From: Armatimonadota bacterium
GTDB lineage: Bacteria > Armatimonadota > Zipacnadia > Zipacnadales > UBA11051
Reading direction: 5' to 3'
Length of the DNA stretch: 64,000 nucleotides
NCBI GenBank assembly: GCA_013178155.1
Contig: JABLXH010000010.1
Location: 62,001-126,000 of the forward strand
Shown here: piece after piece, positions 1 through 64,000 of the stretch
How positions within the stretch are numbered: the first letter of the stretch is position 1
Layout of the letters: the number at the start of each line of letters is the position of its first letter
The notes under the pieces: generated by a model
The model's input: only the letters and a program-made list of their open reading frames with translations
Database searches by the model: none
What the model was told of the DNA's origin: nothing
Position numbers and translations under genes: made by a program

Positions 1-875
1 AGCAGCACATTGATCGCGTGTTTGCCGCCGCCAACTGCAGCGGCGTGGTGATGACCAACGACCCGCTCGATGACGCCGAGCGGGCGGTGTGGGAACGGGG
101 CTTCGACCCTGACCCGCGGTTCCGGGCGGCCCTGCGGCTTGATGGGCTGCTGGTCTTCCTGGAGCGAAACGTCCAGCGGCTGAGTCAGATGGGGTATGAC
201 ATTGCGCCACCCCTGACAGAAAGCCACCTGGGGGAGGCGCGGCGCTTCCTGCAGGACTGGATCGCCCGCATGGACCCCATGTACATGGCGGTCTCGCTGC
301 CCGACACCTTCCGGTTCCCGGAGGACTCCGTAACCGGCAAGCTCATCGCCGAAGCAGTGGTGCCGGTGGCCCGCGAGACGGGTGTGCCCTTCGCGCTGAT
401 GATCGGCGTCAAGCGGCAGATCAACCCGGGCCTGCGGCTGGCGGGCGATGGCGTGGGCCGGGCAGACGTCGGCGCCGTGGAGCGGCTCTGCGCTGAGAAC
501 CCGGACGTGAAGTTCCTGGCCACCCTGCTGTCGCTGGAAAACCAGCACCAGCTAGCCGTCGCCGCGCGCAAGTTCCCCAACCTGATGGTCTTCGGCTGCT
601 GGTGGTTCCTCAACAACCCCAGCCTCATCGAGCAGATCACGCGCATGCGGCTGGAGCTGCTGGGCACCAGCATGGTGCCGCAGCACTCCGACTGCCGCAT
701 CCTCGACCAGCTCGTCTACAAGTGGGCCCACTCCCGGCCCATCATCGCCGCCTGTCTGGCGGAGAAGTACGAGCTCGCCGCGCAGGCCGGGTGGCCGGTC
801 ACCGAGGACGAGATTGCCCGGGATGTGCGGAAAGTGCTCAGCGAGAGCTTCCTGGAGTTCGTGGACCGGGGCTGA
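1..875 (+). CDS. Uronate (glucuronate) isomerase-like protein, 5' truncated by window edge
   Basis: The frame is open from base 3, so the N-terminus lies outside the window. The visible ~290 residues resemble the C-terminal half of the uronate isomerase (UxaC-like) amidohydrolase family: an N-terminal VVMTNDP segment, a central FGCWWFLNN strand-loop, and a following LLGTSMVPQHSD region where UxaC proteins carry a late active-site segment. Family members interconvert glucuronate/fructuronate or galacturonate/tagaturonate in the cytoplasm, which fits the carbohydrate-rich surroundings. Assignment is by motif resemblance only; it could be a non-UxaC member of the same fold. Its last 38 bases overlap the end of the convergent YhhN gene. 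Confidence 0.6.
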   Translation, partial: QHIDRVFAAANCSGVVMTNDPLDDAERAVWERGFDPDPRFRAALRLDGLLVFLERNVQRLSQMGYDIAPPLTESHLGEARRFLQDWIARMDPMYMAVSLPDTFRFPEDSVTGKLIAEAVVPVARETGVPFALMIGVKRQINPGLRLAGDGVGRADVGAVERLCAENPDVKFLATLLSLENQHQLAVAARKFPNLMVFGCWWFLNNPSLIEQITRMRLELLGTSMVPQHSDCRILDQLVYKWAHSRPIIAACLAEKYELAAQAGWPVTEDEIARDVRKVLSESFLEFVDRG

Positions 876-1584
876 CCACAGCGGCCCGGGCCACGCTGGT
901 CACCAGAAGAGCCTGGCCGCTGATGTAGATAACCCAGATAAGGTCATTCCACAGCGCCCCGCCGACACCGCGGAAGGCCGATAGACCCAGGAGGATGTCC
1001 GACATCAGGAACAGCAGGGCGCCGCAGGCGAGCGGTCGCAGCCGCGGCTCCCGGATGGTGAGGACGACGGCCAGGGCCGCCATGCAACAGATGACCAGGG
1101 CATAGAGGAGCGCGCCGTACTCCATCACCGGGCCGCGGCCGCTGTTCGCCGTCAGCGCGTACCAGACCACTACCCCCACAGCCTGCCCCAGGACCAGCGC
1201 GAGCGCCATGGCCTGCTCACCGGACCCGATGCTCCGGCCCAGGCTGACAAATGCCGCGATGTAGAAGCCGTGGCCGAGGCCGAACAGCAGCATCCCCGCC
1301 AGCCAGCCGTCGGGCGAAGGGATGACGCCACCCATGGCCAGGTCGCCCAAGTGCCCAAAGAGCATCCCGCCGGCGATGAGCCCGGCATAGCGGCGCGCGC
1401 CCCCCTGCCTTGAAAGCCACCCCAGGACGGCGTACAGGACCAGGAGGAGGGTGCCGGGCAGGCGCGCCCACTGGGGGATGGTCTCGGTCGCGGCCGTGAG
1501 CACCGGCCCCGCGACGACACCGGCCATCTGCAGCAGGGCGCAAGCCAGCAGCACAGCTACACCTGCCCGGGAGGCCCAGCTCAT
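838..1584 (-). CDS. YhhN family membrane protein (lysoplasmalogenase-like)
   Basis: A 248-residue integral membrane protein with about eight hydrophobic segments. It carries the hallmarks of the YhhN/TMEM86 family: GHLGDLAM in the first half and SDILLGL followed by YISGQALLV near the end, with the conserved acidic residues in both. Family members include lysoplasmalogenases, which cleave the vinyl-ether bond of lysoplasmalogens; the bacterial role is often unknown. Its ATG overlaps the TGA of the upstream hydrolase by four bases (ATGA, 1581-1584), which implies co-transcription and translational coupling. The 3' end overlaps the convergent isomerase. Confidence 0.8.
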   Translation of the reverse strand: MSWASRAGVAVLLACALLQMAGVVAGPVLTAATETIPQWARLPGTLLLVLYAVLGWLSRQGGARRYAGLIAGGMLFGHLGDLAMGGVIPSPDGWLAGMLLFGLGHGFYIAAFVSLGRSIGSGEQAMALALVLGQAVGVVVWYALTANSGRGPVMEYGALLYALVICCMAALAVVLTIREPRLRPLACGALLFLMSDILLGLSAFRGVGGALWNDLIWVIYISGQALLVTSVARAAVVSPGPRTPGSSR

Positions 1585-2951
1585 GGCCCAGTGGCCTCCC
1601 CTCGCACCAGGGCCAGCTCGCGCGGGCCGAGACGGCCGCTGACGACGATGGCTCCCGGTGCCGTGCTCACGCTCAGCGACCTTCCAGGCAGCAGTTCGCC
1701 CTGGGCACCCAGGACCCGCACGCGCAGCTCACCCAGGCGCACACAGCCCTTGGCCGCCAGCAGAGCCCGATCCAAACGGGCCTCCATCGCGACAGCCTCA
1801 TCACTGTCGTTGTAGAGGGAGGCCAGCAGCCGCTCCGGCCCGGCCCACAGCGCCCCGGTCACTGGGTCGCGGTTCGTGGTCAGGGCGAACGTGTCCCCCA
1901 CCACCGGCGTGGCGTTGGCCAGGCCGCAGAACTCATCCAGCTCCGGCGTCTGGCGCGAGCGGGGCATGTAGAAGGCCCAGCCGGCATACTCCGGGAAGAC
2001 CTTGCGGCGCGCGGGCTCATGCTCCACCAGCACATGCGGATCGCCCCCCAGCGAGGCCCCGAGGCCGACGCTCTTTACCCCGCCACGGATGAACCGCTCC
2101 CACAGGGCCGCCGTGAAGTCCTCCGGCAGGCCCGTATCAGCGACGTCGGTGAACTTCAGCCCCCACTCCTGCAGCATGGGCGGGCCGATGTCATAGTAGA
2201 AGGGGCTATGGTAGGCGCCCACGGCAGTGAGCAGGGCCCGGGAATCCTGCACCAGCATGGGGCTGGAAATGCCGCCGCCCTCGATGATGACCGCGTCGGT
2301 GAAGAACTGCGAGGGCGACCCGCCGGCCATCAGGTTCATGATGACGTGCATGTCGGGGTAGTCCTGCTTGATCCAGTCGTAGCTCAGTGCCTGGAGCTTC
2401 AGCCAGCCCTTGAGGGTGTCGCCTCGCGGGTTGGAGGAATGGTTGTAGTTGGGCGGGGCCCAACTGATGGGCCACCACCCGGCGTCCCAGAAGATGCCGG
2501 ACGGCCGCAGGTACTCAATGAAGGACTTCAGCCGCGCCAGGTACCACTCCCGCTCGCGGTCGTTGTCGGTGTCAATGAGGCGGTCCTGGACCCAGGGCGG
2601 ACGCACGAAGTTGTTCACATAGACATAGCCGTTGATGCCTCGCTGGCGCATCAGCGCCAGTTCGCGCCTCATGCGTTCACCCGACAGGTTTCCGACGTAG
2701 CCGTCCCACTTCTCCCCGTCCGTGATGCTCTCCGGCGGGTGCACCCAGGCGTCCCAGCCGCCATAGAGCACGTTGGTCATCCACGTGCGACGCATCCAGT
2801 GCTCCATCTCAGCGAGCTTATCCTCGCTATCCATGGGATAGGCGGGGCGGGGGCTGTTGCAGATCCGGCCGGCGGGGAGGGTGCGGGCCGCGGTCTGGGT
2901 CAGGCGAACCGGAATGCCGTCGAAGTCCGGGTCCTCGAAGCGTGCGGCGGC
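1581..2951 (-). CDS. Secreted glycoside-hydrolase-like protein, C-terminal part (after frameshift)
   Basis: About 455 residues that continue the protein begun at 4371 in another frame. The reading frame changes at about 2943-2951; this part begins with the segment RFEDPDFDGIPVRL. It contains a TIM-barrel-like region with SGIFWDAGWWPISW, a YDWIKQDYPDMHVIMNL strand and VIIEGGG, the alternating acidic/aromatic pattern of retaining glycoside hydrolases, then a beta-sandwich-like tail. An independent in-frame ATG exists at 2834, but it would start inside the domain. I do not recognise a named GH family. The stop codon overlaps the YhhN start. Confidence 0.6.
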   Translation of the reverse strand, partial: AAARFEDPDFDGIPVRLTQTAARTLPAGRICNSPRPAYPMDSEDKLAEMEHWMRRTWMTNVLYGGWDAWVHPPESITDGEKWDGYVGNLSGERMRRELALMRQRGINGYVYVNNFVRPPWVQDRLIDTDNDREREWYLARLKSFIEYLRPSGIFWDAGWWPISWAPPNYNHSSNPRGDTLKGWLKLQALSYDWIKQDYPDMHVIMNLMAGGSPSQFFTDAVIIEGGGISSPMLVQDSRALLTAVGAYHSPFYYDIGPPMLQEWGLKFTDVADTGLPEDFTAALWERFIRGGVKSVGLGASLGGDPHVLVEHEPARRKVFPEYAGWAFYMPRSRQTPELDEFCGLANATPVVGDTFALTTNRDPVTGALWAGPERLLASLYNDSDEAVAMEARLDRALLAAKGCVRLGELRVRVLGAQGELLPGRSLSVSTAPGAIVVSGRLGPRELALVRGEATGP

Positions 2952-4371
2952 AGTACCAGCGCAGGGCCTCCATGTAGCCCTGGCGCTCGCGGGAGAGGGT
3001 CTTGTAGAAGAGCTGCAGGCGGTAGCTATCGCCTTCCCGCAAGCCAAAGGGCATCGCATAGACCGAGGGGTACGCCCCGTAGCGTGGCACGTTGGGTCCG
3101 AAGACGAAGTGCGGCCCTAGATCGAAGCTGCCATAGAGGAAGTAGCGGTCCTCGCGCTGGATGACATCCAGCGGGAAGATGTTCAGGCTCCAGTCGCCCT
3201 GCTCCCAGCAGGCGTCATAGGCGTGGGAGTAGCAACGCGAGTAGGCCAGCCGCGTGTCGTTCCAGATACCGCTGTCGCGGTGCAGTGGCCAGTCCTCCGA
3301 GCGGGCATTGTGATAGAGCCCAAAGCGGTAGCGGGCCCAGTCGCCCACCAGATACCGGAAGTCCACGTCCGTCTCCAGGCGGTCAGGGAAGAGCCGGTAG
3401 GTGACGATAGCGTAGGCCACCGGGTGGCTCTCGGGGGCGATGACGCAGGTCAGTCGCTCACAGGGCTGCCCGCCCTCGTGCCCTCGGTCGCGGCGATAGG
3501 CTTTCAGCACGGTGAAGCGGTCTTCCCAGCCGCGGTCCACGCAGCGGGCGTAGAGCGTCGTCGCCGGGCTCTCACCATCGGCGCACAGGTCCATCGGCGT
3601 GGGTTGCAGACTGGTCAGACGAGTGATCAGGCCGGTGACAGGGGAGACGGTCAGGGCCAGCTCCGCATTGGCCAGCCGCCAGGGCCTGTCGGGAGTTCCG
3701 GCGGTTAGGCCGAAGGCGCTGCGTGGGAGGACGCCAAGCTGCTCGGGGGTCGCCTCCGGCTGGGGGTCCGGGTCGCTGATGGCAATGGCGCCCACCTCGG
3801 CCAGGCTGGCGGGCACGCCCTCGCGGGCCATCTCCGTAACCGTGACACGCACGAAGTCGGTGACCCGCGCCGGGAAGCGGATCAGGAAGGGCCCCTTGGT
3901 GCGGGCATAGGACGGGTCCGCGCTCTGCTGGTCAAAGACATGGACCAGGCCCGACGCCGTATCGAACCGCGCCAGGGCCTCGTCCACCGGCGCGAAAAGC
4001 GTCCCCGGCTGATCCAGGCCCGGGTAGTGCGGCGAAGGGGGCAGGACGTAGTCTACCGCCGACCCATCAGCGAAGCCCAGACGGATCGCGCCGACACTGC
4101 CCGCCTCGTCCGGGTGGTCCACCAGCACCACCGCGCCGATGCTCATGGGCCCCGGCAGGCGCAACTCCACCCACGCCCCCTCGCGCTCCGCCCGGGCCTG
4201 CCAGCGACTGAGCCAGTTGCCGTCGCTCACGGCTGCCGGTTCATGGCTTTCGGCAGCGGTGGACGCGCGCACGGCCACAGGGACGACCGTGGGATAGGCC
4301 AGGGCCTGCTCGCCACCCAGGACAACCCAGGTCACCGCCAACAGCGCCGCCCAGCGGCCGAACCGTGCCAT
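2943..4371 (-). CDS. Secreted glycoside-hydrolase-like protein, N-terminal part (before frameshift)
   Basis: Starts at ATG 4371, with GGGAGG seven bases upstream; an in-frame GTG at 4377 fits less well. A signal peptide (RFGRWAALLAVTWVVLGG) is followed by a discoidin-like (F5/8 type C) region with SDGNWLSRWQA and GAWVELRLPGP, then a long beta-rich region with YRFGLYHNARSEDWP. The frame stays open to 2827, but after RQGYMEALRWYC the residues become proline/arginine-rich shadow sequence while the adjacent frame continues sensibly. It should be read with the C-terminal part as one protein of ~930 residues. It sits 19 bp downstream of the symporter gene, so a transport/hydrolysis operon is likely. 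Confidence 0.65.
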
Positions 4372-4396
4372 CGCCACGCCTCCCTGTCAGCGGGTG

Positions 4397-5914
4397 TCAG
4401 GCCTCCGCGACCTCAGCCTCGGCCCCCTCCAGCCGCCGGAAGAGACCGTCCACTCGCTCCTGTTCATCCGGCGTCTGGCGGCTCAGGTAGCCCTCCCCGA
4501 AGAAGACGCCGAGGCTGACGATGAGCTCCGCCGCGGTGGTGAGGGTCCAGGACAGGGCTTCATCGGGCGGGCCACCAAAGAACGCAACGGCGAGGGCGTC
4601 GGTGGCCCAGTACTTGAAGACCACGAAGGCGAGAAAACCCCCGATCCAGGAGGCCAGGGCCCCGCGCCAGGTCGTGCGCCTGAACATCATCCCCAGCAGC
4701 AGCGGGATCGAGACCGGCCCCAGCACCGCCGCGTACCAGTCCATCATGGCCTTGAAGGCTCCCCCGAGGCTCTCCGTCTCAAAAGCCGCCACCACCGTCA
4801 GGACGCCGAAGACCAGCGTGACCAGATAGCCCACCTTCAGCAGACGGCTCTCGGGGGCTTTGGGGTCCAGGGTGCGCTGGTAGATGTCTTTGGTGAAGAC
4901 CGCGGCCAGGGCACTGATGTCGGAGTTGACCATGGACATGGTGGCCGCAAACATCCCCGCCACCAGCAGCCCCAGCAGCCCCGGCGCGATGTTGGGCAAC
5001 TGCTGCTGGGCGACCGTGATATAGGCCATCTCCGGATCGGCGATCTCGCCCACCAGCATCGGCGCCGCCCACACAGGGATGTACAGCAAGATGGGGTATA
5101 CCAGGTACAGGAAGGCCGACAGGATCGCCGCCTTCTTGGCCTCCGCCGCCTTGCCCATGGAGTAGAAGCGCTGGGCCAGACCCCAGGTGCCGCCGTTGTA
5201 GCTCAGGGTGATGACCACCAGGAAGACCGCCAGCCGCGAGAGGGGGAACTTGGCGCTGAAAAGCTGCAGCGGCGGCGTGCGCGGGTCGCGCCACATCTTC
5301 ACCCAGCCGCCCACCGCCAGCAGCACCACCGGCACCAGCGCCAGCGTGATCCCGTACTGCACCACGAACTGGATGAAGTCGCTCCACAGCTCGGCCCAGA
5401 CGCCGCCCATGAGCAGGTACAGCAGCGTCACGCCGGTGCTGGCCACGATGACCGGTCGGAGGGGCAAGCCGGTGCAGGCGTTGATGATCTTCGCCAGCGA
5501 GTACAGCTTCGCTCCCTCGTCCACGAACTTGACGCCGATGCCGCTCCAGGCGATGAGCTGGCGGATGAGGTTGTTGAAGCGCTCCTCCAGGTACTGGCAC
5601 GGCGTGATGACCTGCAGGCGCGTCCAGCGCGGAGCCCAGAGATAGGCCCCGGCGATCATCGCCAGGAAGACCGGCACTGCAAAGACCGTCCAGACGTTGA
5701 AGCCTGCCTCGTAGGCCAGGCTGGCGTAGCCCACGAAGGCGAAGGCGCTGTAGCCCGAGACGTGGTGCGACACCGCCGCCAGCCACCACGGGACGTTGTG
5801 CCCACCGGCGAAGTAGTCGTCCAACCCGTGGATCATCCGCCGGGTCACGAAGCCCAGCGAGGCCATCAGCAGGAAGAAGACAGCGACGACCGAGTAGTCC
5901 ACGGTCGTGAACAT
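4397..5914 (-). CDS. Sodium:solute symporter (SSS family)
   Basis: 505 residues with about 13 hydrophobic helices, typical of the SSS/SLC5 family that imports sugars, amino acids or organic acids with Na+. The N-terminus MFTTVDYSVVAVFF and the following ATRRM/DDYFAGGHNVPWW segment match the family's conserved first helices (D-Y-F-x-G-G). The start at 5914 is chosen because GGGAGG lies eight bases upstream; the ATG at 5920 is only about two bases from that site. The downstream hydrolase gene begins 19 bp after the stop, so the substrate is likely a sugar released by that enzyme; this is inferred. Confidence 0.88.
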   Translation of the reverse strand: MFTTVDYSVVAVFFLLMASLGFVTRRMIHGLDDYFAGGHNVPWWLAAVSHHVSGYSAFAFVGYASLAYEAGFNVWTVFAVPVFLAMIAGAYLWAPRWTRLQVITPCQYLEERFNNLIRQLIAWSGIGVKFVDEGAKLYSLAKIINACTGLPLRPVIVASTGVTLLYLLMGGVWAELWSDFIQFVVQYGITLALVPVVLLAVGGWVKMWRDPRTPPLQLFSAKFPLSRLAVFLVVITLSYNGGTWGLAQRFYSMGKAAEAKKAAILSAFLYLVYPILLYIPVWAAPMLVGEIADPEMAYITVAQQQLPNIAPGLLGLLVAGMFAATMSMVNSDISALAAVFTKDIYQRTLDPKAPESRLLKVGYLVTLVFGVLTVVAAFETESLGGAFKAMMDWYAAVLGPVSIPLLLGMMFRRTTWRGALASWIGGFLAFVVFKYWATDALAVAFFGGPPDEALSWTLTTAAELIVSLGVFFGEGYLSRQTPDEQERVDGLFRRLEGAEAEVAEA

Positions 5915-6414
5915 CAGCATCGCCTCCCGGACAGCGCCTGAACGGCTCTCGGAACGGCGAGCAAGTTCGGCGCGAGGGCGGCGGGTCCCTGCGTCGGGTC
6001 TTGACGACCAACCAGTACCGCATGCAGTATGTGGTTGCCACCGTGCCTGTCGCGCAGGTGAGTAGGACCCAGTGGAGGCAAGAGGCTGTGTTGCGGAACC
6101 TGACACCTGTTCGCGCACAGAGTCCGGACGTGGTCCTGGACCACTCGGTGTCTGAGCCGGGTGGCGCGGCAGCGCGCGGCACCCCTGCAGATCGTGGGAG
6201 TAGCAGCCGACACGACCCACGAGCAGGATGGCTCCAGCAAGCCAGCGGCCTACCTGTGGGCTGTGGCGAGTGCCATGATGGCCAACCGGGTGGCGGCAAC
6301 CGAGGCGAGGCAGAGCGGCGGACGGGTGTTATCCACCGAGCAGGCCAAGGCGTTACAGGGCTGAGCCAACGTTGCTGGGATCTGGACTGCCCGTCTGCTG
6401 GCGGGCGTTACGCC
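5915..6414. other. Intergenic region between divergent symporter and ankyrin genes
   Basis: 500 bp without a convincing gene. Short open frames exist (for example 6161-6364) but have no ribosome-binding site and no recognisable protein character. The two flanking genes are divergent, so promoters must lie here. A weak TTGACG at 6001-6006 has no good -10 partner. I see no hairpin of note. Confidence 0.5.
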
Positions 6415-7212
6415 ATGGGCTCCAGAGGGCTGGTCTGCGCCCTACCGGTGCTGCTCACGCTGGCCGCAACTGCGGTTCTCGGCGGCTGCATGGTGGAGTT
6501 CGGGCGTACTCGGGTGCTCACACGCCAGCCAAACGCGGACTACCAACTTCCTCCCTTGCACCGAGCCGCTTTCTACGGCAAGACGCGAACGGTCCGGCAA
6601 CTGCTGGTACGCGGAGCCGCCGTGGACAGCAGGGATCAGGGCGGCAGGACGGCACTGCACTGGGCGGGGCGCCGAGAGGTGGCTGAGTTGCTGGTGGCCC
6701 AAGGCGGGGATATGAACGCCCGGGACTCCAACGGATGGACGCCGCTACACACCGCTGCGCTTCAGGGGACCAAGCACATGGTGCCGGCGCTCCTTGAACT
6801 GGGCGCCAACCCAATGGCCGAAGACAACTACGGCAACACTGCGCTGCACTGGGCGTCGACACCCGCGGCGGTCACGGCTCTGCTTGGCGGGGGCGCCAAC
6901 CTGGAGGCTACCGGCCAGCGGGGCGAGAAGCCACTGCACGTCGCTGCCAGTCAGGGCAACAAGGCTGTGGTCGAGGCGCTGCTGGCTGCCGGGGCCAACG
7001 TGAACGCCCGGAACAGCATCGGCTCTACACCCTTGCATCAGGCGGCGGGTTCACTCCGTCTGGATGTCGTGGAGCTGCTGCTGGCCCATGGCGCGGACAT
7101 CAACGCGCAGGACCAGAAAGGCCACACCCCGCTGTTCATTGCGCGAACCCAGGGCGTCACGGGGGTCAGCGACATGGTTACACTGCTGAGGCAGAACGGC
7201 GCGCGTGAGTAG
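6415..7212 (+). CDS. Ankyrin-repeat lipoprotein
   Basis: 265 residues. The start at 6415 gives a lipoprotein signal: hydrophobic LTLAATAVLGG followed by Cys25 (lipobox LGGC), so the mature protein is probably lipid-anchored outside the cytoplasmic membrane. The rest is about six to seven ankyrin repeats with the usual G-x-TPLHxAA and LLxxGAxxxAxDxxG spacing: for example NGWTPLHTAALQG, GEKPLHVAASQGN, IGSTPLHQAAG and KGHTPLFIARTQG. Ankyrin repeats bind proteins; the partner cannot be told from sequence. The frame is open upstream to 6001, but that part has no protein-like composition. Confidence 0.88.
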   Translation: MGSRGLVCALPVLLTLAATAVLGGCMVEFGRTRVLTRQPNADYQLPPLHRAAFYGKTRTVRQLLVRGAAVDSRDQGGRTALHWAGRREVAELLVAQGGDMNARDSNGWTPLHTAALQGTKHMVPALLELGANPMAEDNYGNTALHWASTPAAVTALLGGGANLEATGQRGEKPLHVAASQGNKAVVEALLAAGANVNARNSIGSTPLHQAAGSLRLDVVELLLAHGADINAQDQKGHTPLFIARTQGVTGVSDMVTLLRQNGARE

Positions 7213-7233
7213 CGGAGATAGGTGCTGTCCTAA

Positions 7234-7572
7234 GCAGGCGCCATTGGGTCGCTCTACTGCCCCTCCGCGCCCGACACTTTGCCGGGCTACTGGATCAACG
7301 CCAGACTGGCATTCCTAAAGCCGGGAAGCCCTGAATACTGCACGCAGCCCGTGGGCACCATACTGCTCTTTGAGGGCAGCGTTCCCGCCACTGCGGATGA
7401 ACGCGTCTACATCCCGGCAGTGTCCTTCATGCGGCCTGAAGCCAACACCAACGCCTTCCGCCACTCCGGCAAGATGAGCGTCTGCTTCGGCGATGGGCAC
7501 ATCAAACTGACGGGCATCCGTGACCTTAGAAAGGGCAGCCCACTGTGGGAGATGGAGAAACCTCTGGAGTAA
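7234..7572 (+). pseudogene. C-terminal remnant of a pseudopilin (type IV pilin-like, H-X9-DG type)
   Basis: The frame is open from 7234, right after an in-frame TAA, and begins GSLYCPSAPDTLPGYWINAR, the middle of the DUF1559-like pseudopilin C-terminal domain. It ends with FRHSGKMSVCFGDGHIKL, the family's terminal HSG...GDGH motif. The N-terminal methylation helix and the first part of the domain are missing, and no start codon with a ribosome-binding site precedes the preserved part. An ATG-like start at 7279 would give only 97 residues. Most likely a decayed relative of the intact gene at 55753-56343. Confidence 0.65.
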
Positions 7573-7593
7573 GCTGCCCTGCGCAATTGCCGC

Positions 7594-8787
7594 TCAGGCC
7601 AAACCCCGGTCGAGGAGGTCCTGAACCTCGGCGCAGTCCTTGTCGCCGCGGCCCGAGACGTTGATGACCAGCAGGTCGTCGGCCGTAAACTCGGGGGCCA
7701 GGCGCAGGGCCAAGGCCACGGCGTGGGCGCTCTCCAGCGCCGGGATGATGCCCTCGGTCTGAGCCAGCACCTGGAAGGCGCGCACGGCCTCCACGTCGCT
7801 GACCGTCTCGTAGCGCGCGCGGCCCGTGTCCTTAAGCAGGCAGTGCTCGGGGCCGACGCCCGGATAGTCGAGGCCGGCAGCGATGGAGTGGGCGGGCAGG
7901 ACTTGGCCGTCCTCGTCCTGCAGGACGTATTGCGCCGCGCCGTGCAGCACGCCGTAGCTGCCCAGGCCCAGGGCCGCCGAGTGGTCGCCGGGGGTCAAGC
8001 CGCGCCCGCCCGCCTCGGCGCCGATGAGCTTTACCTCGGGGGTCTCGATGAAGTCCGCGAAGAGGCCCATGGCGTTGGAGCCGCCGCCAACGCAGGCCAT
8101 GAGGTGCGTCGGCAGGCGGCCCTCCTGGGCCAGGATCTGGGCCCGGACCTCGCGGCCGATGACCGACTGGAAGTCGCGCACCAGCGTCGGGAAGGGGTGT
8201 GGCCCGGCGACGGTGCCGAAGCAGTAGTAGGTGGTCTCCACGTTCTCCATCCAGTCACGGATGGCCTCATTGATGGCGTCCTTGAGCGTGCGGGTGCCGC
8301 TGGTGACCGGCCGCACCTCGGTGCCCAACAGCCGCATCCGAAAGACGTTCAGGGCCTGCCGCCGCACGTCCTCCTCGCCCATGTAGACCACGCACTCCAT
8401 GCCCAGCAGCGCGGCGACGGTGGCGGTGGCCACGCCATGCTGCCCGGCCCCGGTCTCGGCGATGATCCGCGGCTTGCCCATGCTCTGGGCCAGCAGGCCC
8501 TGGCCGAGAGTGTTGTTGATCTTGTGGGAACCGGTGTGGTTGAGGTCCTCGCGCTTGAGGAGCGTCTTGCAGCCGATGCGCTCGCTAAGCTGCGGGGCGT
8601 AATACAGCGGCGTGGGCCGCCCGCAGTAATCCCGCCACAGGCCTTCCAGCCGCCCACGGAAGGCGGGGTCGTCCTTGAGGCGCAGGTAGGCCGCCTCGAT
8701 CTCGGCCAGGGCAGTCAGCAGCACCTCAGGGACATACTGCCCGCCATAGCGTCCGAAGCGTCCGGGTTCGGTGGAGGTGGTGGTCAT
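7594..8787 (-). CDS. trpB: Tryptophan synthase beta chain
   Basis: 397 residues, the normal length for TrpB. It condenses indole with L-serine to form tryptophan in the cytoplasm. Visible hallmarks are [11 protein letters not shown] at the N-terminus, [15 protein letters not shown] with the PLP-binding lysine, the [12 protein letters not shown] substrate loop, and the phosphate-binding GGGSNAMG. This is the TrpB1 type that normally partners TrpA, but no trpA or other trp gene lies next to it in this window. A leader-peptide attenuator lies 230-280 bp upstream with a palindromic repeat in between, so expression is very probably controlled by charged tRNA-Trp. The gene converges on the pseudopilin remnant. 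Confidence 0.97.
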
Positions 8788-8816
8788 GATGAAAGGCCTT
8801 TCGTAGATTTCCCGTT

Positions 8817-8934
8817 ACCTCACCCCCGGCCCCTCTCCACAAAGTGGATGGGGAGGAACGGCCTGAGGCGCGGGCTCTGTCGTTTATGTCGTTACCCCCC
8901 TCTCCACTCGGTGGAGAGGGGCCGGGCGTGAGGT
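8817..8934. repeat. Palindromic repeat element, copy A (intergenic, between attenuator and trpB)
   Basis: 118 bp bounded by 24-bp terminal inverted repeats (8817-8840 and 8911-8934) that match at 23 of 24 positions, beginning ACCTCAC. Each end also folds on itself (CCCTCTCCAC...GTGGA-GGGG). Related copies are at 58019-58159 and 61310-61414. No transposase and no clear target-site duplication are seen, so this is a MITE-like or palindromic-unit element. Confidence 0.88.
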
Positions 8935-8942
8935 GACGTGAA

Positions 8943-8973
8943 AGCCGCAGGCCCCTTGCGGGTGCCTGCGGCT
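8943..8973 (-). terminator. Intrinsic terminator stem of the trp leader (3:4 hairpin)
   Basis: Perfect 10-bp arms, AGCCGCAGGC and GCCTGCGGCT, around an 11-nt loop, followed on the minus strand by UUUC. The stem is strong and very GC-rich but the U-tract is weak, and repeat copy A begins seven bases downstream. Confidence 0.7.
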
Positions 8974-9020
8974 CGGGTGTGCGGTCGGTCAGTTCGGTGA
9001 CAGCGATTCAGGCGCCCGCT
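8943..9020 (-). promoter_or_regulatory. trp attenuator: alternative antiterminator/terminator hairpins
   Basis: Read on the minus strand. Region 1 (9038-9031, GGCGCCGC, just after the Trp codons) can pair with region 2 (9019-9011, GCGGGCGCC) with one bulged base. Region 2 (9019-9009, GCGGGCGCCTG) can instead pair with region 3 (8968-8958, CAGGCACCCGC) at 10 of 11 positions. Region 3 also forms the 5' strand of a perfect 10-bp terminator stem, 8973-8964 with 8952-8943. These structures are mutually exclusive as in classical trp attenuation: ribosome stalling on Trp codons frees region 2 and blocks the terminator. The U-tract after the stem is short (three U). Confidence 0.85.
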
Positions 9021-9069
9021 AGGTAAGCGTGCGGCGCCACCACCAGAAGCCAAAGCGCTGGGCTGTCAT
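9019..9069 (-). CDS. trpL: trp operon leader peptide
   Basis: A 16-codon open frame reading MTAQRFGFWWWRRTLT then TAG. It contains three consecutive Trp codons at 9045-9037, positioned directly before region 1 of the attenuator and ending exactly at the first base of region 2. GAGG lies five bases before the ATG. The peptide itself needs no function: its translation senses tryptophanyl-tRNA supply. The order Phe-Trp-Trp-Trp-Arg-Arg, the stop-codon position and the alternative hairpins together make chance very unlikely. Confidence 0.9.
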   Translation of the reverse strand: MTAQRFGFWWWRRTLT

Positions 9070-9078
9070 CGTGGCCTC

Positions 9079-9107
9079 ATGTTAGCGCGGTTGGCGGGAG
9101 GAGTCAA
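9079..9107 (-). promoter_or_regulatory. Putative sigma70-type promoter for the trp leader
   Basis: On the minus strand TTGACT (9107-9102) and TAACAT (9084-9079) are separated by 17 bp. Transcription would start near 9073-9071, only two to four bases before the leader-peptide ATG, giving a nearly leaderless message that would exclude the GAGG. The promoter overlaps the stop codon of the upstream small gene. Confidence 0.55.
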
Positions 9108-9315
9108 GGGTAAGGCTGCCGCCTCCAGGCTGGTCGAGAATGAGGAAGACCGCAACCACTCCCGCCTCGGGGTCGACAATGAAACAGTCATTGCCACGGC
9201 CCCGGACCACCTGTAGTCCCCGGCCGGAGCCAGGGCTATCCACGACCAGTCGCACCTCATCGGCGCCGTTCCTGTTGCCGCCTGGATGCTGCCACACAAG
9301 ATGATGCTCTGCCAT
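9082..9315 (-). CDS. Small hypothetical protein
   Basis: 77 residues from ATG 9315 (an earlier in-frame ATG at 9387 is possible but its sequence is less protein-like). The text DEVRLVVDSPGSGRG, FIVDPEAGVVAVFLILDQP shows alternating hydrophobic beta-strand periodicity and looks coding, unlike the shadow frames. No signal peptide, no membrane helix and no family that I recognise. It lies between the regulator gene and the trp leader on the same strand, and its stop codon overlaps the trp leader promoter. Confidence 0.5.
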   Translation of the reverse strand: MAEHHLVWQHPGGNRNGADEVRLVVDSPGSGRGLQVVRGRGNDCFIVDPEAGVVAVFLILDQPGGGSLTLDSSRQPR

Positions 9316-9392
9316 CGTGCCCACCCTTTCTACCCCCCTCCGCCTCATGTACGGACCGTGTTGGCACTCCGCACCATGTGGATCCACACCGG

Positions 9393-9734
9393 TCAGCTCC
9401 CCTCAGTCCCGGTCACCGAGCTCAGGAGATCTCGCAGCCGCTGCCGGTACTGGTCGAAGGCCCGCCGCCCCTCGGGTGTGAGCCGCAGGATGGTCTGGGG
9501 CTTCTTCCCGGCGTAGCCCTTCTCGATGGCCACATATCCTGCCGCCTCGAGCTTGCTCAGGTGTGACGACATGTTCCCCCAGGTCAGGCCCGTCTGCCTA
9601 ACCAGGAACAAGTAGTCAGCTTCCTCGACCACGTAGAGCTGGGCCATGATCTGCAGCCGAGCGGGTTCATGGATGACCCTGTCTAACTCCAGCGGCTGCA
9701 CGGGCGCGGTCTCCTCATTCGGCATGGGGCTCAC
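9393..9734 (-). CDS. Winged-helix transcriptional regulator (HTH_34/MarR-like)
   Basis: 113 residues. The core, ARLQIMAQLYVVEEADYLFL then LTWGNMSSHLSKLEAAGYV, is a winged helix with the recognition helix GNMSSHLSKLE, followed by the wing IEKGYAGKKPQTILRLT and a C-terminal helix. This is the small 'transcriptional regulator, winged-helix DNA-binding' group (PF13601-like) that usually controls an adjacent membrane protein. Its start overlaps the end of the upstream membrane-protein gene by 20 bp, so the two are coupled. The palindrome at 10378-10404 is the obvious candidate operator. Confidence 0.87.
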   Translation of the reverse strand: MSPMPNEETAPVQPLELDRVIHEPARLQIMAQLYVVEEADYLFLVRQTGLTWGNMSSHLSKLEAAGYVAIEKGYAGKKPQTILRLTPEGRRAFDQYRQRLRDLLSSVTGTEGS

Positions 9735-10338
9735 CCACTTCCACTACCGGATGGCGCCGCAGGAAGAGCAGGAAGCTGATTCCGCCCGTGACGACGGTAG
9801 CGAGGGCCAGCACCAGCAGGTGCGCCGCTGTATTGCCGTAGGGCCCCGAAGCCGGCAGGAGCGAGAAGACCAGCCCGCTGACGAGTGCGGCCGCGGTATA
9901 CAGGTGATAGCGCCACAGGCCACTGCGTCCCGCCGCATGGATGAAGCCACCTGACACCAGCAGAGACACCCACAGCGGCATCCACTGGCGCCAGATGGTG
10001 ATCCCCGGGGGTGCCCCCCGCAGCGCGACCAGTACGGCAGCCAGGACCACGGTCACCATGACCACCCACAGGGCCACGCCACCCAGCAGCTTCGCGGGCG
10101 GCTGCTCGCGCAGCCGGACGTAGCCGACCCGCGGCTCTGTCCAGCGCCGGCGCAGCCGGCCCAGGGCTCGGACCATGAGCAGTTGCAGCACAACCACGAG
10201 AACCATGACGCCCGCATGGGTGCTCAGCGCCAGGCCCATCAGGGCCAGGAGCAGGCCGAGGCAGACATCGGTAAGGCCATCCTGCTCTACGCCATGCCAT
10301 GACTGTCGTTCGAGCGTCTGAAGCTGACTGTCCTGCAT
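9715..10338 (-). CDS. Multi-pass membrane protein, operon partner of winged-helix regulator
   Basis: 207 residues from ATG 10338, chosen because GGAGG sits eight bases upstream. A hydrophilic N-terminus (QTLERQSWHGVEQDGLTDV) is followed by about six membrane helices in three hairpin pairs. No enzymatic motif is visible. Membrane protein plus overlapping small winged-helix regulator is a recurrent two-gene arrangement in bacteria whose function is mostly unknown. The gene lies behind a near-consensus promoter whose start site is covered by a perfect palindrome, suggesting autorepression of the pair. Confidence 0.8.
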   Translation of the reverse strand: MQDSQLQTLERQSWHGVEQDGLTDVCLGLLLALMGLALSTHAGVMVLVVVLQLLMVRALGRLRRRWTEPRVGYVRLREQPPAKLLGGVALWVVMVTVVLAAVLVALRGAPPGITIWRQWMPLWVSLLVSGGFIHAAGRSGLWRYHLYTAAALVSGLVFSLLPASGPYGNTAAHLLVLALATVVTGGISFLLFLRRHPVVEVGEPHAE

Positions 10339-10377
10339 CGTCACCACCTCCGGGGGATTCTACAGGCTTCCTCTGGC

Positions 10378-10404
10378 AATGTACTTTGTAATGCAAAGTA
10401 CATT
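10378..10404. promoter_or_regulatory. Perfect inverted repeat, probable operator
   Basis: Arms AATGTACTTTG (10378-10388) and CAAAGTACATT (10394-10404) are exact reverse complements around a 5-bp centre. It is AT-rich in a GC-rich genome and covers the predicted transcription start of the membrane protein/regulator operon. Size and symmetry fit a homodimeric winged-helix protein. Confidence 0.75.
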
Positions 10405-10408
10405 GCAC

Positions 10409-10436
10409 ATTGTAGCACGCCACCGCCGCCTGTCAA
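10409..10436 (-). promoter_or_regulatory. Near-consensus sigma70 promoter
   Basis: On the minus strand TTGACA (10436-10431), a 16-bp spacer, then TACAAT (10414-10409). It points into the membrane protein/regulator operon, with the -10 box five bases from the palindrome. Confidence 0.75.
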
Positions 10437-10449
10437 GACCCTATCCACA

Positions 10450-10545
10450 GCAAGAGGGGTACCACAGCCAGGCAAGAGGGGTGCCACCGCCAGGCCTCCT
10501 GGTCGTGGAGGTACGGTCGCCCACTGCCAGCGGGGCTGGCAGTGG
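10450..10545. repeat. Tandem 22-bp repeat and 10-bp perfect hairpin
   Basis: Two adjacent 22-bp units beginning GCAAGAGGGG (10450-10471 and 10472-10493) match at 20 of 22 positions. They are followed by a perfect hairpin CCACTGCCAG/CTGGCAGTGG (10521-10530 and 10536-10545, 5-base loop). No U-run follows on either strand, so it is probably a repetitive palindromic unit, not a terminator. Confidence 0.6.
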
Positions 10546-10632
10546 CACCCTCGCATGAGCTCCTCGCAGGTCAGTGTCAGCGTGGTAGCGAACCACCGCC
10601 CTCACCAGTCCTGGCCAAAGGAGCCTTCTCCC

Positions 10633-11574
10633 ATGCGCGTCCTCGTCATCGGCGGCACCAACCATATCGGCCCGTACCTGGTCCAGCGGCTCGTGGGGCG
10701 CGGCGACCAGGTAACCGTCGTCAATCGCGGTCACCGCAATGAGCAGCTTCCCCCCCAGGCCGAATGCCTGCAGGCCGACATCTACCAGGAAGGGCAACTG
10801 GCCGCCGCGGTCGGCGACCGCATCTTTGACGCCTGCATCCACATGATTACCGGGAACGCTCTCGGGGCGCGGGTGGTGCTGGAGCCACTGCACGGCCAGA
10901 TTGGCCGCTACCTGCAGTGCGGCTCGACGGGCGTCTTCGCCCCGCTGCAGCGCATTCCGGGCGACGAGACCTGCCCCCAGAACCCGCCACCGGACTTCGG
11001 CGGCTTCGAGGGCAAAGTCGAGGCTGACCGGGAGGCCGCGCGGCTGTGCGCGGAGTATGGGCTACCGCTGGTGATCCTGCGCCCGACCAACGTCGGGGGG
11101 CCGGGGAACGTACCGCTGGAGACGTGGGGCGGGCGCGACCCGGAGTACTTCCAGCGCATCATTGACGGCCTGCCTGTGGAGATCCCCAACACGGGTGAGA
11201 CCCTGCTGCAGATCGTCCACGCCGACGACATGGCCCGGTCGTTCGTGCTGGCCCTGGACCATCCGGACGTAACCGGCGACTTCAACATCAGCGCCAGCTA
11301 CGCCATCACCCTGAACCGGTACGTGGAGCTACTGGGCGAGGCCCTGGGCCGCAAGCCCGCGGTGGAGCACTTGCCCATGGAGGACCTCTGGGCGCGCTAC
11401 CAGGACACGGGCAAGGTCTACCGCGGCGGCCTGCTGTTCCTGTGTGAGCACATGTGCTTCGACCTGCGCAAGGCCCGCGAGCAGCTCGGTTATGTGCCAC
11501 AGTATGAGCCGGAGGAGTCGATTCCGCAGACGGTGAAGTGGATGTTCGAGCAGGGGATTCTGACGCGGCGCTGA
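10633..11574 (+). CDS. NAD-dependent epimerase/dehydratase family protein
   Basis: 313 residues from ATG 10633, preceded by AAGGAG. An extended short-chain dehydrogenase fold: MRVLVIGGTNHIGPYL is the N-terminal dinucleotide-binding turn (here GGTNHIG, close to GGxGxxG), with TVVNRG after beta-2. In place of a classical YxxxK, the segment FGGFEGKVEADREA aligns where the catalytic Lys helix is expected, so the catalytic Tyr appears absent. Members act on nucleotide sugars or related substrates. It is followed 154 bp later by a sugar isomerase on the same strand. Confidence 0.82.
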   Translation: MRVLVIGGTNHIGPYLVQRLVGRGDQVTVVNRGHRNEQLPPQAECLQADIYQEGQLAAAVGDRIFDACIHMITGNALGARVVLEPLHGQIGRYLQCGSTGVFAPLQRIPGDETCPQNPPPDFGGFEGKVEADREAARLCAEYGLPLVILRPTNVGGPGNVPLETWGGRDPEYFQRIIDGLPVEIPNTGETLLQIVHADDMARSFVLALDHPDVTGDFNISASYAITLNRYVELLGEALGRKPAVEHLPMEDLWARYQDTGKVYRGGLLFLCEHMCFDLRKAREQLGYVPQYEPEESIPQTVKWMFEQGILTRR

Positions 11575-11728
11575 AGCCCGTGCCCGCCGTGTCGCCATCG
11601 CGTCGGCGGGGCATCACTCGACGGGAGTATCAAGCGTACCGACTCCAGGCTGCCGGAACGACCCGGCGGGGCGCTGAGGTGCGCTGGACCTCTGATCCCC
11701 GCGCTACACAAGACAAGGAGTGACCCGT

Positions 11729-12553
11729 ATGCGACCCTGGATCATGTTCACGAAGCACCTGGAAGGTTGGGACCTGCCGCAGATCATGGACGGGCTGAAG
11801 CGGGCGGGGGTGGAGGGGGCCGACCTGTGCGTGCGGCCAGGGTATCCGGTGACGCCGGAAAACTGCCGCACCGAGCTGCCCAAGGCCGCGAAGCTGTTTG
11901 CCGAGGAAGGGCTGTGCATTCCGCTGGTGACCACTCCCGGCGACTTTGTCAGCCTCGAATCGCCCCACGTCGAGGACGTGTTCGTGGCCTGCGCCGAAGC
12001 GGGCGTGAAGTTCATCAAGCTCGGCTACTGGTATCTGGAGGACAACGACTACTGGGCGACCCTGGACCGCTGCCGCCAGCGGCTGGAAGGCTTCGCGACC
12101 CTGGCCGAGAAGACCGGCGTCAAGGCCCTGGTGCACAACCACTCGGGCAGCACCATGGGGCTGAACTCGGCGGCGGTCATGCACATCCTCAAAGGCTTTG
12201 ACCCGAAGCTGGTGGGCGTGTTCACCGATGTGGGACACCTGTCCATCGTCGGCGAGCCGTACCCGCTGGCCTTCGCCATGGTCAAGGACTACATGTGCGC
12301 CCTGGCCTTCAAGGACCTGGTCAAGGTGAAGGTGCCCAACCCTGACGGGACCTTCAACTGGAGCATTGATGTCTGGCCGCTCGGGATGGGCCTGGGCAAT
12401 TTCCCGCAGGTCATGCAGCTTCTGAAGGATATGGCGTTCGAGGGCCCCATCAGCTTCCACTGCGAGTATAGCAAGCTCCCGCCGGAGTCGGTGGTCTTGC
12501 AGTGCAAGATAGACACGACGTGGATGACGGAGGTCGTGAGCAAGCTCGGGTAA
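11729..12553 (+). CDS. Xylose isomerase-like TIM-barrel protein (sugar phosphate isomerase/epimerase)
   Basis: 274 residues. ATG 11729 is preceded by AAGGAG at eight bases; an in-frame GTG at 11720 falls inside that site. The AP endonuclease 2/xylose isomerase-like TIM barrel is seen from MFTKHLEGWDLPQIMDGL through VEGADLCVRPGY, the metal-ligand strand ALVHNHSGS, VGVFTDVGHL and ISFHCEYS. Such proteins isomerise or epimerise keto-sugars or related compounds with a divalent metal. It shares the MFxKHLxG start and the overall plan with the protein at 51333-52172, so the two are paralogs. It precedes the GH42-like gene. Confidence 0.85.
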   Translation: MRPWIMFTKHLEGWDLPQIMDGLKRAGVEGADLCVRPGYPVTPENCRTELPKAAKLFAEEGLCIPLVTTPGDFVSLESPHVEDVFVACAEAGVKFIKLGYWYLEDNDYWATLDRCRQRLEGFATLAEKTGVKALVHNHSGSTMGLNSAAVMHILKGFDPKLVGVFTDVGHLSIVGEPYPLAFAMVKDYMCALAFKDLVKVKVPNPDGTFNWSIDVWPLGMGLGNFPQVMQLLKDMAFEGPISFHCEYSKLPPESVVLQCKIDTTWMTEVVSKLG

Positions 12554-12638
12554 CGACGGTCGGGGTGGCAGGGGGACACGGTGACAATGGGCAATGGCCC
12601 GGACGCTCGGTGAGTCGAGGCGAAAGGGGCGTATCGCC

Positions 12639-15600
12639 ATGCTGAGGCATGCGGTTGTCGGAGCGACGCTTCTGGGGCTGCTGTCGCCAGTGCTGGCCGG
12701 GACCACGGCCGAGGAGGTGGAGCTCAGCCAGTCCCTTCAGACCCAGGTGGTCACCCCCCACAAGGACTGGGGCGCCGGCTGGGTCAAGGGGCCGGTGCGC
12801 GCGCTGTTTCTCATCTACAGCGGCACCTACGGCGGCTCGTGGGACCAGCCGGGCACCCGCCTGCGTGAGGTCATCGAGCTCATGCAGCGCTTTGACATCA
12901 CCGGCGATGCGGCCTACTTCGGCAGCAACCCCACCGGAGACCAGTGGAACTTCCACGGGCTCAAGCTGGGCGAGGACCGGGTCGAGCGACTGCTGCAGAA
13001 GCCCTATGATCTCTACGTCATTGGCGGCTTCCCCATGGAGAAGCTGCCCGCCAAGGTCCAGTATGAAATCATGAAGCCGGTGGCCGAGGGCGCGGGGCTG
13101 TTGTGCTGCGGCAATGCGCCCAATGAGTACATGGCCGAGAAACGACAACTCAGCCCCTTGCCGGGTTTCATCACCGGCGGCCTACCCTGGGTGGACCCGG
13201 GTCCGCTGACCCACTCAACGACTGCCTACAAACTCGGCAAGGGGCGCGGCGTGTGGCTCAAGTACGATGCGCACGGCCTGACCCCGCGCAACTACTTCTC
13301 CTTCCGCGGCCTGGCCGAGTATGACTACCGGATGCTGCTGGTGGGACGGGCGGCGTTGTGGGCCGCGGGGCGCGACAATGACATCGAGCTGGTCTCAGTT
13401 GCCGGTCCGGAGCCGGTCACGGTCCAGCGGGACAGCCTCCCGGCCACCACCGAACTGATCATGAACAACCGCCGCACCGCACCGGTGCCCGTGACGGTCG
13501 AGTTGGGCCTGCGACGCGGTTCGGACGGGTATGTCTGGAAGGTGCCGAAAGTCACGGCAACACTGGCTGGAGGCGCTGAGACGCGCCTGAGCGTCAGCCT
13601 GCCGCGGGTGCGCGCAGGGGACTACTACCTCGATGTTGTGGCCAAGAGTGACCGGGGAACCGAAGCCTTCGGTGCGGGGAAGATCATTGTCGCCAGCCCC
13701 TTCGGTGTGGACCGCGTGACCATGTACGGCGACTACGTCGAGCGCGGGAAGACCCTCGGCGGTGAGATCGTTCTGTATGGCGAGGTGCCGACAGAAGCGG
13801 CCCTGGTCCTGCGCTTCCGGGACTCCTATGGCCGAGTTCTCCGCCAGCAGCGCCTGCCGCTGGTGGACGGACAGAACCTGTATCGCTTCAGCTTCAGCCC
13901 CGATGAGTTCAGCACTATCCTCATGCGGGCCGAGGCGGTCCTGACCCACGCCGGCGCTGAGGTGGAGATGAAAGACGCTAGCTTCACGGTCCCCAAGCGC
14001 CGCCACGGCGAGTTCAACTTCGTGCAGTGGGATACGCCGCAGGACGTCTTGGGCTACTGGGCCTGGCGGCAGCTTCGCGAGGCGGGCCAGGAGGTCTGCC
14101 TGATCGGTAGCATGGGTAACGAACCGACCAGGCAGGTGGAGGTTCTCAAGGCCTGGGACATCTCACTGGTCCCCTACAGCACGCGGATCCTCGACAAGCA
14201 GGATGAGAACGGCTACATGCTGCCGACATGCTGGAACCACGAGCCAGACGTTACCGCCCATGTCCAGAAGATCGTGGACAACCAGCAGCTTCTGCGCCAA
14301 CAGGGCGTATTCGTCTACTCCCTGGGCGACGAGGGTGTCACCAGGGGCTGCTGCGTGCACCCCGACTGCCTGGCGACCTACCGCCGCTGGCTCCAGGAGC
14401 AGTATGGGACCATTGAGCGCCTGAACGAGTCCTGGGGTGAGGCCTACGCCTCCTTTGACGAGGTCAATCTTCTCGATCCGAAGGACTACATGGAGAATGC
14501 GGCGGCCAGCACCTGCCCCCCACGCTGGTATGACCGCCAGGCCTTCGCGCGCTGGAACCTGTCCAACTACGTGGCGCGGTACGTGCGGGCCTACAGCGAA
14601 CTGGACCCCCAAGCTCTCACCGGCTATGAGGGCACCGGCGGGTTCGGCGACGACTACGACGCCATCATGACCACCAACACCTTCTATGGCCCGTACCCCG
14701 ACCTCGGCGACGACATCCTGCGGTCGTGTTACCCGCGGGACCGCGTGCGGTCCAACTGGATGGGCTACTCCAAGACCGGTGACGCCCTCTCCGACGCCGC
14801 CTGGCGCATGGTCATGAAGGGCATGGACAGCATCTGGTACTGGATGTGGGACGGTCTCGGCGACTACTGGGGGTACCTGAAGCCCAGCCTGGACTACTAC
14901 CCCGCCACGGCCGACGTGGCCCGCGAGATGACGCCGGTGCGACACGGCCTCGGTGACCTGATCCTCAAGGCGCAGCCCGTGCACAGCGGCATCGCGGTCT
15001 TCTACTCCCTGCCCTCGGCCATCAACCAAAGCATCGAGAACGGGCGCGATTTCGTCAGCCCCCAGCAGACCCACGAGACGTGGACACAGCTTACCTATGA
15101 ACTGGGGCTGGACTTCCGCTACCTGACCAGCAAGCTGCTGACGGGCGGGGCGCTGACCAACGAGGAGTTTCGGGTGCTGCTGCTGCCCCACACGAGCGCT
15201 CTCAGCCGTGCTGAGGCCGAGGCCATCCGGCGCTTCGCCGAGGGTGGCGGCACGGTCATCGCCGACGTGCGCCCCGGCATCTTCGACGAGCACTGCAAGG
15301 CGGTCAACCCCGGCCTGCTGGATGACCTGTTTGGCATCGTCTACATCGGGCGCAGCAAGGGCGCTGTGGCGGACGTAACCGTCGCTGCCGAGGTTGGGGG
15401 CAAGACCCTCAGCGGCAGCTTCCCGAAGACCCATGTGGACACCCAGGTGCGGACCGCGGAGTCACCCACCGCGGACTCCCCACCCGCGTTGATCGTGCGG
15501 CGCGTGGGGCAGGGCCGGGCCATCCTGCTGAACTTCCAGCTCAGCCGTGCCGGCAAAGACGACCCCATTACCACGGCCTCGCGGGGGCTACTGCGCGGGC

Positions 15601-16211
15601 TTTACGAGCTGGCTGGCGCCCGGAGCCCGGCGAAGGTGACGGCTCCTGACGGTGGCCCGCTGCCCGTGACGGAAGCTCGACAGTGGCGCACCGGCAATGG
15701 GTTGCTGCTGGGCATCTGGCGGCGCATGGAGAATGCCTGGTTCAACCCCAGTGGTGGCGTCATCGCGGGGCCGCCACAGCCCGCACGGGTCAGCTTCGAC
15801 GGCAAGCGCCATGTCTATGACCTGCGGGCCGGCAAGTACCTCGGTCAGGTCAGCCGCGTGGAGACACAACTGCGCTGGGGCCGAGCCAGCTTCTTCCTGG
15901 CGTTGCCCTACCAGATCACGGGCTTGCAGGCCTCCCTTTCCACCGCCAGACCCCAGCGCGGTGAGGTAGTAACCGCGACGGTCAGACTTCGCGGTTCCGG
16001 CAAGATCACGGAGCGCCTGCCCGTCTGGGTCGAGATCACCGACCCGGCGGGGAACCGGCCGCTGTGGGGGCGGCAGACGATGCTGCTGACGGGCGGGGCA
16101 GGGCAGATCCGCCTGCCGGTAGCCCACAATGACACGCCGGGCAAGTGGCGACTGCGAGCGACCGAGCTGTTCAGCGGGAAGTCTGCAGAGGTTGCCTGGA
16201 CAGTACAGTAA
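12639..16211 (+). CDS. Large secreted GH42-like (beta-galactosidase-type) protein
   Basis: 1190 residues with a signal peptide (LRHAVVGATLLGLLSPVLAG). The first ~250 residues form a GATase-like region (VIGGFPMEKLPAKV, LLCCGNAPNEY), followed by beta-sandwich domains. From about residue 460 there is a TIM-barrel resembling GH42, with VYSLGDEG, an NESWG loop, WNLSNYVARYVRAYSELDP and WYWMWDGLGDYWGYLK. Then comes a second GATase-like region like the GH42 trimerisation domain (RRFAEGGGTVIADVRPG) and a C-terminal Ig-like domain. The substrate is unknown; exact GH family membership needs a profile search. It starts 85 bp after the isomerase gene. Confidence 0.78.
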   Translation: MLRHAVVGATLLGLLSPVLAGTTAEEVELSQSLQTQVVTPHKDWGAGWVKGPVRALFLIYSGTYGGSWDQPGTRLREVIELMQRFDITGDAAYFGSNPTGDQWNFHGLKLGEDRVERLLQKPYDLYVIGGFPMEKLPAKVQYEIMKPVAEGAGLLCCGNAPNEYMAEKRQLSPLPGFITGGLPWVDPGPLTHSTTAYKLGKGRGVWLKYDAHGLTPRNYFSFRGLAEYDYRMLLVGRAALWAAGRDNDIELVSVAGPEPVTVQRDSLPATTELIMNNRRTAPVPVTVELGLRRGSDGYVWKVPKVTATLAGGAETRLSVSLPRVRAGDYYLDVVAKSDRGTEAFGAGKIIVASPFGVDRVTMYGDYVERGKTLGGEIVLYGEVPTEAALVLRFRDSYGRVLRQQRLPLVDGQNLYRFSFSPDEFSTILMRAEAVLTHAGAEVEMKDASFTVPKRRHGEFNFVQWDTPQDVLGYWAWRQLREAGQEVCLIGSMGNEPTRQVEVLKAWDISLVPYSTRILDKQDENGYMLPTCWNHEPDVTAHVQKIVDNQQLLRQQGVFVYSLGDEGVTRGCCVHPDCLATYRRWLQEQYGTIERLNESWGEAYASFDEVNLLDPKDYMENAAASTCPPRWYDRQAFARWNLSNYVARYVRAYSELDPQALTGYEGTGGFGDDYDAIMTTNTFYGPYPDLGDDILRSCYPRDRVRSNWMGYSKTGDALSDAAWRMVMKGMDSIWYWMWDGLGDYWGYLKPSLDYYPATADVAREMTPVRHGLGDLILKAQPVHSGIAVFYSLPSAINQSIENGRDFVSPQQTHETWTQLTYELGLDFRYLTSKLLTGGALTNEEFRVLLLPHTSALSRAEAEAIRRFAEGGGTVIADVRPGIFDEHCKAVNPGLLDDLFGIVYIGRSKGAVADVTVAAEVGGKTLSGSFPKTHVDTQVRTAESPTADSPPALIVRRVGQGRAILLNFQLSRAGKDDPITTASRGLLRGLYELAGARSPAKVTAPDGGPLPVTEARQWRTGNGLLLGIWRRMENAWFNPSGGVIAGPPQPARVSFDGKRHVYDLRAGKYLGQVSRVETQLRWGRASFFLALPYQITGLQASLSTARPQRGEVVTATVRLRGSGKITERLPVWVEITDPAGNRPLWGRQTMLLTGGAGQIRLPVAHNDTPGKWRLRATELFSGKSAEVAWTVQ

Positions 16212-16225
16212 GGAGGTGGTCGGCG

Positions 16226-17377
16226 ATGCGCGCCCTGGCGATGAGCTCCCTGCTAGCGCTGCTGGCTGCCGGCCTGGCCGCTGCTTCCGAGGTGTCGGTC
16301 AGCGACACCGGCGAGAGCACGCACACGGGGACCTGGGAGTGCACGCCTGGCCACGAGATCAGGGCCCGCAGCTTACGACTCGCGACCAGCGTGGCCGCTT
16401 ACCGGTTCGCCTATAGTGGCTGCTTGGACCCCTCCCACGGCGACGAGCACCCCTCCTCAGAAGGCAACCTTGGTATGCCGGAGCCGACGCTGTGCAACTT
16501 CTACCACTCCGGCTTCATGGGTGTGCTCATCAACGGCAAGGATGCGGTGCGGTACACGCTGCGCGATGTGCGACCACTTGAGTCTGGCGAGCGCGGTAGT
16601 CTGCAGTTCATCTTCGCCCACCCGGACGCCGACGTGGGGCTGCGGCTGATGATGCTCCCCGATGGCAACCATGTCCTGGCATTGCTGCGCTGGTGGCCTC
16701 GCGAGGGAAAGAGTGTGGACAGCGTGCGGGTCTGGCTGACCTGTTACCCCAGCTTCTTCACCGCCGCCCGCAACCGCCAGGGCGAGAGGCACGTGACTAC
16801 GCCGCGCACGGACCAGCAGGAGCCCACGACCCTGACGCTGATCCCGGCCGAGGACACCTGGCTTTTCTACCATGATCGCGTCTTTGACGTGGCCAAGGGG
16901 GAGGGCGAGGGGCCGTGCGCGACGCTCCTGGACCCGGCGAACGTGCAGGCGGGACGGGTGCATATTGGCGGCTACGCCGTACGCACCGAACTGGACCTCA
17001 ACCCCGGGGCCAAAGAGGCACGGTTGGCCTTCTACGACTTCAGGGGGCAGACCAACGCCGACGCCGAGGCGTACCTGCGGGCCCACGGCGCGGCTGACCT
17101 GGCTGAGCTGACCGCGACGGACTTCCGCCCGCGGCCGCTCTCGACCCTGGATCTGGCCGCGCGCCGGGCCGAGGCCGAGCAGCTTCTGACCGAGGCCGCC
17201 GAGGACGGCCAGACGCTGCGAGGGCCGGTGGAAGAGCTCTTTGCGCGGCTGGCCGACCTGCAACAGAAGGCCACGGGCGGCGACTGGTCGGCGGAGGCAG
17301 ACGTGGTTCAGGCGCTGCGTGACTCCGAGGGGCTGTTCTACCGATTGCGCATCTTTGCCGCCCTGAACCGACCCTAG
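16226..17377 (+). CDS. Secreted hypothetical protein
   Basis: 383 residues. ATG 16226 follows AAGGAGGTGG and begins a signal peptide (MSSLLALLAAGLAAASE), so the mature protein is extracytoplasmic. The body is beta-rich with repeated aromatic/Asp pairs (AYRFAYSGCLDPSHGDEHP, WLTCYPSFF, DTWLFYHDRVFDV), a look common to carbohydrate-active or carbohydrate-binding proteins, and it ends in an alpha-helical region rich in Ala/Glu (residues ~300-383). I do not recognise the family. It starts only 14 bp after the GH42-like gene, so it is probably its operon partner. Confidence 0.75.
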   Translation: MRALAMSSLLALLAAGLAAASEVSVSDTGESTHTGTWECTPGHEIRARSLRLATSVAAYRFAYSGCLDPSHGDEHPSSEGNLGMPEPTLCNFYHSGFMGVLINGKDAVRYTLRDVRPLESGERGSLQFIFAHPDADVGLRLMMLPDGNHVLALLRWWPREGKSVDSVRVWLTCYPSFFTAARNRQGERHVTTPRTDQQEPTTLTLIPAEDTWLFYHDRVFDVAKGEGEGPCATLLDPANVQAGRVHIGGYAVRTELDLNPGAKEARLAFYDFRGQTNADAEAYLRAHGAADLAELTATDFRPRPLSTLDLAARRAEAEQLLTEAAEDGQTLRGPVEELFARLADLQQKATGGDWSAEADVVQALRDSEGLFYRLRIFAALNRP

Positions 17378-17787
17378 AGGCCGCCTGTCATCGCGAGCCG
17401 CAGCACTGCCCCCAGGATGATCCAGACCAGCCAGATCGGCCCGCACACAAGGCCGGTGAGGCGCTGGCTGGACTCCCAGTCCACACCCAGGTACTTGTCC
17501 AGGGTGAAGGACGTGCCCACCCACATGATGGCGAGCGCGGGCAGGGCGGTCACGATGTTGTGCCCCAGCACGAACGCCAGGAAAGACAGGCCCCCGCCGC
17601 CGATAGCCACCGTAGCTGCCACCTGTACCAGGGTCCGGTTGCTGACACTCTCGTGCGCCTGCGACCGCAGGATCAGGTAAGCCAGCAGGAAGCCGGTGGG
17701 TATCTGGTAGGCGAAGGCCCAGGTGGCCGGGAACAGAGCCTGTACGGCGCCGTGCAGCAGCCACGCAAAGCGCATCCCGGGACTCAT
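17374..17787 (-). CDS. Small four-helix membrane protein
   Basis: 137 residues with four hydrophobic segments and no recognised domain. Its ATG (17787) directly abuts the TAG of the upstream Gfo/Idh/MocA dehydrogenase gene (17790-17788), so the two are almost certainly translated from one message. The 3' end overlaps the convergent secreted protein gene by four bases. Confidence 0.7.
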   Translation of the reverse strand: MSPGMRFAWLLHGAVQALFPATWAFAYQIPTGFLLAYLILRSQAHESVSNRTLVQVAATVAIGGGGLSFLAFVLGHNIVTALPALAIMWVGTSFTLDKYLGVDWESSQRLTGLVCGPIWLVWIILGAVLRLAMTGGL

Positions 17788-18825
17788 CTACCGGCTGAAA
17801 TATGGGACCGCCAGCGTCCGGTGGGTCTCCACGGCCTCTGTTGCCACGATCATCGCCGCCGCGCTATTGGCCCCTTCGAAGGCATCCACCAGCGGTGGGG
17901 TGTCGTTGAGGATGCAGTCCAGGAAGTGCTCGATTTCCGGTTCGTAGGGATGCCCCTCGATCTCGCGGTCCGAGAGGTCCTGGACAGTCACGTTGTCGTG
18001 CCCCTCACCCAGGTAGACCTTGCCCTGGCGGATGGTCCCCCGGGTGCCGTAGATCTCCAGGTTGTTGAAGTCGGGGCGCGGGCCGACGTTGCCGTAGGCT
18101 CCGGTCAGCTTGCAGATGGCGCCGCTGGCCAGCTGCACCACGCAGCACATGCAATCGGGGTGTTTCATGGCCGGGAAGGCGATGCTGTTGCCGTAGCCCT
18201 GGACCTCGACCGCGTAGGAGTCCGCAAACCAGCGCAGCAAGTCGAACTGGTGGGAGCAGCCGCCGACCAGGACCTTCTCGTGCTCGAGGTACCAGTTGAT
18301 ATTGCCGATGTAGGGGTTGATGCGCGAGGGGTCAGCCTGCTCGTGCAGGTTGTGGATGTAGTCGGCCTCCAGATAGAAGAGCTGGCCCATCTGCCCCGAG
18401 GCGCAGTAACGGTGCACCTCCTGGTAGAAAGGGTTGAAGCGCAGGATCTGGCCGACCATGGTCTTGCGGTCGGATTTCCGCGCCGCCTCGGTCATCAGGT
18501 ACAGGTCGTCGAGGGTGTTGCCCATGGGCTTCTCGACGATGACGTGACACCCGGCCTCCAGGCCCTTCACGAACGGCTGGGCGTGCAGATGGTCCGAGGT
18601 GTTGACCGAGAGCACGTCCAGGTTCGCCCGCTCCAGCATCTCGTCAAGGTCGGTATAGGCGACCACCTCATCGCCCGCGCCGACATGGGCCTTGAAGGCC
18701 GCGGTCTTCGTCGGGTCAAAGTCGCAGATGCCGACCAGGTCGGCCCTGGGGTGGTGGAAGTAGGTCACGGCATGGGCAAACCCGTTATGCCCCAGGCCGA
18801 CGATCCCGACGCGCAGTTTGGACAT
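17788..18825 (-). CDS. Gfo/Idh/MocA family oxidoreductase
   Basis: 345 residues, standard for the family. The N-terminal Rossmann domain starts LRVGIVGLGHNGFAHA (GxGxxG), the conserved VIVEKPMG (EKP) loop lies near residue 95, and the C-terminal alpha/beta domain contains GGCSHQFDLLRWF, where the His acts in family catalysis. These NAD(P)-dependent enzymes oxidise or reduce hydroxyls of sugars and cyclitols, including steps in glycoside breakdown. The gene lies among sugar isomerases and hydrolases, consistent with carbohydrate catabolism; the substrate is not deducible. Confidence 0.93.
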   Translation of the reverse strand: MSKLRVGIVGLGHNGFAHAVTYFHHPRADLVGICDFDPTKTAAFKAHVGAGDEVVAYTDLDEMLERANLDVLSVNTSDHLHAQPFVKGLEAGCHVIVEKPMGNTLDDLYLMTEAARKSDRKTMVGQILRFNPFYQEVHRYCASGQMGQLFYLEADYIHNLHEQADPSRINPYIGNINWYLEHEKVLVGGCSHQFDLLRWFADSYAVEVQGYGNSIAFPAMKHPDCMCCVVQLASGAICKLTGAYGNVGPRPDFNNLEIYGTRGTIRQGKVYLGEGHDNVTVQDLSDREIEGHPYEPEIEHFLDCILNDTPPLVDAFEGANSAAAMIVATEAVETHRTLAVPYFSR

Positions 18826-19159
18826 TTCGAGGGTATCCTCCGAGGGTATAGGTCCTGCGGACGCCCCGGCAGCAACAATGCCGTTGCAGGACTCTTCCCT
18901 GCCGGACAGGAAGCCCCCTCCTGACTCTCGATGTGGGGCCAGGTCCTGGAGCGTCGCCTGGACGAGCTGATCGCCCTACAGCGCCGCGTGACGCAGGCCA
19001 GGTACGTCCAGGCCTGGGAGGAGACCATGCGCTGCGGCCAGGAGGCGTTGCACGGGGTGGAGGGGAAACGAAGAAGAGGATGGGTGGTGGCCGGTGGCGC
19101 GGCCGTTGACTGAGCGCCCATCACTCAGCACCAATCACTGCCGCTTTCGGGGCTTTCCT
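18826..19159. other. Intergenic region with a possible 60-codon frame
   Basis: 334 bp between divergent genes. A frame at 18931-19113 (+) reads as an amphipathic helix (LERRLDELIALQRRVTQARY) but has no ribosome-binding site, so I do not call it a gene. A short direct repeat, GAGGGTAT, flanks the dehydrogenase start. No clear promoter or terminator. Confidence 0.35.
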
Positions 19160-20290
19160 ATGCGCGGTTGGCGTATCTTCAGCATCGCGGGCATTGACGT
19201 GGAGATCAACTACTCGTGGATCTTCATCCTCGTCATGCTCGTGCTGGCGCTGACCACCGAGTTTGCCATTGCCGTGCCGGAGGCCCCCGCCTGGCAGGCA
19301 CAACTGGGCGGCCTCCTGGCGGCGCTGGCGCTGTTTGGCTGTATTCTGGCCCACGAGCTGGCACACTCCCTGACGGCGATGAGATACGGCATCAGCGTCG
19401 CCCGCATCACCCTCTTCCTGTTCGGGGGGGTCGCCCAGACGCGCAGCGAGGCGCCCTCCGCCACGTCGGAGGTGGTCATCGCCGCAGTAGGCCCCGTCTC
19501 CAGCCTGCTGCTGGCAGCCATCTTCCTGGGAATGGGGGCCGGGCTGGAGCATCTGGCGCTCAACGAGGTGGCCGTGGCGGCGCTGCGGCGTCTGGGCTAC
19601 ATCAACGCTCTCCTGGCGGGCTTCAACCTGCTGCCAGCGTTTCCCCTGGATGGTGGCCGACTGCTCCGGGCGGCGCTGTGGGAATGGTGGGGCGACCTGT
19701 TACGCAGTACCCGCGTGGCCACCACCATGGGCCGGCTCATGGGCCTGTCACTCTTCATGCTTGGGGCCTACGAGACACTCAGACACGGCTTTCTGTACGG
19801 CCTGTGGTTCCTGGCTCTCGGGTGGCTGTTATCAGGCGCCGCCGCTCAGGCCTATCAGGCCACTCGCCTGCGCGAGGCCTTGCGCCGGGTGCCGGTCTAC
19901 CGGGCCATGCAGCCGCTCACCTTTGCCGTGCCCGCGGACGTGTCGCTGTTTGCGGCCGTGCACCAGTACCTGATGCCCTATCGCCTGCCGGCGATTCCGG
20001 TGGCGGATGACGGGCTGCTCATCGGGCTGCTGAAGGCCGACGTTCTTCGCCGATACCCGGAGGCGATGTGGTACCACGTGCGGGTGCGCGAGGCGATGGC
20101 GCCCCTTGAGGTGGACCAGACCGTACTGCCGGTGGGGGCCGACCTCGGGCAGGCCCTGGACCGGCTCGGAGGCGGCGAGCAGAAATGCCTGATTGTCGTG
20201 GGTCCCGATGGCTCGCTGGCGGGGCTTCTGACGCAGGAAATGCTCATGGGGGCCGCTCATGCCTACGGTGGGCCAGGCCTGGCGACCTGA
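19160..20290 (+). CDS. Site-2 protease family (M50) membrane protein with CBS-like tail
   Basis: 376 residues. Intramembrane zinc metalloprotease: HELAH at residues 65-69 provides two zinc ligands and the catalytic Glu, and NLLPAFPLDGGR supplies the third ligand Asp. About six membrane helices are followed by a cytoplasmic region with two CBS-like segments (ALRRVPVYRAMQPL, VREAMAPLEVDQTV). This is the rhomboid-unrelated S2P group 3 type, known from proteins such as Synechocystis Slr0643 and archaeal S2Ps. The target is not evident. The start at 19160 gives the conserved IFSIAGIDVEIN N-terminus. Confidence 0.9.
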   Translation: MRGWRIFSIAGIDVEINYSWIFILVMLVLALTTEFAIAVPEAPAWQAQLGGLLAALALFGCILAHELAHSLTAMRYGISVARITLFLFGGVAQTRSEAPSATSEVVIAAVGPVSSLLLAAIFLGMGAGLEHLALNEVAVAALRRLGYINALLAGFNLLPAFPLDGGRLLRAALWEWWGDLLRSTRVATTMGRLMGLSLFMLGAYETLRHGFLYGLWFLALGWLLSGAAAQAYQATRLREALRRVPVYRAMQPLTFAVPADVSLFAAVHQYLMPYRLPAIPVADDGLLIGLLKADVLRRYPEAMWYHVRVREAMAPLEVDQTVLPVGADLGQALDRLGGGEQKCLIVVGPDGSLAGLLTQEMLMGAAHAYGGPGLAT

Positions 20291-20318
20291 GGCAGTTCAC
20301 CACAAGGCAGGCCCGGGG

Positions 20319-20327
20319 TGCTATAAT
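20319..20327 (+). promoter_or_regulatory. Extended -10 promoter upstream of DUF5693-csaB
   Basis: TGCTATAAT is a perfect extended -10 element (TGnTATAAT), 45 bp upstream of the DUF5693 start. No good -35 is present, as expected for extended -10 promoters. Confidence 0.6.
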
Positions 20328-20371
20328 GGCGCCGCTGCCCTGACTCCCCCTGTAAGGAACCTGCCTGTTTG

Positions 20372-22375
20372 ATGAACCAGACCCGCCCTCTATTCGTTGT
20401 CCTGCTCCTGCTCATCGGGTTGACTGGCGCTCTGTGGGTGGCGTCGGGCCGGATAGCCGTTGAACGTGCCAATCGGACAGTGGCCCTGTGTCTGGATGAC
20501 CTGGAGGTGCGGCAACTGGCGGCCCTGACCGGGCAGCCGCTACACCAGCTCCTGACCCGGTTCCGCGACAGCGGAGCGACACACTTGGCGGTGACGGAAC
20601 GCACCTTCGGCGAACTGCTGCAGGAGGGCAGCCTCCGCCTTGAGAGCCGGGAGGGTGAGCAGGCAACTTTCAGCGGCCCGGGGGCACTGCTGGTGCACCT
20701 GAGCCAGGCCATCCGCAAGCTTCCGGCGGCCGCTGTGAACCTGCAGGCACGTCCGCTGGGTTCAGGTGCACCTCCGGCCCGGCAGACGGGGTTGCTGACG
20801 GCGCCTGCCATCGTCACCTCCATGCCTGACCTCGGCGTCGTCTACGATCCAGACAGCGTCCGGCAAGCGTTTGAGGCGAAGCTGAGGGTGGTGGCCCGGC
20901 CGCGGCCCGACCTGCTGGTTACGCCCGAGGCCGTGGACATATCGCTGCACACTGCCCGGCAGACCGGCGCCGACATCGTGCTCTTCAACGGCGTGTCCGT
21001 GGCCGGTGGGCCGCTGTTGGCTCGTACCACGGCCGAGAGCCTGGTGCGGCATAACCTCCGCTTCGGCTATGTGGAACTGGTGCCCCAGGAGGGGGAGGGG
21101 CAACTGGCGGCGGCGCTCAAGTACCACCTGATCCGCACCCACAGCATCAGTCAGGAGGAGATGACCAAGACCGCGCCCTCGCGCGGGGTGGACCGCTTTG
21201 TACTTGCTGTAACCGAGCGCAATGTGCGCCTCTGCTATGTGCGGTTGCACCTCGTCCCACGGCCTGACATCATCCAGGCCAACTGCGATTACGTGGGGAC
21301 CATCGCCCAGCAGCTCCGGGACGCCGGGTATAACCTGGGGCCACCGACCCCCTTCAGTCCGCTGGGTCTGCCGCGGCCGGCGCTGGTTCTACTGGCGCTG
21401 GGTGTTCTCGGCGGGGGATTGGCGCTTTTGGGGACTCTGGGGCCCCTCCCGGCGAAATGGTTCTGGGGCCTGGCCGCCATCGGAGCCCTCGCGTGCGTGG
21501 CCGGGCCCTTCGCGGCCTTCGGCCCCATGCGTATCCTGGTCTCGCTGGGCGCAGGGGTCATCTTCCCGTCGCTGGCGATCCTGCACACAGCCCTGGTGGC
21601 GGACCAGACGCTGCCGCCGAAGATGTCCCCCGGCGCGCTGCGTTGCCTGGTGATGGAACTGGCCCCGACAGGATCGCCCCTGCGGCCCTACCTGGGGGCT
21701 ATCGGGTTGACAGCCCGGGCCGCCTTCCTGACGGCGCTGGGCGGTCTCATCCTGGCCGGCGCTTTGAGTTCCAGCGACTACATGATGCAGGTCTCGCAGT
21801 TCCGCGGGGTGAAACTGGCGCAGCTACTGCCGATGGTGCTGGTGTTGGTGGCGACACTCGCGCGCTCACTGCCCGCCTGGCGCGAATCGGTGCCCGGCTG
21901 GGCGGCGTGGCGGGCCGCGCTGGTCGCTGCCGGCGGGGCTGTCGTGCGTTACTGGCACGCCATCGCCATCATGGTGGCGCTGGGGACCGTGGCCTTCATG
22001 GTCATGCGCTCCGGCAACCAGTCGGCGGTCGAGGTCTCGGAGTTCGAGCTGCGGCTCCGGGCCATCTTGGACCAGGTGCTGCTGGTTCGACCGCGCACCA
22101 AGGAGATACTGGTTGGCTACCCTGCGCTGATGCTGGGCCTGTGGCTCCTGCTGCGGGGCCGCCCGCGCGCCAGTTGGGTGTTGTTGTCGCTCGGCGCCAT
22201 CAGCCAGGTGTCGCTCCTGAACACGTTCTGCCACCTGCACACCCCGCTCACGGTGTCGCTGTTGCGGGCCGTCAACGGGCTTTGGGTGGGGTTAGCGGTC
22301 GGTGGTGTCTGGTGGCTCTTGCGATTCGCTGGTGAGCGGGTACTGCGTGTGATCTGGTGGTCATCGCCCCCATGA
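20372..22375 (+). CDS. DUF5693 family membrane protein
   Basis: 667 residues. One N-terminal membrane anchor (LFVVLLLLIGLTGALWV) is followed by a ~300-residue external region with SGATHLAVTERTFGELL and FGYVELVPQEG, then a C-terminal block of about eight helices. This is the layout of DUF5693, a family that typically accompanies csaB in organisms with pyruvylated secondary cell-wall polymers. Its exact role is unknown; glycan handling at the cell surface is inferred from the neighbour. The last codon overlaps the csaB ATG (ATGA at 22372-22375). Confidence 0.85.
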   Translation: MNQTRPLFVVLLLLIGLTGALWVASGRIAVERANRTVALCLDDLEVRQLAALTGQPLHQLLTRFRDSGATHLAVTERTFGELLQEGSLRLESREGEQATFSGPGALLVHLSQAIRKLPAAAVNLQARPLGSGAPPARQTGLLTAPAIVTSMPDLGVVYDPDSVRQAFEAKLRVVARPRPDLLVTPEAVDISLHTARQTGADIVLFNGVSVAGGPLLARTTAESLVRHNLRFGYVELVPQEGEGQLAAALKYHLIRTHSISQEEMTKTAPSRGVDRFVLAVTERNVRLCYVRLHLVPRPDIIQANCDYVGTIAQQLRDAGYNLGPPTPFSPLGLPRPALVLLALGVLGGGLALLGTLGPLPAKWFWGLAAIGALACVAGPFAAFGPMRILVSLGAGVIFPSLAILHTALVADQTLPPKMSPGALRCLVMELAPTGSPLRPYLGAIGLTARAAFLTALGGLILAGALSSSDYMMQVSQFRGVKLAQLLPMVLVLVATLARSLPAWRESVPGWAAWRAALVAAGGAVVRYWHAIAIMVALGTVAFMVMRSGNQSAVEVSEFELRLRAILDQVLLVRPRTKEILVGYPALMLGLWLLLRGRPRASWVLLSLGAISQVSLLNTFCHLHTPLTVSLLRAVNGLWVGLAVGGVWWLLRFAGERVLRVIWWSSPP

Positions 22376-23439
22376 GGATCCTGATCTCAGGCTACCACGG
22401 CTTTGGCAACACCGGCGACGAGGCAGTGCTTCTGGCCACGGTCGAGGGCCTGCGCCAACGGCTGCCGGAGGCGGAGATCGTTGTGCTGTCCGCTGATCCG
22501 CAGGCCACCGCGGCAGAGTATCAGGTCGAGGCGGCAGAGCGCTGGCAGCATCGGGCCATCTGGCAGGAGCTGCGCCGGGCCGACCTCCTGGTGCAGGGCG
22601 GCGGAAGCCTGATCCAGGATGTCACCAGCCGCCACTCCGCGCTCTACTACCTGGGCATCCTGCATCTGGCGCGGATGGCGCGCACCCCCTACATGATTTT
22701 CGCGCAGGGCATCGGGCCGCTGCGCAGCAACTTCCTGCGCGGGCTGACTGCCCGCAACCTCAACCGCGCCCGGGCCATCACCGTGCGCGATGCGGGCTCG
22801 GCGGAGATGCTGCGCGAGTGGGGCGTGCACCGGCCGCCGATCACGGTGACAGCCGACCCGGGCTTGCTCGTCCAGCCGGCGGGAGAGGAGCGGCGGCGCG
22901 AACTCCTGCGCTCCCTCGACCTGGCGCCGGAGCAGCCCTATATGGCCCTAGCCCTGCGGGAGTGGCCCGGACTGGCCGGTTTCCTGCCCCACCTGGTGGA
23001 CCTCCTCCGGGCCCGCGACGAGGCGGTACTGGTCCTGCCCTTCCAGTTCGAGGAGGACTTGCCGCTGGCTCTTGAGCTCTCCCGGGCCCTGCCCAACCGG
23101 GTGCACCTGCCCCAGACCAGTCTCCATCCTGCTGACTATGCCACGGTCATCAAGGGGGCCCGCGCCCTCATCGCCATGCGCCTGCATGCCATGATCTTCG
23201 CTGCCAGCCACAGCACCCCGGCGGTGGCCCTGGCGTATGACCCAAAGGTGGACGCCTTCTGCCACAGCGCCGGCCAGCCGGTTCTGCAGCTCCACGAGGT
23301 CACACGCGAGCGCCTGGAAGAGTGTCTCGCGCAGTGTCTCATGGAGGAGGCGCGGCAGCGCTGCCAGGAGCGGTTCGCCGACCTCCGGGCCGCCGCGCTG
23401 CGCAATTTCGACATCCTCATGCAGGTCGTGGGCCATTAG
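22372..23439 (+). CDS. csaB: Polysaccharide pyruvyl transferase CsaB
   Basis: 355 residues from ATG 22372, overlapping the previous stop. It transfers pyruvate from PEP to a sugar of the secondary cell-wall polysaccharide, creating the ketal recognised by SLH domains of S-layer proteins. Seen: MRILISGYHGFGNTGDEAVL, LVQGGGSLIQDVTSRHSALYY, IFAQGIGPLRS and the late MRLHAMIFAASHSTPAVALAYDPKV, all characteristic of the PS_pyruv_trans family and of CsaB in particular. The cytoplasmic enzyme presumably acts on lipid-linked precursors. Together with DUF5693 it suggests the organism anchors an S-layer through SLH domains. Confidence 0.93.
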   Translation: MRILISGYHGFGNTGDEAVLLATVEGLRQRLPEAEIVVLSADPQATAAEYQVEAAERWQHRAIWQELRRADLLVQGGGSLIQDVTSRHSALYYLGILHLARMARTPYMIFAQGIGPLRSNFLRGLTARNLNRARAITVRDAGSAEMLREWGVHRPPITVTADPGLLVQPAGEERRRELLRSLDLAPEQPYMALALREWPGLAGFLPHLVDLLRARDEAVLVLPFQFEEDLPLALELSRALPNRVHLPQTSLHPADYATVIKGARALIAMRLHAMIFAASHSTPAVALAYDPKVDAFCHSAGQPVLQLHEVTRERLEECLAQCLMEEARQRCQERFADLRAAALRNFDILMQVVGH

Positions 23440-23483
23440 CGGCTCGCCCCGTTCAGGCGACACGCCTTGCTTAGGAGCATCCC

Positions 23484-24449
23484 ATGCGAACCCTGCGCGT
23501 TGCGACGGTGCAGTTCCAGCACGAACCCAGCGACAAGGCAGCCAACCTGGCGACCGTGCGTCGCTTCGCCGAGCAGGCGGCGGCCCAGGGCGTGGAGCTG
23601 ATCGTGTTCCCCGAATGCTGTCTGACCGGCTACTGGCACCTGCGCAAGCTGTCGGAGCAGGACTTCCGCGCTTTGGCCGAGCCGGTGTTCAGCGGGCCCT
23701 GCTCCCAGGCGCTCGCCGACATGTCACGAGAGCTTGGCCTGACGATCGGGGCGGGGCTGCTGGAACTCGGCGATGACGGAAAGGTCTACAACTGCTATGT
23801 GGTGGCCATGCCCAATGGTGAGTTGAGGCGACATCGCAAGCTGCATGCCTTTGTCAGCGAGTTCATCTCCTCCGGCAACGAGTACACCGTGTTCGACACG
23901 CCCCATGGCTGGCGCTGCGGCGTGCTGACCTGCTATGACAACAACCTTTGCGAGAACGTGCGGATCACGGCACTGATGGGCGCGGAGATCCTGCTGGCCC
24001 CGCACCAGACCGGAGGCTGCGCCTCGCCAGACCCGCTCACCATGGGGCTGGTGGACCGGGCGAAGTGGGACAACCGCGAACAGGACCCGGAGGCGATCGA
24101 GGCGGAACTGAAGGGCCTCAAGGGCCGTGGGTGGCTCATGCGCTGGCTGCCCACTCGCGCCCACGACAACGGCATCTACCTGCTGTTTAGCAATGGCGTG
24201 GGGCCTGATGATGACGAGATCCGCACTGGCAACGCGATGGTGATTGACCCTTACGGTCGCATCGTGGCTGAGACCTGGAAGGCCGGGGACGACATGGTGG
24301 TGGCTGACATCACCGACGAGCTGCTGGGGCACAACACGGGCAAGCGCTGGATACGGACGCGGCGGCCAGAGCTGTATGGCCTGCTGGCGACCCCCACCGG
24401 CCGGGAAGAGGACACCCGGAAGGTGCGGTTCGACCAGAAGGGTGTCTGA
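23484..24449 (+). CDS. Carbon-nitrogen hydrolase (nitrilase superfamily)
   Basis: 321 residues with the complete Glu-Lys-Cys triad context: VFPECCLTGYW (Glu), RRHRKLHAF (Lys) and CGVLTCYDNN (Cys). The start MRTLRVATVQFQH is the usual family N-terminus. Members hydrolyse amides such as N-carbamyl compounds, beta-ureidopropionate or omega-amides; the CYDNN after the Cys differs from the more common CYDxRFPE, so the substrate is open. It has a long insertion after LAPHQTGG (about residues 180-220). It follows csaB by 44 bp and may or may not be co-transcribed. Confidence 0.9.
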   Translation: MRTLRVATVQFQHEPSDKAANLATVRRFAEQAAAQGVELIVFPECCLTGYWHLRKLSEQDFRALAEPVFSGPCSQALADMSRELGLTIGAGLLELGDDGKVYNCYVVAMPNGELRRHRKLHAFVSEFISSGNEYTVFDTPHGWRCGVLTCYDNNLCENVRITALMGAEILLAPHQTGGCASPDPLTMGLVDRAKWDNREQDPEAIEAELKGLKGRGWLMRWLPTRAHDNGIYLLFSNGVGPDDDEIRTGNAMVIDPYGRIVAETWKAGDDMVVADITDELLGHNTGKRWIRTRRPELYGLLATPTGREEDTRKVRFDQKGV

Positions 24450-24452
24450 GCG

Positions 24453-25925
24453 CTAGGTGGCCGGCGCCACCGGCAGGGGCACCGGCTCCGGCTCGCGGGC
24501 CAGTTGGGCTTCTCCCCAGCGGTCCAGGACGGCCATGAAGACCATGATCACCCAGACGTGGTTGTGGGCAAACAGCTCCAGGCCAATCCCCGCCACCATC
24601 TGACCGACGAAGGAGGCCAGGCAGGCCGCTCCCAGCAGGTAACGTCCCCGGTCCCCGTCCGCTCGCGCCTGTCGTACCACTCTTCGCCCCAGGACCACAA
24701 AAGCCGCCAGGAGGCCCAAGAAGGCGGCTGTGCCCACGATCCCCGTCTCCGCGAGCTGGGCGATGTAGGCGCTATGACTGGGCCGCTTGGGCGACCAGTA
24801 GATCCAACCATAGGTCAGCCAGGGGTTGCGAAACTCCAGGTACCGTTCCGGGAAGTTGTCCATGCCCACGCCGATCCAGGGGCTGCTCTTGAAGGCCTGG
24901 AAGCTGGCATCCCATAGCGCCACCCGTGGTTCAGAGTGACCTTCCGCCAGCTTGCCTGCCACCGCCCAGCGATCCAGGCGGTTGGCTCGCGCGAACTCAG
25001 AGTCCATCGGCATGAAGGCAATGGCCAGCAGAACTGCCGCTACCCCGCCGCCAACAAAGAGCAGCTTGCCAAGGTGGTGGCGTGTCAGCCACCACAACAC
25101 CAGCAGTCCCGGAATCACCTGCAGGACCGCCGACCGACTGAGGGAAAGCACGCAGGCAGCAATGCCCAGCCAAAACAGGCCGGCAGCCACCCAACGCTCG
25201 TAGCGCGTGCGCCCCATCTGCTGCATCGCCGCCACCATGAACAGTGGAAAGCTGAGGAACGAGGAGACGCGCAGGGGGTCCACGCAGATCGACTTGAACG
25301 CAAACCGCCCTCCCTCATCCACGAAGGGAGCGCCCTTGCCGTGGAGGACAAAGTAGTCCAGAGCTCCCAGACACGAGCAGACCGCAAGAACCAGACCGGA
25401 GGCCAGGAACGCCTTGACTGCCAGATTGATCTCCCGCCGGGTGGTCATCACCTGTACACCCAGGACGAGGATCAGCAGCAGTTGCACAAAGCGAATGACG
25501 TCGAGCAGGAAGGTGGGAACGAGGATGGCCTTCAGCCCCGACAGCAGTGAGGCCAGCAGATACAGGCCCAGAGGGATGAAGGTCCAGTGCCACCGCAGCC
25601 GGTTTCTCATCAGCGCGTGACTGAGCCAGGAGGCGGTAAGGACGGCGAACAGGGGATCGGCAGGATTGATCCCGGCCAGACTGAAAGCGTCGTTGCGGAA
25701 GCCAAAGAGAAACACGCACAGGACAAAGCCGAGAGTCGGCGATAGCACGGCCACCAGGCAGCCGACACCGACGACCCCCCAGATGAGAGGGATAGTGAGG
25801 GGGGTCTTCATGGCCGCCAGCCCAAAGGCGACGCTCAGGAGTACGGCGAGGCCGAGCGCGGGCGGATGCAGCGCCCCCAGCAGGTCACGCTCGGTTGCCG
25901 ACGGCGAGGCTGAGGCGGGGTTCAT
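24453..25925 (-). CDS. O-antigen ligase/polymerase (Wzy_C-type) membrane protein
   Basis: 490 residues with about 11 membrane helices and one large periplasmic loop (residues ~320-390) carrying FKSSPWIGVGMDNFPERY and RPSHSAYIAQLAETGIVG, the signature of the Wzy_C/O-antigen ligase family. Such proteins polymerise or transfer undecaprenyl-linked glycan units on the outer face of the membrane. The start codon overlaps the stop of the Wzz-like gene (ATGA at 25922-25925), giving a chain-length regulator/polymerase pair. Confidence 0.87.
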   Translation of the reverse strand: MNPASASPSATERDLLGALHPPALGLAVLLSVAFGLAAMKTPLTIPLIWGVVGVGCLVAVLSPTLGFVLCVFLFGFRNDAFSLAGINPADPLFAVLTASWLSHALMRNRLRWHWTFIPLGLYLLASLLSGLKAILVPTFLLDVIRFVQLLLILVLGVQVMTTRREINLAVKAFLASGLVLAVCSCLGALDYFVLHGKGAPFVDEGGRFAFKSICVDPLRVSSFLSFPLFMVAAMQQMGRTRYERWVAAGLFWLGIAACVLSLSRSAVLQVIPGLLVLWWLTRHHLGKLLFVGGGVAAVLLAIAFMPMDSEFARANRLDRWAVAGKLAEGHSEPRVALWDASFQAFKSSPWIGVGMDNFPERYLEFRNPWLTYGWIYWSPKRPSHSAYIAQLAETGIVGTAAFLGLLAAFVVLGRRVVRQARADGDRGRYLLGAACLASFVGQMVAGIGLELFAHNHVWVIMVFMAVLDRWGEAQLAREPEPVPLPVAPAT

Positions 25926-27274
25926 GGCGTAGCGGCTCTGGCAGCGAACTCGCGGACACCACCGGCCAGCAGGCCGAGCATCATGCCGACCGCCAGGCCC
26001 ACGAAGGCCGCCAAGGCAAGAGAGGGGCTGGAGGCCCTGTAGGGCGGTTCCGGTGGGTCCAGAATGGTGAAGTTCTCGGTGAACTGCTGCTCCTGAATGG
26101 ACGCCATCAGGTACTGCTTGGTTAGCATCTCAAGCAGGCTGGCCTTGCCCTCCAGCTCCCGCCTCAGGCTCTCCACTTCGAGACCCTCGGCCGGCAGAGC
26201 GCGAAGTTTCGCCTGCAACTCCGCCCAGCGTGCCTCGCCCTGGCTCAGGCGCGAGGCCAGCGCCTCTTGCTGAAGCTTCTGCGCCTGACCCGCGACTTCT
26301 AGCTCCGCCTCGATCTTGGCGCGTGTCTCTGCCAGGGCTTTGTTGAGAGCAGCCACGTCGGGATGGTCCTCGGTCTTGTGGTTGACCTCCGTCTCCCGCC
26401 GCAACTGAACCTGCAGGCTGGTCTCTTCCTTGCGCAGCTCGTCCAGCACCTGGCTGCGCGGGACCGCCTCTGGCTGAATCTGTGTCGCGAGCTGGAGCGC
26501 AGGCCTGTCGCTTTGCGAGGCCTCACGGAGCACTTTTACGCCCGCCAACTGCGCCCGGGTGGCGGCCACCTCCTGTTCCACCGTGGCCAGCGCCGACAAC
26601 CAGGCCTGGCCCTGCTGGTCGGGGGCAAAGACACCTGACTTGCGGAAGGCGGCCAGCAGCTTCTCACGAGTGTCGGTGGTGTCTCGCAGGACCTGCTGCA
26701 ACTGCTCCTCGACGTACTTCCGCTGGCGAGTCGCTGTGTTGTACTCGGTCGCCTTCATCCAGCGATCAAGCCCGGCGAGCAGGTCGCTGGCGATGTTGGC
26801 GGCCATCTCAGCCCGGTCCGTATCAATGGGCGCCCCGATCATGCGTTTGGGGGTGCCGGGGATACGCACCTGTAGCAACAGCGCCTGCGCCTCCGGCTTG
26901 GGCGTCACGATGATGCGGTCAATCAACTTGCTGACCGCTTCCTGTTCGCTGTCGGTTCCGAGGACCTCCCTGAGCCCGTACTTGGTCACCAACTCGCGAG
27001 CCAGACGCCGACTGGTCAGCACGGTCTCAAACCAGGCCGAAGGTCCGGTGGCGGCAATGTTCGTCGGCAGGCCGAGGGTGCCGATGAGCGCCGAAGCTGA
27101 GGAGGGAATGGTGGGCTGGCTGTAGACGATGGTGCTGCTGGCGAGGTACTCGCGTCGAACAGCAAGCAGCGTGTACAAGACCGTGAGCAGGACGACGACC
27201 GAGGCCACGCCCAGGACCACCCATTTCTGGTGGCGAAGCATGCGGAACAGGGCCGTAAACTCAACTTCTTGCAT
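25922..27274 (-). CDS. Wzz/GumC-type polysaccharide chain-length determinant
   Basis: 450 residues. ATG 27274 is chosen for the upstream AGAGG and because it yields the family start QEVEFTALFRMLRHQKWVVL with the first membrane helix next. A second helix lies at the end (LALAAFVGLAVGMMLGLLAG). The long middle is coiled-coil (residues ~180-400: QVLRDTTDTREKLLAAFRKS, LNKALAETRAKIEAELE). The proline-rich segment before the second helix, ILDPPEPPYRASSPS, is typical of Wzz proteins. It has no C-terminal tyrosine kinase domain. It works with the coupled Wzy-like polymerase. Confidence 0.9.
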   Translation of the reverse strand: MQEVEFTALFRMLRHQKWVVLGVASVVVLLTVLYTLLAVRREYLASSTIVYSQPTIPSSASALIGTLGLPTNIAATGPSAWFETVLTSRRLARELVTKYGLREVLGTDSEQEAVSKLIDRIIVTPKPEAQALLLQVRIPGTPKRMIGAPIDTDRAEMAANIASDLLAGLDRWMKATEYNTATRQRKYVEEQLQQVLRDTTDTREKLLAAFRKSGVFAPDQQGQAWLSALATVEQEVAATRAQLAGVKVLREASQSDRPALQLATQIQPEAVPRSQVLDELRKEETSLQVQLRRETEVNHKTEDHPDVAALNKALAETRAKIEAELEVAGQAQKLQQEALASRLSQGEARWAELQAKLRALPAEGLEVESLRRELEGKASLLEMLTKQYLMASIQEQQFTENFTILDPPEPPYRASSPSLALAAFVGLAVGMMLGLLAGGVREFAARAATP

Positions 27275-27513
27275 CGCTGCCTCTTCCTGGTACTCGCCCG
27301 TGTGCTCGAGCTTGCGCGCCGGCACTAGCCTCGTGGTGTCTGGTCCTCTGCCAAGGCTGTCCCCAGGACCATCCGCCCGGTGTTGGCGTCGGGACACGAC
27401 GGTGGCCTGATTCCGCAGGTGTCGGGCCTATTCCTGCCGAAACCAGCGGCGGACCGATGAGCGCGCGCGGAGACGTTGCGCATTCTACCACAATCGAGCC
27501 GGAGGTTCCACAA

Positions 27514-28554
27514 ATGCCGCCACGGCGTCGCATCTTCACTCAGGAGGAGGCCACCTGGGCCCGCCTGCGCGCCCGCAAACCGTCGCTGCCGTGCAAGGTC
27601 AAGAGCGTCGAGGAGTGGCAGGCCTGGCGCCGCGCCTTCAAGCGGGCCCTGGTCAAGCAGCTTGGCCCTGATCCGGAGCGGGTTCCGCTGCGCCCGGAGG
27701 TCATCGAACGCACCGACATGGGGGACTACATCCGCGAGAAGGTGGTCTACGACACCGACGCCTTCAACTCGGTGCCGGCTTACGTGCTGATCCCCAAGGG
27801 CTTGGAAAAGGGCCAGAAGTTGCCGGGGCTGCTCATCGCCCACGGCCACGGCATCGGCAAGAACCCCAGTGTGGGCCTCGACCTGGAGGGCAACCCTCAC
27901 GAGGACTACCAGCACAGCATGGCGATCCGGTTCTGTCGCCGGGGCTATGTGACCATCTCCCCGGACTGGCGCGGCTTTGGCGAGCGCAAGGACGCCGATG
28001 ATTTCATCCGTGCTCCCCATCGCGACGGCTGCAATGTCGCCTACATGGCCAACGGGTATTTCGGCTTTCAGTATCTGAACCTGCACCTGTGGGACGCCAA
28101 GCGGACGCTTGATTACCTCCAGAGCCGTCCGGAGGTTCAGGCGAACAAGCTGGGGATGATCGGCGTTTCCTTCGGCGGCACCATGACCACCTATACGAGT
28201 GCGCTGGATGACCGCATCAAGGCCTGTGTCATCTCCTGCTACCTGAGCACCCTGGAGGGCGCCTGGGAGCGCAAGGGCAACTATTGCGGGGCGCAGTATA
28301 TGCACGGCCTGGCGGCCCTGGGCGACATCCCCGACGTTGCCTGTCTGATTGCTCCGCGACCCATGCTGGCCGAGATCGGCGAGCTGGACGAGTGTTTCAC
28401 GGTAGATGACGCCATGAAGGCCTACCGCCATGTCGCCGCCTGCTACAAGGCCATCGGCAAGTCCGAGTTCTGCGAGGTGGACAAGTTCCCCGGACCCCAC
28501 GAGTTCAGCGGCCGCAAGGCCTTCGACTGGTTCGACAAGTGGCTGAAGGATTAG
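27514..28554 (+). CDS. Alpha/beta hydrolase (dienelactone hydrolase/acetyl xylan esterase-like)
   Basis: 346 residues from ATG 27514, with GGAGG eight bases upstream. An alpha/beta hydrolase core: oxyanion region LLIAHGHGIGKN, WRGFGERKD, nucleophile elbow GVSFGG, Asp region (MLAEIGELDECF) and catalytic His in KFPGPHEFSG. No signal peptide, so probably cytoplasmic. The N-terminal helical extension (LRARKPSLPCKVKSVEEWQ) resembles the ABC-type esterases that deacylate sugars in polysaccharide-degradation clusters. The end of the gene precedes the GT4 start by 23 bp. Confidence 0.85.
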   Translation: MPPRRRIFTQEEATWARLRARKPSLPCKVKSVEEWQAWRRAFKRALVKQLGPDPERVPLRPEVIERTDMGDYIREKVVYDTDAFNSVPAYVLIPKGLEKGQKLPGLLIAHGHGIGKNPSVGLDLEGNPHEDYQHSMAIRFCRRGYVTISPDWRGFGERKDADDFIRAPHRDGCNVAYMANGYFGFQYLNLHLWDAKRTLDYLQSRPEVQANKLGMIGVSFGGTMTTYTSALDDRIKACVISCYLSTLEGAWERKGNYCGAQYMHGLAALGDIPDVACLIAPRPMLAEIGELDECFTVDDAMKAYRHVAACYKAIGKSEFCEVDKFPGPHEFSGRKAFDWFDKWLKD

Positions 28555-28577
28555 CACACCGACAGGAGTCGCAGGCT

Positions 28578-29738
28578 TTGGCGCAACGTATCGCTGTCTG
28601 GCAGGTTCTGCCTCACCTCGCCTTAGGCGGGGCCACCAAGGTGGTCCTGTGGCTGGCCAAGGGCCTCGACCGCGAGCGCTTCGCGGTCACCGTGGTGGCG
28701 GGCACCGAGGAGAAGGCGGAGGGCAGTCTGCAGGGCGAACTGGCGGCGGTGGGGGCGGAGTTCCTTCCCTTACCAGTCCTGCGGCGCGACATCGCCCCGC
28801 GCGACGACTGGGCGGCGGGGCGCGAGCTATGCCGCCTATTGCGCGAGCGTCGGCCGGACATCGTGCACGCCCACGGCTCGAAGGCGCTGATCCTGGCCGG
28901 GCTGGCGGCACGCGCGACGGGCGTGCGTGCCATCCACACCGCCCACGGCTGGTCCTTCCACGACCACCAGGGCGGCGGGGCGCGGTGGCTGCAGGTCAGC
29001 TTGCACCGCTGGGCCTTACGGCCGGCGGCGGCCATCGTCGCCGTCTCCGCCGCCACCCGTGACAAGGGCCTGGCCGCGGGCATCGGCCGGCCCGAGCAGT
29101 ACCGGGTCATCTACCCCGGCGCGGAGTTGGAGCGGTTCGCGCTGCCGCCCGCGACCCGCACCGAGGTGCGGGCGGAGTTGGGCCTGCCCGTTGGGGCACC
29201 GGTAGTCGGCAGCGTCATGCGGCTGTGCGATCAGAAGGCCCCGCTGGACTTCGTGGCGGCGGCACGACAAGTGGCCGCGCGGTGCCCGGAGGTGCGCTTC
29301 CTGGTGGTGGGTGGCGGACCGCTGGATGGCGCGGTGCGGGCCGCGGTCACCGCTGCGGGACTTGACGGGAGGCTCATCCTGACCGGCCCCCGCGACGACG
29401 TGCCCCGCCTGCTGGCGGCCTGCGACGTCTTCGCGCTGGCCTCGCTGTGGGAGGGCCTGCCGATCGTCTATGCCGAAGCCAGCGCGGCGGGGCTGCCCTG
29501 CGTGGGCACCGATGTGGGCGGGACGGCGGAGATCATCGAGCCCGGCGTCACGGGGCTGCTGACGCCTCCCGCCAACCCGCAGGCCCTGGCCGACGGCATC
29601 CTGCAGGTCCTGGCAGACCCCGGTGCGGGCCGCAGGATGGGCGAGAATGGACGCCGCAAGGTATACGCGATGGGCTTCGCCGTGCCGGACGTAGTGGCGC
29701 GCTATGAGGCCCTGTACCACGAAGTCGCCGGGCGCTAG
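28578..29738 (+). CDS. Glycosyltransferase family 4 protein
   Basis: 386 residues. A TTG start at 28578 is preferred, since it follows CAGGAG at a good distance and gives AQRIAVWQVLPHLALGGATK, the usual GT4 N-terminus. GT-B fold: HAHGSKALILAGLAARATG, YPGAELERF, VGSVMRLCDQKAPLDFV, and the C-terminal EGLPIVYAEASAAGLPCVGTD, in which the EX7E pair positions the donor sugar nucleotide. It probably adds a sugar to a lipid-linked glycan, which fits the neighbouring Wzz/Wzy and csaB genes. It ends four bases from the convergent beta-helix gene. Confidence 0.92.
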   Translation: MAQRIAVWQVLPHLALGGATKVVLWLAKGLDRERFAVTVVAGTEEKAEGSLQGELAAVGAEFLPLPVLRRDIAPRDDWAAGRELCRLLRERRPDIVHAHGSKALILAGLAARATGVRAIHTAHGWSFHDHQGGGARWLQVSLHRWALRPAAAIVAVSAATRDKGLAAGIGRPEQYRVIYPGAELERFALPPATRTEVRAELGLPVGAPVVGSVMRLCDQKAPLDFVAAARQVAARCPEVRFLVVGGGPLDGAVRAAVTAAGLDGRLILTGPRDDVPRLLAACDVFALASLWEGLPIVYAEASAAGLPCVGTDVGGTAEIIEPGVTGLLTPPANPQALADGILQVLADPGAGRRMGENGRRKVYAMGFAVPDVVARYEALYHEVAGR

Positions 29739-29742
29739 GCTC

Positions 29743-32472
29743 TCAACGAAGCCGCAGGAAGCCGGCGTTGTTCACGTTCCACGTGGCGTGGTGGGTACCG
29801 ACCCACAGCACCCACTGCGGTCCGGCACTCTTGCGAACCGTGAGGTTGAACGCAAACTCGCGCGTCCGACGGGGGTCAATGCCCAGCGAGGCCAGCGGGA
29901 CCCGCCACTCGGCCGTCCAGCGTTCGGGGCCCAGCACCTTCGCTGCGAACTGCACGCCCTCGGCCGCCTTGACCACCGCCTCGGCCGGGGCGCCGGCTTC
30001 GGCGCTGCTGACCATCTTCCCCCCGGCGAAGCCACGCAGGATGAGGAGCGGGGCATCCGGGCCTAGGTCCGGGTTGCGGAAGGCCAGCTCGATGCAATCG
30101 TCACTCCCCCACGTCTCGCCCAGCCGCAACGGTTGCCCCGGGTCCACCTCGTTGTCCACGGCCACCCAGAGCTGCACCCCGTCATGCTGAAGCCATGCGC
30201 GGCTCGGGGGCTTGACCGGCTCACGCTCCAGGCCCTGAGCGACGTTCATGGCAGCTTTCGGATCCAGGCCGCCCCATTCGGCCGGAGTGAGGTTGCCATC
30301 CACCGTCACGGGTGCGGCACTGCGACGCACGGCAAACGTTGGGCCAGGGGCCAGGGGGCTTTGCGCCGCAGCAGCGGGGTGGCTCTCGGCATATGAAGGC
30401 CGGACGGTGGTCACCACCGGCCACGAGGCGCGCAGCGGGTCCCTGTAGAGGCCGATCTTTTCGCTGGGGATGGGCTGGAAGCCCAGCTTCCACGCTGGCG
30501 ACTCGGGCCGGAGTCGGAAATCCTGCTTGCCTGCGTCCACGAAGAGCGGGTCCACACCGACCAGGTTGTCCTGCAAGATAACACCGGGTCGAGCATTGGG
30601 CTCGATCTCATCCCACGTTCCGCCCCAGCAGATATTGCGCGCGACCAGGTTGTTGCGCGGCTGGGCGTAGTTGCCCTCCAGATAGGTCAGGAGCTGCGGG
30701 TAACGACTGCGCCAGGGCTCCTCCTGGTAGGGCACCTCCTCCAGGCGTTGCTTCATGATCGGGACCGAGGCCGCGGCCCAGCCCATCATCCGCGCGTCCA
30801 CATGCAGCGCAGGGCGGCAGTCTACGAAGATGTTGTTCTCCACCACGTTGTCATGCCCGCCGCCGATGAACGCTGCCCGGGGGACCTTGTAGAAGATGTT
30901 GCCGTAGATGGTCGCCGAACAGAACATGTCATCGAGGTAGACGCCATTGCACCCCAGGTCCTTGTAGCCGTAGACGTGGTGGAAGTAGTTGTAGCGGATC
31001 ATGTGCCCGCGCATGGCCGGGTTGTAGCCCGCATACATGATCCCGGCGTCATTGGCACTGTGGACGACGCTGTGAAACTCGTTGTACTCGAAGAGGTGGT
31101 CATTGCCGCCCCACATGATGGCCATATGCGGGCCGTCGTTGATGAGGTTGTGCGTGACCCGGTTCCCCACGCCCTCCACCTGCACCGCGGGCTTACAGAT
31201 GGGGTTCCAGCGCCCGTAGCGATAGATGTGGCAGTTGTCCACGTAGAGGTTCGCCGGGGTGAGGGTCCGCCGGTCGCCGCCGGACATGCTGACGCCGCCG
31301 CTGGCTGTGTTGTAGATGTCGCAGCCCACGACACCGCTGTCGCGGCCGGAGAGGCTTACGGCCCAGCCGCCCACGTTGCGGATGACGCAGCCGGCCACCC
31401 GGACACTGGTGGCGTTGCTGAGCACGACGGCCGTGCCGCGCGTGCACTCCAGGGTCAAACCGCGGAAGGTGACGTAGGAGAGGTCCCTGGCAACAATGAG
31501 ATTGGGCAGCACCGAAACCAGCGCCTGGGATTTGCTCAGAGGCGACGGCGGCCAGAAGTACAGGACGCCGGTATCGCGGTCGAGGTACCATTCGCCCGGC
31601 ATATCCAGTTCCGGCAGCAAGTTGTAGGCATAGTAGTACATGCCCTTGCGGAAGCCGTAGGAGTGCTGCGGCTCGGGCTCCAGGGTGATGCGCTTCTGGG
31701 TGGTGTCAATGCTCTGCACCTTGAGGCGCTGGTCGGCCCAATCCCAGAACCAGTAGCCGTGCAGCATGATGTCCTTCTCGCCCAACCATCGCTCGGGGCG
31801 GTTGCCCTCATAGCCGATGATCCCATCCATGAAGCCCTTGGTGCCGCGGATATCCTGGGGGCGTTCGCCGTAGACTTCGGGGATGGTCACAAAGCCCTCA
31901 TTAGGCCAGCGGGCGAGGGTCATGGGCTGGTCGGCAAAGAAGATCTCCAGTCCGGGGTCGGAAGCGCCCCAGGACTGCCCGGGAAGCATGGGGGGGATGT
32001 CCGTCACGCCGATGGCCCGCAGGTCCGCCTGCATGACCTTGCCCCGGGCGACTGGGTCCAGGCGCTTGAGCACTGCTGGATCGGTGACCGGCTGCCAGCC
32101 GCCGATGACCCGCCCACCCACCAGCCGGACCTCTTCGCGGGGCCGCGAGCGGTAGGTGATCGGGCAGTCGGCGGTGCCGCTGTCCTCGGCGGTCAGTTCC
32201 AGGGAGGCGGCCAGCTCGTAAGTCCCCGCCTGCAGCTCCACCACCACGCCACCTTCCGGGAGGCCAGAACCTGCCTTGAGCCGCCGGATCTCGTCACGGG
32301 CTCGCTCCAGGGTGCGGAAGGGCCCATCCGGCCCCCGGCCGGTCCGCTCCCGACCCGACCAGGCGTCATCGCCGGCGGGGGAGACACAAAGTGTCGTCGC
32401 GGCCTCGACGCCCGTCGCGAGCGCGGTCAGCAGAGCCAGGAGCATCGCCTCAGCGCAAAGTCTTTCCCACAT
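29743..32472 (-). CDS. Secreted right-handed beta-helix protein with C-terminal CBM9-like domain
   Basis: 909 residues; ATG 32472 follows GGGAG and starts a signal peptide (MLLALLTALATGVEA). The N-terminal segment TTLCVSPAGDDAWSGR with FRTLERARDEIRRLK is the standard opening of secreted parallel beta-helix proteins (pectate-lyase-like). Helix rungs such as YVTFRGLTLECTRGTAVVLSN, CVIRNVGGWAVSLSGR and YNYFHHVYGYKDLGCNG run to about residue 600. The end (APVTVDGNLTPAEWGGL to the C-terminus) resembles a CBM9-like sugar-binding domain. Likely a polysaccharide lyase or hydrolase; the catalytic residues are not obvious. Confidence 0.87.
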   Translation of the reverse strand: MWERLCAEAMLLALLTALATGVEAATTLCVSPAGDDAWSGRERTGRGPDGPFRTLERARDEIRRLKAGSGLPEGGVVVELQAGTYELAASLELTAEDSGTADCPITYRSRPREEVRLVGGRVIGGWQPVTDPAVLKRLDPVARGKVMQADLRAIGVTDIPPMLPGQSWGASDPGLEIFFADQPMTLARWPNEGFVTIPEVYGERPQDIRGTKGFMDGIIGYEGNRPERWLGEKDIMLHGYWFWDWADQRLKVQSIDTTQKRITLEPEPQHSYGFRKGMYYYAYNLLPELDMPGEWYLDRDTGVLYFWPPSPLSKSQALVSVLPNLIVARDLSYVTFRGLTLECTRGTAVVLSNATSVRVAGCVIRNVGGWAVSLSGRDSGVVGCDIYNTASGGVSMSGGDRRTLTPANLYVDNCHIYRYGRWNPICKPAVQVEGVGNRVTHNLINDGPHMAIMWGGNDHLFEYNEFHSVVHSANDAGIMYAGYNPAMRGHMIRYNYFHHVYGYKDLGCNGVYLDDMFCSATIYGNIFYKVPRAAFIGGGHDNVVENNIFVDCRPALHVDARMMGWAAASVPIMKQRLEEVPYQEEPWRSRYPQLLTYLEGNYAQPRNNLVARNICWGGTWDEIEPNARPGVILQDNLVGVDPLFVDAGKQDFRLRPESPAWKLGFQPIPSEKIGLYRDPLRASWPVVTTVRPSYAESHPAAAAQSPLAPGPTFAVRRSAAPVTVDGNLTPAEWGGLDPKAAMNVAQGLEREPVKPPSRAWLQHDGVQLWVAVDNEVDPGQPLRLGETWGSDDCIELAFRNPDLGPDAPLLILRGFAGGKMVSSAEAGAPAEAVVKAAEGVQFAAKVLGPERWTAEWRVPLASLGIDPRRTREFAFNLTVRKSAGPQWVLWVGTHHATWNVNNAGFLRLR

Positions 32473-32683
32473 GGCTGTTACTCCCGTGTACAATGTCTGA
32501 ACCAGACAGTCTGCCTCTGTAGCCAGGACCCTTTCCTGCCGCGAAAGGAGCATACCTGCCCACCGGGGCGTCTTCCTGGCCCTGGTCTTCCTGCGCTGGA
32601 CGACATGCCGAGCGACAGGGAAGCGGGACGGCGGGGAGGCGTGCGCCGGCAGCCGTGTGTTCATATCCCGGAGACAACAAGCC

Positions 32684-33682
32684 ATGCTTGGACACCTGCT
32701 TTGGTTCCTGGGCAGTGCCGTCGCTGTCATCTTGGCAGGCATCGTGCTCTCGCGGACGTCTGACTGCATCGCCGAACGCACAGGTCTTGGTCGCCTGGCT
32801 GCGGGTGTAGTCCTGCTTGCGTCAGCCACGACGCTCCCCGAGATCTTCACGACGATCTCGGCGGTGCGCCTCGGCGCCCCTGACATGGCCGTGGGTACGA
32901 TGCTGGGGAGCTGCCCCCAGAACCTGCTGATCCTCGGTCTCCTCGACCTCTTTCACCATTTTGAGCACCGCCGTGGCCTGTCCACCCGCATTGTGGTCGG
33001 ACACACCCGTGCCGCTACCCTCGGCATCATCCTGCTAGCCATTGCCGGTGCCTCGGTATACCTGCGCCTGCCCATGTCCATTCTCAACGTGGGCGTCGGC
33101 ACGCTTCTGCTGGGAGCTGTCTACCTGGCCGGACTCCGTGTCGCCACCAGGGTCGGGGAGGAGCCCCCAGTCGCGCCGCCGACATTGCCCTCAACCACCG
33201 CGTGCGAGATGAGCCTGCGGCGAGCTTTGACCGGATTCGGTGTCGGTGCCTTGGTTCTGGCTCTGGCAGCGCCACGCCTGGCGACCTCCGCCGAGGCAAT
33301 TGCCCTTGGCACCGGCCTTGGTCTCACCTTCTTCGGGACAGTCTTTCTCACGTTGATCACGTGTCTGCCGGAGGGTGTCGCCTCCTTCACGGCCATGCGC
33401 ATAGGTGCCTATGACCTGGCGGTGGGCAACCTTTTCGGCAGCAACGCCTTCAACGTCACCGTCCTGCTTCTCCTTGACGTGGCCTACCGACCCGGGCCGA
33501 TCCTGTCGGCCGTGAGCACAGCCCATGTCGTCACCGTCCTGGTTGCTATCGCGCTGACGGGTATCGCATTGCAGAATATACTCACCCGTGATGAGCGCCG
33601 ATCGTGGCTGGTGGAGCCTGACGCCGCTGTCCTGCTGTTGGCCTATCTGATTGGTGTAGGAGTGATCTATGCCGCCCGCTGA
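32684..33682 (+). CDS. CaCA-family cation exchanger (sodium/calcium exchanger-like)
   Basis: 332 residues from ATG 32684, with about ten membrane helices. The two inverted alpha-repeats that form the ion site are visible: ASATTLPEIFTTISAV with GTMLGSCPQN, and TCLPEGVASFTAMRIGAYDLAVGNLFGSNAFN. Family members exchange Ca2+ for Na+ or H+ across the cytoplasmic membrane. The gene overlaps the following P-type ATPase gene by 14 bp, so the two are co-expressed, presumably for Ca2+ or related cation export. Confidence 0.88.
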   Translation: MLGHLLWFLGSAVAVILAGIVLSRTSDCIAERTGLGRLAAGVVLLASATTLPEIFTTISAVRLGAPDMAVGTMLGSCPQNLLILGLLDLFHHFEHRRGLSTRIVVGHTRAATLGIILLAIAGASVYLRLPMSILNVGVGTLLLGAVYLAGLRVATRVGEEPPVAPPTLPSTTACEMSLRRALTGFGVGALVLALAAPRLATSAEAIALGTGLGLTFFGTVFLTLITCLPEGVASFTAMRIGAYDLAVGNLFGSNAFNVTVLLLLDVAYRPGPILSAVSTAHVVTVLVAIALTGIALQNILTRDERRSWLVEPDAAVLLLAYLIGVGVIYAAR

Positions 33683-36386
33683 CAACGTAACGCCGTCCCC
33701 AGCCGCTGTGATGCCAGCCTGGCATGCGATGGATGCCGCCGCTGTGGCTGCCGAGCTGCAAGTGGACCCTGCCCTCGGCCTCTCGCAGTCCGAAGCAGCA
33801 CAGCGTCTTCGCCAATACGGCCCCAACGAGTTGGAGGAAAGCCACCGTCGGTCGCCACTGATGATGCTGTTGGAGCAGTTCACCAGTCCCCTGGTGGTCG
33901 TTCTGATTGCCGCGGCGGTCGCTTCGGCGACATTGCATGACATCAAGGACGCCATCGTCATAGGTGTCATCCTGCTGGTAAACGCGACCGTCGGGTTCCT
34001 GCAGGAGTACCGGGCTGACCAGTCCATGCGGGCTCTAAAGCGGCTGACTGTGCCGCACGTGCGCGTCCGTCGGGAGGGCGCAGAGACCACCGTGGCGGCG
34101 ACGGCAGTGGTGCCTGGCGACATCGTGCTGTTGCAGGCCGGGGACCTGACGCCGGCCGATGCCCGACTGCTGACGGCAGCCAACCTGCGGGTGGACGAGG
34201 CGCCGCTGACTGGCGAGTCAGAACCAGTGGAGAAGACGCCCGCTGCCTTGGCCGATCCGGCGCTGCCGGTGGCCGAGCGCACCAACATGGTGCACAGCGG
34301 CACCGCCATCGTCTACGGTCGCGGCGAGGGCATTGTCGTGGCCACGGGGATGCGAACCGAGCTCGGCGCTATCGCTACGGCGCTGCAATCAGCGGAGGAG
34401 ACCGAGACCCCCTTGCAGCGGCGACTGGCCGACCTGGGGAGGACGCTGGCGATATGGGCCCTGGGCCTTTGTGTGGTCATCCTGGTGGCCGGAGTGTTGC
34501 GGGGACAACCACTGGGCGAAATGGTCATGGTGGCCATTGCCCTGGCTGTTGCCGCCATTCCCGAAGGCCTGCCCGCGGTGGTGACCATCGCCCTGGCCTT
34601 GGGTGCGCGCCGCATGGCGCGGCGTAACGCCCTGGTGCGGTCGCTGCCTGCGGTAGAGGGGCTGGGGTCGGTGACCGTCATCTGCACCGACAAGACCGGA
34701 ACCCTCACCCGCAACGAGATGACCGTCACCGATGTCGTGGTAGACGGGCAGGAGTGGGAAGTGACGGGCGTGGGTTGCCAGCCGGTGGGTGAACTGCGCC
34801 CGGCTGGTGGGGATGCCCTGGCCAGGCCCGAGGCCCTGGAGCGTCTGCTCATCGCCGGCGTCCTGTGCAACGACGCGGCCCTCAGCCATGACCCGGCGGC
34901 GCCTGACCAATGCCGGGTCCTGGGCGACCCCACGGAAGGCGCCTTGCTTACCCTGGCCGTCAAGGCCGGTCTCGATCCGGCGGGTCTGCGCGAACGGTTG
35001 CCGCGCACCGACGAGGTGCCCTTTGACTCCGAACGCAAGCGCATGGCCACACTGCATGACGGCGGTGACCGACCGCTGGTGGCCGCCAAGGGGTCGCCGG
35101 AGACGCTGCTGGCCGTCTGCCGTCGCGCCTACTGGGGCGGTGCCGAGCGGCCATTGGATGAGGCGTTGGGCGGCGAAATCCTGGGGCACGTGCGTGAGCT
35201 GGCTTCGCGCGGACGCCGGGTGCTGGCCCTCGCCGACCGGCGCGACCACGGCGAACGCCCGCTGGACAGTGACCTGACCTTGGTGGGGCTGGTGGGCATC
35301 ATTGACCCGCCACGACCCGAGGCCAAAGCGGCGGTGGCGGAGTGTCACAGCGCCGGCATTCGTACTGTCATGATCACCGGTGACCACAAGCTCACCGCGC
35401 AGGCCATCGCCGAGGAGCTAGGGATGCTGAGGCCCGGCGACCGGGCCCTCACCGGCCAGGAGCTGGATGCCCTCAGCCCCCAGGAGTTGCGGGCCGAAGT
35501 TGAGCATGTCTCCATCTATGCCCGGGTCACTCCCAACCACAAGCTACGGCTGGTGGAGGCGTTGCAGGACCGGGGCGAGATTGCGGCCATGACCGGCGAT
35601 GGCGTAAACGATGCCCCGGCCCTGCGCCAGGCCGACATCGGTGTGGCCATGGGCCTCGCGGGCACTGATGTGGCCCGCGAGGCAGCGCGGCTTGTCCTGG
35701 CGGACGACAACTTCGCCACCATTGTCGCCGCCGTCCGCGAGGGGCGCATCATCTTTGACAACATGCGCAAGTTCCTGCGCTTCCTGCTCAACACAAACCT
35801 CGCCGAGATTCTGACCATGTTAGTCGCGATTCTCGCAGGCTGGCCGGTACCGCTGACAGCCCTGCAGATCCTGTGGGTCAATCTCGTAACCGACGGCTTG
35901 CCGGCTCTGGCTCTGGGTTTTGAGCCGGGAGACCCCGACATCATGAGACGCCGGCCCCGCGACCCGAAGGCCAGTCTGCTGAGCCTCGGCATGATGCGCA
36001 GCATCCTTATCCATGGGGCCGTGATGGCCGCTCTGGTGCTCCTCGCCATGCGCCTGGGTAACGACCCCGTCCACAGTCAGACCATCGCCTTCACCTCTCT
36101 GGCTTTGGCGCAGATGGCCAACTGCATTGCCTGTCGCGCCGAGCAGAAGCTCATCATTGAGATCGGTTTCTTCAGCAACCCGCACTTGGTCGGAGCCGTG
36201 ACGCTCACGGTCCTGGCCCAGTTCGCAGTGGTATACTTACCGTTCCTGCAGGAGGCCTTCAAGACTACAGCGCTGTCAGCAACGGAGATGGGCTACTGCT
36301 TCGGGGTAAGCCTCATGGTGTTCCTGGGAGTAGAACTGGAGAAGGTGATCTTGCGGCAACTGCGCCGCCAGCCACGCCGGTCCTGA
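33669..36386 (+). CDS. P2-type cation-transporting ATPase (Ca2+-ATPase-like)
   Basis: 905 residues, full length. Seen in order: cation ATPase N-domain (MPAWHAMDAAAVAAELQ), actuator TGES, AAIPEGLPAVVT in helix 4, phosphorylation site D341-KTGT, KGSPETLL nucleotide-binding region, and TGDGVNDAPAL hinge. The PEGLP helix and overall layout fit the P2A (SERCA-like) group rather than heavy-metal P1B pumps. It uses ATP to export Ca2+ (possibly Mn2+) across the cytoplasmic membrane. The start overlaps the exchanger's stop in another frame. Confidence 0.92.
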   Translation: MPPADNVTPSPAAVMPAWHAMDAAAVAAELQVDPALGLSQSEAAQRLRQYGPNELEESHRRSPLMMLLEQFTSPLVVVLIAAAVASATLHDIKDAIVIGVILLVNATVGFLQEYRADQSMRALKRLTVPHVRVRREGAETTVAATAVVPGDIVLLQAGDLTPADARLLTAANLRVDEAPLTGESEPVEKTPAALADPALPVAERTNMVHSGTAIVYGRGEGIVVATGMRTELGAIATALQSAEETETPLQRRLADLGRTLAIWALGLCVVILVAGVLRGQPLGEMVMVAIALAVAAIPEGLPAVVTIALALGARRMARRNALVRSLPAVEGLGSVTVICTDKTGTLTRNEMTVTDVVVDGQEWEVTGVGCQPVGELRPAGGDALARPEALERLLIAGVLCNDAALSHDPAAPDQCRVLGDPTEGALLTLAVKAGLDPAGLRERLPRTDEVPFDSERKRMATLHDGGDRPLVAAKGSPETLLAVCRRAYWGGAERPLDEALGGEILGHVRELASRGRRVLALADRRDHGERPLDSDLTLVGLVGIIDPPRPEAKAAVAECHSAGIRTVMITGDHKLTAQAIAEELGMLRPGDRALTGQELDALSPQELRAEVEHVSIYARVTPNHKLRLVEALQDRGEIAAMTGDGVNDAPALRQADIGVAMGLAGTDVAREAARLVLADDNFATIVAAVREGRIIFDNMRKFLRFLLNTNLAEILTMLVAILAGWPVPLTALQILWVNLVTDGLPALALGFEPGDPDIMRRRPRDPKASLLSLGMMRSILIHGAVMAALVLLAMRLGNDPVHSQTIAFTSLALAQMANCIACRAEQKLIIEIGFFSNPHLVGAVTLTVLAQFAVVYLPFLQEAFKTTALSATEMGYCFGVSLMVFLGVELEKVILRQLRRQPRRS

Positions 36387-36496
36387 GCGCGGGCGCGGGT
36401 GACTGGCTTGAGCAGGCCTTGTGCGGGCGGCGTCCCCGCCTTGCGCTGACGGCAATAGACTTCCCAACACAGATATTCCGGAGAGGAGACCCGCCC

Positions 36497-38338
36497 ATGC
36501 GTTGTCACCCCCTGGCGCTGGCTGCAGCCCTGGCCTTGCTCGGCGCCGTCAGTGCGCTTGCCAGCCAGGCCCCCGGCCACGTGTACGTGGCTCTTAAGGC
36601 TCGCGAGCAAGCCCCCGCGGCGGTCCGCGCCATCATTGACGCGAATCTGCCGGCATACCTGGCCGGCTCCACGGGGCCGGACATCGCGCTCACCACCTAT
36701 CTCATTGATGAGGCCCTGGGCTACGAACACCCGGGTTCCGAGGCCCACTATGACCGCACCGGACAGATCATCGCCAACATGCTGGCCCTGGCCCGGCAGT
36801 TACCCGATGAGGGGCAGCGCAACCAGGGGATTGCCTTCGCCTTGGGGTGGCTGACCCACTACTGCACGGACTGCACCATCCACCCGCTGGTCAACGAGTT
36901 TGGTGGGTACTTCGGGGCCGGCGGGGAGCGGATCGTGCGGCATAAGACCCTGGAGCTGGTGGAGGCGGAACACGTCTTTCAAAAGGGCTTCGGCGACCTG
37001 AGCAACTACCGCATCACCTCGACGGCGGTCCCGGCAAGACTGATCACCGCTGCCTTCCATGAGACCTTCCCTGACAAGTCCATCTATGACCCGGGACTCC
37101 TGGGTGATGCTGATTCGTTCATCGCCGACCTCGGCAAGTCAGCCCTGATCATGGCCTACTGCACCGACTGGTTCGTCAACGTCCACACCCAGGCCACCTC
37201 CTACACCGGCCCTGTCTACAGCACAGTGCTCAAGGGCACGCCGCCAACACCCCAGGAGTATGAGCGGCTGATGGACCCGCTGCGCATCGAGAGCGTGAAG
37301 CTGGAGGAGCCCGACCGCGCCAACGGCGAGACCAAGGGCTACCTGGTGGTCAACTACGAGCTATACGACCTCAAGCTGCACAAGCTGTTCTGCCAACAGT
37401 GGGACGCGCGCATCGGCAACGCGGTCAGCATGGCGGTGAGCAACTTCACCAAGTGGTCAGATGATCCGGCGGGCTACCGACTGGTTGACCGCAACCTGGA
37501 CACCGGCGGCCCCATCGCCAGCCACTACGACACCGCGCAGGAATGGCCAGGCAGCCCCGATATCACCTCGCTGCTGGTTTTCGCGGAAGTCAAGGATGAC
37601 CAGGGTCGCGACGTCTCCCCTCCCTGGGGCCGGGAGGGGCAGTGGGCACCGATCCCCTTCGCGCTCGAGAACGTGGGCGGGCCTGACGAGATGGTGGGGA
37701 CCCTGGAGGCACTGCCTGGCTGGAACGGTGGCAAGGCCGGGCGGGCCTTTCTAAAGATACCCATAGACTGCACGGAGCCAGGGGAGTACGGCGCCAGGAT
37801 TCGCCTGGTCCTGGCCGAGAAGCCAAGCAAGCGGGAATACGGCTGGCCGGAGCAGGGCCAGGTCGTCGAGGCGAAGTGGGAGGGTTCCACGGCCGGCAAG
37901 CCGGAGCTCTCCATTCTGTTTCTGGTTGACACCAGCGGCAGCATGGCGGGCGAGAAGATTGCCGCGGCGCAGGCGGCGGTGAAGTCCTCGGTGGAGCAGA
38001 CCAACGACGGCAAGACCGAGTGGTGCCTGGTGCGCTTTGGGGGCTGCTCGGTGAGCGTGGTGTGCCGGTTCACCATGGACCCGCGGAAGATGCAGGCTGC
38101 GGCCGATACGCTGACGACCGACGGCGACACGCCCTATATCTACGGTCGGGAGAAGGCACTGAAGTATCTGGTGCAACGCGGCCGGGGCAAGTCCGGTCGT
38201 CTGGTCATCCTCTGTGACGGGCAGGACAATTGCCCGGAACACGGTGGCGTTACCCAGGAGGAGGCCAGCGCGCAGCTCCGACAGCTCATGCAGATCGTGC
38301 AGCCAGCCGCAACTCAGGCGGGAGGTGCCGGCCAGTGA
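36497..38338 (+). CDS. Secreted zinc-dependent phospholipase C-like protein with vWA domain
   Basis: 613 residues from ATG 36497, after a GAGGAG-type site. A signal peptide (LALAAALALLGAVSALA) is followed by an N-terminal domain resembling the zinc-dependent phospholipase C/S1-P1 fold: LAGSTGPDIALTTYL (GPD) and LGWLTHYCTDCTIHPLV (H-x3-D-x4-H type zinc ligands), at about residues 35-230. After beta-rich segments, a vWA domain begins at about 470 with the MIDAS motif D478-T-S-G-S. The vWA ends early, just after LCDGQDN, and its expected last strand and helix appear in the next gene. Confidence 0.8.
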   Translation: MRCHPLALAAALALLGAVSALASQAPGHVYVALKAREQAPAAVRAIIDANLPAYLAGSTGPDIALTTYLIDEALGYEHPGSEAHYDRTGQIIANMLALARQLPDEGQRNQGIAFALGWLTHYCTDCTIHPLVNEFGGYFGAGGERIVRHKTLELVEAEHVFQKGFGDLSNYRITSTAVPARLITAAFHETFPDKSIYDPGLLGDADSFIADLGKSALIMAYCTDWFVNVHTQATSYTGPVYSTVLKGTPPTPQEYERLMDPLRIESVKLEEPDRANGETKGYLVVNYELYDLKLHKLFCQQWDARIGNAVSMAVSNFTKWSDDPAGYRLVDRNLDTGGPIASHYDTAQEWPGSPDITSLLVFAEVKDDQGRDVSPPWGREGQWAPIPFALENVGGPDEMVGTLEALPGWNGGKAGRAFLKIPIDCTEPGEYGARIRLVLAEKPSKREYGWPEQGQVVEAKWEGSTAGKPELSILFLVDTSGSMAGEKIAAAQAAVKSSVEQTNDGKTEWCLVRFGGCSVSVVCRFTMDPRKMQAAADTLTTDGDTPYIYGREKALKYLVQRGRGKSGRLVILCDGQDNCPEHGGVTQEEASAQLRQLMQIVQPAATQAGGAGQ

Positions 38339-38997
38339 GACACCCTTTGCTGCTGCTGATGATGGTGCACGCCCTCGCCTGCGGTATCGCCGGCGCCCAG
38401 TATGACTTTGCCGCCGAGACCGAGGAACTCAGTGTGGACGGTGAGACCGTCCAACAGGCCGCGGCCTACACCGCCCAGGCCCTCCGGGGCTCCCAGATGC
38501 GCCTGACCATCAGCACGGTGGGCTTTGACATCGAGCCCGGTTCCGAGGCCGAACGAGGTCTGCGCGAGACGGCCCAGATCGGGGGCGGGGGCTACTTCAC
38601 GGCGCGGGACAGCGGCGAGCTGATCAGCGCTCTGGGCGCGGCGGCGAGCGGACAGACGGTCCAGGGGCCGCCGGGCGGCGTCACCCTGGTGCAGCCCCGT
38701 GATGGCGACGTCGTGGGGCCCAGTATCGAGGTCAAGGGCCAGGCGGCGCCCGGCGAGGTCATCGTCATTTTCACCGTGGTCTACAACGCCGCCACCGGGG
38801 AGAAGCTGCGGACAGTCCCGGGCATCCGCCACCGCAACGAGGAGGACGGGTCCTTCAGCTTCCGTGTCGCCACCCCGCGGCTGAGCTTCGGCAATGCCGA
38901 GAACCCACCGCCGCTGAGCTACGAGATGCATGTCCACACCGTACGGGCCGGTGGCAGCAAGGGTCCTGAGACGGTGCTGAAGCTAAGGGACAAGTGA
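38335..38997 (+). CDS. Secreted protein with vWA-like C-terminal segment and Ig-like domain
   Basis: 220 residues. A GTG start at 38335 overlaps the previous TGA (GTGA) and lies behind GGAGG; it gives a signal peptide (HPLLLLMMVHALACGIAGA). The segment MRLTISTVGFDIEPGSEAER with IGGGGYFTARDSGELISAL matches the last strand and helix of a vWA domain, whose first part is in the preceding gene. Then comes a beta-sandwich (VTLVQPRDGDVVGPSIEV). It lacks a MIDAS motif of its own. Both proteins are probably exported and may assemble. Confidence 0.75.
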   Translation: MRHPLLLLMMVHALACGIAGAQYDFAAETEELSVDGETVQQAAAYTAQALRGSQMRLTISTVGFDIEPGSEAERGLRETAQIGGGGYFTARDSGELISALGAAASGQTVQGPPGGVTLVQPRDGDVVGPSIEVKGQAAPGEVIVIFTVVYNAATGEKLRTVPGIRHRNEEDGSFSFRVATPRLSFGNAENPPPLSYEMHVHTVRAGGSKGPETVLKLRDK

Positions 38998-39058
38998 GAC
39001 GAAGCGGGGGGGGGGACAAGGCCGTTGCGGGGTACATGGACGCGCCCGTCCGCCGGCC

Positions 39059-40204
39059 CTACTCCCCCGTGACGACCATGTTGTCGCGGTGGATGACTTC
39101 CTCGTGGCCGACATGGCCGAGGCGGTCGAGAACCTCGGAGCTATGGGCGCCCACCAACAGGGCGACCTCCGAGGCCGGGTAGTTGACCAGGCCTCGGGCC
39201 ACCTCCTGACCCTGCGGGTCCAGCACGCGCACGATGTCCCCGGCCTCATAGCCGCCTTCGGTGCCCGTGATGCCCCGGGGCAGAAGGCTGGCGCCACCGG
39301 GGCGCCGCAGGGCCGAAGCGGCGCCGCTGTCCACCATGATGGACCCCGCCGGCTCAGCGGCCGTGGCTATCCAGACCTTCCGCGCCTCCCGGGCGGGGCC
39401 GGGCACGAACAACGTGCCCAGCTCCTCTCCGGCCAGCACCCGCAGCAGCACATTGTCCAGGTCTCCGGCTACCATTACCACCGGTATACCGAAGTCGGAG
39501 GCGGTACGGGCCGCCGCCAGCTTGGCCCGCATGCCGCCGCGGGACTCCGCCCCACCCGCGCCTTCGGCCTCAGCCCCGGGGTCCTGGCCGGGGTAGACGC
39601 AGGCGATGAGCCGCGCTTCGGGGTCCAGCCGGGGGTCGGCGGTACACAGGCCCGGCTGGTCCGACAGGAAGATCAGCAGATCGGCCCGAAGCTTGGTCGC
39701 CACGATGGCGGCCAGCTTGTCGTTCTCAACAAAGGTCACGCCCTCAACCGATACGCTGTCGTTCTCGTTGACCACAGGCACCACATGGCGCCGCAGCAGG
39801 AGTTCCATGGAATTGCGCACATGGATGTAACGCTGGCGGTCCGTCATGTCATCCATGGTCAACAGGACCTGGGCTGACACGAGGCCGTGGGCGCGGAGGG
39901 CCTCGGCGTAGGTCCGCATCAGCTCCGGCTGGCCGATGGCGGCCGCGGCCTGGCGATAGTTCAGCGTCTCCTTGCCGCGTGTCGGGCCCAGGACCGCCCG
40001 CCCCAGGTGCACAGCCCCGGAAGTGACCACGATGACCTGGCAACCCCGTTCATGCAACCGGGCAATCTGCCGAGCCAGCCGGTCCAGGAAGACAACGTCC
40101 AGGCCTCCGTCAGGATGAGTCACCACGCGGGTGCCAACCTTGACGACCAGACGCCGGGCCTGTTTCAGGCTCTCGCGGGAGAAGGGGGCGGCGGCGCTGT
40201 CCAC
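39059..40204 (-). CDS. proB: Glutamate 5-kinase
   Basis: 381 residues. A GTG start at 40204 is one base after the proA stop (TGA at 40208-40206) and gives a normal N-terminal length before RRLVVKVGTRVVT. The amino acid kinase domain shows VIVVTSGAVHLGRAVLG, VVPVVNENDSVS and RGGMRAKLAAARTA. A C-terminal PUA domain (GDIVRVLDPQGQEVARGLVNY) is present, as in most bacterial ProB. It makes glutamyl-5-phosphate, the first step of proline synthesis, and passes it to ProA. Coupled translation from proA is likely. Confidence 0.96.
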   Translation of the reverse strand: MDSAAAPFSRESLKQARRLVVKVGTRVVTHPDGGLDVVFLDRLARQIARLHERGCQVIVVTSGAVHLGRAVLGPTRGKETLNYRQAAAAIGQPELMRTYAEALRAHGLVSAQVLLTMDDMTDRQRYIHVRNSMELLLRRHVVPVVNENDSVSVEGVTFVENDKLAAIVATKLRADLLIFLSDQPGLCTADPRLDPEARLIACVYPGQDPGAEAEGAGGAESRGGMRAKLAAARTASDFGIPVVMVAGDLDNVLLRVLAGEELGTLFVPGPAREARKVWIATAAEPAGSIMVDSGAASALRRPGGASLLPRGITGTEGGYEAGDIVRVLDPQGQEVARGLVNYPASEVALLVGAHSSEVLDRLGHVGHEEVIHRDNMVVTGE

Positions 40205-40205
40205 T

Positions 40206-41459
40206 TCAGCTTCGCACCTGCCCGTTACCGTGGATGACATACTTGTAGCTGGTGAGCTCCCGCACCCCCACCGGCCCCCGGGCATGGAGCTTGTCGGTGG
40301 AGATGCCAATCTCAGCGCCCATCCCGAACTGTCCGCCATCGGTGAAGCGGGTCGAGGTGTTGTGATAGACACACGCCGAGTCCACCTCCTTCAGGAAGCG
40401 CTCGGCATTGGCCTCGTTGTCGGTGATGATGGCCTCGGTGAGGCCTGAGGTGTGCCTGGCGATCCGGTCCAGGGCCTCGTCCAGTGAGTTCACCAGGCCC
40501 ACCGTGAGGATGAGATCCAGGTACTCGGTATCCCAGTCTTCGGCGGTAGCAGGAGTGCATCCGGCGCACAGGGCGCACACGCGTTCATCGCCACGGATCT
40601 CCACGCCGCTGGCCTGGAGGTCAGCCACGATGGCCTGCAGTGCCGCGGTGTTGGCCTCGTGGACGTACAGGTTCTCCACGGCGTTGCAGACGCCGGGGCG
40701 CTGGACCTTCGCATTGTGCACCAGGCTGACGGCCATGTCGAGGTCGCAGGTGGCGTCCACGTAGATCTGCGTCATGCCCCGCTCATGCTGCAGGACCGGG
40801 ACCGTGGCGTTCTGCTTGACCGTGCGAATCAGTTCGGCGCCGCCCCGTGGGACGATAAGGCTCAGGTAGCGGTCGAGCTTGCACATCTCGATGACCGCCT
40901 GGCGATCCGTAGTTGTGACGATCTCCACGCAGGACCGGGGAAGACCCACATCGTGGCACGCGTCAGCCAGGATCTCCGCCAAAGCGACGTTGGAGTTGAT
41001 GGCCTCTGACCCACCGCGCAACAGCACGGCATTGCCGGCCTTCAGGCACAGTCCGGTGGAGTCCACGGTCACGTTGGGTCGAGACTCATAGATGATGCCC
41101 ACAACCCCCAGCGGCACCGGCACCTTGCGGATACGCAGCCCGTTGGGGCGCTCCCATTCCTCCAGGACGGCTGCCAGAGGGTCCGGGAAGTCAGCAATCT
41201 CCTCCAGGGCCACGGCCATGTCGTTGATCCGCTTCTCGTCCAGGCGCAGGCGATCCAGCATGGCTGAGGAGAGCTGCTTCTGCTGGCCATTCTCCATGTC
41301 TATCTCATTGGCGCGGATGATCCGGGCACGGCGTGCCCGCAGGTCCTGCGCCATCTCCCGCAGGGCCGCGTTGCGCAGGTCTGCATCCGCCTTCAGCAAC
41401 GCCCGGCTGGCCTCTTTGGCCTTGACCGCCTTCTCGGTGACCATGTCAGCGATGCCCAT
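40206..41459 (-). CDS. proA: Glutamate-5-semialdehyde dehydrogenase (gamma-glutamyl phosphate reductase)
   Basis: 417 residues, the usual ProA length. The start at 41459 has GGAGG five bases upstream. It carries the aldehyde dehydrogenase fold: VPLGVVGIIYESRPNVT, the LRGGSEAINSN loop and QRPGVCNAVE with the catalytic Cys. It reduces glutamyl-5-phosphate with NADPH to glutamate-5-semialdehyde. Order proA-proB with a single intervening base; usual order in many bacteria is proB-proA. Confidence 0.96.
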   Translation of the reverse strand: MGIADMVTEKAVKAKEASRALLKADADLRNAALREMAQDLRARRARIIRANEIDMENGQQKQLSSAMLDRLRLDEKRINDMAVALEEIADFPDPLAAVLEEWERPNGLRIRKVPVPLGVVGIIYESRPNVTVDSTGLCLKAGNAVLLRGGSEAINSNVALAEILADACHDVGLPRSCVEIVTTTDRQAVIEMCKLDRYLSLIVPRGGAELIRTVKQNATVPVLQHERGMTQIYVDATCDLDMAVSLVHNAKVQRPGVCNAVENLYVHEANTAALQAIVADLQASGVEIRGDERVCALCAGCTPATAEDWDTEYLDLILTVGLVNSLDEALDRIARHTSGLTEAIITDNEANAERFLKEVDSACVYHNTSTRFTDGGQFGMGAEIGISTDKLHARGPVGVRELTSYKYVIHGNGQVRS

Positions 41460-41502
41460 CGTTTCCTCCATCGTGAAGCACACTCATCGGCCCGGGAGCC
41501 CC

Positions 41503-41994
41503 TCACCGGGCCGGCCCCATCCGGTAGCCATACCGCCGGAGAAGCCAGAAAACCCCCGCCGCTGTACCCAGCCAGATCAGCGCCAGGCCTTCATAGCCCA
41601 ATGGTGCCGAGAAGGCAACCAGGGCCGTCAGAAGCCCGGCGCCATCCAGGGCCAGCAACAGGTGTTCGTAGGCACAACGTACCGCCGGGGCCAGCCGGCG
41701 ACCGATACCCGCGGCCGCCAGCAAGCCTAACACACCGCCCACAAAGACCGCAAGCACAGCGACCGGCTGCAGCCGCGGGCCAGACGTCGTCGCGGCGGCC
41801 GCCGTCAGACCGATGCCACCGCCGGCCACAAACCCGCACAGACCGTAACCAAAGATGGTGAACAGGCCCCATTGCTGCTCGGGCGGCGCGGCAGGGTCAA
41901 AGCCGCAGCGCGGGCAGGTCTCGGCGCCCGTGCGCCAGGGGCGGCCGCACAGCGGACAGGTACGTCCCAGTCTCCCTCGCAGTGGCAGTCCCAT
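41503..41994 (-). CDS. Zinc-ribbon membrane protein
   Basis: 163 residues; ATG 41994 follows AGGAGG. The N-terminus holds a double-CxxC zinc ribbon (CPLCGRPWRTGAETCPRCG), followed by about four membrane helices. Function unknown. It lies 44 bp upstream of proA on the same strand, so it may be the first gene of the proA-proB transcript. Confidence 0.75.
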   Translation of the reverse strand: MGLPLRGRLGRTCPLCGRPWRTGAETCPRCGFDPAAPPEQQWGLFTIFGYGLCGFVAGGGIGLTAAAATTSGPRLQPVAVLAVFVGGVLGLLAAAGIGRRLAPAVRCAYEHLLLALDGAGLLTALVAFSAPLGYEGLALIWLGTAAGVFWLLRRYGYRMGPAR

Positions 41995-42139
41995 GGTGCC
42001 TCCTGGGCTACTTCGGTGCCAACCAGCGTCTTTCCTGCGCTCTTACTGTCGTCGGCCTGGAAGGAGACGGCTGGCCCAACGGGCAATAACAGCGACAACA
42101 GACGCACCGGCAGCCTGGCTCTGCAAGAGGTGGGTGTCT

Positions 42140-43570
42140 ATGTCCGTGGCTCTTCGACCAGTCCGACTGGGGCTCGTGCCGATCAGCAAGTTCGTGTTCA
42201 GTCAGGAGGACGCTCTGCGTTACAAGGGCCTGGTGCAGTCCCGACTGCGAGCGCTGAACGTGGACTTCGTGGACCTGGAGGGCGTCACCGACGACGGCAT
42301 GTTGTTCCGGCACAGTGACCTGCCGCGAGTCATCAAGCACTTGCGGTCAGCAGGCGTGGATGCCGTGTTTTGCCCCCACTGCAACTTCGGGACTGAGGAC
42401 GTGGCCTCGCTGCTGGGCCGGGAGATGGGCCTGCCGTACTTGCTCTGGGGGCCGCGGGACGAGGCGCCCCTGCCCGACGGCACGCGCCTCCGCGACACCC
42501 AGTGCGGCCTGTTCGCCACCAGCCGCATCCTGCAGCACCTCGGCGTGCCCTTCACCTACATCCCCAACTGCCGGCTGGATGACCCCGTGCTGGACCGGGG
42601 TATCCAGGCCTTCCTGCAGGTGGCAGCGGTCGTCAAGGCTTTCCGGCATTGCCGCATCGGCCAGATCGGGCAGCGCAATGACTTCTTCTGGACCGTGATG
42701 GTCAATGAGGCGGAACTGCTGCAGAAGTTTGGCATCCAGGTCTGGCAGATCTACATCGAGGACCTGGTCAGTCGTATGCGGGAGCTGCTGGGCGCCCCCA
42801 CTGACGAACTGCGGAGCACGCTGGCTCAGATGCGCGCCCGTGTCCGGTTCGAGTCGCTGAACGACGGTCAGATCGCGGCGGTGGCGGCCCTCAAGGTCGT
42901 GCTCTCGCAGATGGCCGAGGAGCTGGAGCTGGCCGCTATCTCCCTGCAGTGCTTTCCGACGCTGCAGCGCAACTTCGGCATCTACCCCTGCTACGCCAAC
43001 AGCCTCATCACGGAGGCCGGAGTGCCCGTCATCTGCGAGAGTGACATTCACGGTGCCATCACTGCCGTCATACTGCAAGCGGCGGCGGGCGAGACCGGGC
43101 GGCCCTTCTTCGCCGACCTCACCAACCGCCACCCTGAAAACGACAACGCCGAACTCCTCTGGCACTGCGGGGCATTCCCGCTGAACCTGGCCGATGAGGG
43201 CGTCGAGCCGGTGGTGGGGGAGCACTTCATCATGCCCGGAGCTGAGGCCGGAGTGGGTCACTGGCGCATCCGCGGCGGGCCGCTGACCATCGCCCGGTTT
43301 GATGCCGAGCACGGCGAATACCGTCTGGGCTTCGGCCACGGCGAGGGGACTACAGGCCCGGAGACGGTGGGCGCCTATGTCTGGATGCAGGTGAGCGACT
43401 GGCTGACGTGGGAGCGCAAGTTCATCCGCGGGCCATACATTCATCACGTGGCAGGCATCCATGGACACCTGGGACCAGTGCTGCAGGAAGCCTGCCGGTA
43501 CATCCCGAGTCTCACGCCCGACCCCATAGAGCCGGACGCGGAGGTCCTCGAGCAGTTCTGGTGGCGCTAG
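42140..43570 (+). CDS. L-fucose/L-arabinose isomerase-like protein
   Basis: 476 residues. The ATG at 42140 follows AGAGGTGGG. The N-terminal alpha/beta domains (VRLGLVPISKFVFSQEDALRYKG, HLRSAGVDAVFCPHCNFGTED) and the late VGHWRIRGGPLTIARF resemble the L-fucose isomerase fold (FucI/AraA superfamily), which interconverts aldoses and ketoses with Mn2+. Candidate metal ligands are Glu/Asp in VICESDIHGAITAVI and the His of the C-terminal domain (HHVAGIHGHLG). The closest relatives are annotated only as fucose isomerase-like, so the substrate is open. It is followed 26 bp later by the secreted sialidase-like gene. Confidence 0.8.
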   Translation: MSVALRPVRLGLVPISKFVFSQEDALRYKGLVQSRLRALNVDFVDLEGVTDDGMLFRHSDLPRVIKHLRSAGVDAVFCPHCNFGTEDVASLLGREMGLPYLLWGPRDEAPLPDGTRLRDTQCGLFATSRILQHLGVPFTYIPNCRLDDPVLDRGIQAFLQVAAVVKAFRHCRIGQIGQRNDFFWTVMVNEAELLQKFGIQVWQIYIEDLVSRMRELLGAPTDELRSTLAQMRARVRFESLNDGQIAAVAALKVVLSQMAEELELAAISLQCFPTLQRNFGIYPCYANSLITEAGVPVICESDIHGAITAVILQAAAGETGRPFFADLTNRHPENDNAELLWHCGAFPLNLADEGVEPVVGEHFIMPGAEAGVGHWRIRGGPLTIARFDAEHGEYRLGFGHGEGTTGPETVGAYVWMQVSDWLTWERKFIRGPYIHHVAGIHGHLGPVLQEACRYIPSLTPDPIEPDAEVLEQFWWR

Positions 43571-43596
43571 GCGGGGCTCCACGAGGAGGGATGAGG

Positions 43597-46047
43597 ATGG
43601 TGCCGCATCCCGGCATACTGGCCGTTGTGCTCTGTTCACTGTTCGCCTTCGCCATGGCGACCCACGCTGACACGTCGGGCAGGGCAGTGCCGGCGCGTGC
43701 GCTGATGTGGGCCTGGGGGAATCCGGAGATGACCGAGCCAGGGCCGCACAGCCACGCCACCTACGCCCAGGCCAGCCCGGCAGAGCGAGCCGCGCTGCTC
43801 GGAGTGCCCAACATCATCATGGCCGGCCTGGGCCTGCCCGATGACGAGGCACAGGCGCGGCGGTGGACGGCGGAGGTCGGCCACGCCCAGGAGCTCATCT
43901 GGGAGATCGCCTCCGACGCCCCGGTCAGCAGCAGCAGCTTCACCTATGGCCACCGGGTGCATCTGCTGGCAGAGCTGGCTCGGGAGCACCCGCGGCTCAG
44001 CGGGGCCCTCCTGGATGACATGACAACCGTCCAGATTGACCACGGGCTCCAGCCCGCGGATGTGCGCCGTTGCCGCGAGCTGCTGCAGCGTCACTGCCCC
44101 GGCCTCAAGCTCTGGGCCGCCGTCTACACCATGAGTCTGGACCGGCCGGGCATCGGCGAGTACATCCGGGAGCTCGACGGCATCACCCTCTGGACCTGGC
44201 ACGCGCGCGACCTGCCAGAACTCGAGCGCAATGTGGACCGCGTGCGGCGGGAGTACCCGGGCAAGCCCCTGCTGGCGGGCCTTTACCTGTATGACTATGG
44301 CGACGGGCGACCGATGCCCCGAGACCTGCTGGAGCAGCAATGCGAGACAGGCCTCCGCCTTCTGCACGATGGCAGGCTGCAAGGCCTTGTCTTCCTGACC
44401 ATCACCAATGACGCGGAGACAGTGCAGTGGGTCGCGGACTGGGTGGCTCGGGTCGGCGACCAACCCGTAACGGCGCCGGCGGGGCTGCAGTTGGCAGCCG
44501 GTGACTGGCACTATCTGGCGGGTCAATGGACCCAGTCGGAGACCGGCGAGATCCGCCCCCCTGACCAGCCCAACCTGCACAGTCGGGCCCTCCGCACCGA
44601 CGTTGCCTACGGCGATGTGACGGTCGAGTTCGAATACCTCGCCAGCTACCGCGAGACCGGCTCGGGGACGGCCGGCCTGCTCCTGAGAGCCACTGGCCCC
44701 GACCGGGGCTACCTCGTGCACTTCCCCTGGGGCGGGCAGCAACTCCGCGCCAAGCACTTCTGGGCGGCGGTCGCGAAGCTGGAGGGCGACGGTTTTCTGC
44801 GTCATCTCGGCGCCGCCTGGGTTCCGGGCGTCGTGAGTGAAACCGACCGGTGGTACCGCGTGAAGGTTGAGGCCAGCGGGCCCCGGCTCCGTGTCTGGGT
44901 GGACGGCCGCGAGGCCCTGGCGGTCACTGACGAGACCTATGCCAAGGGGTGCCTGGGCCTGGCGGGTTACGGCTGGTACGGTTTCCGCGATGTCCGCGTG
45001 CGCGGTGAGGCGCTCCCGGCAACGGCGTGGAACCCACAACCAGACCTGCCCTCGCACCACTTCACCATTGGCCTGAGCAGCCAGGACATGCCCAGTGGCT
45101 GCGTCGCGCCCAACGGTGACGTGCTGGTCGCAGCAGGGACGAAGCTGGTGCGCTCGACCGACCACGGACGAACCTGGCAGACCCCGGTAGAGTTGCCCGG
45201 GAAGCTGGGACCGGTGGGAGACTATGGTAGTACGATGTTCCGCACGGCCGCGGGCCGCCTCCTGGTAATGGTGTACCGCACCCAGGAGCAGTTGGGCCAG
45301 GCCACCCCGGAGATTGCCATCGCCGAGTCCGCGGACAACGGGCTGACCTGGTCCGACCCCGTGCGCTCAGTGGTGGCCGAGGGCTGGCCGGCACTCCCCT
45401 CGAACCTCGTGCCCTATGGTCCGTTGGTCGAGACCGCCGACGGCACGCTGCTGCGCTTCCTCCTGGGGTCAGCGAAGGAGGAGAACGACGCGTTCACCAA
45501 CGTCGTGACGTGGAGCGCCACTCATTGCAAGGCCTTCGCCATCCGCAGTACGGATGGAGGGGCGACCTGGTCTGCTCCCCTGGAGCTGGATCGCCCGGCC
45601 TGGAGCGGGCAGGCGCGCGGCACCATCCCCGGCTCCCTGGACCTTACCGAGCCCACCGGGGTGGCTCTCGGGAACCGGGTCATGGTCCTGGTCCGCCCGA
45701 TCTACAGCCCGTTCATGTGGCAGTGCTGGTCAGAGGACAGCGGGGCCAACTGGGATGCTGCCGCTCGCGCGACCTTCCCCGGCTACGCCCAGAGCATGGT
45801 GCGGACGCAGTCGGGGGCGATCCTCTGCGCCCATCGCTACCCCCTGTATTCCGTGAACATGAGCCGCGACGGGGGACTGCACTGGGACGCAGGGACGGTC
45901 ATAGACTACCCGGTCTGGGCCATGGGCTGCATGGTCGAGGTGGAGCCGGACGTGGTGCTATGCACATATATGAACGCCCAACGCGACCAGCCTCTGCTGG
46001 CGCAGCGCCTGCGCGTCAACGGCGACCGGCTGGAGCAGGCGCCCTGA
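43597..46047 (+). CDS. Secreted sialidase/BNR-repeat protein with central lectin-like domain
   Basis: 816 residues. ATG 43597 is favoured over 43591 because GAGGAGG is seven bases away. A signal peptide (ILAVVLCSLFAFAMATHA) precedes a TIM-barrel-like segment (residues ~20-290), then a concanavalin-like/DUF1080-type beta-sandwich (GDVTVEFEYLASYRETGSG to WVDGREALAV). The C-terminal six-blade propeller has five visible Asp boxes: STDHGRTW, SADNGLTW, STDGGATW, SEDSGANW and SRDGGLHW. Bacterial neuraminidase-like exo-enzymes act on terminal sugars. The classic Arg triad cannot be placed by eye, so sialidase activity is uncertain. Confidence 0.8.
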   Translation: MVPHPGILAVVLCSLFAFAMATHADTSGRAVPARALMWAWGNPEMTEPGPHSHATYAQASPAERAALLGVPNIIMAGLGLPDDEAQARRWTAEVGHAQELIWEIASDAPVSSSSFTYGHRVHLLAELAREHPRLSGALLDDMTTVQIDHGLQPADVRRCRELLQRHCPGLKLWAAVYTMSLDRPGIGEYIRELDGITLWTWHARDLPELERNVDRVRREYPGKPLLAGLYLYDYGDGRPMPRDLLEQQCETGLRLLHDGRLQGLVFLTITNDAETVQWVADWVARVGDQPVTAPAGLQLAAGDWHYLAGQWTQSETGEIRPPDQPNLHSRALRTDVAYGDVTVEFEYLASYRETGSGTAGLLLRATGPDRGYLVHFPWGGQQLRAKHFWAAVAKLEGDGFLRHLGAAWVPGVVSETDRWYRVKVEASGPRLRVWVDGREALAVTDETYAKGCLGLAGYGWYGFRDVRVRGEALPATAWNPQPDLPSHHFTIGLSSQDMPSGCVAPNGDVLVAAGTKLVRSTDHGRTWQTPVELPGKLGPVGDYGSTMFRTAAGRLLVMVYRTQEQLGQATPEIAIAESADNGLTWSDPVRSVVAEGWPALPSNLVPYGPLVETADGTLLRFLLGSAKEENDAFTNVVTWSATHCKAFAIRSTDGGATWSAPLELDRPAWSGQARGTIPGSLDLTEPTGVALGNRVMVLVRPIYSPFMWQCWSEDSGANWDAAARATFPGYAQSMVRTQSGAILCAHRYPLYSVNMSRDGGLHWDAGTVIDYPVWAMGCMVEVEPDVVLCTYMNAQRDQPLLAQRLRVNGDRLEQAP

Positions 46048-46062
46048 CCGTTTGGGCCGGTG

Positions 46063-46413
46063 CTAGTCGGTGCCCACCGAGAAGGCGAAGATGCGCAGCT
46101 CCTCGGCGCTGTCATTGCGCAGGCCATGACTGCACCCGGGGTGGTTGACCATGACGTCGCCAGGTCGCACCCGGACCTCGCGACCGTCAATGGTCGCCAC
46201 GCCCTCCCCGGCGAGGATCAGGTAGACCTCCTCGTTGTCGTCATGGGGGTGCACGCCGATGCTGGAGCCGGGGTGAATCGTCGTCATGCCGATGCCGCGC
46301 AGCCGCGTCTTCAACTCGTCCCCGGCGAAAACGGTCGCCTCGTTACACGTCCCGTCACCGTCACGGACGCGCGCCTCTTTGCCCATGGCCTCGTAGATGT
46401 TGCGAACTGGCAT
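46063..46413 (-). CDS. Cupin-domain protein
   Basis: 116 residues forming a single cupin barrel. Motif 1 is SIGVHPHDDNEEVYLILAGE (His-x-His...Glu metal ligands) and motif 2 is RPGDVMVNHPGCSHGLRN (His). It probably binds a metal and acts on, or senses, a sugar-derived small molecule; single-domain cupins of this kind occur in sugar-catabolism clusters. It is 42 bp downstream of the esterase gene and likely co-transcribed with it and the GH51 gene. It converges on the sialidase-like gene. Confidence 0.88.
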   Translation of the reverse strand: MPVRNIYEAMGKEARVRDGDGTCNEATVFAGDELKTRLRGIGMTTIHPGSSIGVHPHDDNEEVYLILAGEGVATIDGREVRVRPGDVMVNHPGCSHGLRNDSAEELRIFAFSVGTD

Positions 46414-46455
46414 GCGTTCACTCCCCTGGACATGTAACCGGTAGTTCCCTGCACA

Positions 46456-47616
46456 CTAAGACCCGGGCCATTGTCTTACCCAGCGGTCGAGGAAGTCCAG
46501 GCTTTCGATGGCCCGGTTGATGTGGCCCCCGTCGTGCAGGCAGAACGCCACCCGGTCGCCGATGCCGAGGCGGTCGTAGACCGCTTGCACGCGCCCGAAC
46601 TCCTCCTGGGCCATCTCCCACCATACCGCGCCGTCCTGCTTGCCCGCCTCTACCATGAAGGCACGGGGGCAGATGAGGCTGGCGATCTGCCAGTCGGAGA
46701 ACTCCAGGAGCTGGCCCCAGTAGAAGCGGTCCTCTTCGGCCGTGTCAATGTAGGCCCGGTAGCGGTCGCCGCCGGAGGTGATCAGCTTGGGTAGGCGGTG
46801 GTTGAAAAAGGCCGCCGAGACCGAGGCCTTGATGCGGGTGTCGGCCGCCGGATACCACAGAGCGCTCTGTCCGCCCTGGGACAGCCCATAGAAGCCGATC
46901 CGGTCCGGGTCCACGCTGTCCAGCGTACAGAGGTAGTCCACCGCCCGTGAGACATGGTACAGGTCCATGCCCATGAGGTTCAGGCCCAGCAGGACGGCGT
47001 GGCGGTGCAGCACATTGCGCGCACCGTACCAGGGCTGTTCCGGCAAGCCGCCGACATAGTGCGCGCCGGGATGCTCCGTCCCAAAGCCGCCGACCTCGTG
47101 GGGCGCGATCACCACAAAGCCCGCCTCGGCCAGCCGGATGCCACAGCGGTTGTACAGGTCCTGTCCCTCCACCGGAGCCAGCCCGACGGCCTCTTCCGGC
47201 GTGCCGTTCATGCCGTGCTGGCAGACCACCGCAGCCTCGCGCCGCGCCCCGTGGGGTGTGAGCAGAAGGCAGTCCATCTCCAGCCCCGGCCGCACCTGCA
47301 ACCACACCCGCTCCAACCGGAAGGCCGGGTAGTCGCGCAGGAACTCGACCCGGGGCCGCAAGTCACAGCGCGGCTCGTCCCAGGAGGTCAGGAAGCGCAG
47401 GAAGCGCTCGCGATTGGGCGCCACAGAACGCTCGTAGGCCTCCAGCGACGAGTAGTCGCGTTGCCAGCGCTCCTCGCGGGTGGTCTCCAGGGCCTCCAGG
47501 CGCGAGCGCAGCAAGGCCTCAAACTGGCGGTAGAGCCGCTCGCGCCGCGAGTCGGTTTCGCGCCAAGGGATACGTTCATAGTCGTCCTGCACCGGCCGGA
47601 AGGGGTCCGATTCCAT
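46456..47616 (-). CDS. Alpha/beta hydrolase (dienelactone hydrolase/ABC-type esterase-like)
   Basis: 386 residues. The nucleophile elbow YGLSQGGQSALW (GxSxGG), oxyanion segment VVCQHGMNG and catalytic His in CLHDGGHINRA are visible; the acid is probably in FMVEAGKQDGAV. The ~100-residue N-terminal helical extension with ERSVAPNRERFLRFLTSW is shared with the esterase at 27514-28554, a paralog. No signal peptide. Located next to GH51, it may remove acyl groups from oligosaccharides imported into the cell. Confidence 0.85.
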   Translation of the reverse strand: MESDPFRPVQDDYERIPWRETDSRRERLYRQFEALLRSRLEALETTREERWQRDYSSLEAYERSVAPNRERFLRFLTSWDEPRCDLRPRVEFLRDYPAFRLERVWLQVRPGLEMDCLLLTPHGARREAAVVCQHGMNGTPEEAVGLAPVEGQDLYNRCGIRLAEAGFVVIAPHEVGGFGTEHPGAHYVGGLPEQPWYGARNVLHRHAVLLGLNLMGMDLYHVSRAVDYLCTLDSVDPDRIGFYGLSQGGQSALWYPAADTRIKASVSAAFFNHRLPKLITSGGDRYRAYIDTAEEDRFYWGQLLEFSDWQIASLICPRAFMVEAGKQDGAVWWEMAQEEFGRVQAVYDRLGIGDRVAFCLHDGGHINRAIESLDFLDRWVRQWPGS

Positions 47617-47645
47617 GGCGGGCCTTACGTCCTGTGTCGTCTACC

Positions 47646-49103
47646 TCAGCGCTGACACTCCAACGCGGCCACCGAGTGCGGCGGCAGCACACACGTGAGC
47701 CGGTTCCCCCGCCGGTTCAGCTTGGCGGGGCGCGGGCTGACCGCATCGGGGGCGTCGGGGCTGTTGACCGCATCGGCTTGGTCGCCGGACAGCAGCCGCA
47801 TCTGTGCTCCCCGCAGCTTGTCCACCCCCTCCAGCACCACCGTGATCTCCTGCCCCTCACGGTAGTGGAGGTTGCTGACGGTGACAAGGAGGTCATCGCC
47901 CTTTGTCGAGGCCGACGCGGAGACGGATTCCAGAGCGAAGGGCCGACCGTCGCGGGCGGTGGTGATACCGAAACTGTCCACCTCGGTCACTACCGCCGTG
48001 GCGTCCATGTGCGGACGGTACAGGTCATAGACATGATAGGTCGGCGTGAGCCACATCCGCTCCCCGGCGGTCTGGATCAGGCACTGCAGCACATTCACCG
48101 TCTGGGCGATGTTGGTCATGCTGATGACCCGACAATGGCGGTTGAAGACATCCATGACCATGGCCGCACAGACCGCGTCGCGCAGCGTGTTGGGCTGGGA
48201 CAGCTCGCGGTCAGCCTCCGGATGCCACACTCCCCACTCGTCAATGGCCAGCTTGATCCGCCCCAGGCCGCGCTCAAAGAAGCTCAGCAACTCGGAGTCC
48301 CGCTCAATCATGCCCTCCAGCAGCAGGGCCTTGGGGAACAGCTCATAGTACTGCGCCTCGCTGAAGCCCACCGCGGGACCACTGCTGTAGTAGTGGTGCA
48401 GGGAGAGATGGTTGACAAGCCCGAGCTGTCCCACGCTCTCCAGGAACTTCAGGTTCCAGTCGTGGTGGAAGCCGCAGGCGATGAACTCGATGGCCGGATC
48501 CAGCCGCCGCAGGTAGGTGGCGTAACGCCGGTACTCCTTGGCGTAGTCCGCCGGGTCATACGCCCCACCGCAGCCCCAGTTCTCATTGCCGATGCCCCAG
48601 TACTTGACGCCATGGGGCTCCGGGTGGCCGTTAGCCGCCCGCTGTTGCGCCAGTGTTGTGGTCCCGGCGTAGTTCACGTACTCCAGCCACTGCATCATCT
48701 CCCGGGGTGTGCCCGAGCCGACGTTGGCGCAGATATACGGCTCGGCGCCGACCAGTCCGCACCAGCGGAGGAACTCGTCGGTGCCGAACTGGTTGTCCTC
48801 TTCTTTGTTCCACCAGACGTTGATGCGCCGGGGGCGCTCCGCGCGCGGGCCGATGCCGTCGCGCCAGTCGTAGGCGTCGGCGAAGCAGCCGCCGGGCCAG
48901 CGCACCAGCGGGGCCTGGATCGCGCGGAGGGCCTGGAGCGTGTCCAGACGCAGCCCGCCGTCGTTGGGGATAGCAGAGTCCTCGCCGACCCACAGGCCCT
49001 CGTCAATGCACCGTCCCAGGTGCTCGGCGAAGTGGCCGTAGACATGGCGGCTGATGACACCGAGGGGGTGGTTGGGATAGACATGAACCGTCGCCGCGGA
49101 CAT
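47646..49103 (-). CDS. Alpha-L-arabinofuranosidase (GH51)
   Basis: 485 residues with ATG 49103 (CAGGAG eight bases upstream). GH51 hallmarks: ISRHVYGHFAEHLGRCI at the N-terminus, VRWPGGCFADAYDWRDGIGP, the acid/base GIGNENWGCGG (second Glu), and the nucleophile in LAIDEWGVW. The C-terminal beta-sandwich ends at VAALECQR. It cleaves terminal arabinofuranosyl residues from arabinan, arabinoxylan or their oligosaccharides. No signal peptide, so likely cytoplasmic and acting on imported oligosaccharides. It is the first gene of a three-gene minus-strand cluster with the esterase and cupin. Confidence 0.95.
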   Translation of the reverse strand: MSAATVHVYPNHPLGVISRHVYGHFAEHLGRCIDEGLWVGEDSAIPNDGGLRLDTLQALRAIQAPLVRWPGGCFADAYDWRDGIGPRAERPRRINVWWNKEEDNQFGTDEFLRWCGLVGAEPYICANVGSGTPREMMQWLEYVNYAGTTTLAQQRAANGHPEPHGVKYWGIGNENWGCGGAYDPADYAKEYRRYATYLRRLDPAIEFIACGFHHDWNLKFLESVGQLGLVNHLSLHHYYSSGPAVGFSEAQYYELFPKALLLEGMIERDSELLSFFERGLGRIKLAIDEWGVWHPEADRELSQPNTLRDAVCAAMVMDVFNRHCRVISMTNIAQTVNVLQCLIQTAGERMWLTPTYHVYDLYRPHMDATAVVTEVDSFGITTARDGRPFALESVSASASTKGDDLLVTVSNLHYREGQEITVVLEGVDKLRGAQMRLLSGDQADAVNSPDAPDAVSPRPAKLNRRGNRLTCVLPPHSVAALECQR

Positions 49104-49218
49104 GGCAAACACTCCTGTAGGTGAGTGCGGGAGGGTTCGCTACGGCAAGGGGAGGTCCCTTCGCCCGGACCGCGAAACCTCGCCCCTGACGGCTACCTCT
49201 GCAGGAGGCGGTGCCCTG

Positions 49219-50046
49219 ATGCTGTTCTCACTGATGACCTGTACGGTTGCTCCCCACTGGCCGGGGGGCTGCCAGAGCCTGGAGGAGATGGCGGACTTGG
49301 CCGTCGAGGTGGGCTGCGCGGCCCTAGAGCTCTCCGCCGGGAACCTGGGGGACAGGAGCCTGGCTGACTATCACCGCATCTGTCTCGACCGCGGACTGCG
49401 GACCTCGTGCATCAACGCGGGCTGCGATATGAGCAGCGAAGACCAGGCCGCCTTCCAAAAAGGCGTGGACGACGGGCGGCGGCTGGTGGACATGGCGGTG
49501 GAGCTGGACTGCAAGGTGGTCATGCCGCTGCCGGGCCTGGCAAGGGACTGGGACGACAAACCCCGGGCCATGGCGCGTATCGCCGAGGGCCTGCGCCACC
49601 TGGTGGGATACGCCGAGCCGCTGGGAGTGCGGGTCACGCTGGAAGACTTCCCCAATCGTCTGGCGGTCAATGACTCCATCGCCGGCATGCAGGAGCTGCT
49701 GATGCGAGTCCCGGGCCTCGGGCTGACCTTCGACAACGGCAACTGGATCTTCTCGGGTGATGACCCGGTGGACGCCGTGAACGCGTTGGCCCCGTATATC
49801 TTCAACGTGCACCTGAAGGACTGGGAGTCCTGTCCACCGCCGTCGCACCTGCACCTGCCCGACGGCACGCCTGTTCGCGGTGGCCGCCATGGCCAGGGCC
49901 TCCTGGACCAGCCCGCCATCCTGGCCGCACTGGCAGAGAACGGATATGACGGCTTCATGGCCTTCGAGTACGAGGGTCCGCTGGACCACAAGCAGGCCAC
50001 CCGCGAGGGCATGGCCTACCTGCGCGACATAGTAGCGAACCTGTAG
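49219..50046 (+). CDS. Xylose isomerase-like TIM-barrel protein (sugar phosphate isomerase/epimerase)
   Basis: 275 residues from ATG 49219 (AGGAGG upstream). The barrel shows VGCAALELSAGNLGDRS, VRVTLEDFPNRLAVND (metal-ligand Glu), GLTFDNGNWIFSG (Asp), YIFNVHLKDWES (His) and FMAFEYEG (Glu), a nearly complete set of Mn2+ ligands for an active isomerase or epimerase. It is the first gene of a four-gene plus-strand cluster with the kinase-like, second isomerase and acetyltransferase genes. Confidence 0.88.
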   Translation: MLFSLMTCTVAPHWPGGCQSLEEMADLAVEVGCAALELSAGNLGDRSLADYHRICLDRGLRTSCINAGCDMSSEDQAAFQKGVDDGRRLVDMAVELDCKVVMPLPGLARDWDDKPRAMARIAEGLRHLVGYAEPLGVRVTLEDFPNRLAVNDSIAGMQELLMRVPGLGLTFDNGNWIFSGDDPVDAVNALAPYIFNVHLKDWESCPPPSHLHLPDGTPVRGGRHGQGLLDQPAILAALAENGYDGFMAFEYEGPLDHKQATREGMAYLRDIVANL

Positions 50047-50136
50047 GCAGTGGCCCGTCAGCAGCCGCGCGCGCCATCGCCCTGCACTGGGCCTGGCAAG
50101 CCGCCAGCCGCCATCGCGCCTCGGAGCCAAGATCAT

Positions 50137-51336
50137 ATGCTGGTGCTGGTCCTCAACAGCGGTTCATCCTCGGTCAAGTACCAACTGCTGGACATGCCTG
50201 CAGGTCAGGTGTTGGCCCGCGGGATCGCCGAGCGGGTCGGCAATGATGGCGCGTCCCTCACCCACGAGGTGCCGGGCCAGGAGCCCCTGGCGCTCGCCCG
50301 GCCACTCCCCGACCATGCCGCCGCCATTGGCCTCCTGCTTGAGACCCTGACCACCGCTGGCCCGCTCGGCAGCCTGGCGGCAGTAGACGCCGTAGGGCAC
50401 CGGTTCGTGCACGGCGGCGAGTACTTCAGCAACTCCTGCCTGGTCACCGATGAGGTCGTCGCCACCCTGACGGCCCATAGCGACCTCGCACCGCTGCACA
50501 GTCCCCCCAACCTGGCGGGGATCGCCGCCTGTCGGCAGAGCCTGCCCGGCCGGCCCCAGGTCTGCGTCTTTGACAACGGCTTTCACGCCAGCCTCGCCCC
50601 CGAAGCCTATCTTTATGCCCTGCCTTATGAGCTCTATGAGAAGCATCGCATCCGGCGCTACGGTTTCCACGGCCTGGCCTTCCGTTCGGCCTGCGAGCGC
50701 ACCCAGGCCCTCCTCGGTCGCGACTGGCGAGAGATGCGCCTGGTCACGCTCATGCTGGGCAGCGGCAACACCGCCAACGCCTGCGACCGCGGGCGATCCG
50801 TGGACGTCAGCACCGGCTTCACGCCGCAGGAGGGGCTCGTCCAGAGCACTCGCGCCGGTGATCTGGACGCGGCCATCATCCCCTGGCTCATGGAGAAGGA
50901 GGGCCTGACCGCGGCTCAGGTCGTGGACCTCCTGAACCGCCGCAGTGGCTGGCTGGGGCTCTCTGGCGTCAGCCAGGACCTGCGGGACGTCATCGCGGCT
51001 GCAGGAAGCGGCCACGAGCGCGCGCAGTTGGCCCTGGCAGTTCACGCACACCGTGCCCGCAAGTACGTCGGGGCGTACGCGGCGACGATGGGTGGCCTGG
51101 ATGCGCTTGTCTTCGCCGGTTCGGTAGGGCTGAAGTCACCGCTCGTGCGAGCCAGCATCTGCCGCGGCCTGGAGTTCCTGGGCCTGGAGTTGGACATGGA
51201 GCGTAACGCTGCCCAGACCGAGGCGATCATTTCCAGACCGTCCAGTCCACACCCGATCGTGGCGGTGGAGATCAACGAGGAGCTCATCATCGCCCGCGAC
51301 ACCTACGACATCGCGAGCCAGGGAGGCCTGCCATGA
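50137..51336 (+). CDS. Divergent acetate/propionate kinase family protein
   Basis: 399 residues, the AckA length. Shared with AckA: LVLNSGSSSVKYQLL, VGHRFVHGGEYF (substrate Arg), YALPYELYEKHRIRRYGFHG (His178, equal to the conserved H180), VQSTRAGDLDA (Arg) and EINEELIIARDTYDI (Glu). Different: the conserved HLGNGS phosphate loop reads MLGSGNT, so the His is Met206 and the Asn is Ser209, and FHGTSH reads FHGLAF. The enzyme may phosphorylate another carboxylate or hydroxyl, or be weakly active. Its stop overlaps the next gene (ATGA at 51333-51336), within a sugar-isomerase cluster. Confidence 0.85.
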   Translation: MLVLVLNSGSSSVKYQLLDMPAGQVLARGIAERVGNDGASLTHEVPGQEPLALARPLPDHAAAIGLLLETLTTAGPLGSLAAVDAVGHRFVHGGEYFSNSCLVTDEVVATLTAHSDLAPLHSPPNLAGIAACRQSLPGRPQVCVFDNGFHASLAPEAYLYALPYELYEKHRIRRYGFHGLAFRSACERTQALLGRDWREMRLVTLMLGSGNTANACDRGRSVDVSTGFTPQEGLVQSTRAGDLDAAIIPWLMEKEGLTAAQVVDLLNRRSGWLGLSGVSQDLRDVIAAAGSGHERAQLALAVHAHRARKYVGAYAATMGGLDALVFAGSVGLKSPLVRASICRGLEFLGLELDMERNAAQTEAIISRPSSPHPIVAVEINEELIIARDTYDIASQGGLP

Positions 51337-52172
51337 AGCTGGTCATGTTCTCCAAGCATCTGCAAGGGTTGACGCTGGAGGAAGTCGCCGACACGCTGGT
51401 AGATCTGGAGTTGGACGGTGTGGACCTGACGGTCCGCCCCGGGGGCCATATCGAGCCGGCCGAGGTGGAGTTCCGCCTGCCGCAGGCCCTGGACATCTTC
51501 AATGACCGTGGCCTGGACATCGGCATGTTGACCACCGCCGTCCTGGACGCCCGCGAACCCCACGCCGAGGCCATCTTCGCCACTGCCGCCGAGTGTGGCA
51601 TCGGGGCGCTGAAGCTGGGGTACTATCTCTGCCAGAACTTCGGGGCCTTCTGGAGCGACTTCGAGCGCACCATGGTGCTGCTGGATGGCATCGAGGGCCT
51701 GGCTGGCGAGTACGGGGTCAGCGCCAACCTGCATGTCCATTCGGGACCCTTTGTGACCGCCACGCCCCAGACCATCTCCATGCTTCTGGACGGCCGCGAT
51801 CCCCGCTTTGTTGGTGCCTACGTGGACAGCGGCCACATGGCCATCGAGGGCGGCTACGGCGGCTGGGTTCAGGGCCTGGACATGCTGGCGGGGCGCATCA
51901 ACCTGGTGGCGCTGAAGGCCATGGGCTGGTTCCAGGTTGATCATGAGGGTCGGCAGACGTGGCAGCGCCGGCTGGTGCCCCTGGATGAGGGCATCATTGA
52001 CCTCCGCCTGTTCCTGCAGCACGTCAAGGCCACCGGTTTTGACGGTGTGGTGACCTTCCATAGCGAGTACCAGGGCAGCCATAGCTTCCGCGACCTCACC
52101 GTGCCGGAGCTCATCGAGCAGACGCGTCGCGACGTGACCTACGTCAAGGGGCTGCTGGAGGAGTTGGGGTAG
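51333..52172 (+). CDS. Xylose isomerase-like TIM-barrel protein (paralog of 11729-12553)
   Basis: 279 residues; its ATG overlaps the kinase-like stop by four bases. The start MKLVMFSKHLQGLTLEEVAD and DGVDLTVRPGGHIEP parallel MFTKHLEGWDLPQIMDGL and DLCVRPGY of the protein at 11729, so they share ancestry. Further barrel strands are SANLHVHSGPFV, VGAYVDSGHMAIEG and VVTFHSEYQGSH. Sugar or cyclitol isomerase/epimerase is likely; the substrate is unknown. Five bases separate it from the acetyltransferase gene. Confidence 0.87.
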   Translation: MKLVMFSKHLQGLTLEEVADTLVDLELDGVDLTVRPGGHIEPAEVEFRLPQALDIFNDRGLDIGMLTTAVLDAREPHAEAIFATAAECGIGALKLGYYLCQNFGAFWSDFERTMVLLDGIEGLAGEYGVSANLHVHSGPFVTATPQTISMLLDGRDPRFVGAYVDSGHMAIEGGYGGWVQGLDMLAGRINLVALKAMGWFQVDHEGRQTWQRRLVPLDEGIIDLRLFLQHVKATGFDGVVTFHSEYQGSHSFRDLTVPELIEQTRRDVTYVKGLLEELG

Positions 52173-52177
52173 GAGGA

Positions 52178-52996
52178 ATGGGGGAGAGGCAGACAACCGT
52201 CAGCCAGGCGGACCTGGTCGCAGGCTTCCGCCGCCTGGGACTAGACGCGGGGCTGACGGCCATGGCGCACAGCTCGCTGTCGGCCTTCGGCTGGGTCGAG
52301 GGTGGGGCCGCAACCGTCATCCAGGCCTTGCTGGAGGTCCTGGGGCCCGGCGGGACGCTGGTGATGCCCACGCTCTGCCAGCGCGACCGGGAGTTGCGCT
52401 TCAGCACCTGGGACCCCGCTCGTTCGCCCTCCGATGTGGGCCGCATCACCGAGGTCTTCCGGCTCTGGCCGGGAGTGATGCGCAGCGACCATGCCACACA
52501 CTCCGTGGCGGCGCTGGGACCCTTGGCCGAGTCCATCACGGCCGGCCATTCTCAGGCCCATGGCCGGCCCAGTCCCTGGGGCCCGGCTGCTTTCGGCCAC
52601 GGCAGCCCCTGGGAACGCCTCTACCAGCTAAACGCAACCTACTGCTTTCTCGGCGTCAACTTCCGCGTCAATACGATGCGGCACTTCGTCCAGTCGCTGC
52701 TGGTGGAGGAGATTCTGGGCAGGGCACCGGAGGCCCGGCAGGCGCAACTACGCCAGCGCCTGGCCGGATGGCTCAAGCCGGGGGTCTGGCCCAACTGGGA
52801 CGACGAACGTATGGAACGTCGCCTGGCGGCGATGAACTTGGTGCGTTACGCCGACATCGGCGAGGCCCGCTGCGCGGCCATCCCCGCGCGCCTTCTCGTC
52901 CGCCGCACTCTGGCGATCATCAAGGCTGAGCGGGCGCAGTGGCTGGATGAACCCTTCTTGCGCTGGTGGCGCGACGCGGAGAGTGCAGAGCCCTAG
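52178..52996 (+). CDS. AAC(3)-family N-acetyltransferase
   Basis: 272 residues with the aminoglycoside 3-N-acetyltransferase fold: LTAMAHSSLSAFGWVEGGA, LGPGGTLVMPTLCQ, RSDHATHSVAALG (the family HPxxSxxA region) and GSPWERLYQLNATYCFLG. These enzymes move acetyl from acetyl-CoA to an amino group. Though the family name implies resistance, chromosomal relatives in sugar operons probably acetylate amino sugars or unknown substrates. It sits five bases after the isomerase gene and overlaps the end of the convergent radical SAM gene by four bases. Confidence 0.85.
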   Translation: MGERQTTVSQADLVAGFRRLGLDAGLTAMAHSSLSAFGWVEGGAATVIQALLEVLGPGGTLVMPTLCQRDRELRFSTWDPARSPSDVGRITEVFRLWPGVMRSDHATHSVAALGPLAESITAGHSQAHGRPSPWGPAAFGHGSPWERLYQLNATYCFLGVNFRVNTMRHFVQSLLVEEILGRAPEARQAQLRQRLAGWLKPGVWPNWDDERMERRLAAMNLVRYADIGEARCAAIPARLLVRRTLAIIKAERAQWLDEPFLRWWRDAESAEP

Positions 52997-54435
52997 GCGG
53001 GCGCCAGGCCCTCCTGCAGACGCCGCAGGATGTCCCAGTACGCCCCCCGGTGGCCCGCGGCGATGGCCTCTGTCAGGACCGTGTTTTCCCGGTAGTTGTA
53101 GTCCGTCAGGTCCGCCGCAGGGTCGGGACAGAAGAACCGCTGGTCCCCGGCGATCACCTGGCCGATGAAGTGGCCGATGTCCTCGCCCAGCTCTGGCGCC
53201 ACGTAGAAGACGGGCCGCAGCAGGCTGTCGTTGCTGTCCAGATGTCCCCGCAACCCCGGTTGCTCCCGCAGGGGTGGCCGCGCAACCCGGGCCGCCAGCG
53301 GCGTGCCCGGATAGAGCCGCACCCCCGTTGAGATGCCCACCCGGTCGGGCTGCAGCTCCTGCATGAGTTCCAGCGTGGCGCGCACCGCCTCCCGCGTGTC
53401 ACCAGGGGCGCCAAAGAGCAGATCGAACATGCACACCAGGCCCTCATCGCGGCAGGCCTCCACCGTGCGGCGGAGGTCAGCCACGCGGTGATCGCGCCCG
53501 AGACGGGCCAGTTGCTCGTCGGTACCGTGGTCAGCACCGAAGTTGACGCCCACGCACCCCGCCCGACGCATGGCCCCTGCCAGTTCCCTGTCAAAGTGCC
53601 CGGGGGTGCAGTAAGCGTACCACCGCACCTGCTCGCCCAGCCCCTTGGCCACCAGCGCCTCGCAGACCGCCAGCGCGTGCGCCCGCGGGACGTTGAACTC
53701 GGAGTCGCAGGTGTGGAGGTGCACCACGCCCTGTCGCGCCAGGGTCGCGACTTCCGTCGCCACGTCCCGCGGGTCGCGCCGCCGGACCATGCGCCCCTTG
53801 GCCACAGGGTCAGCGCAATAGATGCAGCCCCGGTCACAGCCGCGCTTGGTCTCAAAGCCGCCCTGGCCCCCCTCTCGCCAGTAGCGGGCATTGTCCAGCA
53901 GCGCCCGCGCCGACAGCCTCAGTGGCGCCAGGTCAGCCCAGCCCCGAGGATTGGCCTGCACAGCGTCCCCGTCCCGGTACACGAGGCCGGTGATGCCGCG
54001 GGGGTCCTCGCCACTCTGCAGGCACTGTGCGAGCTCCGGCAGGGCGGCCTCGCCCTCCCCCGAGATACCGTAGTCAGCGCCCAGTTCCGTGACCAGCAGC
54101 TCGGGGAAAAGCGAGAAGCCACACCCGCCGACGACGAGCGGGGCGTCGGTATGCCGGCGGAGTAGCTGGACCGTGGCCTGCGCCTGGGGCAGGCACGAGT
54201 ACTGCCCGGCCATGTAGCAGTCGTCGGTGTTGCGGAGGGTAAGGCCGACCAGCAGGGGCTGCTCGTCAGCAAAGTGCCGTCGTACCGCAGCCTCCTGGTC
54301 ATCAGCCCAGGTCAGGTCCAGGAGCCGGGGTGTGAAGCCCGCCTGCGCCAGCGCAGCGCCCAGGTAGTCCAGGGCCAGCGGTGCCACCGGCGGCCGCATC
54401 TCATTGGCGTTGACGAGGGTAACCACACCCGCCAC
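52993..54435 (-). CDS. B12-binding domain radical SAM protein
   Basis: 480 residues. The N-terminal ~160 residues form a cobalamin-binding Rossmann-like domain (PLALDYLGAALAQAGFTPRL, PLVVGGCGFSLFPE) and the radical SAM core starts near residue 195 with KRGCDRGCIYCADP (Cx3Cx2C for the 4Fe-4S cluster). The cobalamin domain lacks the classical DxHxxG, as in several B12/radical SAM proteins. A C-terminal domain of ~100 residues has YLGEDIGHF and YNYRENTVL motifs. Members perform methylations, ring contractions and other unusual radical reactions; the substrate is unknown. It is the second gene of a minus-strand pair with the upstream SGNH hydrolase. Confidence 0.87.
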   Translation of the reverse strand: MAGVVTLVNANEMRPPVAPLALDYLGAALAQAGFTPRLLDLTWADDQEAAVRRHFADEQPLLVGLTLRNTDDCYMAGQYSCLPQAQATVQLLRRHTDAPLVVGGCGFSLFPELLVTELGADYGISGEGEAALPELAQCLQSGEDPRGITGLVYRDGDAVQANPRGWADLAPLRLSARALLDNARYWREGGQGGFETKRGCDRGCIYCADPVAKGRMVRRRDPRDVATEVATLARQGVVHLHTCDSEFNVPRAHALAVCEALVAKGLGEQVRWYAYCTPGHFDRELAGAMRRAGCVGVNFGADHGTDEQLARLGRDHRVADLRRTVEACRDEGLVCMFDLLFGAPGDTREAVRATLELMQELQPDRVGISTGVRLYPGTPLAARVARPPLREQPGLRGHLDSNDSLLRPVFYVAPELGEDIGHFIGQVIAGDQRFFCPDPAADLTDYNYRENTVLTEAIAAGHRGAYWDILRRLQEGLAPA

Positions 54436-54467
54436 GGCCCATTTCCTCCTGTGAACAGGTGTCTGGC

Positions 54468-55118
54468 TCAGATGCCGCCCAGCACCCTCAGCAGCTCCAG
54501 CGCTATCACCAGGTGGCCGGTGTGGTTGGGGTGCACCGGCTCGGGGCAGAAGTGGTCGGCGTCGCGGTAGACGAGGTGGGCCTGATAGATGTCGTGCATG
54601 GGCACCAGCAGCGTCTCGTACTTGGCGCTCATGTCGCGCACGACCTTGATGTAGGCTGGCAGGTGATCCAGGACCAGCTTGCGCTGGGTGCCACGAGGGC
54701 TAAGGCTGATGTAGAAGGGCTCCAGGAGAACAACCCGGGCTTCTGTCTCGGTCTTGGTCCGGTTCAGCAACCAGTCATAGTTCTCGGCGAACTCCTCGGG
54801 GCTGATCTTGGCCGCCGGGTCGGGGCTGAAAAGCCAGCGGTGAACGTCGTTGATACCCACCAGAATCGAGAGCCAGTCCGGCTGGTGGCGGATGGTGTCG
54901 TCGTCCCAGCGCTCCTTCAGATCGCGCGTGGTGTTGCCGCCAATGCCCTTGTTGATGAAAGTGATGGCACACTCGGGGTACAGGGCGATAGCCAGCTCGC
55001 GAAACAGGGCGGCATAGCCCGCACCATAGGGGGCCGCGCCGTCGCGCCGCCCGCAGTCGGTGATGCTATCGCCCTGAAAGAGAAACGTCTGTCCGTCCTT
55101 TAGCAGGAAGTCTGGCAT
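54468..55118 (-). CDS. SGNH/GDSL-family hydrolase
   Basis: 216 residues from ATG 55118 (GGAGG six bases upstream). The four blocks are visible: FQGDSITDCGR (nucleophile Ser), NKGIGGNTTRDL (Gly), VGINDVHRW (Asn) and PEPVHPNHTG (His). The acid residue two before the His is Glu-Pro-Val-His where Asp-x-Val-His is usual. No signal peptide, so cytoplasmic. Such esterases deacylate sugars, for example acetylated xylo- or arabino-oligosaccharides, matching this carbohydrate-rich region. It precedes the radical SAM gene by 32 bp. Confidence 0.88.
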   Translation of the reverse strand: MPDFLLKDGQTFLFQGDSITDCGRRDGAAPYGAGYAALFRELAIALYPECAITFINKGIGGNTTRDLKERWDDDTIRHQPDWLSILVGINDVHRWLFSPDPAAKISPEEFAENYDWLLNRTKTETEARVVLLEPFYISLSPRGTQRKLVLDHLPAYIKVVRDMSAKYETLLVPMHDIYQAHLVYRDADHFCPEPVHPNHTGHLVIALELLRVLGGI

Positions 55119-55447
55119 GAGAGGCCTCCGGAAGGGAACTGGGGAGCAGGTTCGCCGTTGCACGCGGCAAGGCCTGCTCCTCAGCTACAGTCCGGGGTCA
55201 GCCCAAGCTCGGGTCAGCCCGGGTGACGAAGCAGTCGGTGCGGTCCCAGGCGAGGGCGGCAGGTGCGTTCTCACCCCTGTCTGTGCGCCTGCGAGTCCGG
55301 CGACACTCCGTGGCTACCGTATCAGCCGGAACCATACCTTGACAGGAAGAAGGAAAGAGGCGCAGGCTTGGCTGTGTGGGAACACGATGGCAGTCCAGAG
55401 GGCGACAAGCATGGAGTCCACCGGGAACTGCGACAGGTGATCTCACT
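55119..55447. other. Intergenic region upstream of pseudopilin genes
   Basis: 329 bp between divergent transcripts. It contains a 10-bp direct repeat (GGGTCAGCCC, about 55196 and 55213) and several weak hairpins. A TTGACA occurs at 55338-55343 but without a recognisable -10. No open frame with a ribosome-binding site was convincing. Confidence 0.4.
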
Positions 55448-55738
55448 GTGAACTGGACCGTTTGCAGCTCCACGCCGATGATGCAATGTCTTCAGTACCA
55501 CGGTTGGGACGGCACCGCGCCGGTCACCTACCAGGGTAGCGTATACTTCGGAGCACCGGTAGGCGGTTTGATGCTCACAAGCACCGGCACGTGCATGGCA
55601 ACCCATTCGCCGCTTTGCGGCTCGTGCACAAACGGCGGACAGTTCACAGGCACCATCTGGCTCGCGGCCACTAACGGTCCCACTGGCATACCTCTGTGTG
55701 TCGCGCCCGCTTGCTACACGCAGCAAGTGGTGCCGTAG
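55448..55738 (+). CDS. Small Cys-rich hypothetical protein upstream of pseudopilin
   Basis: 96 residues from a possible GTG at 55448; the frame is open back to 55376. Seven Cys occur in a short beta-like sequence (NWTVCSSTPMMQC, HSPLCGSCTNGG, GIPLCVAPACYTQQ), suggesting disulphides, so a secreted location is expected. No signal peptide is visible with this start, so either the true start or an upstream frame is missing. It ends 14 bp before the pseudopilin start on the same strand. I do not recognise the family; coding status is uncertain. Confidence 0.4.
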   Translation: MNWTVCSSTPMMQCLQYHGWDGTAPVTYQGSVYFGAPVGGLMLTSTGTCMATHSPLCGSCTNGGQFTGTIWLAATNGPTGIPLCVAPACYTQQVVP

Positions 55739-55752
55739 GTAAGGGGGTCGCG

Positions 55753-56343
55753 GTGAACCATACGCTCGGTGGTGGGTCTGGGGCACACAACGGCTTCTCT
55801 CTGGTCGAGTTACTCGTGGTCGTCGGGATCGTCGCGGTCCTGGCTGGGCTGGTCCTGGCCGGGGTGTTCGGAGTACGCGGGCAACTGGACAAGACCCATT
55901 GTCCCGCGAACCTGCTCCAGATCGGCTTGGCTGTAAGCCTGTATGTTGCCGCCTGGGGGACCACTCCCCTGGTCTACACTGGCGTGGTGCTGGGTGATGG
56001 ACCGCCACGTCCAGCCTCACCGCCTCCGGGCCACGACCTCGCCCTTGCCTTGCATGACTACATCACCCGCGCCAACACGTTCTACTGTCCCGGTTGCGCC
56101 AGGCTCGAGTCAGCGACGCCGCATGTGTACAATCCCGGAGCGCTGGGACTCCGCCCGTCGCAGATACGCACTGCGAAGAGCCGTGCGCTCGTCGCCTGTG
56201 ACCCGGCGGCAGCGCATGGCGGCAAAATGAACTGCCTGTTCCTCGATGGCCATGTACGGGCCTACCCTGAGGTGCACTTGCTGGGCCTTTGGATGCGTAC
56301 CGAGAGCGGCCGTCCCGGCCCACTCGGCTGGCCGCCCGACTGA
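55753..56343 (+). CDS. Type II/IV pseudopilin (prepilin-type N-terminal methylation domain)
   Basis: 196 residues from GTG 55753 after AAGGGGG. A short leader ends at the prepilin peptidase site: NGFSLVELLVVVGIVAVLAG, with cleavage before Phe, Glu at +5 and the hydrophobic helix. The following HCPANLLQIGLAVSLYV corresponds to the conserved NLKQIGLA segment, and the C-terminus has GGKMNCLFLDGHVRAYPE (H-X9-DG type). After processing it should join a type II secretion or type IV pilus-like fibre. This lineage often encodes dozens of such proteins. It converges on the helicase gene. Confidence 0.9.
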   Translation: MNHTLGGGSGAHNGFSLVELLVVVGIVAVLAGLVLAGVFGVRGQLDKTHCPANLLQIGLAVSLYVAAWGTTPLVYTGVVLGDGPPRPASPPPGHDLALALHDYITRANTFYCPGCARLESATPHVYNPGALGLRPSQIRTAKSRALVACDPAAAHGGKMNCLFLDGHVRAYPEVHLLGLWMRTESGRPGPLGWPPD

Positions 56344-56352
56344 CGCGCCCCG

Positions 56353-58950
56353 CTACCCCTTCCTCCGCCCCAGGTCCGAGAGCTTGCGGCGCAAGGTTGT
56401 CGGGTCCGGGGGGCCGCTGTCGGGCGGGGGTTCGGGCTCGGGGGACGGGGGCACAGCGGCCTGCACGCGCCGCTCGCGTGGCTTCGGGACATACGGCTCC
56501 AGACCCAGCAGGTGATGGGTGATGATCAGCGCAGCTTCCTTGTCCGGGATGCGCCCGCGGGTGCCGCTGTCCAGATCGGTCTGAGCGAAGGCCGGCACCG
56601 CCGCCCCCACGCAGCTCGGGCAGCCGTCGGCGCATGGGCAGGTGCTGATGACCTGGTGCACCGCCTGCAGCAACTCCTCGGCAGCGTCCATACAGCGCAG
56701 GGCGTAGCCCATGCCGCCGGGCGTGCGATCATACAGGAACAGGGTGTCCGCGCCGAGGTTGCTGGCGTCCACCACCACGCCGATGTCCTGCACATCGCAC
56801 ATCACAAACATCGGCGCCACCTCCACCAGACAGTTCGCCACGCCGATGAGCCCCTCGGCCTGCACCAGGCCATGCTGCCGCACCGCCTCGCGGCAGGCGT
56901 CAGGTGGCACCAGCCAGAAAGCCATGGTCTCCAGCACCTGCGGCGGTAGCTCCAGCTTCTCAAACCCGAGGCTGTCGCGGGAGTGGTACTTCACCTTCTT
57001 GAACATGGGGATGGTGGTGGTGACCGTCACCTCGCCGAAGCCCAGATGGCAGCCGCGCCACTGGCGCTCCTCCTCGGTGTCCTCGATCTGCAGTCGCGAG
57101 CTGGTCACGGCCTGGGTGTAGTAGTCCAGTTCGCGCTTCTCCACATGCGCGATGGCGTTGTCAATGTCCAGGTTCAGGACGAGATAGCTCTCAGCGTCGT
57201 GGAGGTAGATGGCATGGGTATGAAGCTGCGACCAGGCGCTGATTTCGTCCATGGTGCCAATGACCTGGTGGCCCCGGCTGTCGTCCACGATGTTGTAGAC
57301 CGGGCCCCCGATGTTGCGCAGGTTGACCGTCGCCGCCGGGTACTCGGTGCTGGCCCAGTGCCAGCGCCCGGATAGGTGCTTCACCAGCTTCTGGTCCTCC
57401 AGGATCTCCAGCATGGTCTCGGCATACTCGCCAAAGAGACCGACCTCCTCATCAGCGATGGGCAGCTCGTAGGCCGCGCTCTTCAGGTGGCCAATGGTGA
57501 CGTGCGGGTTGTCGGGGTCAATGACCGCGTTCTCGGGCGACTGCTCGAAGAGGTACTCGCTGTGCTGGATGAGGTACTGGTCCAGCGGGGCGTTGTCGGC
57601 CACCAGAAAGATAAGGGCCTCCTCGGCCCCGCGTCCGGCGCGTCCGGCCTGCTGCCAGAGGCTGGCAATGCTGCCGGGGTAGCCCACCAGGATGGAAGCA
57701 TCGAGGCTGCCGATGTCAATGCCCAGCTCCAGCGCGTTGGTGCTGACCACGCCCAGGATCTCGCCCTCGGCCAGGCGGCGCTCGATCTCGCGGCGCTCCT
57801 CCGGCAGGTATCCGCCGCGGTAAGCCGCGATCTTGTCGGGCAGGCGCGGCGAAAGTCGCCCCAGGTACTCCTTGGCCCCGCGCGAGATCAGCTCCGCCGC
57901 CAGGCGTGTGCGCACGAAGGCGATGGTCTGGACCTCCTCACGCACCAGTTGGCAGAGCAGGTTCATGGCCTCGGTGAGGGGGGAGCGCCGTTCGCCGGAT
58001 GGGGCCTGGGCTGACGGCACCTCACCCTCCGGCCCCCTCTCCATGGAATGGAGAGGGGGAGTAGAGGCAGCGGCAGGGGCTGAGGCCGAGGCGGCTATCG
58101 TGTCATTCCGCCGTTTGTCCCCTCTCCACTCTGTGGAGAGGGGGGATGGGGGTGAGGCTACCGGCGGGTTCCACAGCACGAACCGTTTCGGCCCCCGCGG
58201 CGAGCCGTCATCGTTCACCAGCTCCATGCCCCGTCCGGTGATGCGTGCGGCGTGATCCACAGGGTTGTGGATGGTTGCAGAGCTGCACAGGAACAGCGGC
58301 GTCGCGCCATAGCGCTGGCAGATGCGATGGAGGCGGCGCATGACGTTCGCCAGGTGTGAGCCAAAGACGCCGCGATAGGCGTGTACCTCGTCAATGACGA
58401 CGTACTTCAGATGAGTGAAGAAGCGGTTCCAGCGCGAATGGTGAGGCAGGATCGCCTGGTGCAGCATGTCGGGGTTGGTGAGGACAATGTTGCCGCTGTC
58501 GCGTAGCCGCCGTCGTTCGCCTGGTGGGGTGTCGCCGTCGTAAGTCCCGGCCACGAAGGAAATGCCAAACCGCGCGTCGCCAAAGCGGCTCAGACCGCGA
58601 AGCTGGTCCTGGGCCAGCGCCTTCGTCGGGTAGATGAACAGCGCCGTGGCCAGCGGGTCGCGGAGCAACTCCTCCAGCACCGGCAGGTTGTAGCACAGCG
58701 TCTTGCCGCTGGCGGTGCCAGTGACGACTACCACATTGCGTCCCGCTCGCAAGTGTTCGATGGCCTCTACCTGATGGGTGTAGAGTCGGGTGATACCGCG
58801 GTCGGCCAGCGCCGCCTGCAGCGGGAGCGGCAGCGGTTCGCGCAGGTCGGCATATCGCGGCGGCCGGGCGGGTATCTCCACCACCTGGGCGATCTGCCCC
58901 TCGTAGTGACGAGCATGCTGGAGGGCTGACAGGAGGGCTCTGGCGTCCAT
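56353..58950 (-). CDS. MrfA-like DEAD/DEAH-box helicase with DUF1998 zinc domain (paralog 1)
   Basis: 865 residues. Superfamily 2 helicase: Q-motif-like YTHQVEAIEHL, Walker A TGTASGKT, PTKALAQDQL, IDEVHAYRG (DEVH), SSATI (motif III), and the second RecA lobe with STNALELGIDIGSLDA and QQAGRAGRGAE (motif VI). The C-terminus carries four Cys (CPCADGCPSC), the DUF1998/MrfA zinc site. In Bacillus subtilis MrfA repairs mitomycin C crosslinks. Residues about 264-311, between VLWNPPV and ERRSPLTEAM, are encoded by repeat copy B. A second paralog lies next to it at 59142-62060. Confidence 0.92.
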   Translation of the reverse strand: MDARALLSALQHARHYEGQIAQVVEIPARPPRYADLREPLPLPLQAALADRGITRLYTHQVEAIEHLRAGRNVVVVTGTASGKTLCYNLPVLEELLRDPLATALFIYPTKALAQDQLRGLSRFGDARFGISFVAGTYDGDTPPGERRRLRDSGNIVLTNPDMLHQAILPHHSRWNRFFTHLKYVVIDEVHAYRGVFGSHLANVMRRLHRICQRYGATPLFLCSSATIHNPVDHAARITGRGMELVNDDGSPRGPKRFVLWNPPVASPPSPLSTEWRGDKRRNDTIAASASAPAAASTPPLHSMERGPEGEVPSAQAPSGERRSPLTEAMNLLCQLVREEVQTIAFVRTRLAAELISRGAKEYLGRLSPRLPDKIAAYRGGYLPEERREIERRLAEGEILGVVSTNALELGIDIGSLDASILVGYPGSIASLWQQAGRAGRGAEEALIFLVADNAPLDQYLIQHSEYLFEQSPENAVIDPDNPHVTIGHLKSAAYELPIADEEVGLFGEYAETMLEILEDQKLVKHLSGRWHWASTEYPAATVNLRNIGGPVYNIVDDSRGHQVIGTMDEISAWSQLHTHAIYLHDAESYLVLNLDIDNAIAHVEKRELDYYTQAVTSSRLQIEDTEEERQWRGCHLGFGEVTVTTTIPMFKKVKYHSRDSLGFEKLELPPQVLETMAFWLVPPDACREAVRQHGLVQAEGLIGVANCLVEVAPMFVMCDVQDIGVVVDASNLGADTLFLYDRTPGGMGYALRCMDAAEELLQAVHQVISTCPCADGCPSCVGAAVPAFAQTDLDSGTRGRIPDKEAALIITHHLLGLEPYVPKPRERRVQAAVPPSPEPEPPPDSGPPDPTTLRRKLSDLGRRKG
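58019..58159. repeat. Palindromic repeat element, copy B (in frame inside helicase paralog 1)
   Basis: 141 bp with inverted termini (ACCTCACC... at 58019 and ...GGTGAGGCT at 58159) and terminal hairpins CCCTCTCCA/TGGAGAGGG and CCTCTCCACT/TGTGGAGAGG. It encodes a low-complexity, Ser/Pro/Ala-rich segment (ASPPSPLSTEWRGDK ... LHSMERGPEGEV). The reading phase differs from copy C. The adjacent helicase paralog lacks an insertion at the aligned position. Confidence 0.85.
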
Positions 58951-59053
58951 GGGTTGTCTCTCTCAGGATATGGTAGGCGGAGCCTTGCGTCGCAGTCTCC
59001 AGCCCCGGCGCCCTCACCTTCCGGCGGGGGCCTCGCGTCGCACTCACCTTCCG

Positions 59054-59139
59054 GTAGGCGGGGCTTCCAGCCCCGCCGCCATCGCCGCGGTGCCCGCCGG
59101 GGCTGGAAGCCCCGGCTACCTGCTTCGGCTACCTGCTTC
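59054..59139. repeat. Second repeat family: 22-bp inverted repeat plus tandem 13-mer
   Basis: Arms 59054-59075 (GTAGGCGGGGCTTCCAGCCC) and 59098-59119 match as inverted repeats at 21 of 22 positions. A 13-bp unit GGCTACCTGCTTC follows twice (59114-59126 and 59127-59139) and ends three bases before the stop codon of helicase paralog 2. Upstream, CACCTTCCG recurs. This family differs from the ACCTCAC elements. Confidence 0.8.
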
Positions 59140-59141
59140 GG

Positions 59142-62060
59142 CTAGCGCTGGTTGTTGTCGGCTCGCTGGCGCTTTCGCCGCAGGGCCGCGCTGGCGACCG
59201 CGTCGCCGATGACGCGCGGGGACTGCTCCGGCGAGGGCGGTGGCTCCGGCGTGGGCGAGTCACTTTGCTCCTCCACGGAGGATGCACGATGCGATACGCG
59301 CGGCGCCTGTGGGGCCTTCTCCAGGCGACCCAGGCGCCGGGCCACCTCCAGCTCCGCCCCATCGCGGGCCTCGCGGGCAATGGCCTCCTCTCGTTGGCCC
59401 TCCTCCCAGGCGCGCTGGGCCTGTTCGGTCTCAAAGCGCTTGCGCAGCATCGCCCGCCGCGCCACATCGCTGTCGCTCAGTGTCTCGGCCGGCTCCGGTT
59501 GGGGGAAACCCTCGGGTGGCACGGGGGCGATGTCATGGAAGACCTGCGGGTACCGCTGTCGCTCCAGCCGCCGGCGGAGGCTGCGCTCCAGCCGCAGTCG
59601 AGCCTCGGCCTCGTCCTGGCCCAGACTGTCCTCGTCAGGCAGATGCAGACGGCTCTCGTCCGCCAGCAATAGCTCCAGGATCATGCGGGCCGCCTGTTTG
59701 CTGGGGATAGAGCCCTCGCCCCGCTCCACGTTCCACGTCGCCGCCTGACGAAGGGGCTTACCCACGCAGCACGGGCAACCGTCGCGACAGTCGCACTCGC
59801 GAATCCGGGTCAGCACCGCCGGCATGATCTCGCCGAGACGCTCATAGGCGCGTTCCGTGAAGCCAAGGCCCAGCGGGTGGCGCTCGTAGATGAAGGTGGC
59901 CTGCCAGGGCGAGTTCACGCAGCCGACGGTGTGGGAGAAATCCAGGGTCTCGCAGGTCACGAACAATGGCAGCAGCAGGCGAGTGCCATAACCGATCGCA
60001 CGCAGACCCGCGTAAGGGTCAAGTCCCGCCTGCACGACCTGGCGCAGCAGTCCATCCGGCGGGACCAGCCACAAGGCCATCGTCTCTAGCTGCAGCGTGG
60101 GTACCGGCGGGTTGACCGCTTCGAGGCTGAAACTCTCCAGGCGGTAGAAGTGGATGCGCTCAAACATGTGGGTGTTGAAGTAGGCCGTTACCTCCCCAAA
60201 ACACGCCTCGCCTGCACCGAAGGGCTTGCGTCTCAGCAGGCGGTCAATATGGTGGACATCCGTCCCACCCTGGGGCTGGGTGTAGTAGTCCACCTCCACC
60301 TGATGCACCACTGCCACACGCCGCTCCAGGTCCAGCAGGTCCACCAGGTACGTGTCCCCATAGTGCAGGTAGATGGCGCCCGGATGCAGCAGCGAGGGGG
60401 CATCGTAGATGTTGAGGTGCCCCAGCGTCCTTTGGCTGTCGCGATCCTGGATGATCAGTTCCGCCTCCGCGCCGCCACGCAGCGACATCTCGAACTGGGG
60501 CGTCTCTTTGGAGGCGTGGTACCAGCGTCCGGCGGTATAGCGCACCTTCCGCAGGTCCTGCAGGACCCGCAGCGCCTCCTCCGTGTGCGGGCCGAAGCTA
60601 TAGCTCTCCTCCTGCCTCACCGGCAGCTCATGGGCCGCGCAGCGTACATGCCCGGCGACGACATAGGGGTTGTCGCGGTCTACCACGGCTTCCTCGATGG
60701 GGCGCCCGAAGACATACTCCGGATGTTCCATGACATACTGGTTGACACTGGTGTCCAGGCCGACCAGCACCACCAGCGACTCCCGCTCGCGTCGCCCGGC
60801 CCGCCCGGCCTGCTGAAAGAAGGAGGCCAGGGTGCCAGGGTAGCCGACCACAATACTGGCATCCAGCCCCCCGACGTCAATGCCCAGTTCCAGCGCCCGG
60901 GTGCAGCTCACCCCCAGCAGCTCCCCCGTGAACAGCTTGCGCTCGATCTCGCGCCGCTCCTCAGGCAGATAGCCGCCCCGGTAGGGCATCACCTTGTGCA
61001 CCAGCTCCGGCGCTGTCGCCCGCAAGTTGTCACAGACATAGCGGTAGATAAGCTCAGCCGTGATCTTCGCCTTGGAGAAACAGATGGTCGGTACGCCCCG
61101 CCGCACCAGCTCGGCCATCAACTCATGGGCCTCGACATTGGCGCTGCGGCGGGAACGATAGCGCTTGCCATAGATGATCGGCGGGTTCCAGAAAACCCAG
61201 TGGCGGGGGCCCGCCGGACTGCCGTCATCATCCACCACCGTGACCTGGCGGTCGGTAAGCAGCGATGCCAGCTCGCCTGGGTTGGCGACGGTCGCGGAGC
61301 AGAAGATGAACCTCACCCCCGACCCCTCTCCACAGGGTGGAGGCGGGCGAAAGGCAAGGCCATCCTCGCTGTTACTCCCCTCTCCATTCCATGGAGAGGG
61401 GCCGGGGGTGAGGTGCCCGTAATGCCTCAGCAACCGGTCAAACCGCCGAAACAGGTTCGCCGTGTTGGAGCCAAAGAGCCCGCTGTAGGTGTGCACCTCG
61501 TCCACGATCACCAGCGCCAGCTTCTCCAGCAGGTCGGCCCAGCGGGTATGTTGGGGCATGAGCCCGGCATGCAGCATGTCGGGGTTGGTGAGGATGACCT
61601 GGCCCCGGTCGCGCAGTTTCCGGCGCATGGAGGCCGGCGTGTCGCCGTCGTAGCAGCCCACCAGCACATCCTCACGACCGGCCGGAGCCAGCAGCCGCTG
61701 GAGGGCCAGCATCTGATCCTGCGCCAGGGCCTTGGTCGGAAACAGCGCCAGTACCCGCGCCTGCGGGTCGCGTTCCAGCAACTCCAGGATCGCCAACTGG
61801 TAGACCAGCGACTTCCCGCTGGAGGTGCCCGTGGCCACCAGGGTGTCCTGCCCGGCGCGGATAGCCTGCAGCGCCTGGGCCTGGTGGCAGTAGAGCCGCT
61901 CGATACCCATGGCGGACAGCACCTGCTGAGCTGTCTCGCCGAGGGCCGGTGTGACCTCGCCATACCGCGCCGCCCGCGGTGGTTGGCAGTGCTGGTAGAC
62001 AATCTGCCCGCGGTAGCCGGGGTCCTGCTTCAGTTCTTCGAGGAAGGTAGCAAAGTCCAT
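59142..62060 (-). CDS. MrfA-like DEAD/DEAH-box helicase with DUF1998 zinc domain (paralog 2)
   Basis: 972 residues from ATG 62060 (an earlier ATG at 62090 is possible). Same order as paralog 1: YCHQAQALQAI, Walker A TGTSSGKS, PTKALAQDQM, VDEVHTYSG (DEVH), FCSATVANPG (motif III), CTRALELGIDVGGLD and QQAGRAGRRER (motif VI), then the four-Cys CDCRDGCPCC site. The ~110-residue charged C-terminal extension (RLRLERSLRRRLERQR ...) is absent from paralog 1. Residues about 216-250, just before motif III, are encoded by repeat copy C. Confidence 0.92.
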   Translation of the reverse strand: MDFATFLEELKQDPGYRGQIVYQHCQPPRAARYGEVTPALGETAQQVLSAMGIERLYCHQAQALQAIRAGQDTLVATGTSSGKSLVYQLAILELLERDPQARVLALFPTKALAQDQMLALQRLLAPAGREDVLVGCYDGDTPASMRRKLRDRGQVILTNPDMLHAGLMPQHTRWADLLEKLALVIVDEVHTYSGLFGSNTANLFRRFDRLLRHYGHLTPGPSPWNGEGSNSEDGLAFRPPPPCGEGSGVRFIFCSATVANPGELASLLTDRQVTVVDDDGSPAGPRHWVFWNPPIIYGKRYRSRRSANVEAHELMAELVRRGVPTICFSKAKITAELIYRYVCDNLRATAPELVHKVMPYRGGYLPEERREIERKLFTGELLGVSCTRALELGIDVGGLDASIVVGYPGTLASFFQQAGRAGRRERESLVVLVGLDTSVNQYVMEHPEYVFGRPIEEAVVDRDNPYVVAGHVRCAAHELPVRQEESYSFGPHTEEALRVLQDLRKVRYTAGRWYHASKETPQFEMSLRGGAEAELIIQDRDSQRTLGHLNIYDAPSLLHPGAIYLHYGDTYLVDLLDLERRVAVVHQVEVDYYTQPQGGTDVHHIDRLLRRKPFGAGEACFGEVTAYFNTHMFERIHFYRLESFSLEAVNPPVPTLQLETMALWLVPPDGLLRQVVQAGLDPYAGLRAIGYGTRLLLPLFVTCETLDFSHTVGCVNSPWQATFIYERHPLGLGFTERAYERLGEIMPAVLTRIRECDCRDGCPCCVGKPLRQAATWNVERGEGSIPSKQAARMILELLLADESRLHLPDEDSLGQDEAEARLRLERSLRRRLERQRYPQVFHDIAPVPPEGFPQPEPAETLSDSDVARRAMLRKRFETEQAQRAWEEGQREEAIAREARDGAELEVARRLGRLEKAPQAPRVSHRASSVEEQSDSPTPEPPPSPEQSPRVIGDAVASAALRRKRQRADNNQR
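61310..61414. repeat. Palindromic repeat element, copy C (in frame inside helicase paralog 2)
   Basis: 105 bp (exactly 35 codons) bounded by 24-bp inverted termini that match at 22 of 24 positions (ACCTCACCCCCG...). On the helicase strand it encodes HLTPGPSPWNGEG ... PPPPCGEGSGV and joins RLLRHYG to RFIFCSATV with the frame kept. The aligned site in paralog 1 (RICQRYGATPLFLCSSATI) has no insertion. Confidence 0.9.
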
Positions 62061-62200
62061 GGGCTCACTGCCCCAGTATACACCATTCAAACAGTTGTTC
62101 CATAGGCTACCTTACCGGTCCGAAGAGGGAGCATCGCCGGCGGGCACGAAATACCGTCTGTTGGCTGCGCTATCCAAGTTTCTTGAGGGGGCGACATACC

Positions 62201-62455
62201 ATGGCCTTCGCATCGTTTCTGTTAGGAACCATCTCGCTCGTGGGCGTCGCCATCACGGTGATTCCTCTGCTAGGGTGGCTGAACTGGCTCATCCTGCCCC
62301 TGGCAGTGGCGGGGCTCCTCCTGGGGATCCTCTCCGCCTACGCCAGCGCCCACCGCGAGCACTCGTCGTGCCTGGCGACCCTAGGCATCATCCTCAACTG
62401 CGTGGCCCTCGGCCTGGGCATCCTGCGGCTCATGATCGGTGGTGGCGTCATCTGA
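62201..62455 (+). CDS. Small membrane protein
   Basis: 84 residues from ATG 62201, behind GAGGGGG. It is almost wholly hydrophobic with two to three membrane helices (LLGTISLVGVAITVIPLLGW, LPLAVAGLLLGILSAY, LGIILNCVALGLGILRLMI), resembling DUF4190-type small membrane proteins. Its stop codon overlaps the probable start of the TPR gene, so it is likely the first gene of that transcript. Confidence 0.75.
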   Translation: MAFASFLLGTISLVGVAITVIPLLGWLNWLILPLAVAGLLLGILSAYASAHREHSSCLATLGIILNCVALGLGILRLMIGGGVI

Positions 62456-64000
62456 CAGCTCTGGTACGAGCAGGGCTGGCCTTGGCCCTGCTGCTGAGCG
62501 CGGTGTCGCTTGGGGCCCAGCAGACCGCTCGCGGGCTGATGGCGGAAGCGGCCCGCCTGCGGGCGCAAAGGCAGTTTCGCGAGGCCATCCGGCTCTACCT
62601 GGAGGCGCTACCGCTTTGCGCCAACGCCGGCGAGACCGCCCAGGTCTGGTTCGGCCTCGCCTCGGTCTACCGCCAGCAGGGGGACAACCCGCGCGCCGTG
62701 GAGGCCTACAGGGAAGTCACCCGGCTGGAAGGCGCGGGGACCTACGCAGAAGCCGCCTGGCGGCAGATGGCCGAACTCCACATCGAGGAGGGTGACTTCG
62801 CCGCAGCGCGGCAGGCCTACGAGCAGCTACTGGCGGCCTCTCCCGACGACCCCAACCTGCGGGTCGAGGTGTCCCTGGCCTTGGCCCGACTGGAGGCCGA
62901 GGACAGGCACCCCGAGGCAGCGGCACAGCGCCTGCGAAAGCTGCTGACCGATCTGCCACAGTCCGGTCAGGCCCCGGACATCTGGGCCGCTTTGGTGCAG
63001 GCCCAGATCCAGGCCGAGGACTTCACGGGCGCGACCGCCAGCGCACGCGAGGGCTGGCGGCTTTTCCCCGGCCACACGACCATAGTTCTGGCGCTACTCG
63101 ACGGTCTGCGTGCGCAGGGCCGGGCCCAGCAGGCCATCCCCCTCGCCTGGGAGTTCGTCGCCCAGTTGCCTGAGGACGACAATCTCTTTCAGGCCTTGGC
63201 CGACCTGCATCGCTCGACCCGGACCGAACCCCAGTTGACCGAATGGCTCCAACAGCAGTCTCAACAGCCCGAGCGGCAGGCGGTATGGCTGCGGCGGCTG
63301 GCGGAGGTGCAGGTGGAGGCGGGCAATGACACTGGCGCACTGGCCGCCTACGAGCGCCTGCTGGCCCTGGCTCCCGACGACATCGAGATCCTGCGCGAGG
63401 CCGGCGAGACGGCCCTGCGCGTCGGCGAGCTGGCCAAGGGCGAGCAGTGGCTGCGCCGCTGTCTGGCTCTGGCGCCCGATGACATGGGTGTGGTGATGTC
63501 GCTGGGCGAGGCGTACCTGCGCCAGGGACGGCCTGACGAGGCCATGCGGTTCTGGAAAGAGGCCGTGCAGTATCGCCCCGATGACCGGGACTCGGTGCGA
63601 CAGCTCGGCAACGCCCTGCAACGCCACCAGCTACACCAGCAGGCCTTGCAGGTCTATGCTGAGGCCCGGCAGGCCCTGGGTGACCCGCTGGCCTTCAGCG
63701 CTCAGGTTGGTCAAGCCCACGAAGCGCTGCTGGACTTCGCGGGCGCCACTCGCGAGTATGTGGCCGCCCTCGCCCAGCCCGGTCCTCAGGGGGCCGGGAC
63801 AGCTGCGCTGCGGCTGCAGGCACTCACCGAGGACGCCGCGGCACGCCCCGAGGTGCGGTCCACGCTGCAGGAACTGGCCCAGGCGGGCAAGTTGCCGCCG
63901 GAGGCGGCGGCTACCCTCATCTACGCCCGCATCCTGGATGGAGAGACCGCTGACCAGGCCCTGGCAGCCCTCCCGCCCAGCGACGACCAGGCGCACGCCG
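62452..64000 (+). CDS. TPR-repeat secreted protein, 3' end outside window
   Basis: The frame runs open from about 62440 to the window edge, ~516 codons. No ATG or GTG precedes a sensible N-terminus; a CTG at 62452 overlapping the TGA of the previous gene would give TALVRAGLALALLLSAVSLGAQ, a good signal peptide. A TTG at 62482 is an alternative. Tetratricopeptide repeats follow: QFREAIRLYLEALPLC, NPRAVEAYREVTRLE, DFAAARQAYEQLLAASPDD, DTGALAAYERLLALAPDD, RPDEAMRFWKEAVQYRPDD. Such proteins scaffold complexes, often in the cell envelope. Start codon uncertain. Confidence 0.82.
   Translation, partial: MTALVRAGLALALLLSAVSLGAQQTARGLMAEAARLRAQRQFREAIRLYLEALPLCANAGETAQVWFGLASVYRQQGDNPRAVEAYREVTRLEGAGTYAEAAWRQMAELHIEEGDFAAARQAYEQLLAASPDDPNLRVEVSLALARLEAEDRHPEAAAQRLRKLLTDLPQSGQAPDIWAALVQAQIQAEDFTGATASAREGWRLFPGHTTIVLALLDGLRAQGRAQQAIPLAWEFVAQLPEDDNLFQALADLHRSTRTEPQLTEWLQQQSQQPERQAVWLRRLAEVQVEAGNDTGALAAYERLLALAPDDIEILREAGETALRVGELAKGEQWLRRCLALAPDDMGVVMSLGEAYLRQGRPDEAMRFWKEAVQYRPDDRDSVRQLGNALQRHQLHQQALQVYAEARQALGDPLAFSAQVGQAHEALLDFAGATREYVAALAQPGPQGAGTAALRLQALTEDAAARPEVRSTLQELAQAGKLPPEAAATLIYARILDGETADQALAALPPSDDQAHA

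Follow-up and report, generated by a model that had tools for sequence, protein, structure and literature searches.

A predicted tryptophan attenuator upstream of a stand-alone trpB gene

A classical ribosome-mediated, tryptophan-responsive transcription attenuator is predicted, with a probability of about 0.92, to control a stand-alone trpB gene in the 64-kb window (the whole stretch of 64,000 nucleotides that was analysed), where it would most likely turn on the tryptophan synthase gene when tryptophan is short. Support for the attenuator reading put forward in the original prediction comes from an orthologous leader in another genus, compensatory base changes, a conserved promoter and homologous leaders upstream of both trpS-trpEGD and trpE, and the anatomy, conservation, covariation and genomic distribution of the element can be read from the DNA itself. 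The trpB gene, coding for the tryptophan synthase beta subunit, stands alone at 7594-8787 on the minus strand (TIGR00263, 603 bits; cut-off 392) and is the next gene on the same strand downstream of the attenuator, with likely genes on the plus strand directly 3' of it. An ankyrin-repeat protein is also encoded near trpB (6001-7212, plus strand).

The short leader ORF with its clustered Trp codons sits between the promoter and the first gene, trpB. It encodes MTAQRFGFWWWRRTLT (9069-9019, minus strand; ATG at 9069-9067 and TAG at 9021-9019), and its 16 codons and stop were read directly as ATG ACA GCC CAG CGC TTT GGC TTC TGG TGG TGG CGC CGC ACG CTT ACC TAG. The three adjacent Trp codons, TGG TGG TGG, likewise read directly, occupy 9045-9037 (minus strand) and are the presumed stall site of the ribosome. 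A 16-residue leader with three consecutive Trp codons had been claimed for this position, and its coordinates proved exact to the base when read on the minus strand. While short ORFs with the W-x0-2-W motif number 86 in the window, WWW occurs in only two of its short ORFs, and the trpB leader is the sole intergenic one of these that is followed by a strong hairpin.

A sigma-70-type promoter, TTGACT-17-TAACAT (9107-9079, minus strand), is the only promoter-like site in the region 8780-9200 (0.0 expected, s.d. 0.2). The gap between the end of its -10 element and the ATG of the leader is 9 nt, which would place the transcription start a few nucleotides upstream of this codon. A start downstream of 9019, which would speak against attenuation, is not suggested, as the promoter lies upstream only, as far as the sequence can tell. 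A 101-codon ORF (9387-9082, minus strand), without a match in Pfam or NCBIfam, overlaps the leader promoter and stops 13 nt short of the ATG of the leader.

Predicted alternative pairings in the leader transcript

Region 1 of the attenuator (9026-9038, minus strand) is paired in the minimum-energy fold of 9100-8940, with GGCGCC (9038-9033) opposite 9016-9011 and CGCT (9029-9026) opposite 9020-9017, and the resulting 1:2 hairpin, a putative protector or pause structure, would overlap the Trp codons. Taken alone, this pairing is weak, the duplex of -21.9 kcal/mol being no better than chance (p = 0.14 against shuffles). The final G of the TAG (9019) is also the first base of region 2 (GCGGGCGCCTG; 9019-9009, minus strand), in line with the claim that the leader stop touches this region. 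In the antiterminator, 10 of the 11 positions of region 2 pair with bases 8968-8958 (CAGGCACCCGC) of region 3 (8958-8974, minus strand), the mismatch being C9014 with A8963. Region 3 also forms the terminator stem with region 4 (8943-8952, minus strand), the 3' arm of the hairpin, in which 8973-8964 and 8952-8943 make ten unbroken pairs, followed by an A bulge and CCC/GGG. The folding energy of this 3:4 terminator is -29.2 kcal/mol, and its U-tract, UUUC at 8943-8940, contains two Us that are possibly paired within the stem.

As a whole, the 161-nt region 9100-8940 has a more stable fold than 199 of its 200 dinucleotide-shuffled versions (z = -3.29). When region 1 is withheld and arm 4 is left untranscribed, the minimum-energy structure is exactly the 2:3 pairing (-24.0 kcal/mol), and the 2:3 duplex is stronger than those formed with shuffled region 2 (p = 0.03). 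Of the mutually exclusive pairings that were originally proposed, 2:3 (10 of 11 bp) and 3:4 (perfect 10 bp) were reproduced, and 1:2 is present in the minimum-energy fold. No match above the curated cut-off was obtained with any of 4227 Rfam families, either in the window or at the loci of eight relatives, and the best sub-threshold matches resemble chance. A full-length match to BcKCsr2 (14.8 bits against a cut-off of 40) was taken as one of these chance matches because the consensus of this family lacks a run of Trp codons.

A course of events from transcription start and translation through stalling and termination to the tryptophan response may be deduced from this anatomy. RNA polymerase would begin a few nucleotides upstream of the leader, which a ribosome would then translate from its ATG. 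Where charged tRNA-Trp is scarce, the ribosome would stall on UGG-UGG-UGG and cover region 1, allowing regions 2 and 3 to pair, which would prevent the terminator and permit transcription of trpB. With ample tryptophan, the ribosome would instead continue to the leader stop, which borders region 2, and block the 2:3 pairing, the 3:4 hairpin would form, and transcription would stop before trpB.

An orthologous trpB leader in a second genus

Seven genomes of the family were compared, among them the window's own genome (G000) and a member of another genus (G001), which is the only one besides G000 with a stand-alone trpB. The G001 trpB leader, MSSRFTFVWCWRWFA, occupies the same position as that of the window and keeps its Trp codons as W-C-W-R-W, while its promoter, TTGACA-17-TATGAT, has the same 9-nt gap to the ATG. 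Its region 2 (GCGGGCGCCTG) is identical to that of the window, as is CAGGCACCCG in region 3. The G001 terminator consists of GCCACAGGC/GCCTGTGGC, then GCTTTTGTTTG, and its stem shows a double change, G-C to A-U, relative to that in the window. Both the Trp codons and the alternative pairing that were sought in an orthologous leader are thus present in G001. Proteins of G001 carry the prepilin motif ILFPVFAKAREKAR, which would fit an affiliation with the Armatimonadota.

Searches for further trpB leaders yielded several candidates that were set aside. When 101 genomes were searched for the exact pattern GGGCGCCTG-N-CAGGCNCC, the examined matches other than the two trpB leaders looked like chance, and the best-looking of them, in G087, was rejected as it lacks a leader. 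W-rich ORFs before trpB in other genomes were rejected as artefacts, since most lie inside the upstream gene (mostly trpC) in another frame. The apparent in-frame TAG in the trpB of some relatives is merely the normal stop codon near the end of the gene.

A second predicted attenuator and the split trp regulon

The trp genes are scattered in both G000 and G001, with trpS-trpE-trpG-trpD on one contig and trpC, trpA and trpF each located elsewhere. A second trp attenuator is found before trpS-trpE-trpG-trpD, one per genome (L180:803-1016 and L181:252-437). The trpS leaders of G000 and G001 encode MLVTQVVFSFWAWREFA and MTTQQAVYFFWAWPDLA (…FWAWREFA and …FFWAWPDLA), their promoters are consensus-like (TTGACA-17-TAACAT and TTGACA-17-TATTAT), the region-2 core GCGGGCGCC is situated just past the stop codon and the terminators end in a U run. 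The first nine bases of region 2 of the trpB leader are shared with both. The placement of trpS, coding for tryptophanyl-tRNA synthetase, at the head of an attenuated trp operon is unusual. No W-rich leader was found before trpC, trpA or trpF in either genome. The pattern TGGCN{9,23}GCGGGCGCC, used to search the family for extra leaders, gave counts close to those of the reversed control and recognised only the four known leaders. Two candidate leaders were also rejected, G000:C79 because it lies inside an open coding frame and G001:C73 because it lacks a W-rich leader.

The four leaders, those of trpB and trpS in G000 and G001, were aligned to assess covariation. All seven pairs of the 3:4 stem are kept in all four leaders (100% of cells paired, against 31-57% in slid controls), and four of the seven are changed on both sides, so that the double-sided stem changes looked for in related leaders do occur. 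Base 8967 in region 3 (alignment column 85) covaries with its partners in regions 2 and 4 alike, the base and its partners being A/U/U in the trpB leaders and G/C/C in the trpS leaders; such a double constraint is predicted by mutually exclusive pairing. A single pair of the 2:3 helix is changed on both sides among the four sequences, and the covariation evidence for the 2:3 and three-way pairing may be regarded as good but not large.

The attenuator was originally described as attached to a single trpB, not to a full operon. While trpB does stand alone, this description is incomplete, as a sister attenuator is present on trpS-trpE-trpG-trpD. As the same genome carries both, the trp genes form a split regulon, of which the lone trpB is one half, and the lineage appears to use classical attenuation widely. 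Two homologous attenuators would operate in this broken-up trp regulon, one on trpB and one on trpS-trpE-trpG-trpD. The trpB and trpS leaders are alike in their aromatic residues and W-x-W motif followed by GCGGGCGCC, unlike the GGCGAGCCGGC type of the sister genus (G002-G006), which suggests either a duplication within the lineage or common retention together with divergence of the sister genus. The trpB leader probably goes back to that of an ancestral trpEGDCB(A) operon, having been duplicated or retained at the split. Somewhat favoured is a scenario in which the break-up of this ancestral operon and the duplication of its attenuator produced a distributed regulon, where the entry step with trpS and the last step (the lone trpB) would each have their own Trp-codon leader and trpC, trpA and trpF would have none, peptide attenuation being ancestral and widespread in the group.

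Tryptophan-rich leaders upstream of trpE in related genomes

The sister genus (G002-G006), like most of the other relatives, has trpB closely behind another trp gene, mostly trpC, in a trpE-first operon. W-rich leaders are found before trpE in these relatives, with motifs including FWCWP, FWAWCWL, FWGWRWP, WFSWWYWFT, WAWRWRLRVA, WWWRWTP and SWWCWRKP, among others. Such leaders were detected as a short ORF with W-x-W accompanied by a terminator; a version of the detector that needed at least four Ts after the stem missed the window's own leader, and this requirement was relaxed. A W-rich leader with a terminator is present in 24 of 45 stretches upstream of trpE and in 43 of 1500 random segments, an enrichment of about 18-fold above background that is conservative because the random segments include some true leaders. 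A sigma-70-type promoter directly upstream is nearly universal among the leaders.

The antiterminator sequences differ by sub-group of relatives (GGCGAGCCGGC/GCCGGTTCGCC, TGAACTGACCC/GGGTCAGTTCA and CTGGTTC/GAACCAG), but within the family and several related ones the antiterminator always starts at the stop codon. The 2:3 duplex over 26 leaders has a combined p of 6e-10, which is overstated since the leaders are related. Individually, it is significant in 10 of the 26, many of those outside the family falling short, while all eight tested leaders of the family itself have p <= 0.05. The trpE leaders of family f5 (L168, L170, L171, L172, L177 and L167) keep the Trp codons and a strong GC hairpin, often with few or no Ts after it (for example GCCTGATCGG), suggesting U-tract-independent termination there. 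In family f3 (L166, L169, L173, L192 and L163), the Trp leader is situated about 440-690 nt upstream of trpE, with a long intervening stretch.

The terminator of the trpB leader and alternative readings

The U-tract of the window is only UUUC, compared with CUUUUGUUUG in G001, and termination may therefore be inefficient or factor-dependent; the attenuator hairpin is not among the terminators listed by a strict scan (at least five Ts in eight). A dispersed inverted-repeat element (8817-8935, arms of 49 nt with 84% complementarity) lies between the terminator and trpB, starting about 5 nt past the U-tract, and is absent at the G001 trpB leader. Relatives of this element occur in the window at 61310-61415 and about 58001-58160, and its core, CCTCACCCCCGGCCCCTCTCC, has 16 matches in the window's genome and 0-66 in family members, with none in G003. 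The element is MITE/REP-like, one of its copies abutting the attenuator U-tract. It is not part of the switch itself, but its insertion may have shortened the U-tract and weakened the terminator in this genome, and it could be home to other control.

The short U-tract, the proximity of the repeat and the failure of the strict scan to list the hairpin would all be expected under the main rival reading, that of a degenerate attenuator which lost most of its U-tract to the repeat element and through which trpB is now constitutively transcribed. However, nothing is missing from the promoter, the leader ORF with its Trp codons or the 2:3 and 3:4 pairings, all of which are similar in strength to those of the ortholog, and in the leaders of G015, G025 and G035 a strong hairpin is likewise followed by a poor U-tract, suggesting that a long U-tract may not be required. 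Such decay is considered unlikely. Action in trans, whether additional or the main function, is more doubtful still. The attenuated RNA or the Trp-rich peptide would regulate, for example, the unlinked trpC, trpA and trpF, in the manner of rnTrpL/peTrpL in Sinorhizobium meliloti. This would fit with the lack of leaders of their own at these three genes and with a -10 element located 9 nt from the ATG, which would render the leader RNA nearly leaderless, as in S. meliloti (PMC7298713), but the cis anatomy is sufficient alone. A chance association of an unrelated short ORF with an ordinary hairpin, such as a terminator of the 101-codon ORF, whose stop lies about 110 nt before the hairpin on the same strand, has a negligible probability and, short of experiment, appears already refuted by the ortholog, in which the promoter, the Trp codons and region 2 are conserved and the terminator covaries, and by the paralogous leader on trpS-trpEGD, besides the enrichment of similar leaders before trpE.

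Comparison with known attenuators

The Trp-responsive attenuation predicted for trpB is a textbook mechanism, the understanding of which is unchanged by this example. The bacterial group in which it occurs is, however, apparently undescribed for classical amino-acid attenuation. A survey in 2010 noted that leader-peptide systems were known only in Proteobacteria and Actinobacteria, and added the Firmicutes (PMC2965389). No paper on trp attenuation in Armatimonads was found in a literature search that mostly excluded subscription journals, and likewise Lopatovskaya et al. 2010 (cited in PMC4833913). The attenuator would thus extend classical amino-acid attenuation to a little-studied bacterial group. 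Two attenuators in one genome, set beside the leaders of intact operons in the sister genus, may allow the splitting of a regulon to be followed base by base.

Adjacent Trp codons in the leader peptide, a leader stop close to region 2 and a 2:3 pairing that excludes 3:4 are shared with trpL of E. coli and other enterobacteria (trpEDCBA), to which the putative 1:2 pairing and the predicted terminator ahead of the structural gene would also correspond. While the latter controls a whole operon, the attenuator in the window precedes a lone trpB, and its leader has three Trp codons rather than two. It further differs from E. coli trpL in its predicted transcription start a few nucleotides before the ATG, its weak U-tract and its lack of an Rfam match. 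Separate attenuators have been predicted on trpB1EDGC and trpB2A in Corynebacterium diphtheriae, and on trpS2 in Streptomyces avermitilis (PMC1262725), providing actinobacterial precedents for separate attenuators on individual trp units and for the attenuation of trpS. The lineage is, however, a different one as far as the trpB relatives show, trpS and trpEGD here share one attenuated operon, and trpB is fully alone, with trpA elsewhere and without a leader. Of the three trp operons of S. meliloti, trpE(G) alone is under attenuation, its leader ORF being leaderless (PMC7298713). Split trp genes, attenuation of some of the units and a nearly leaderless leader ORF are common to both, but in the window trpB also has its own attenuator. 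The particular feature here is that the operon is broken in the lineage and that related attenuators precede both its first unit, headed by trpS, and the lone trpB, which would clearly illustrate, in nature, how a regulatory RNA stays with its genes as their operon is dismantled.
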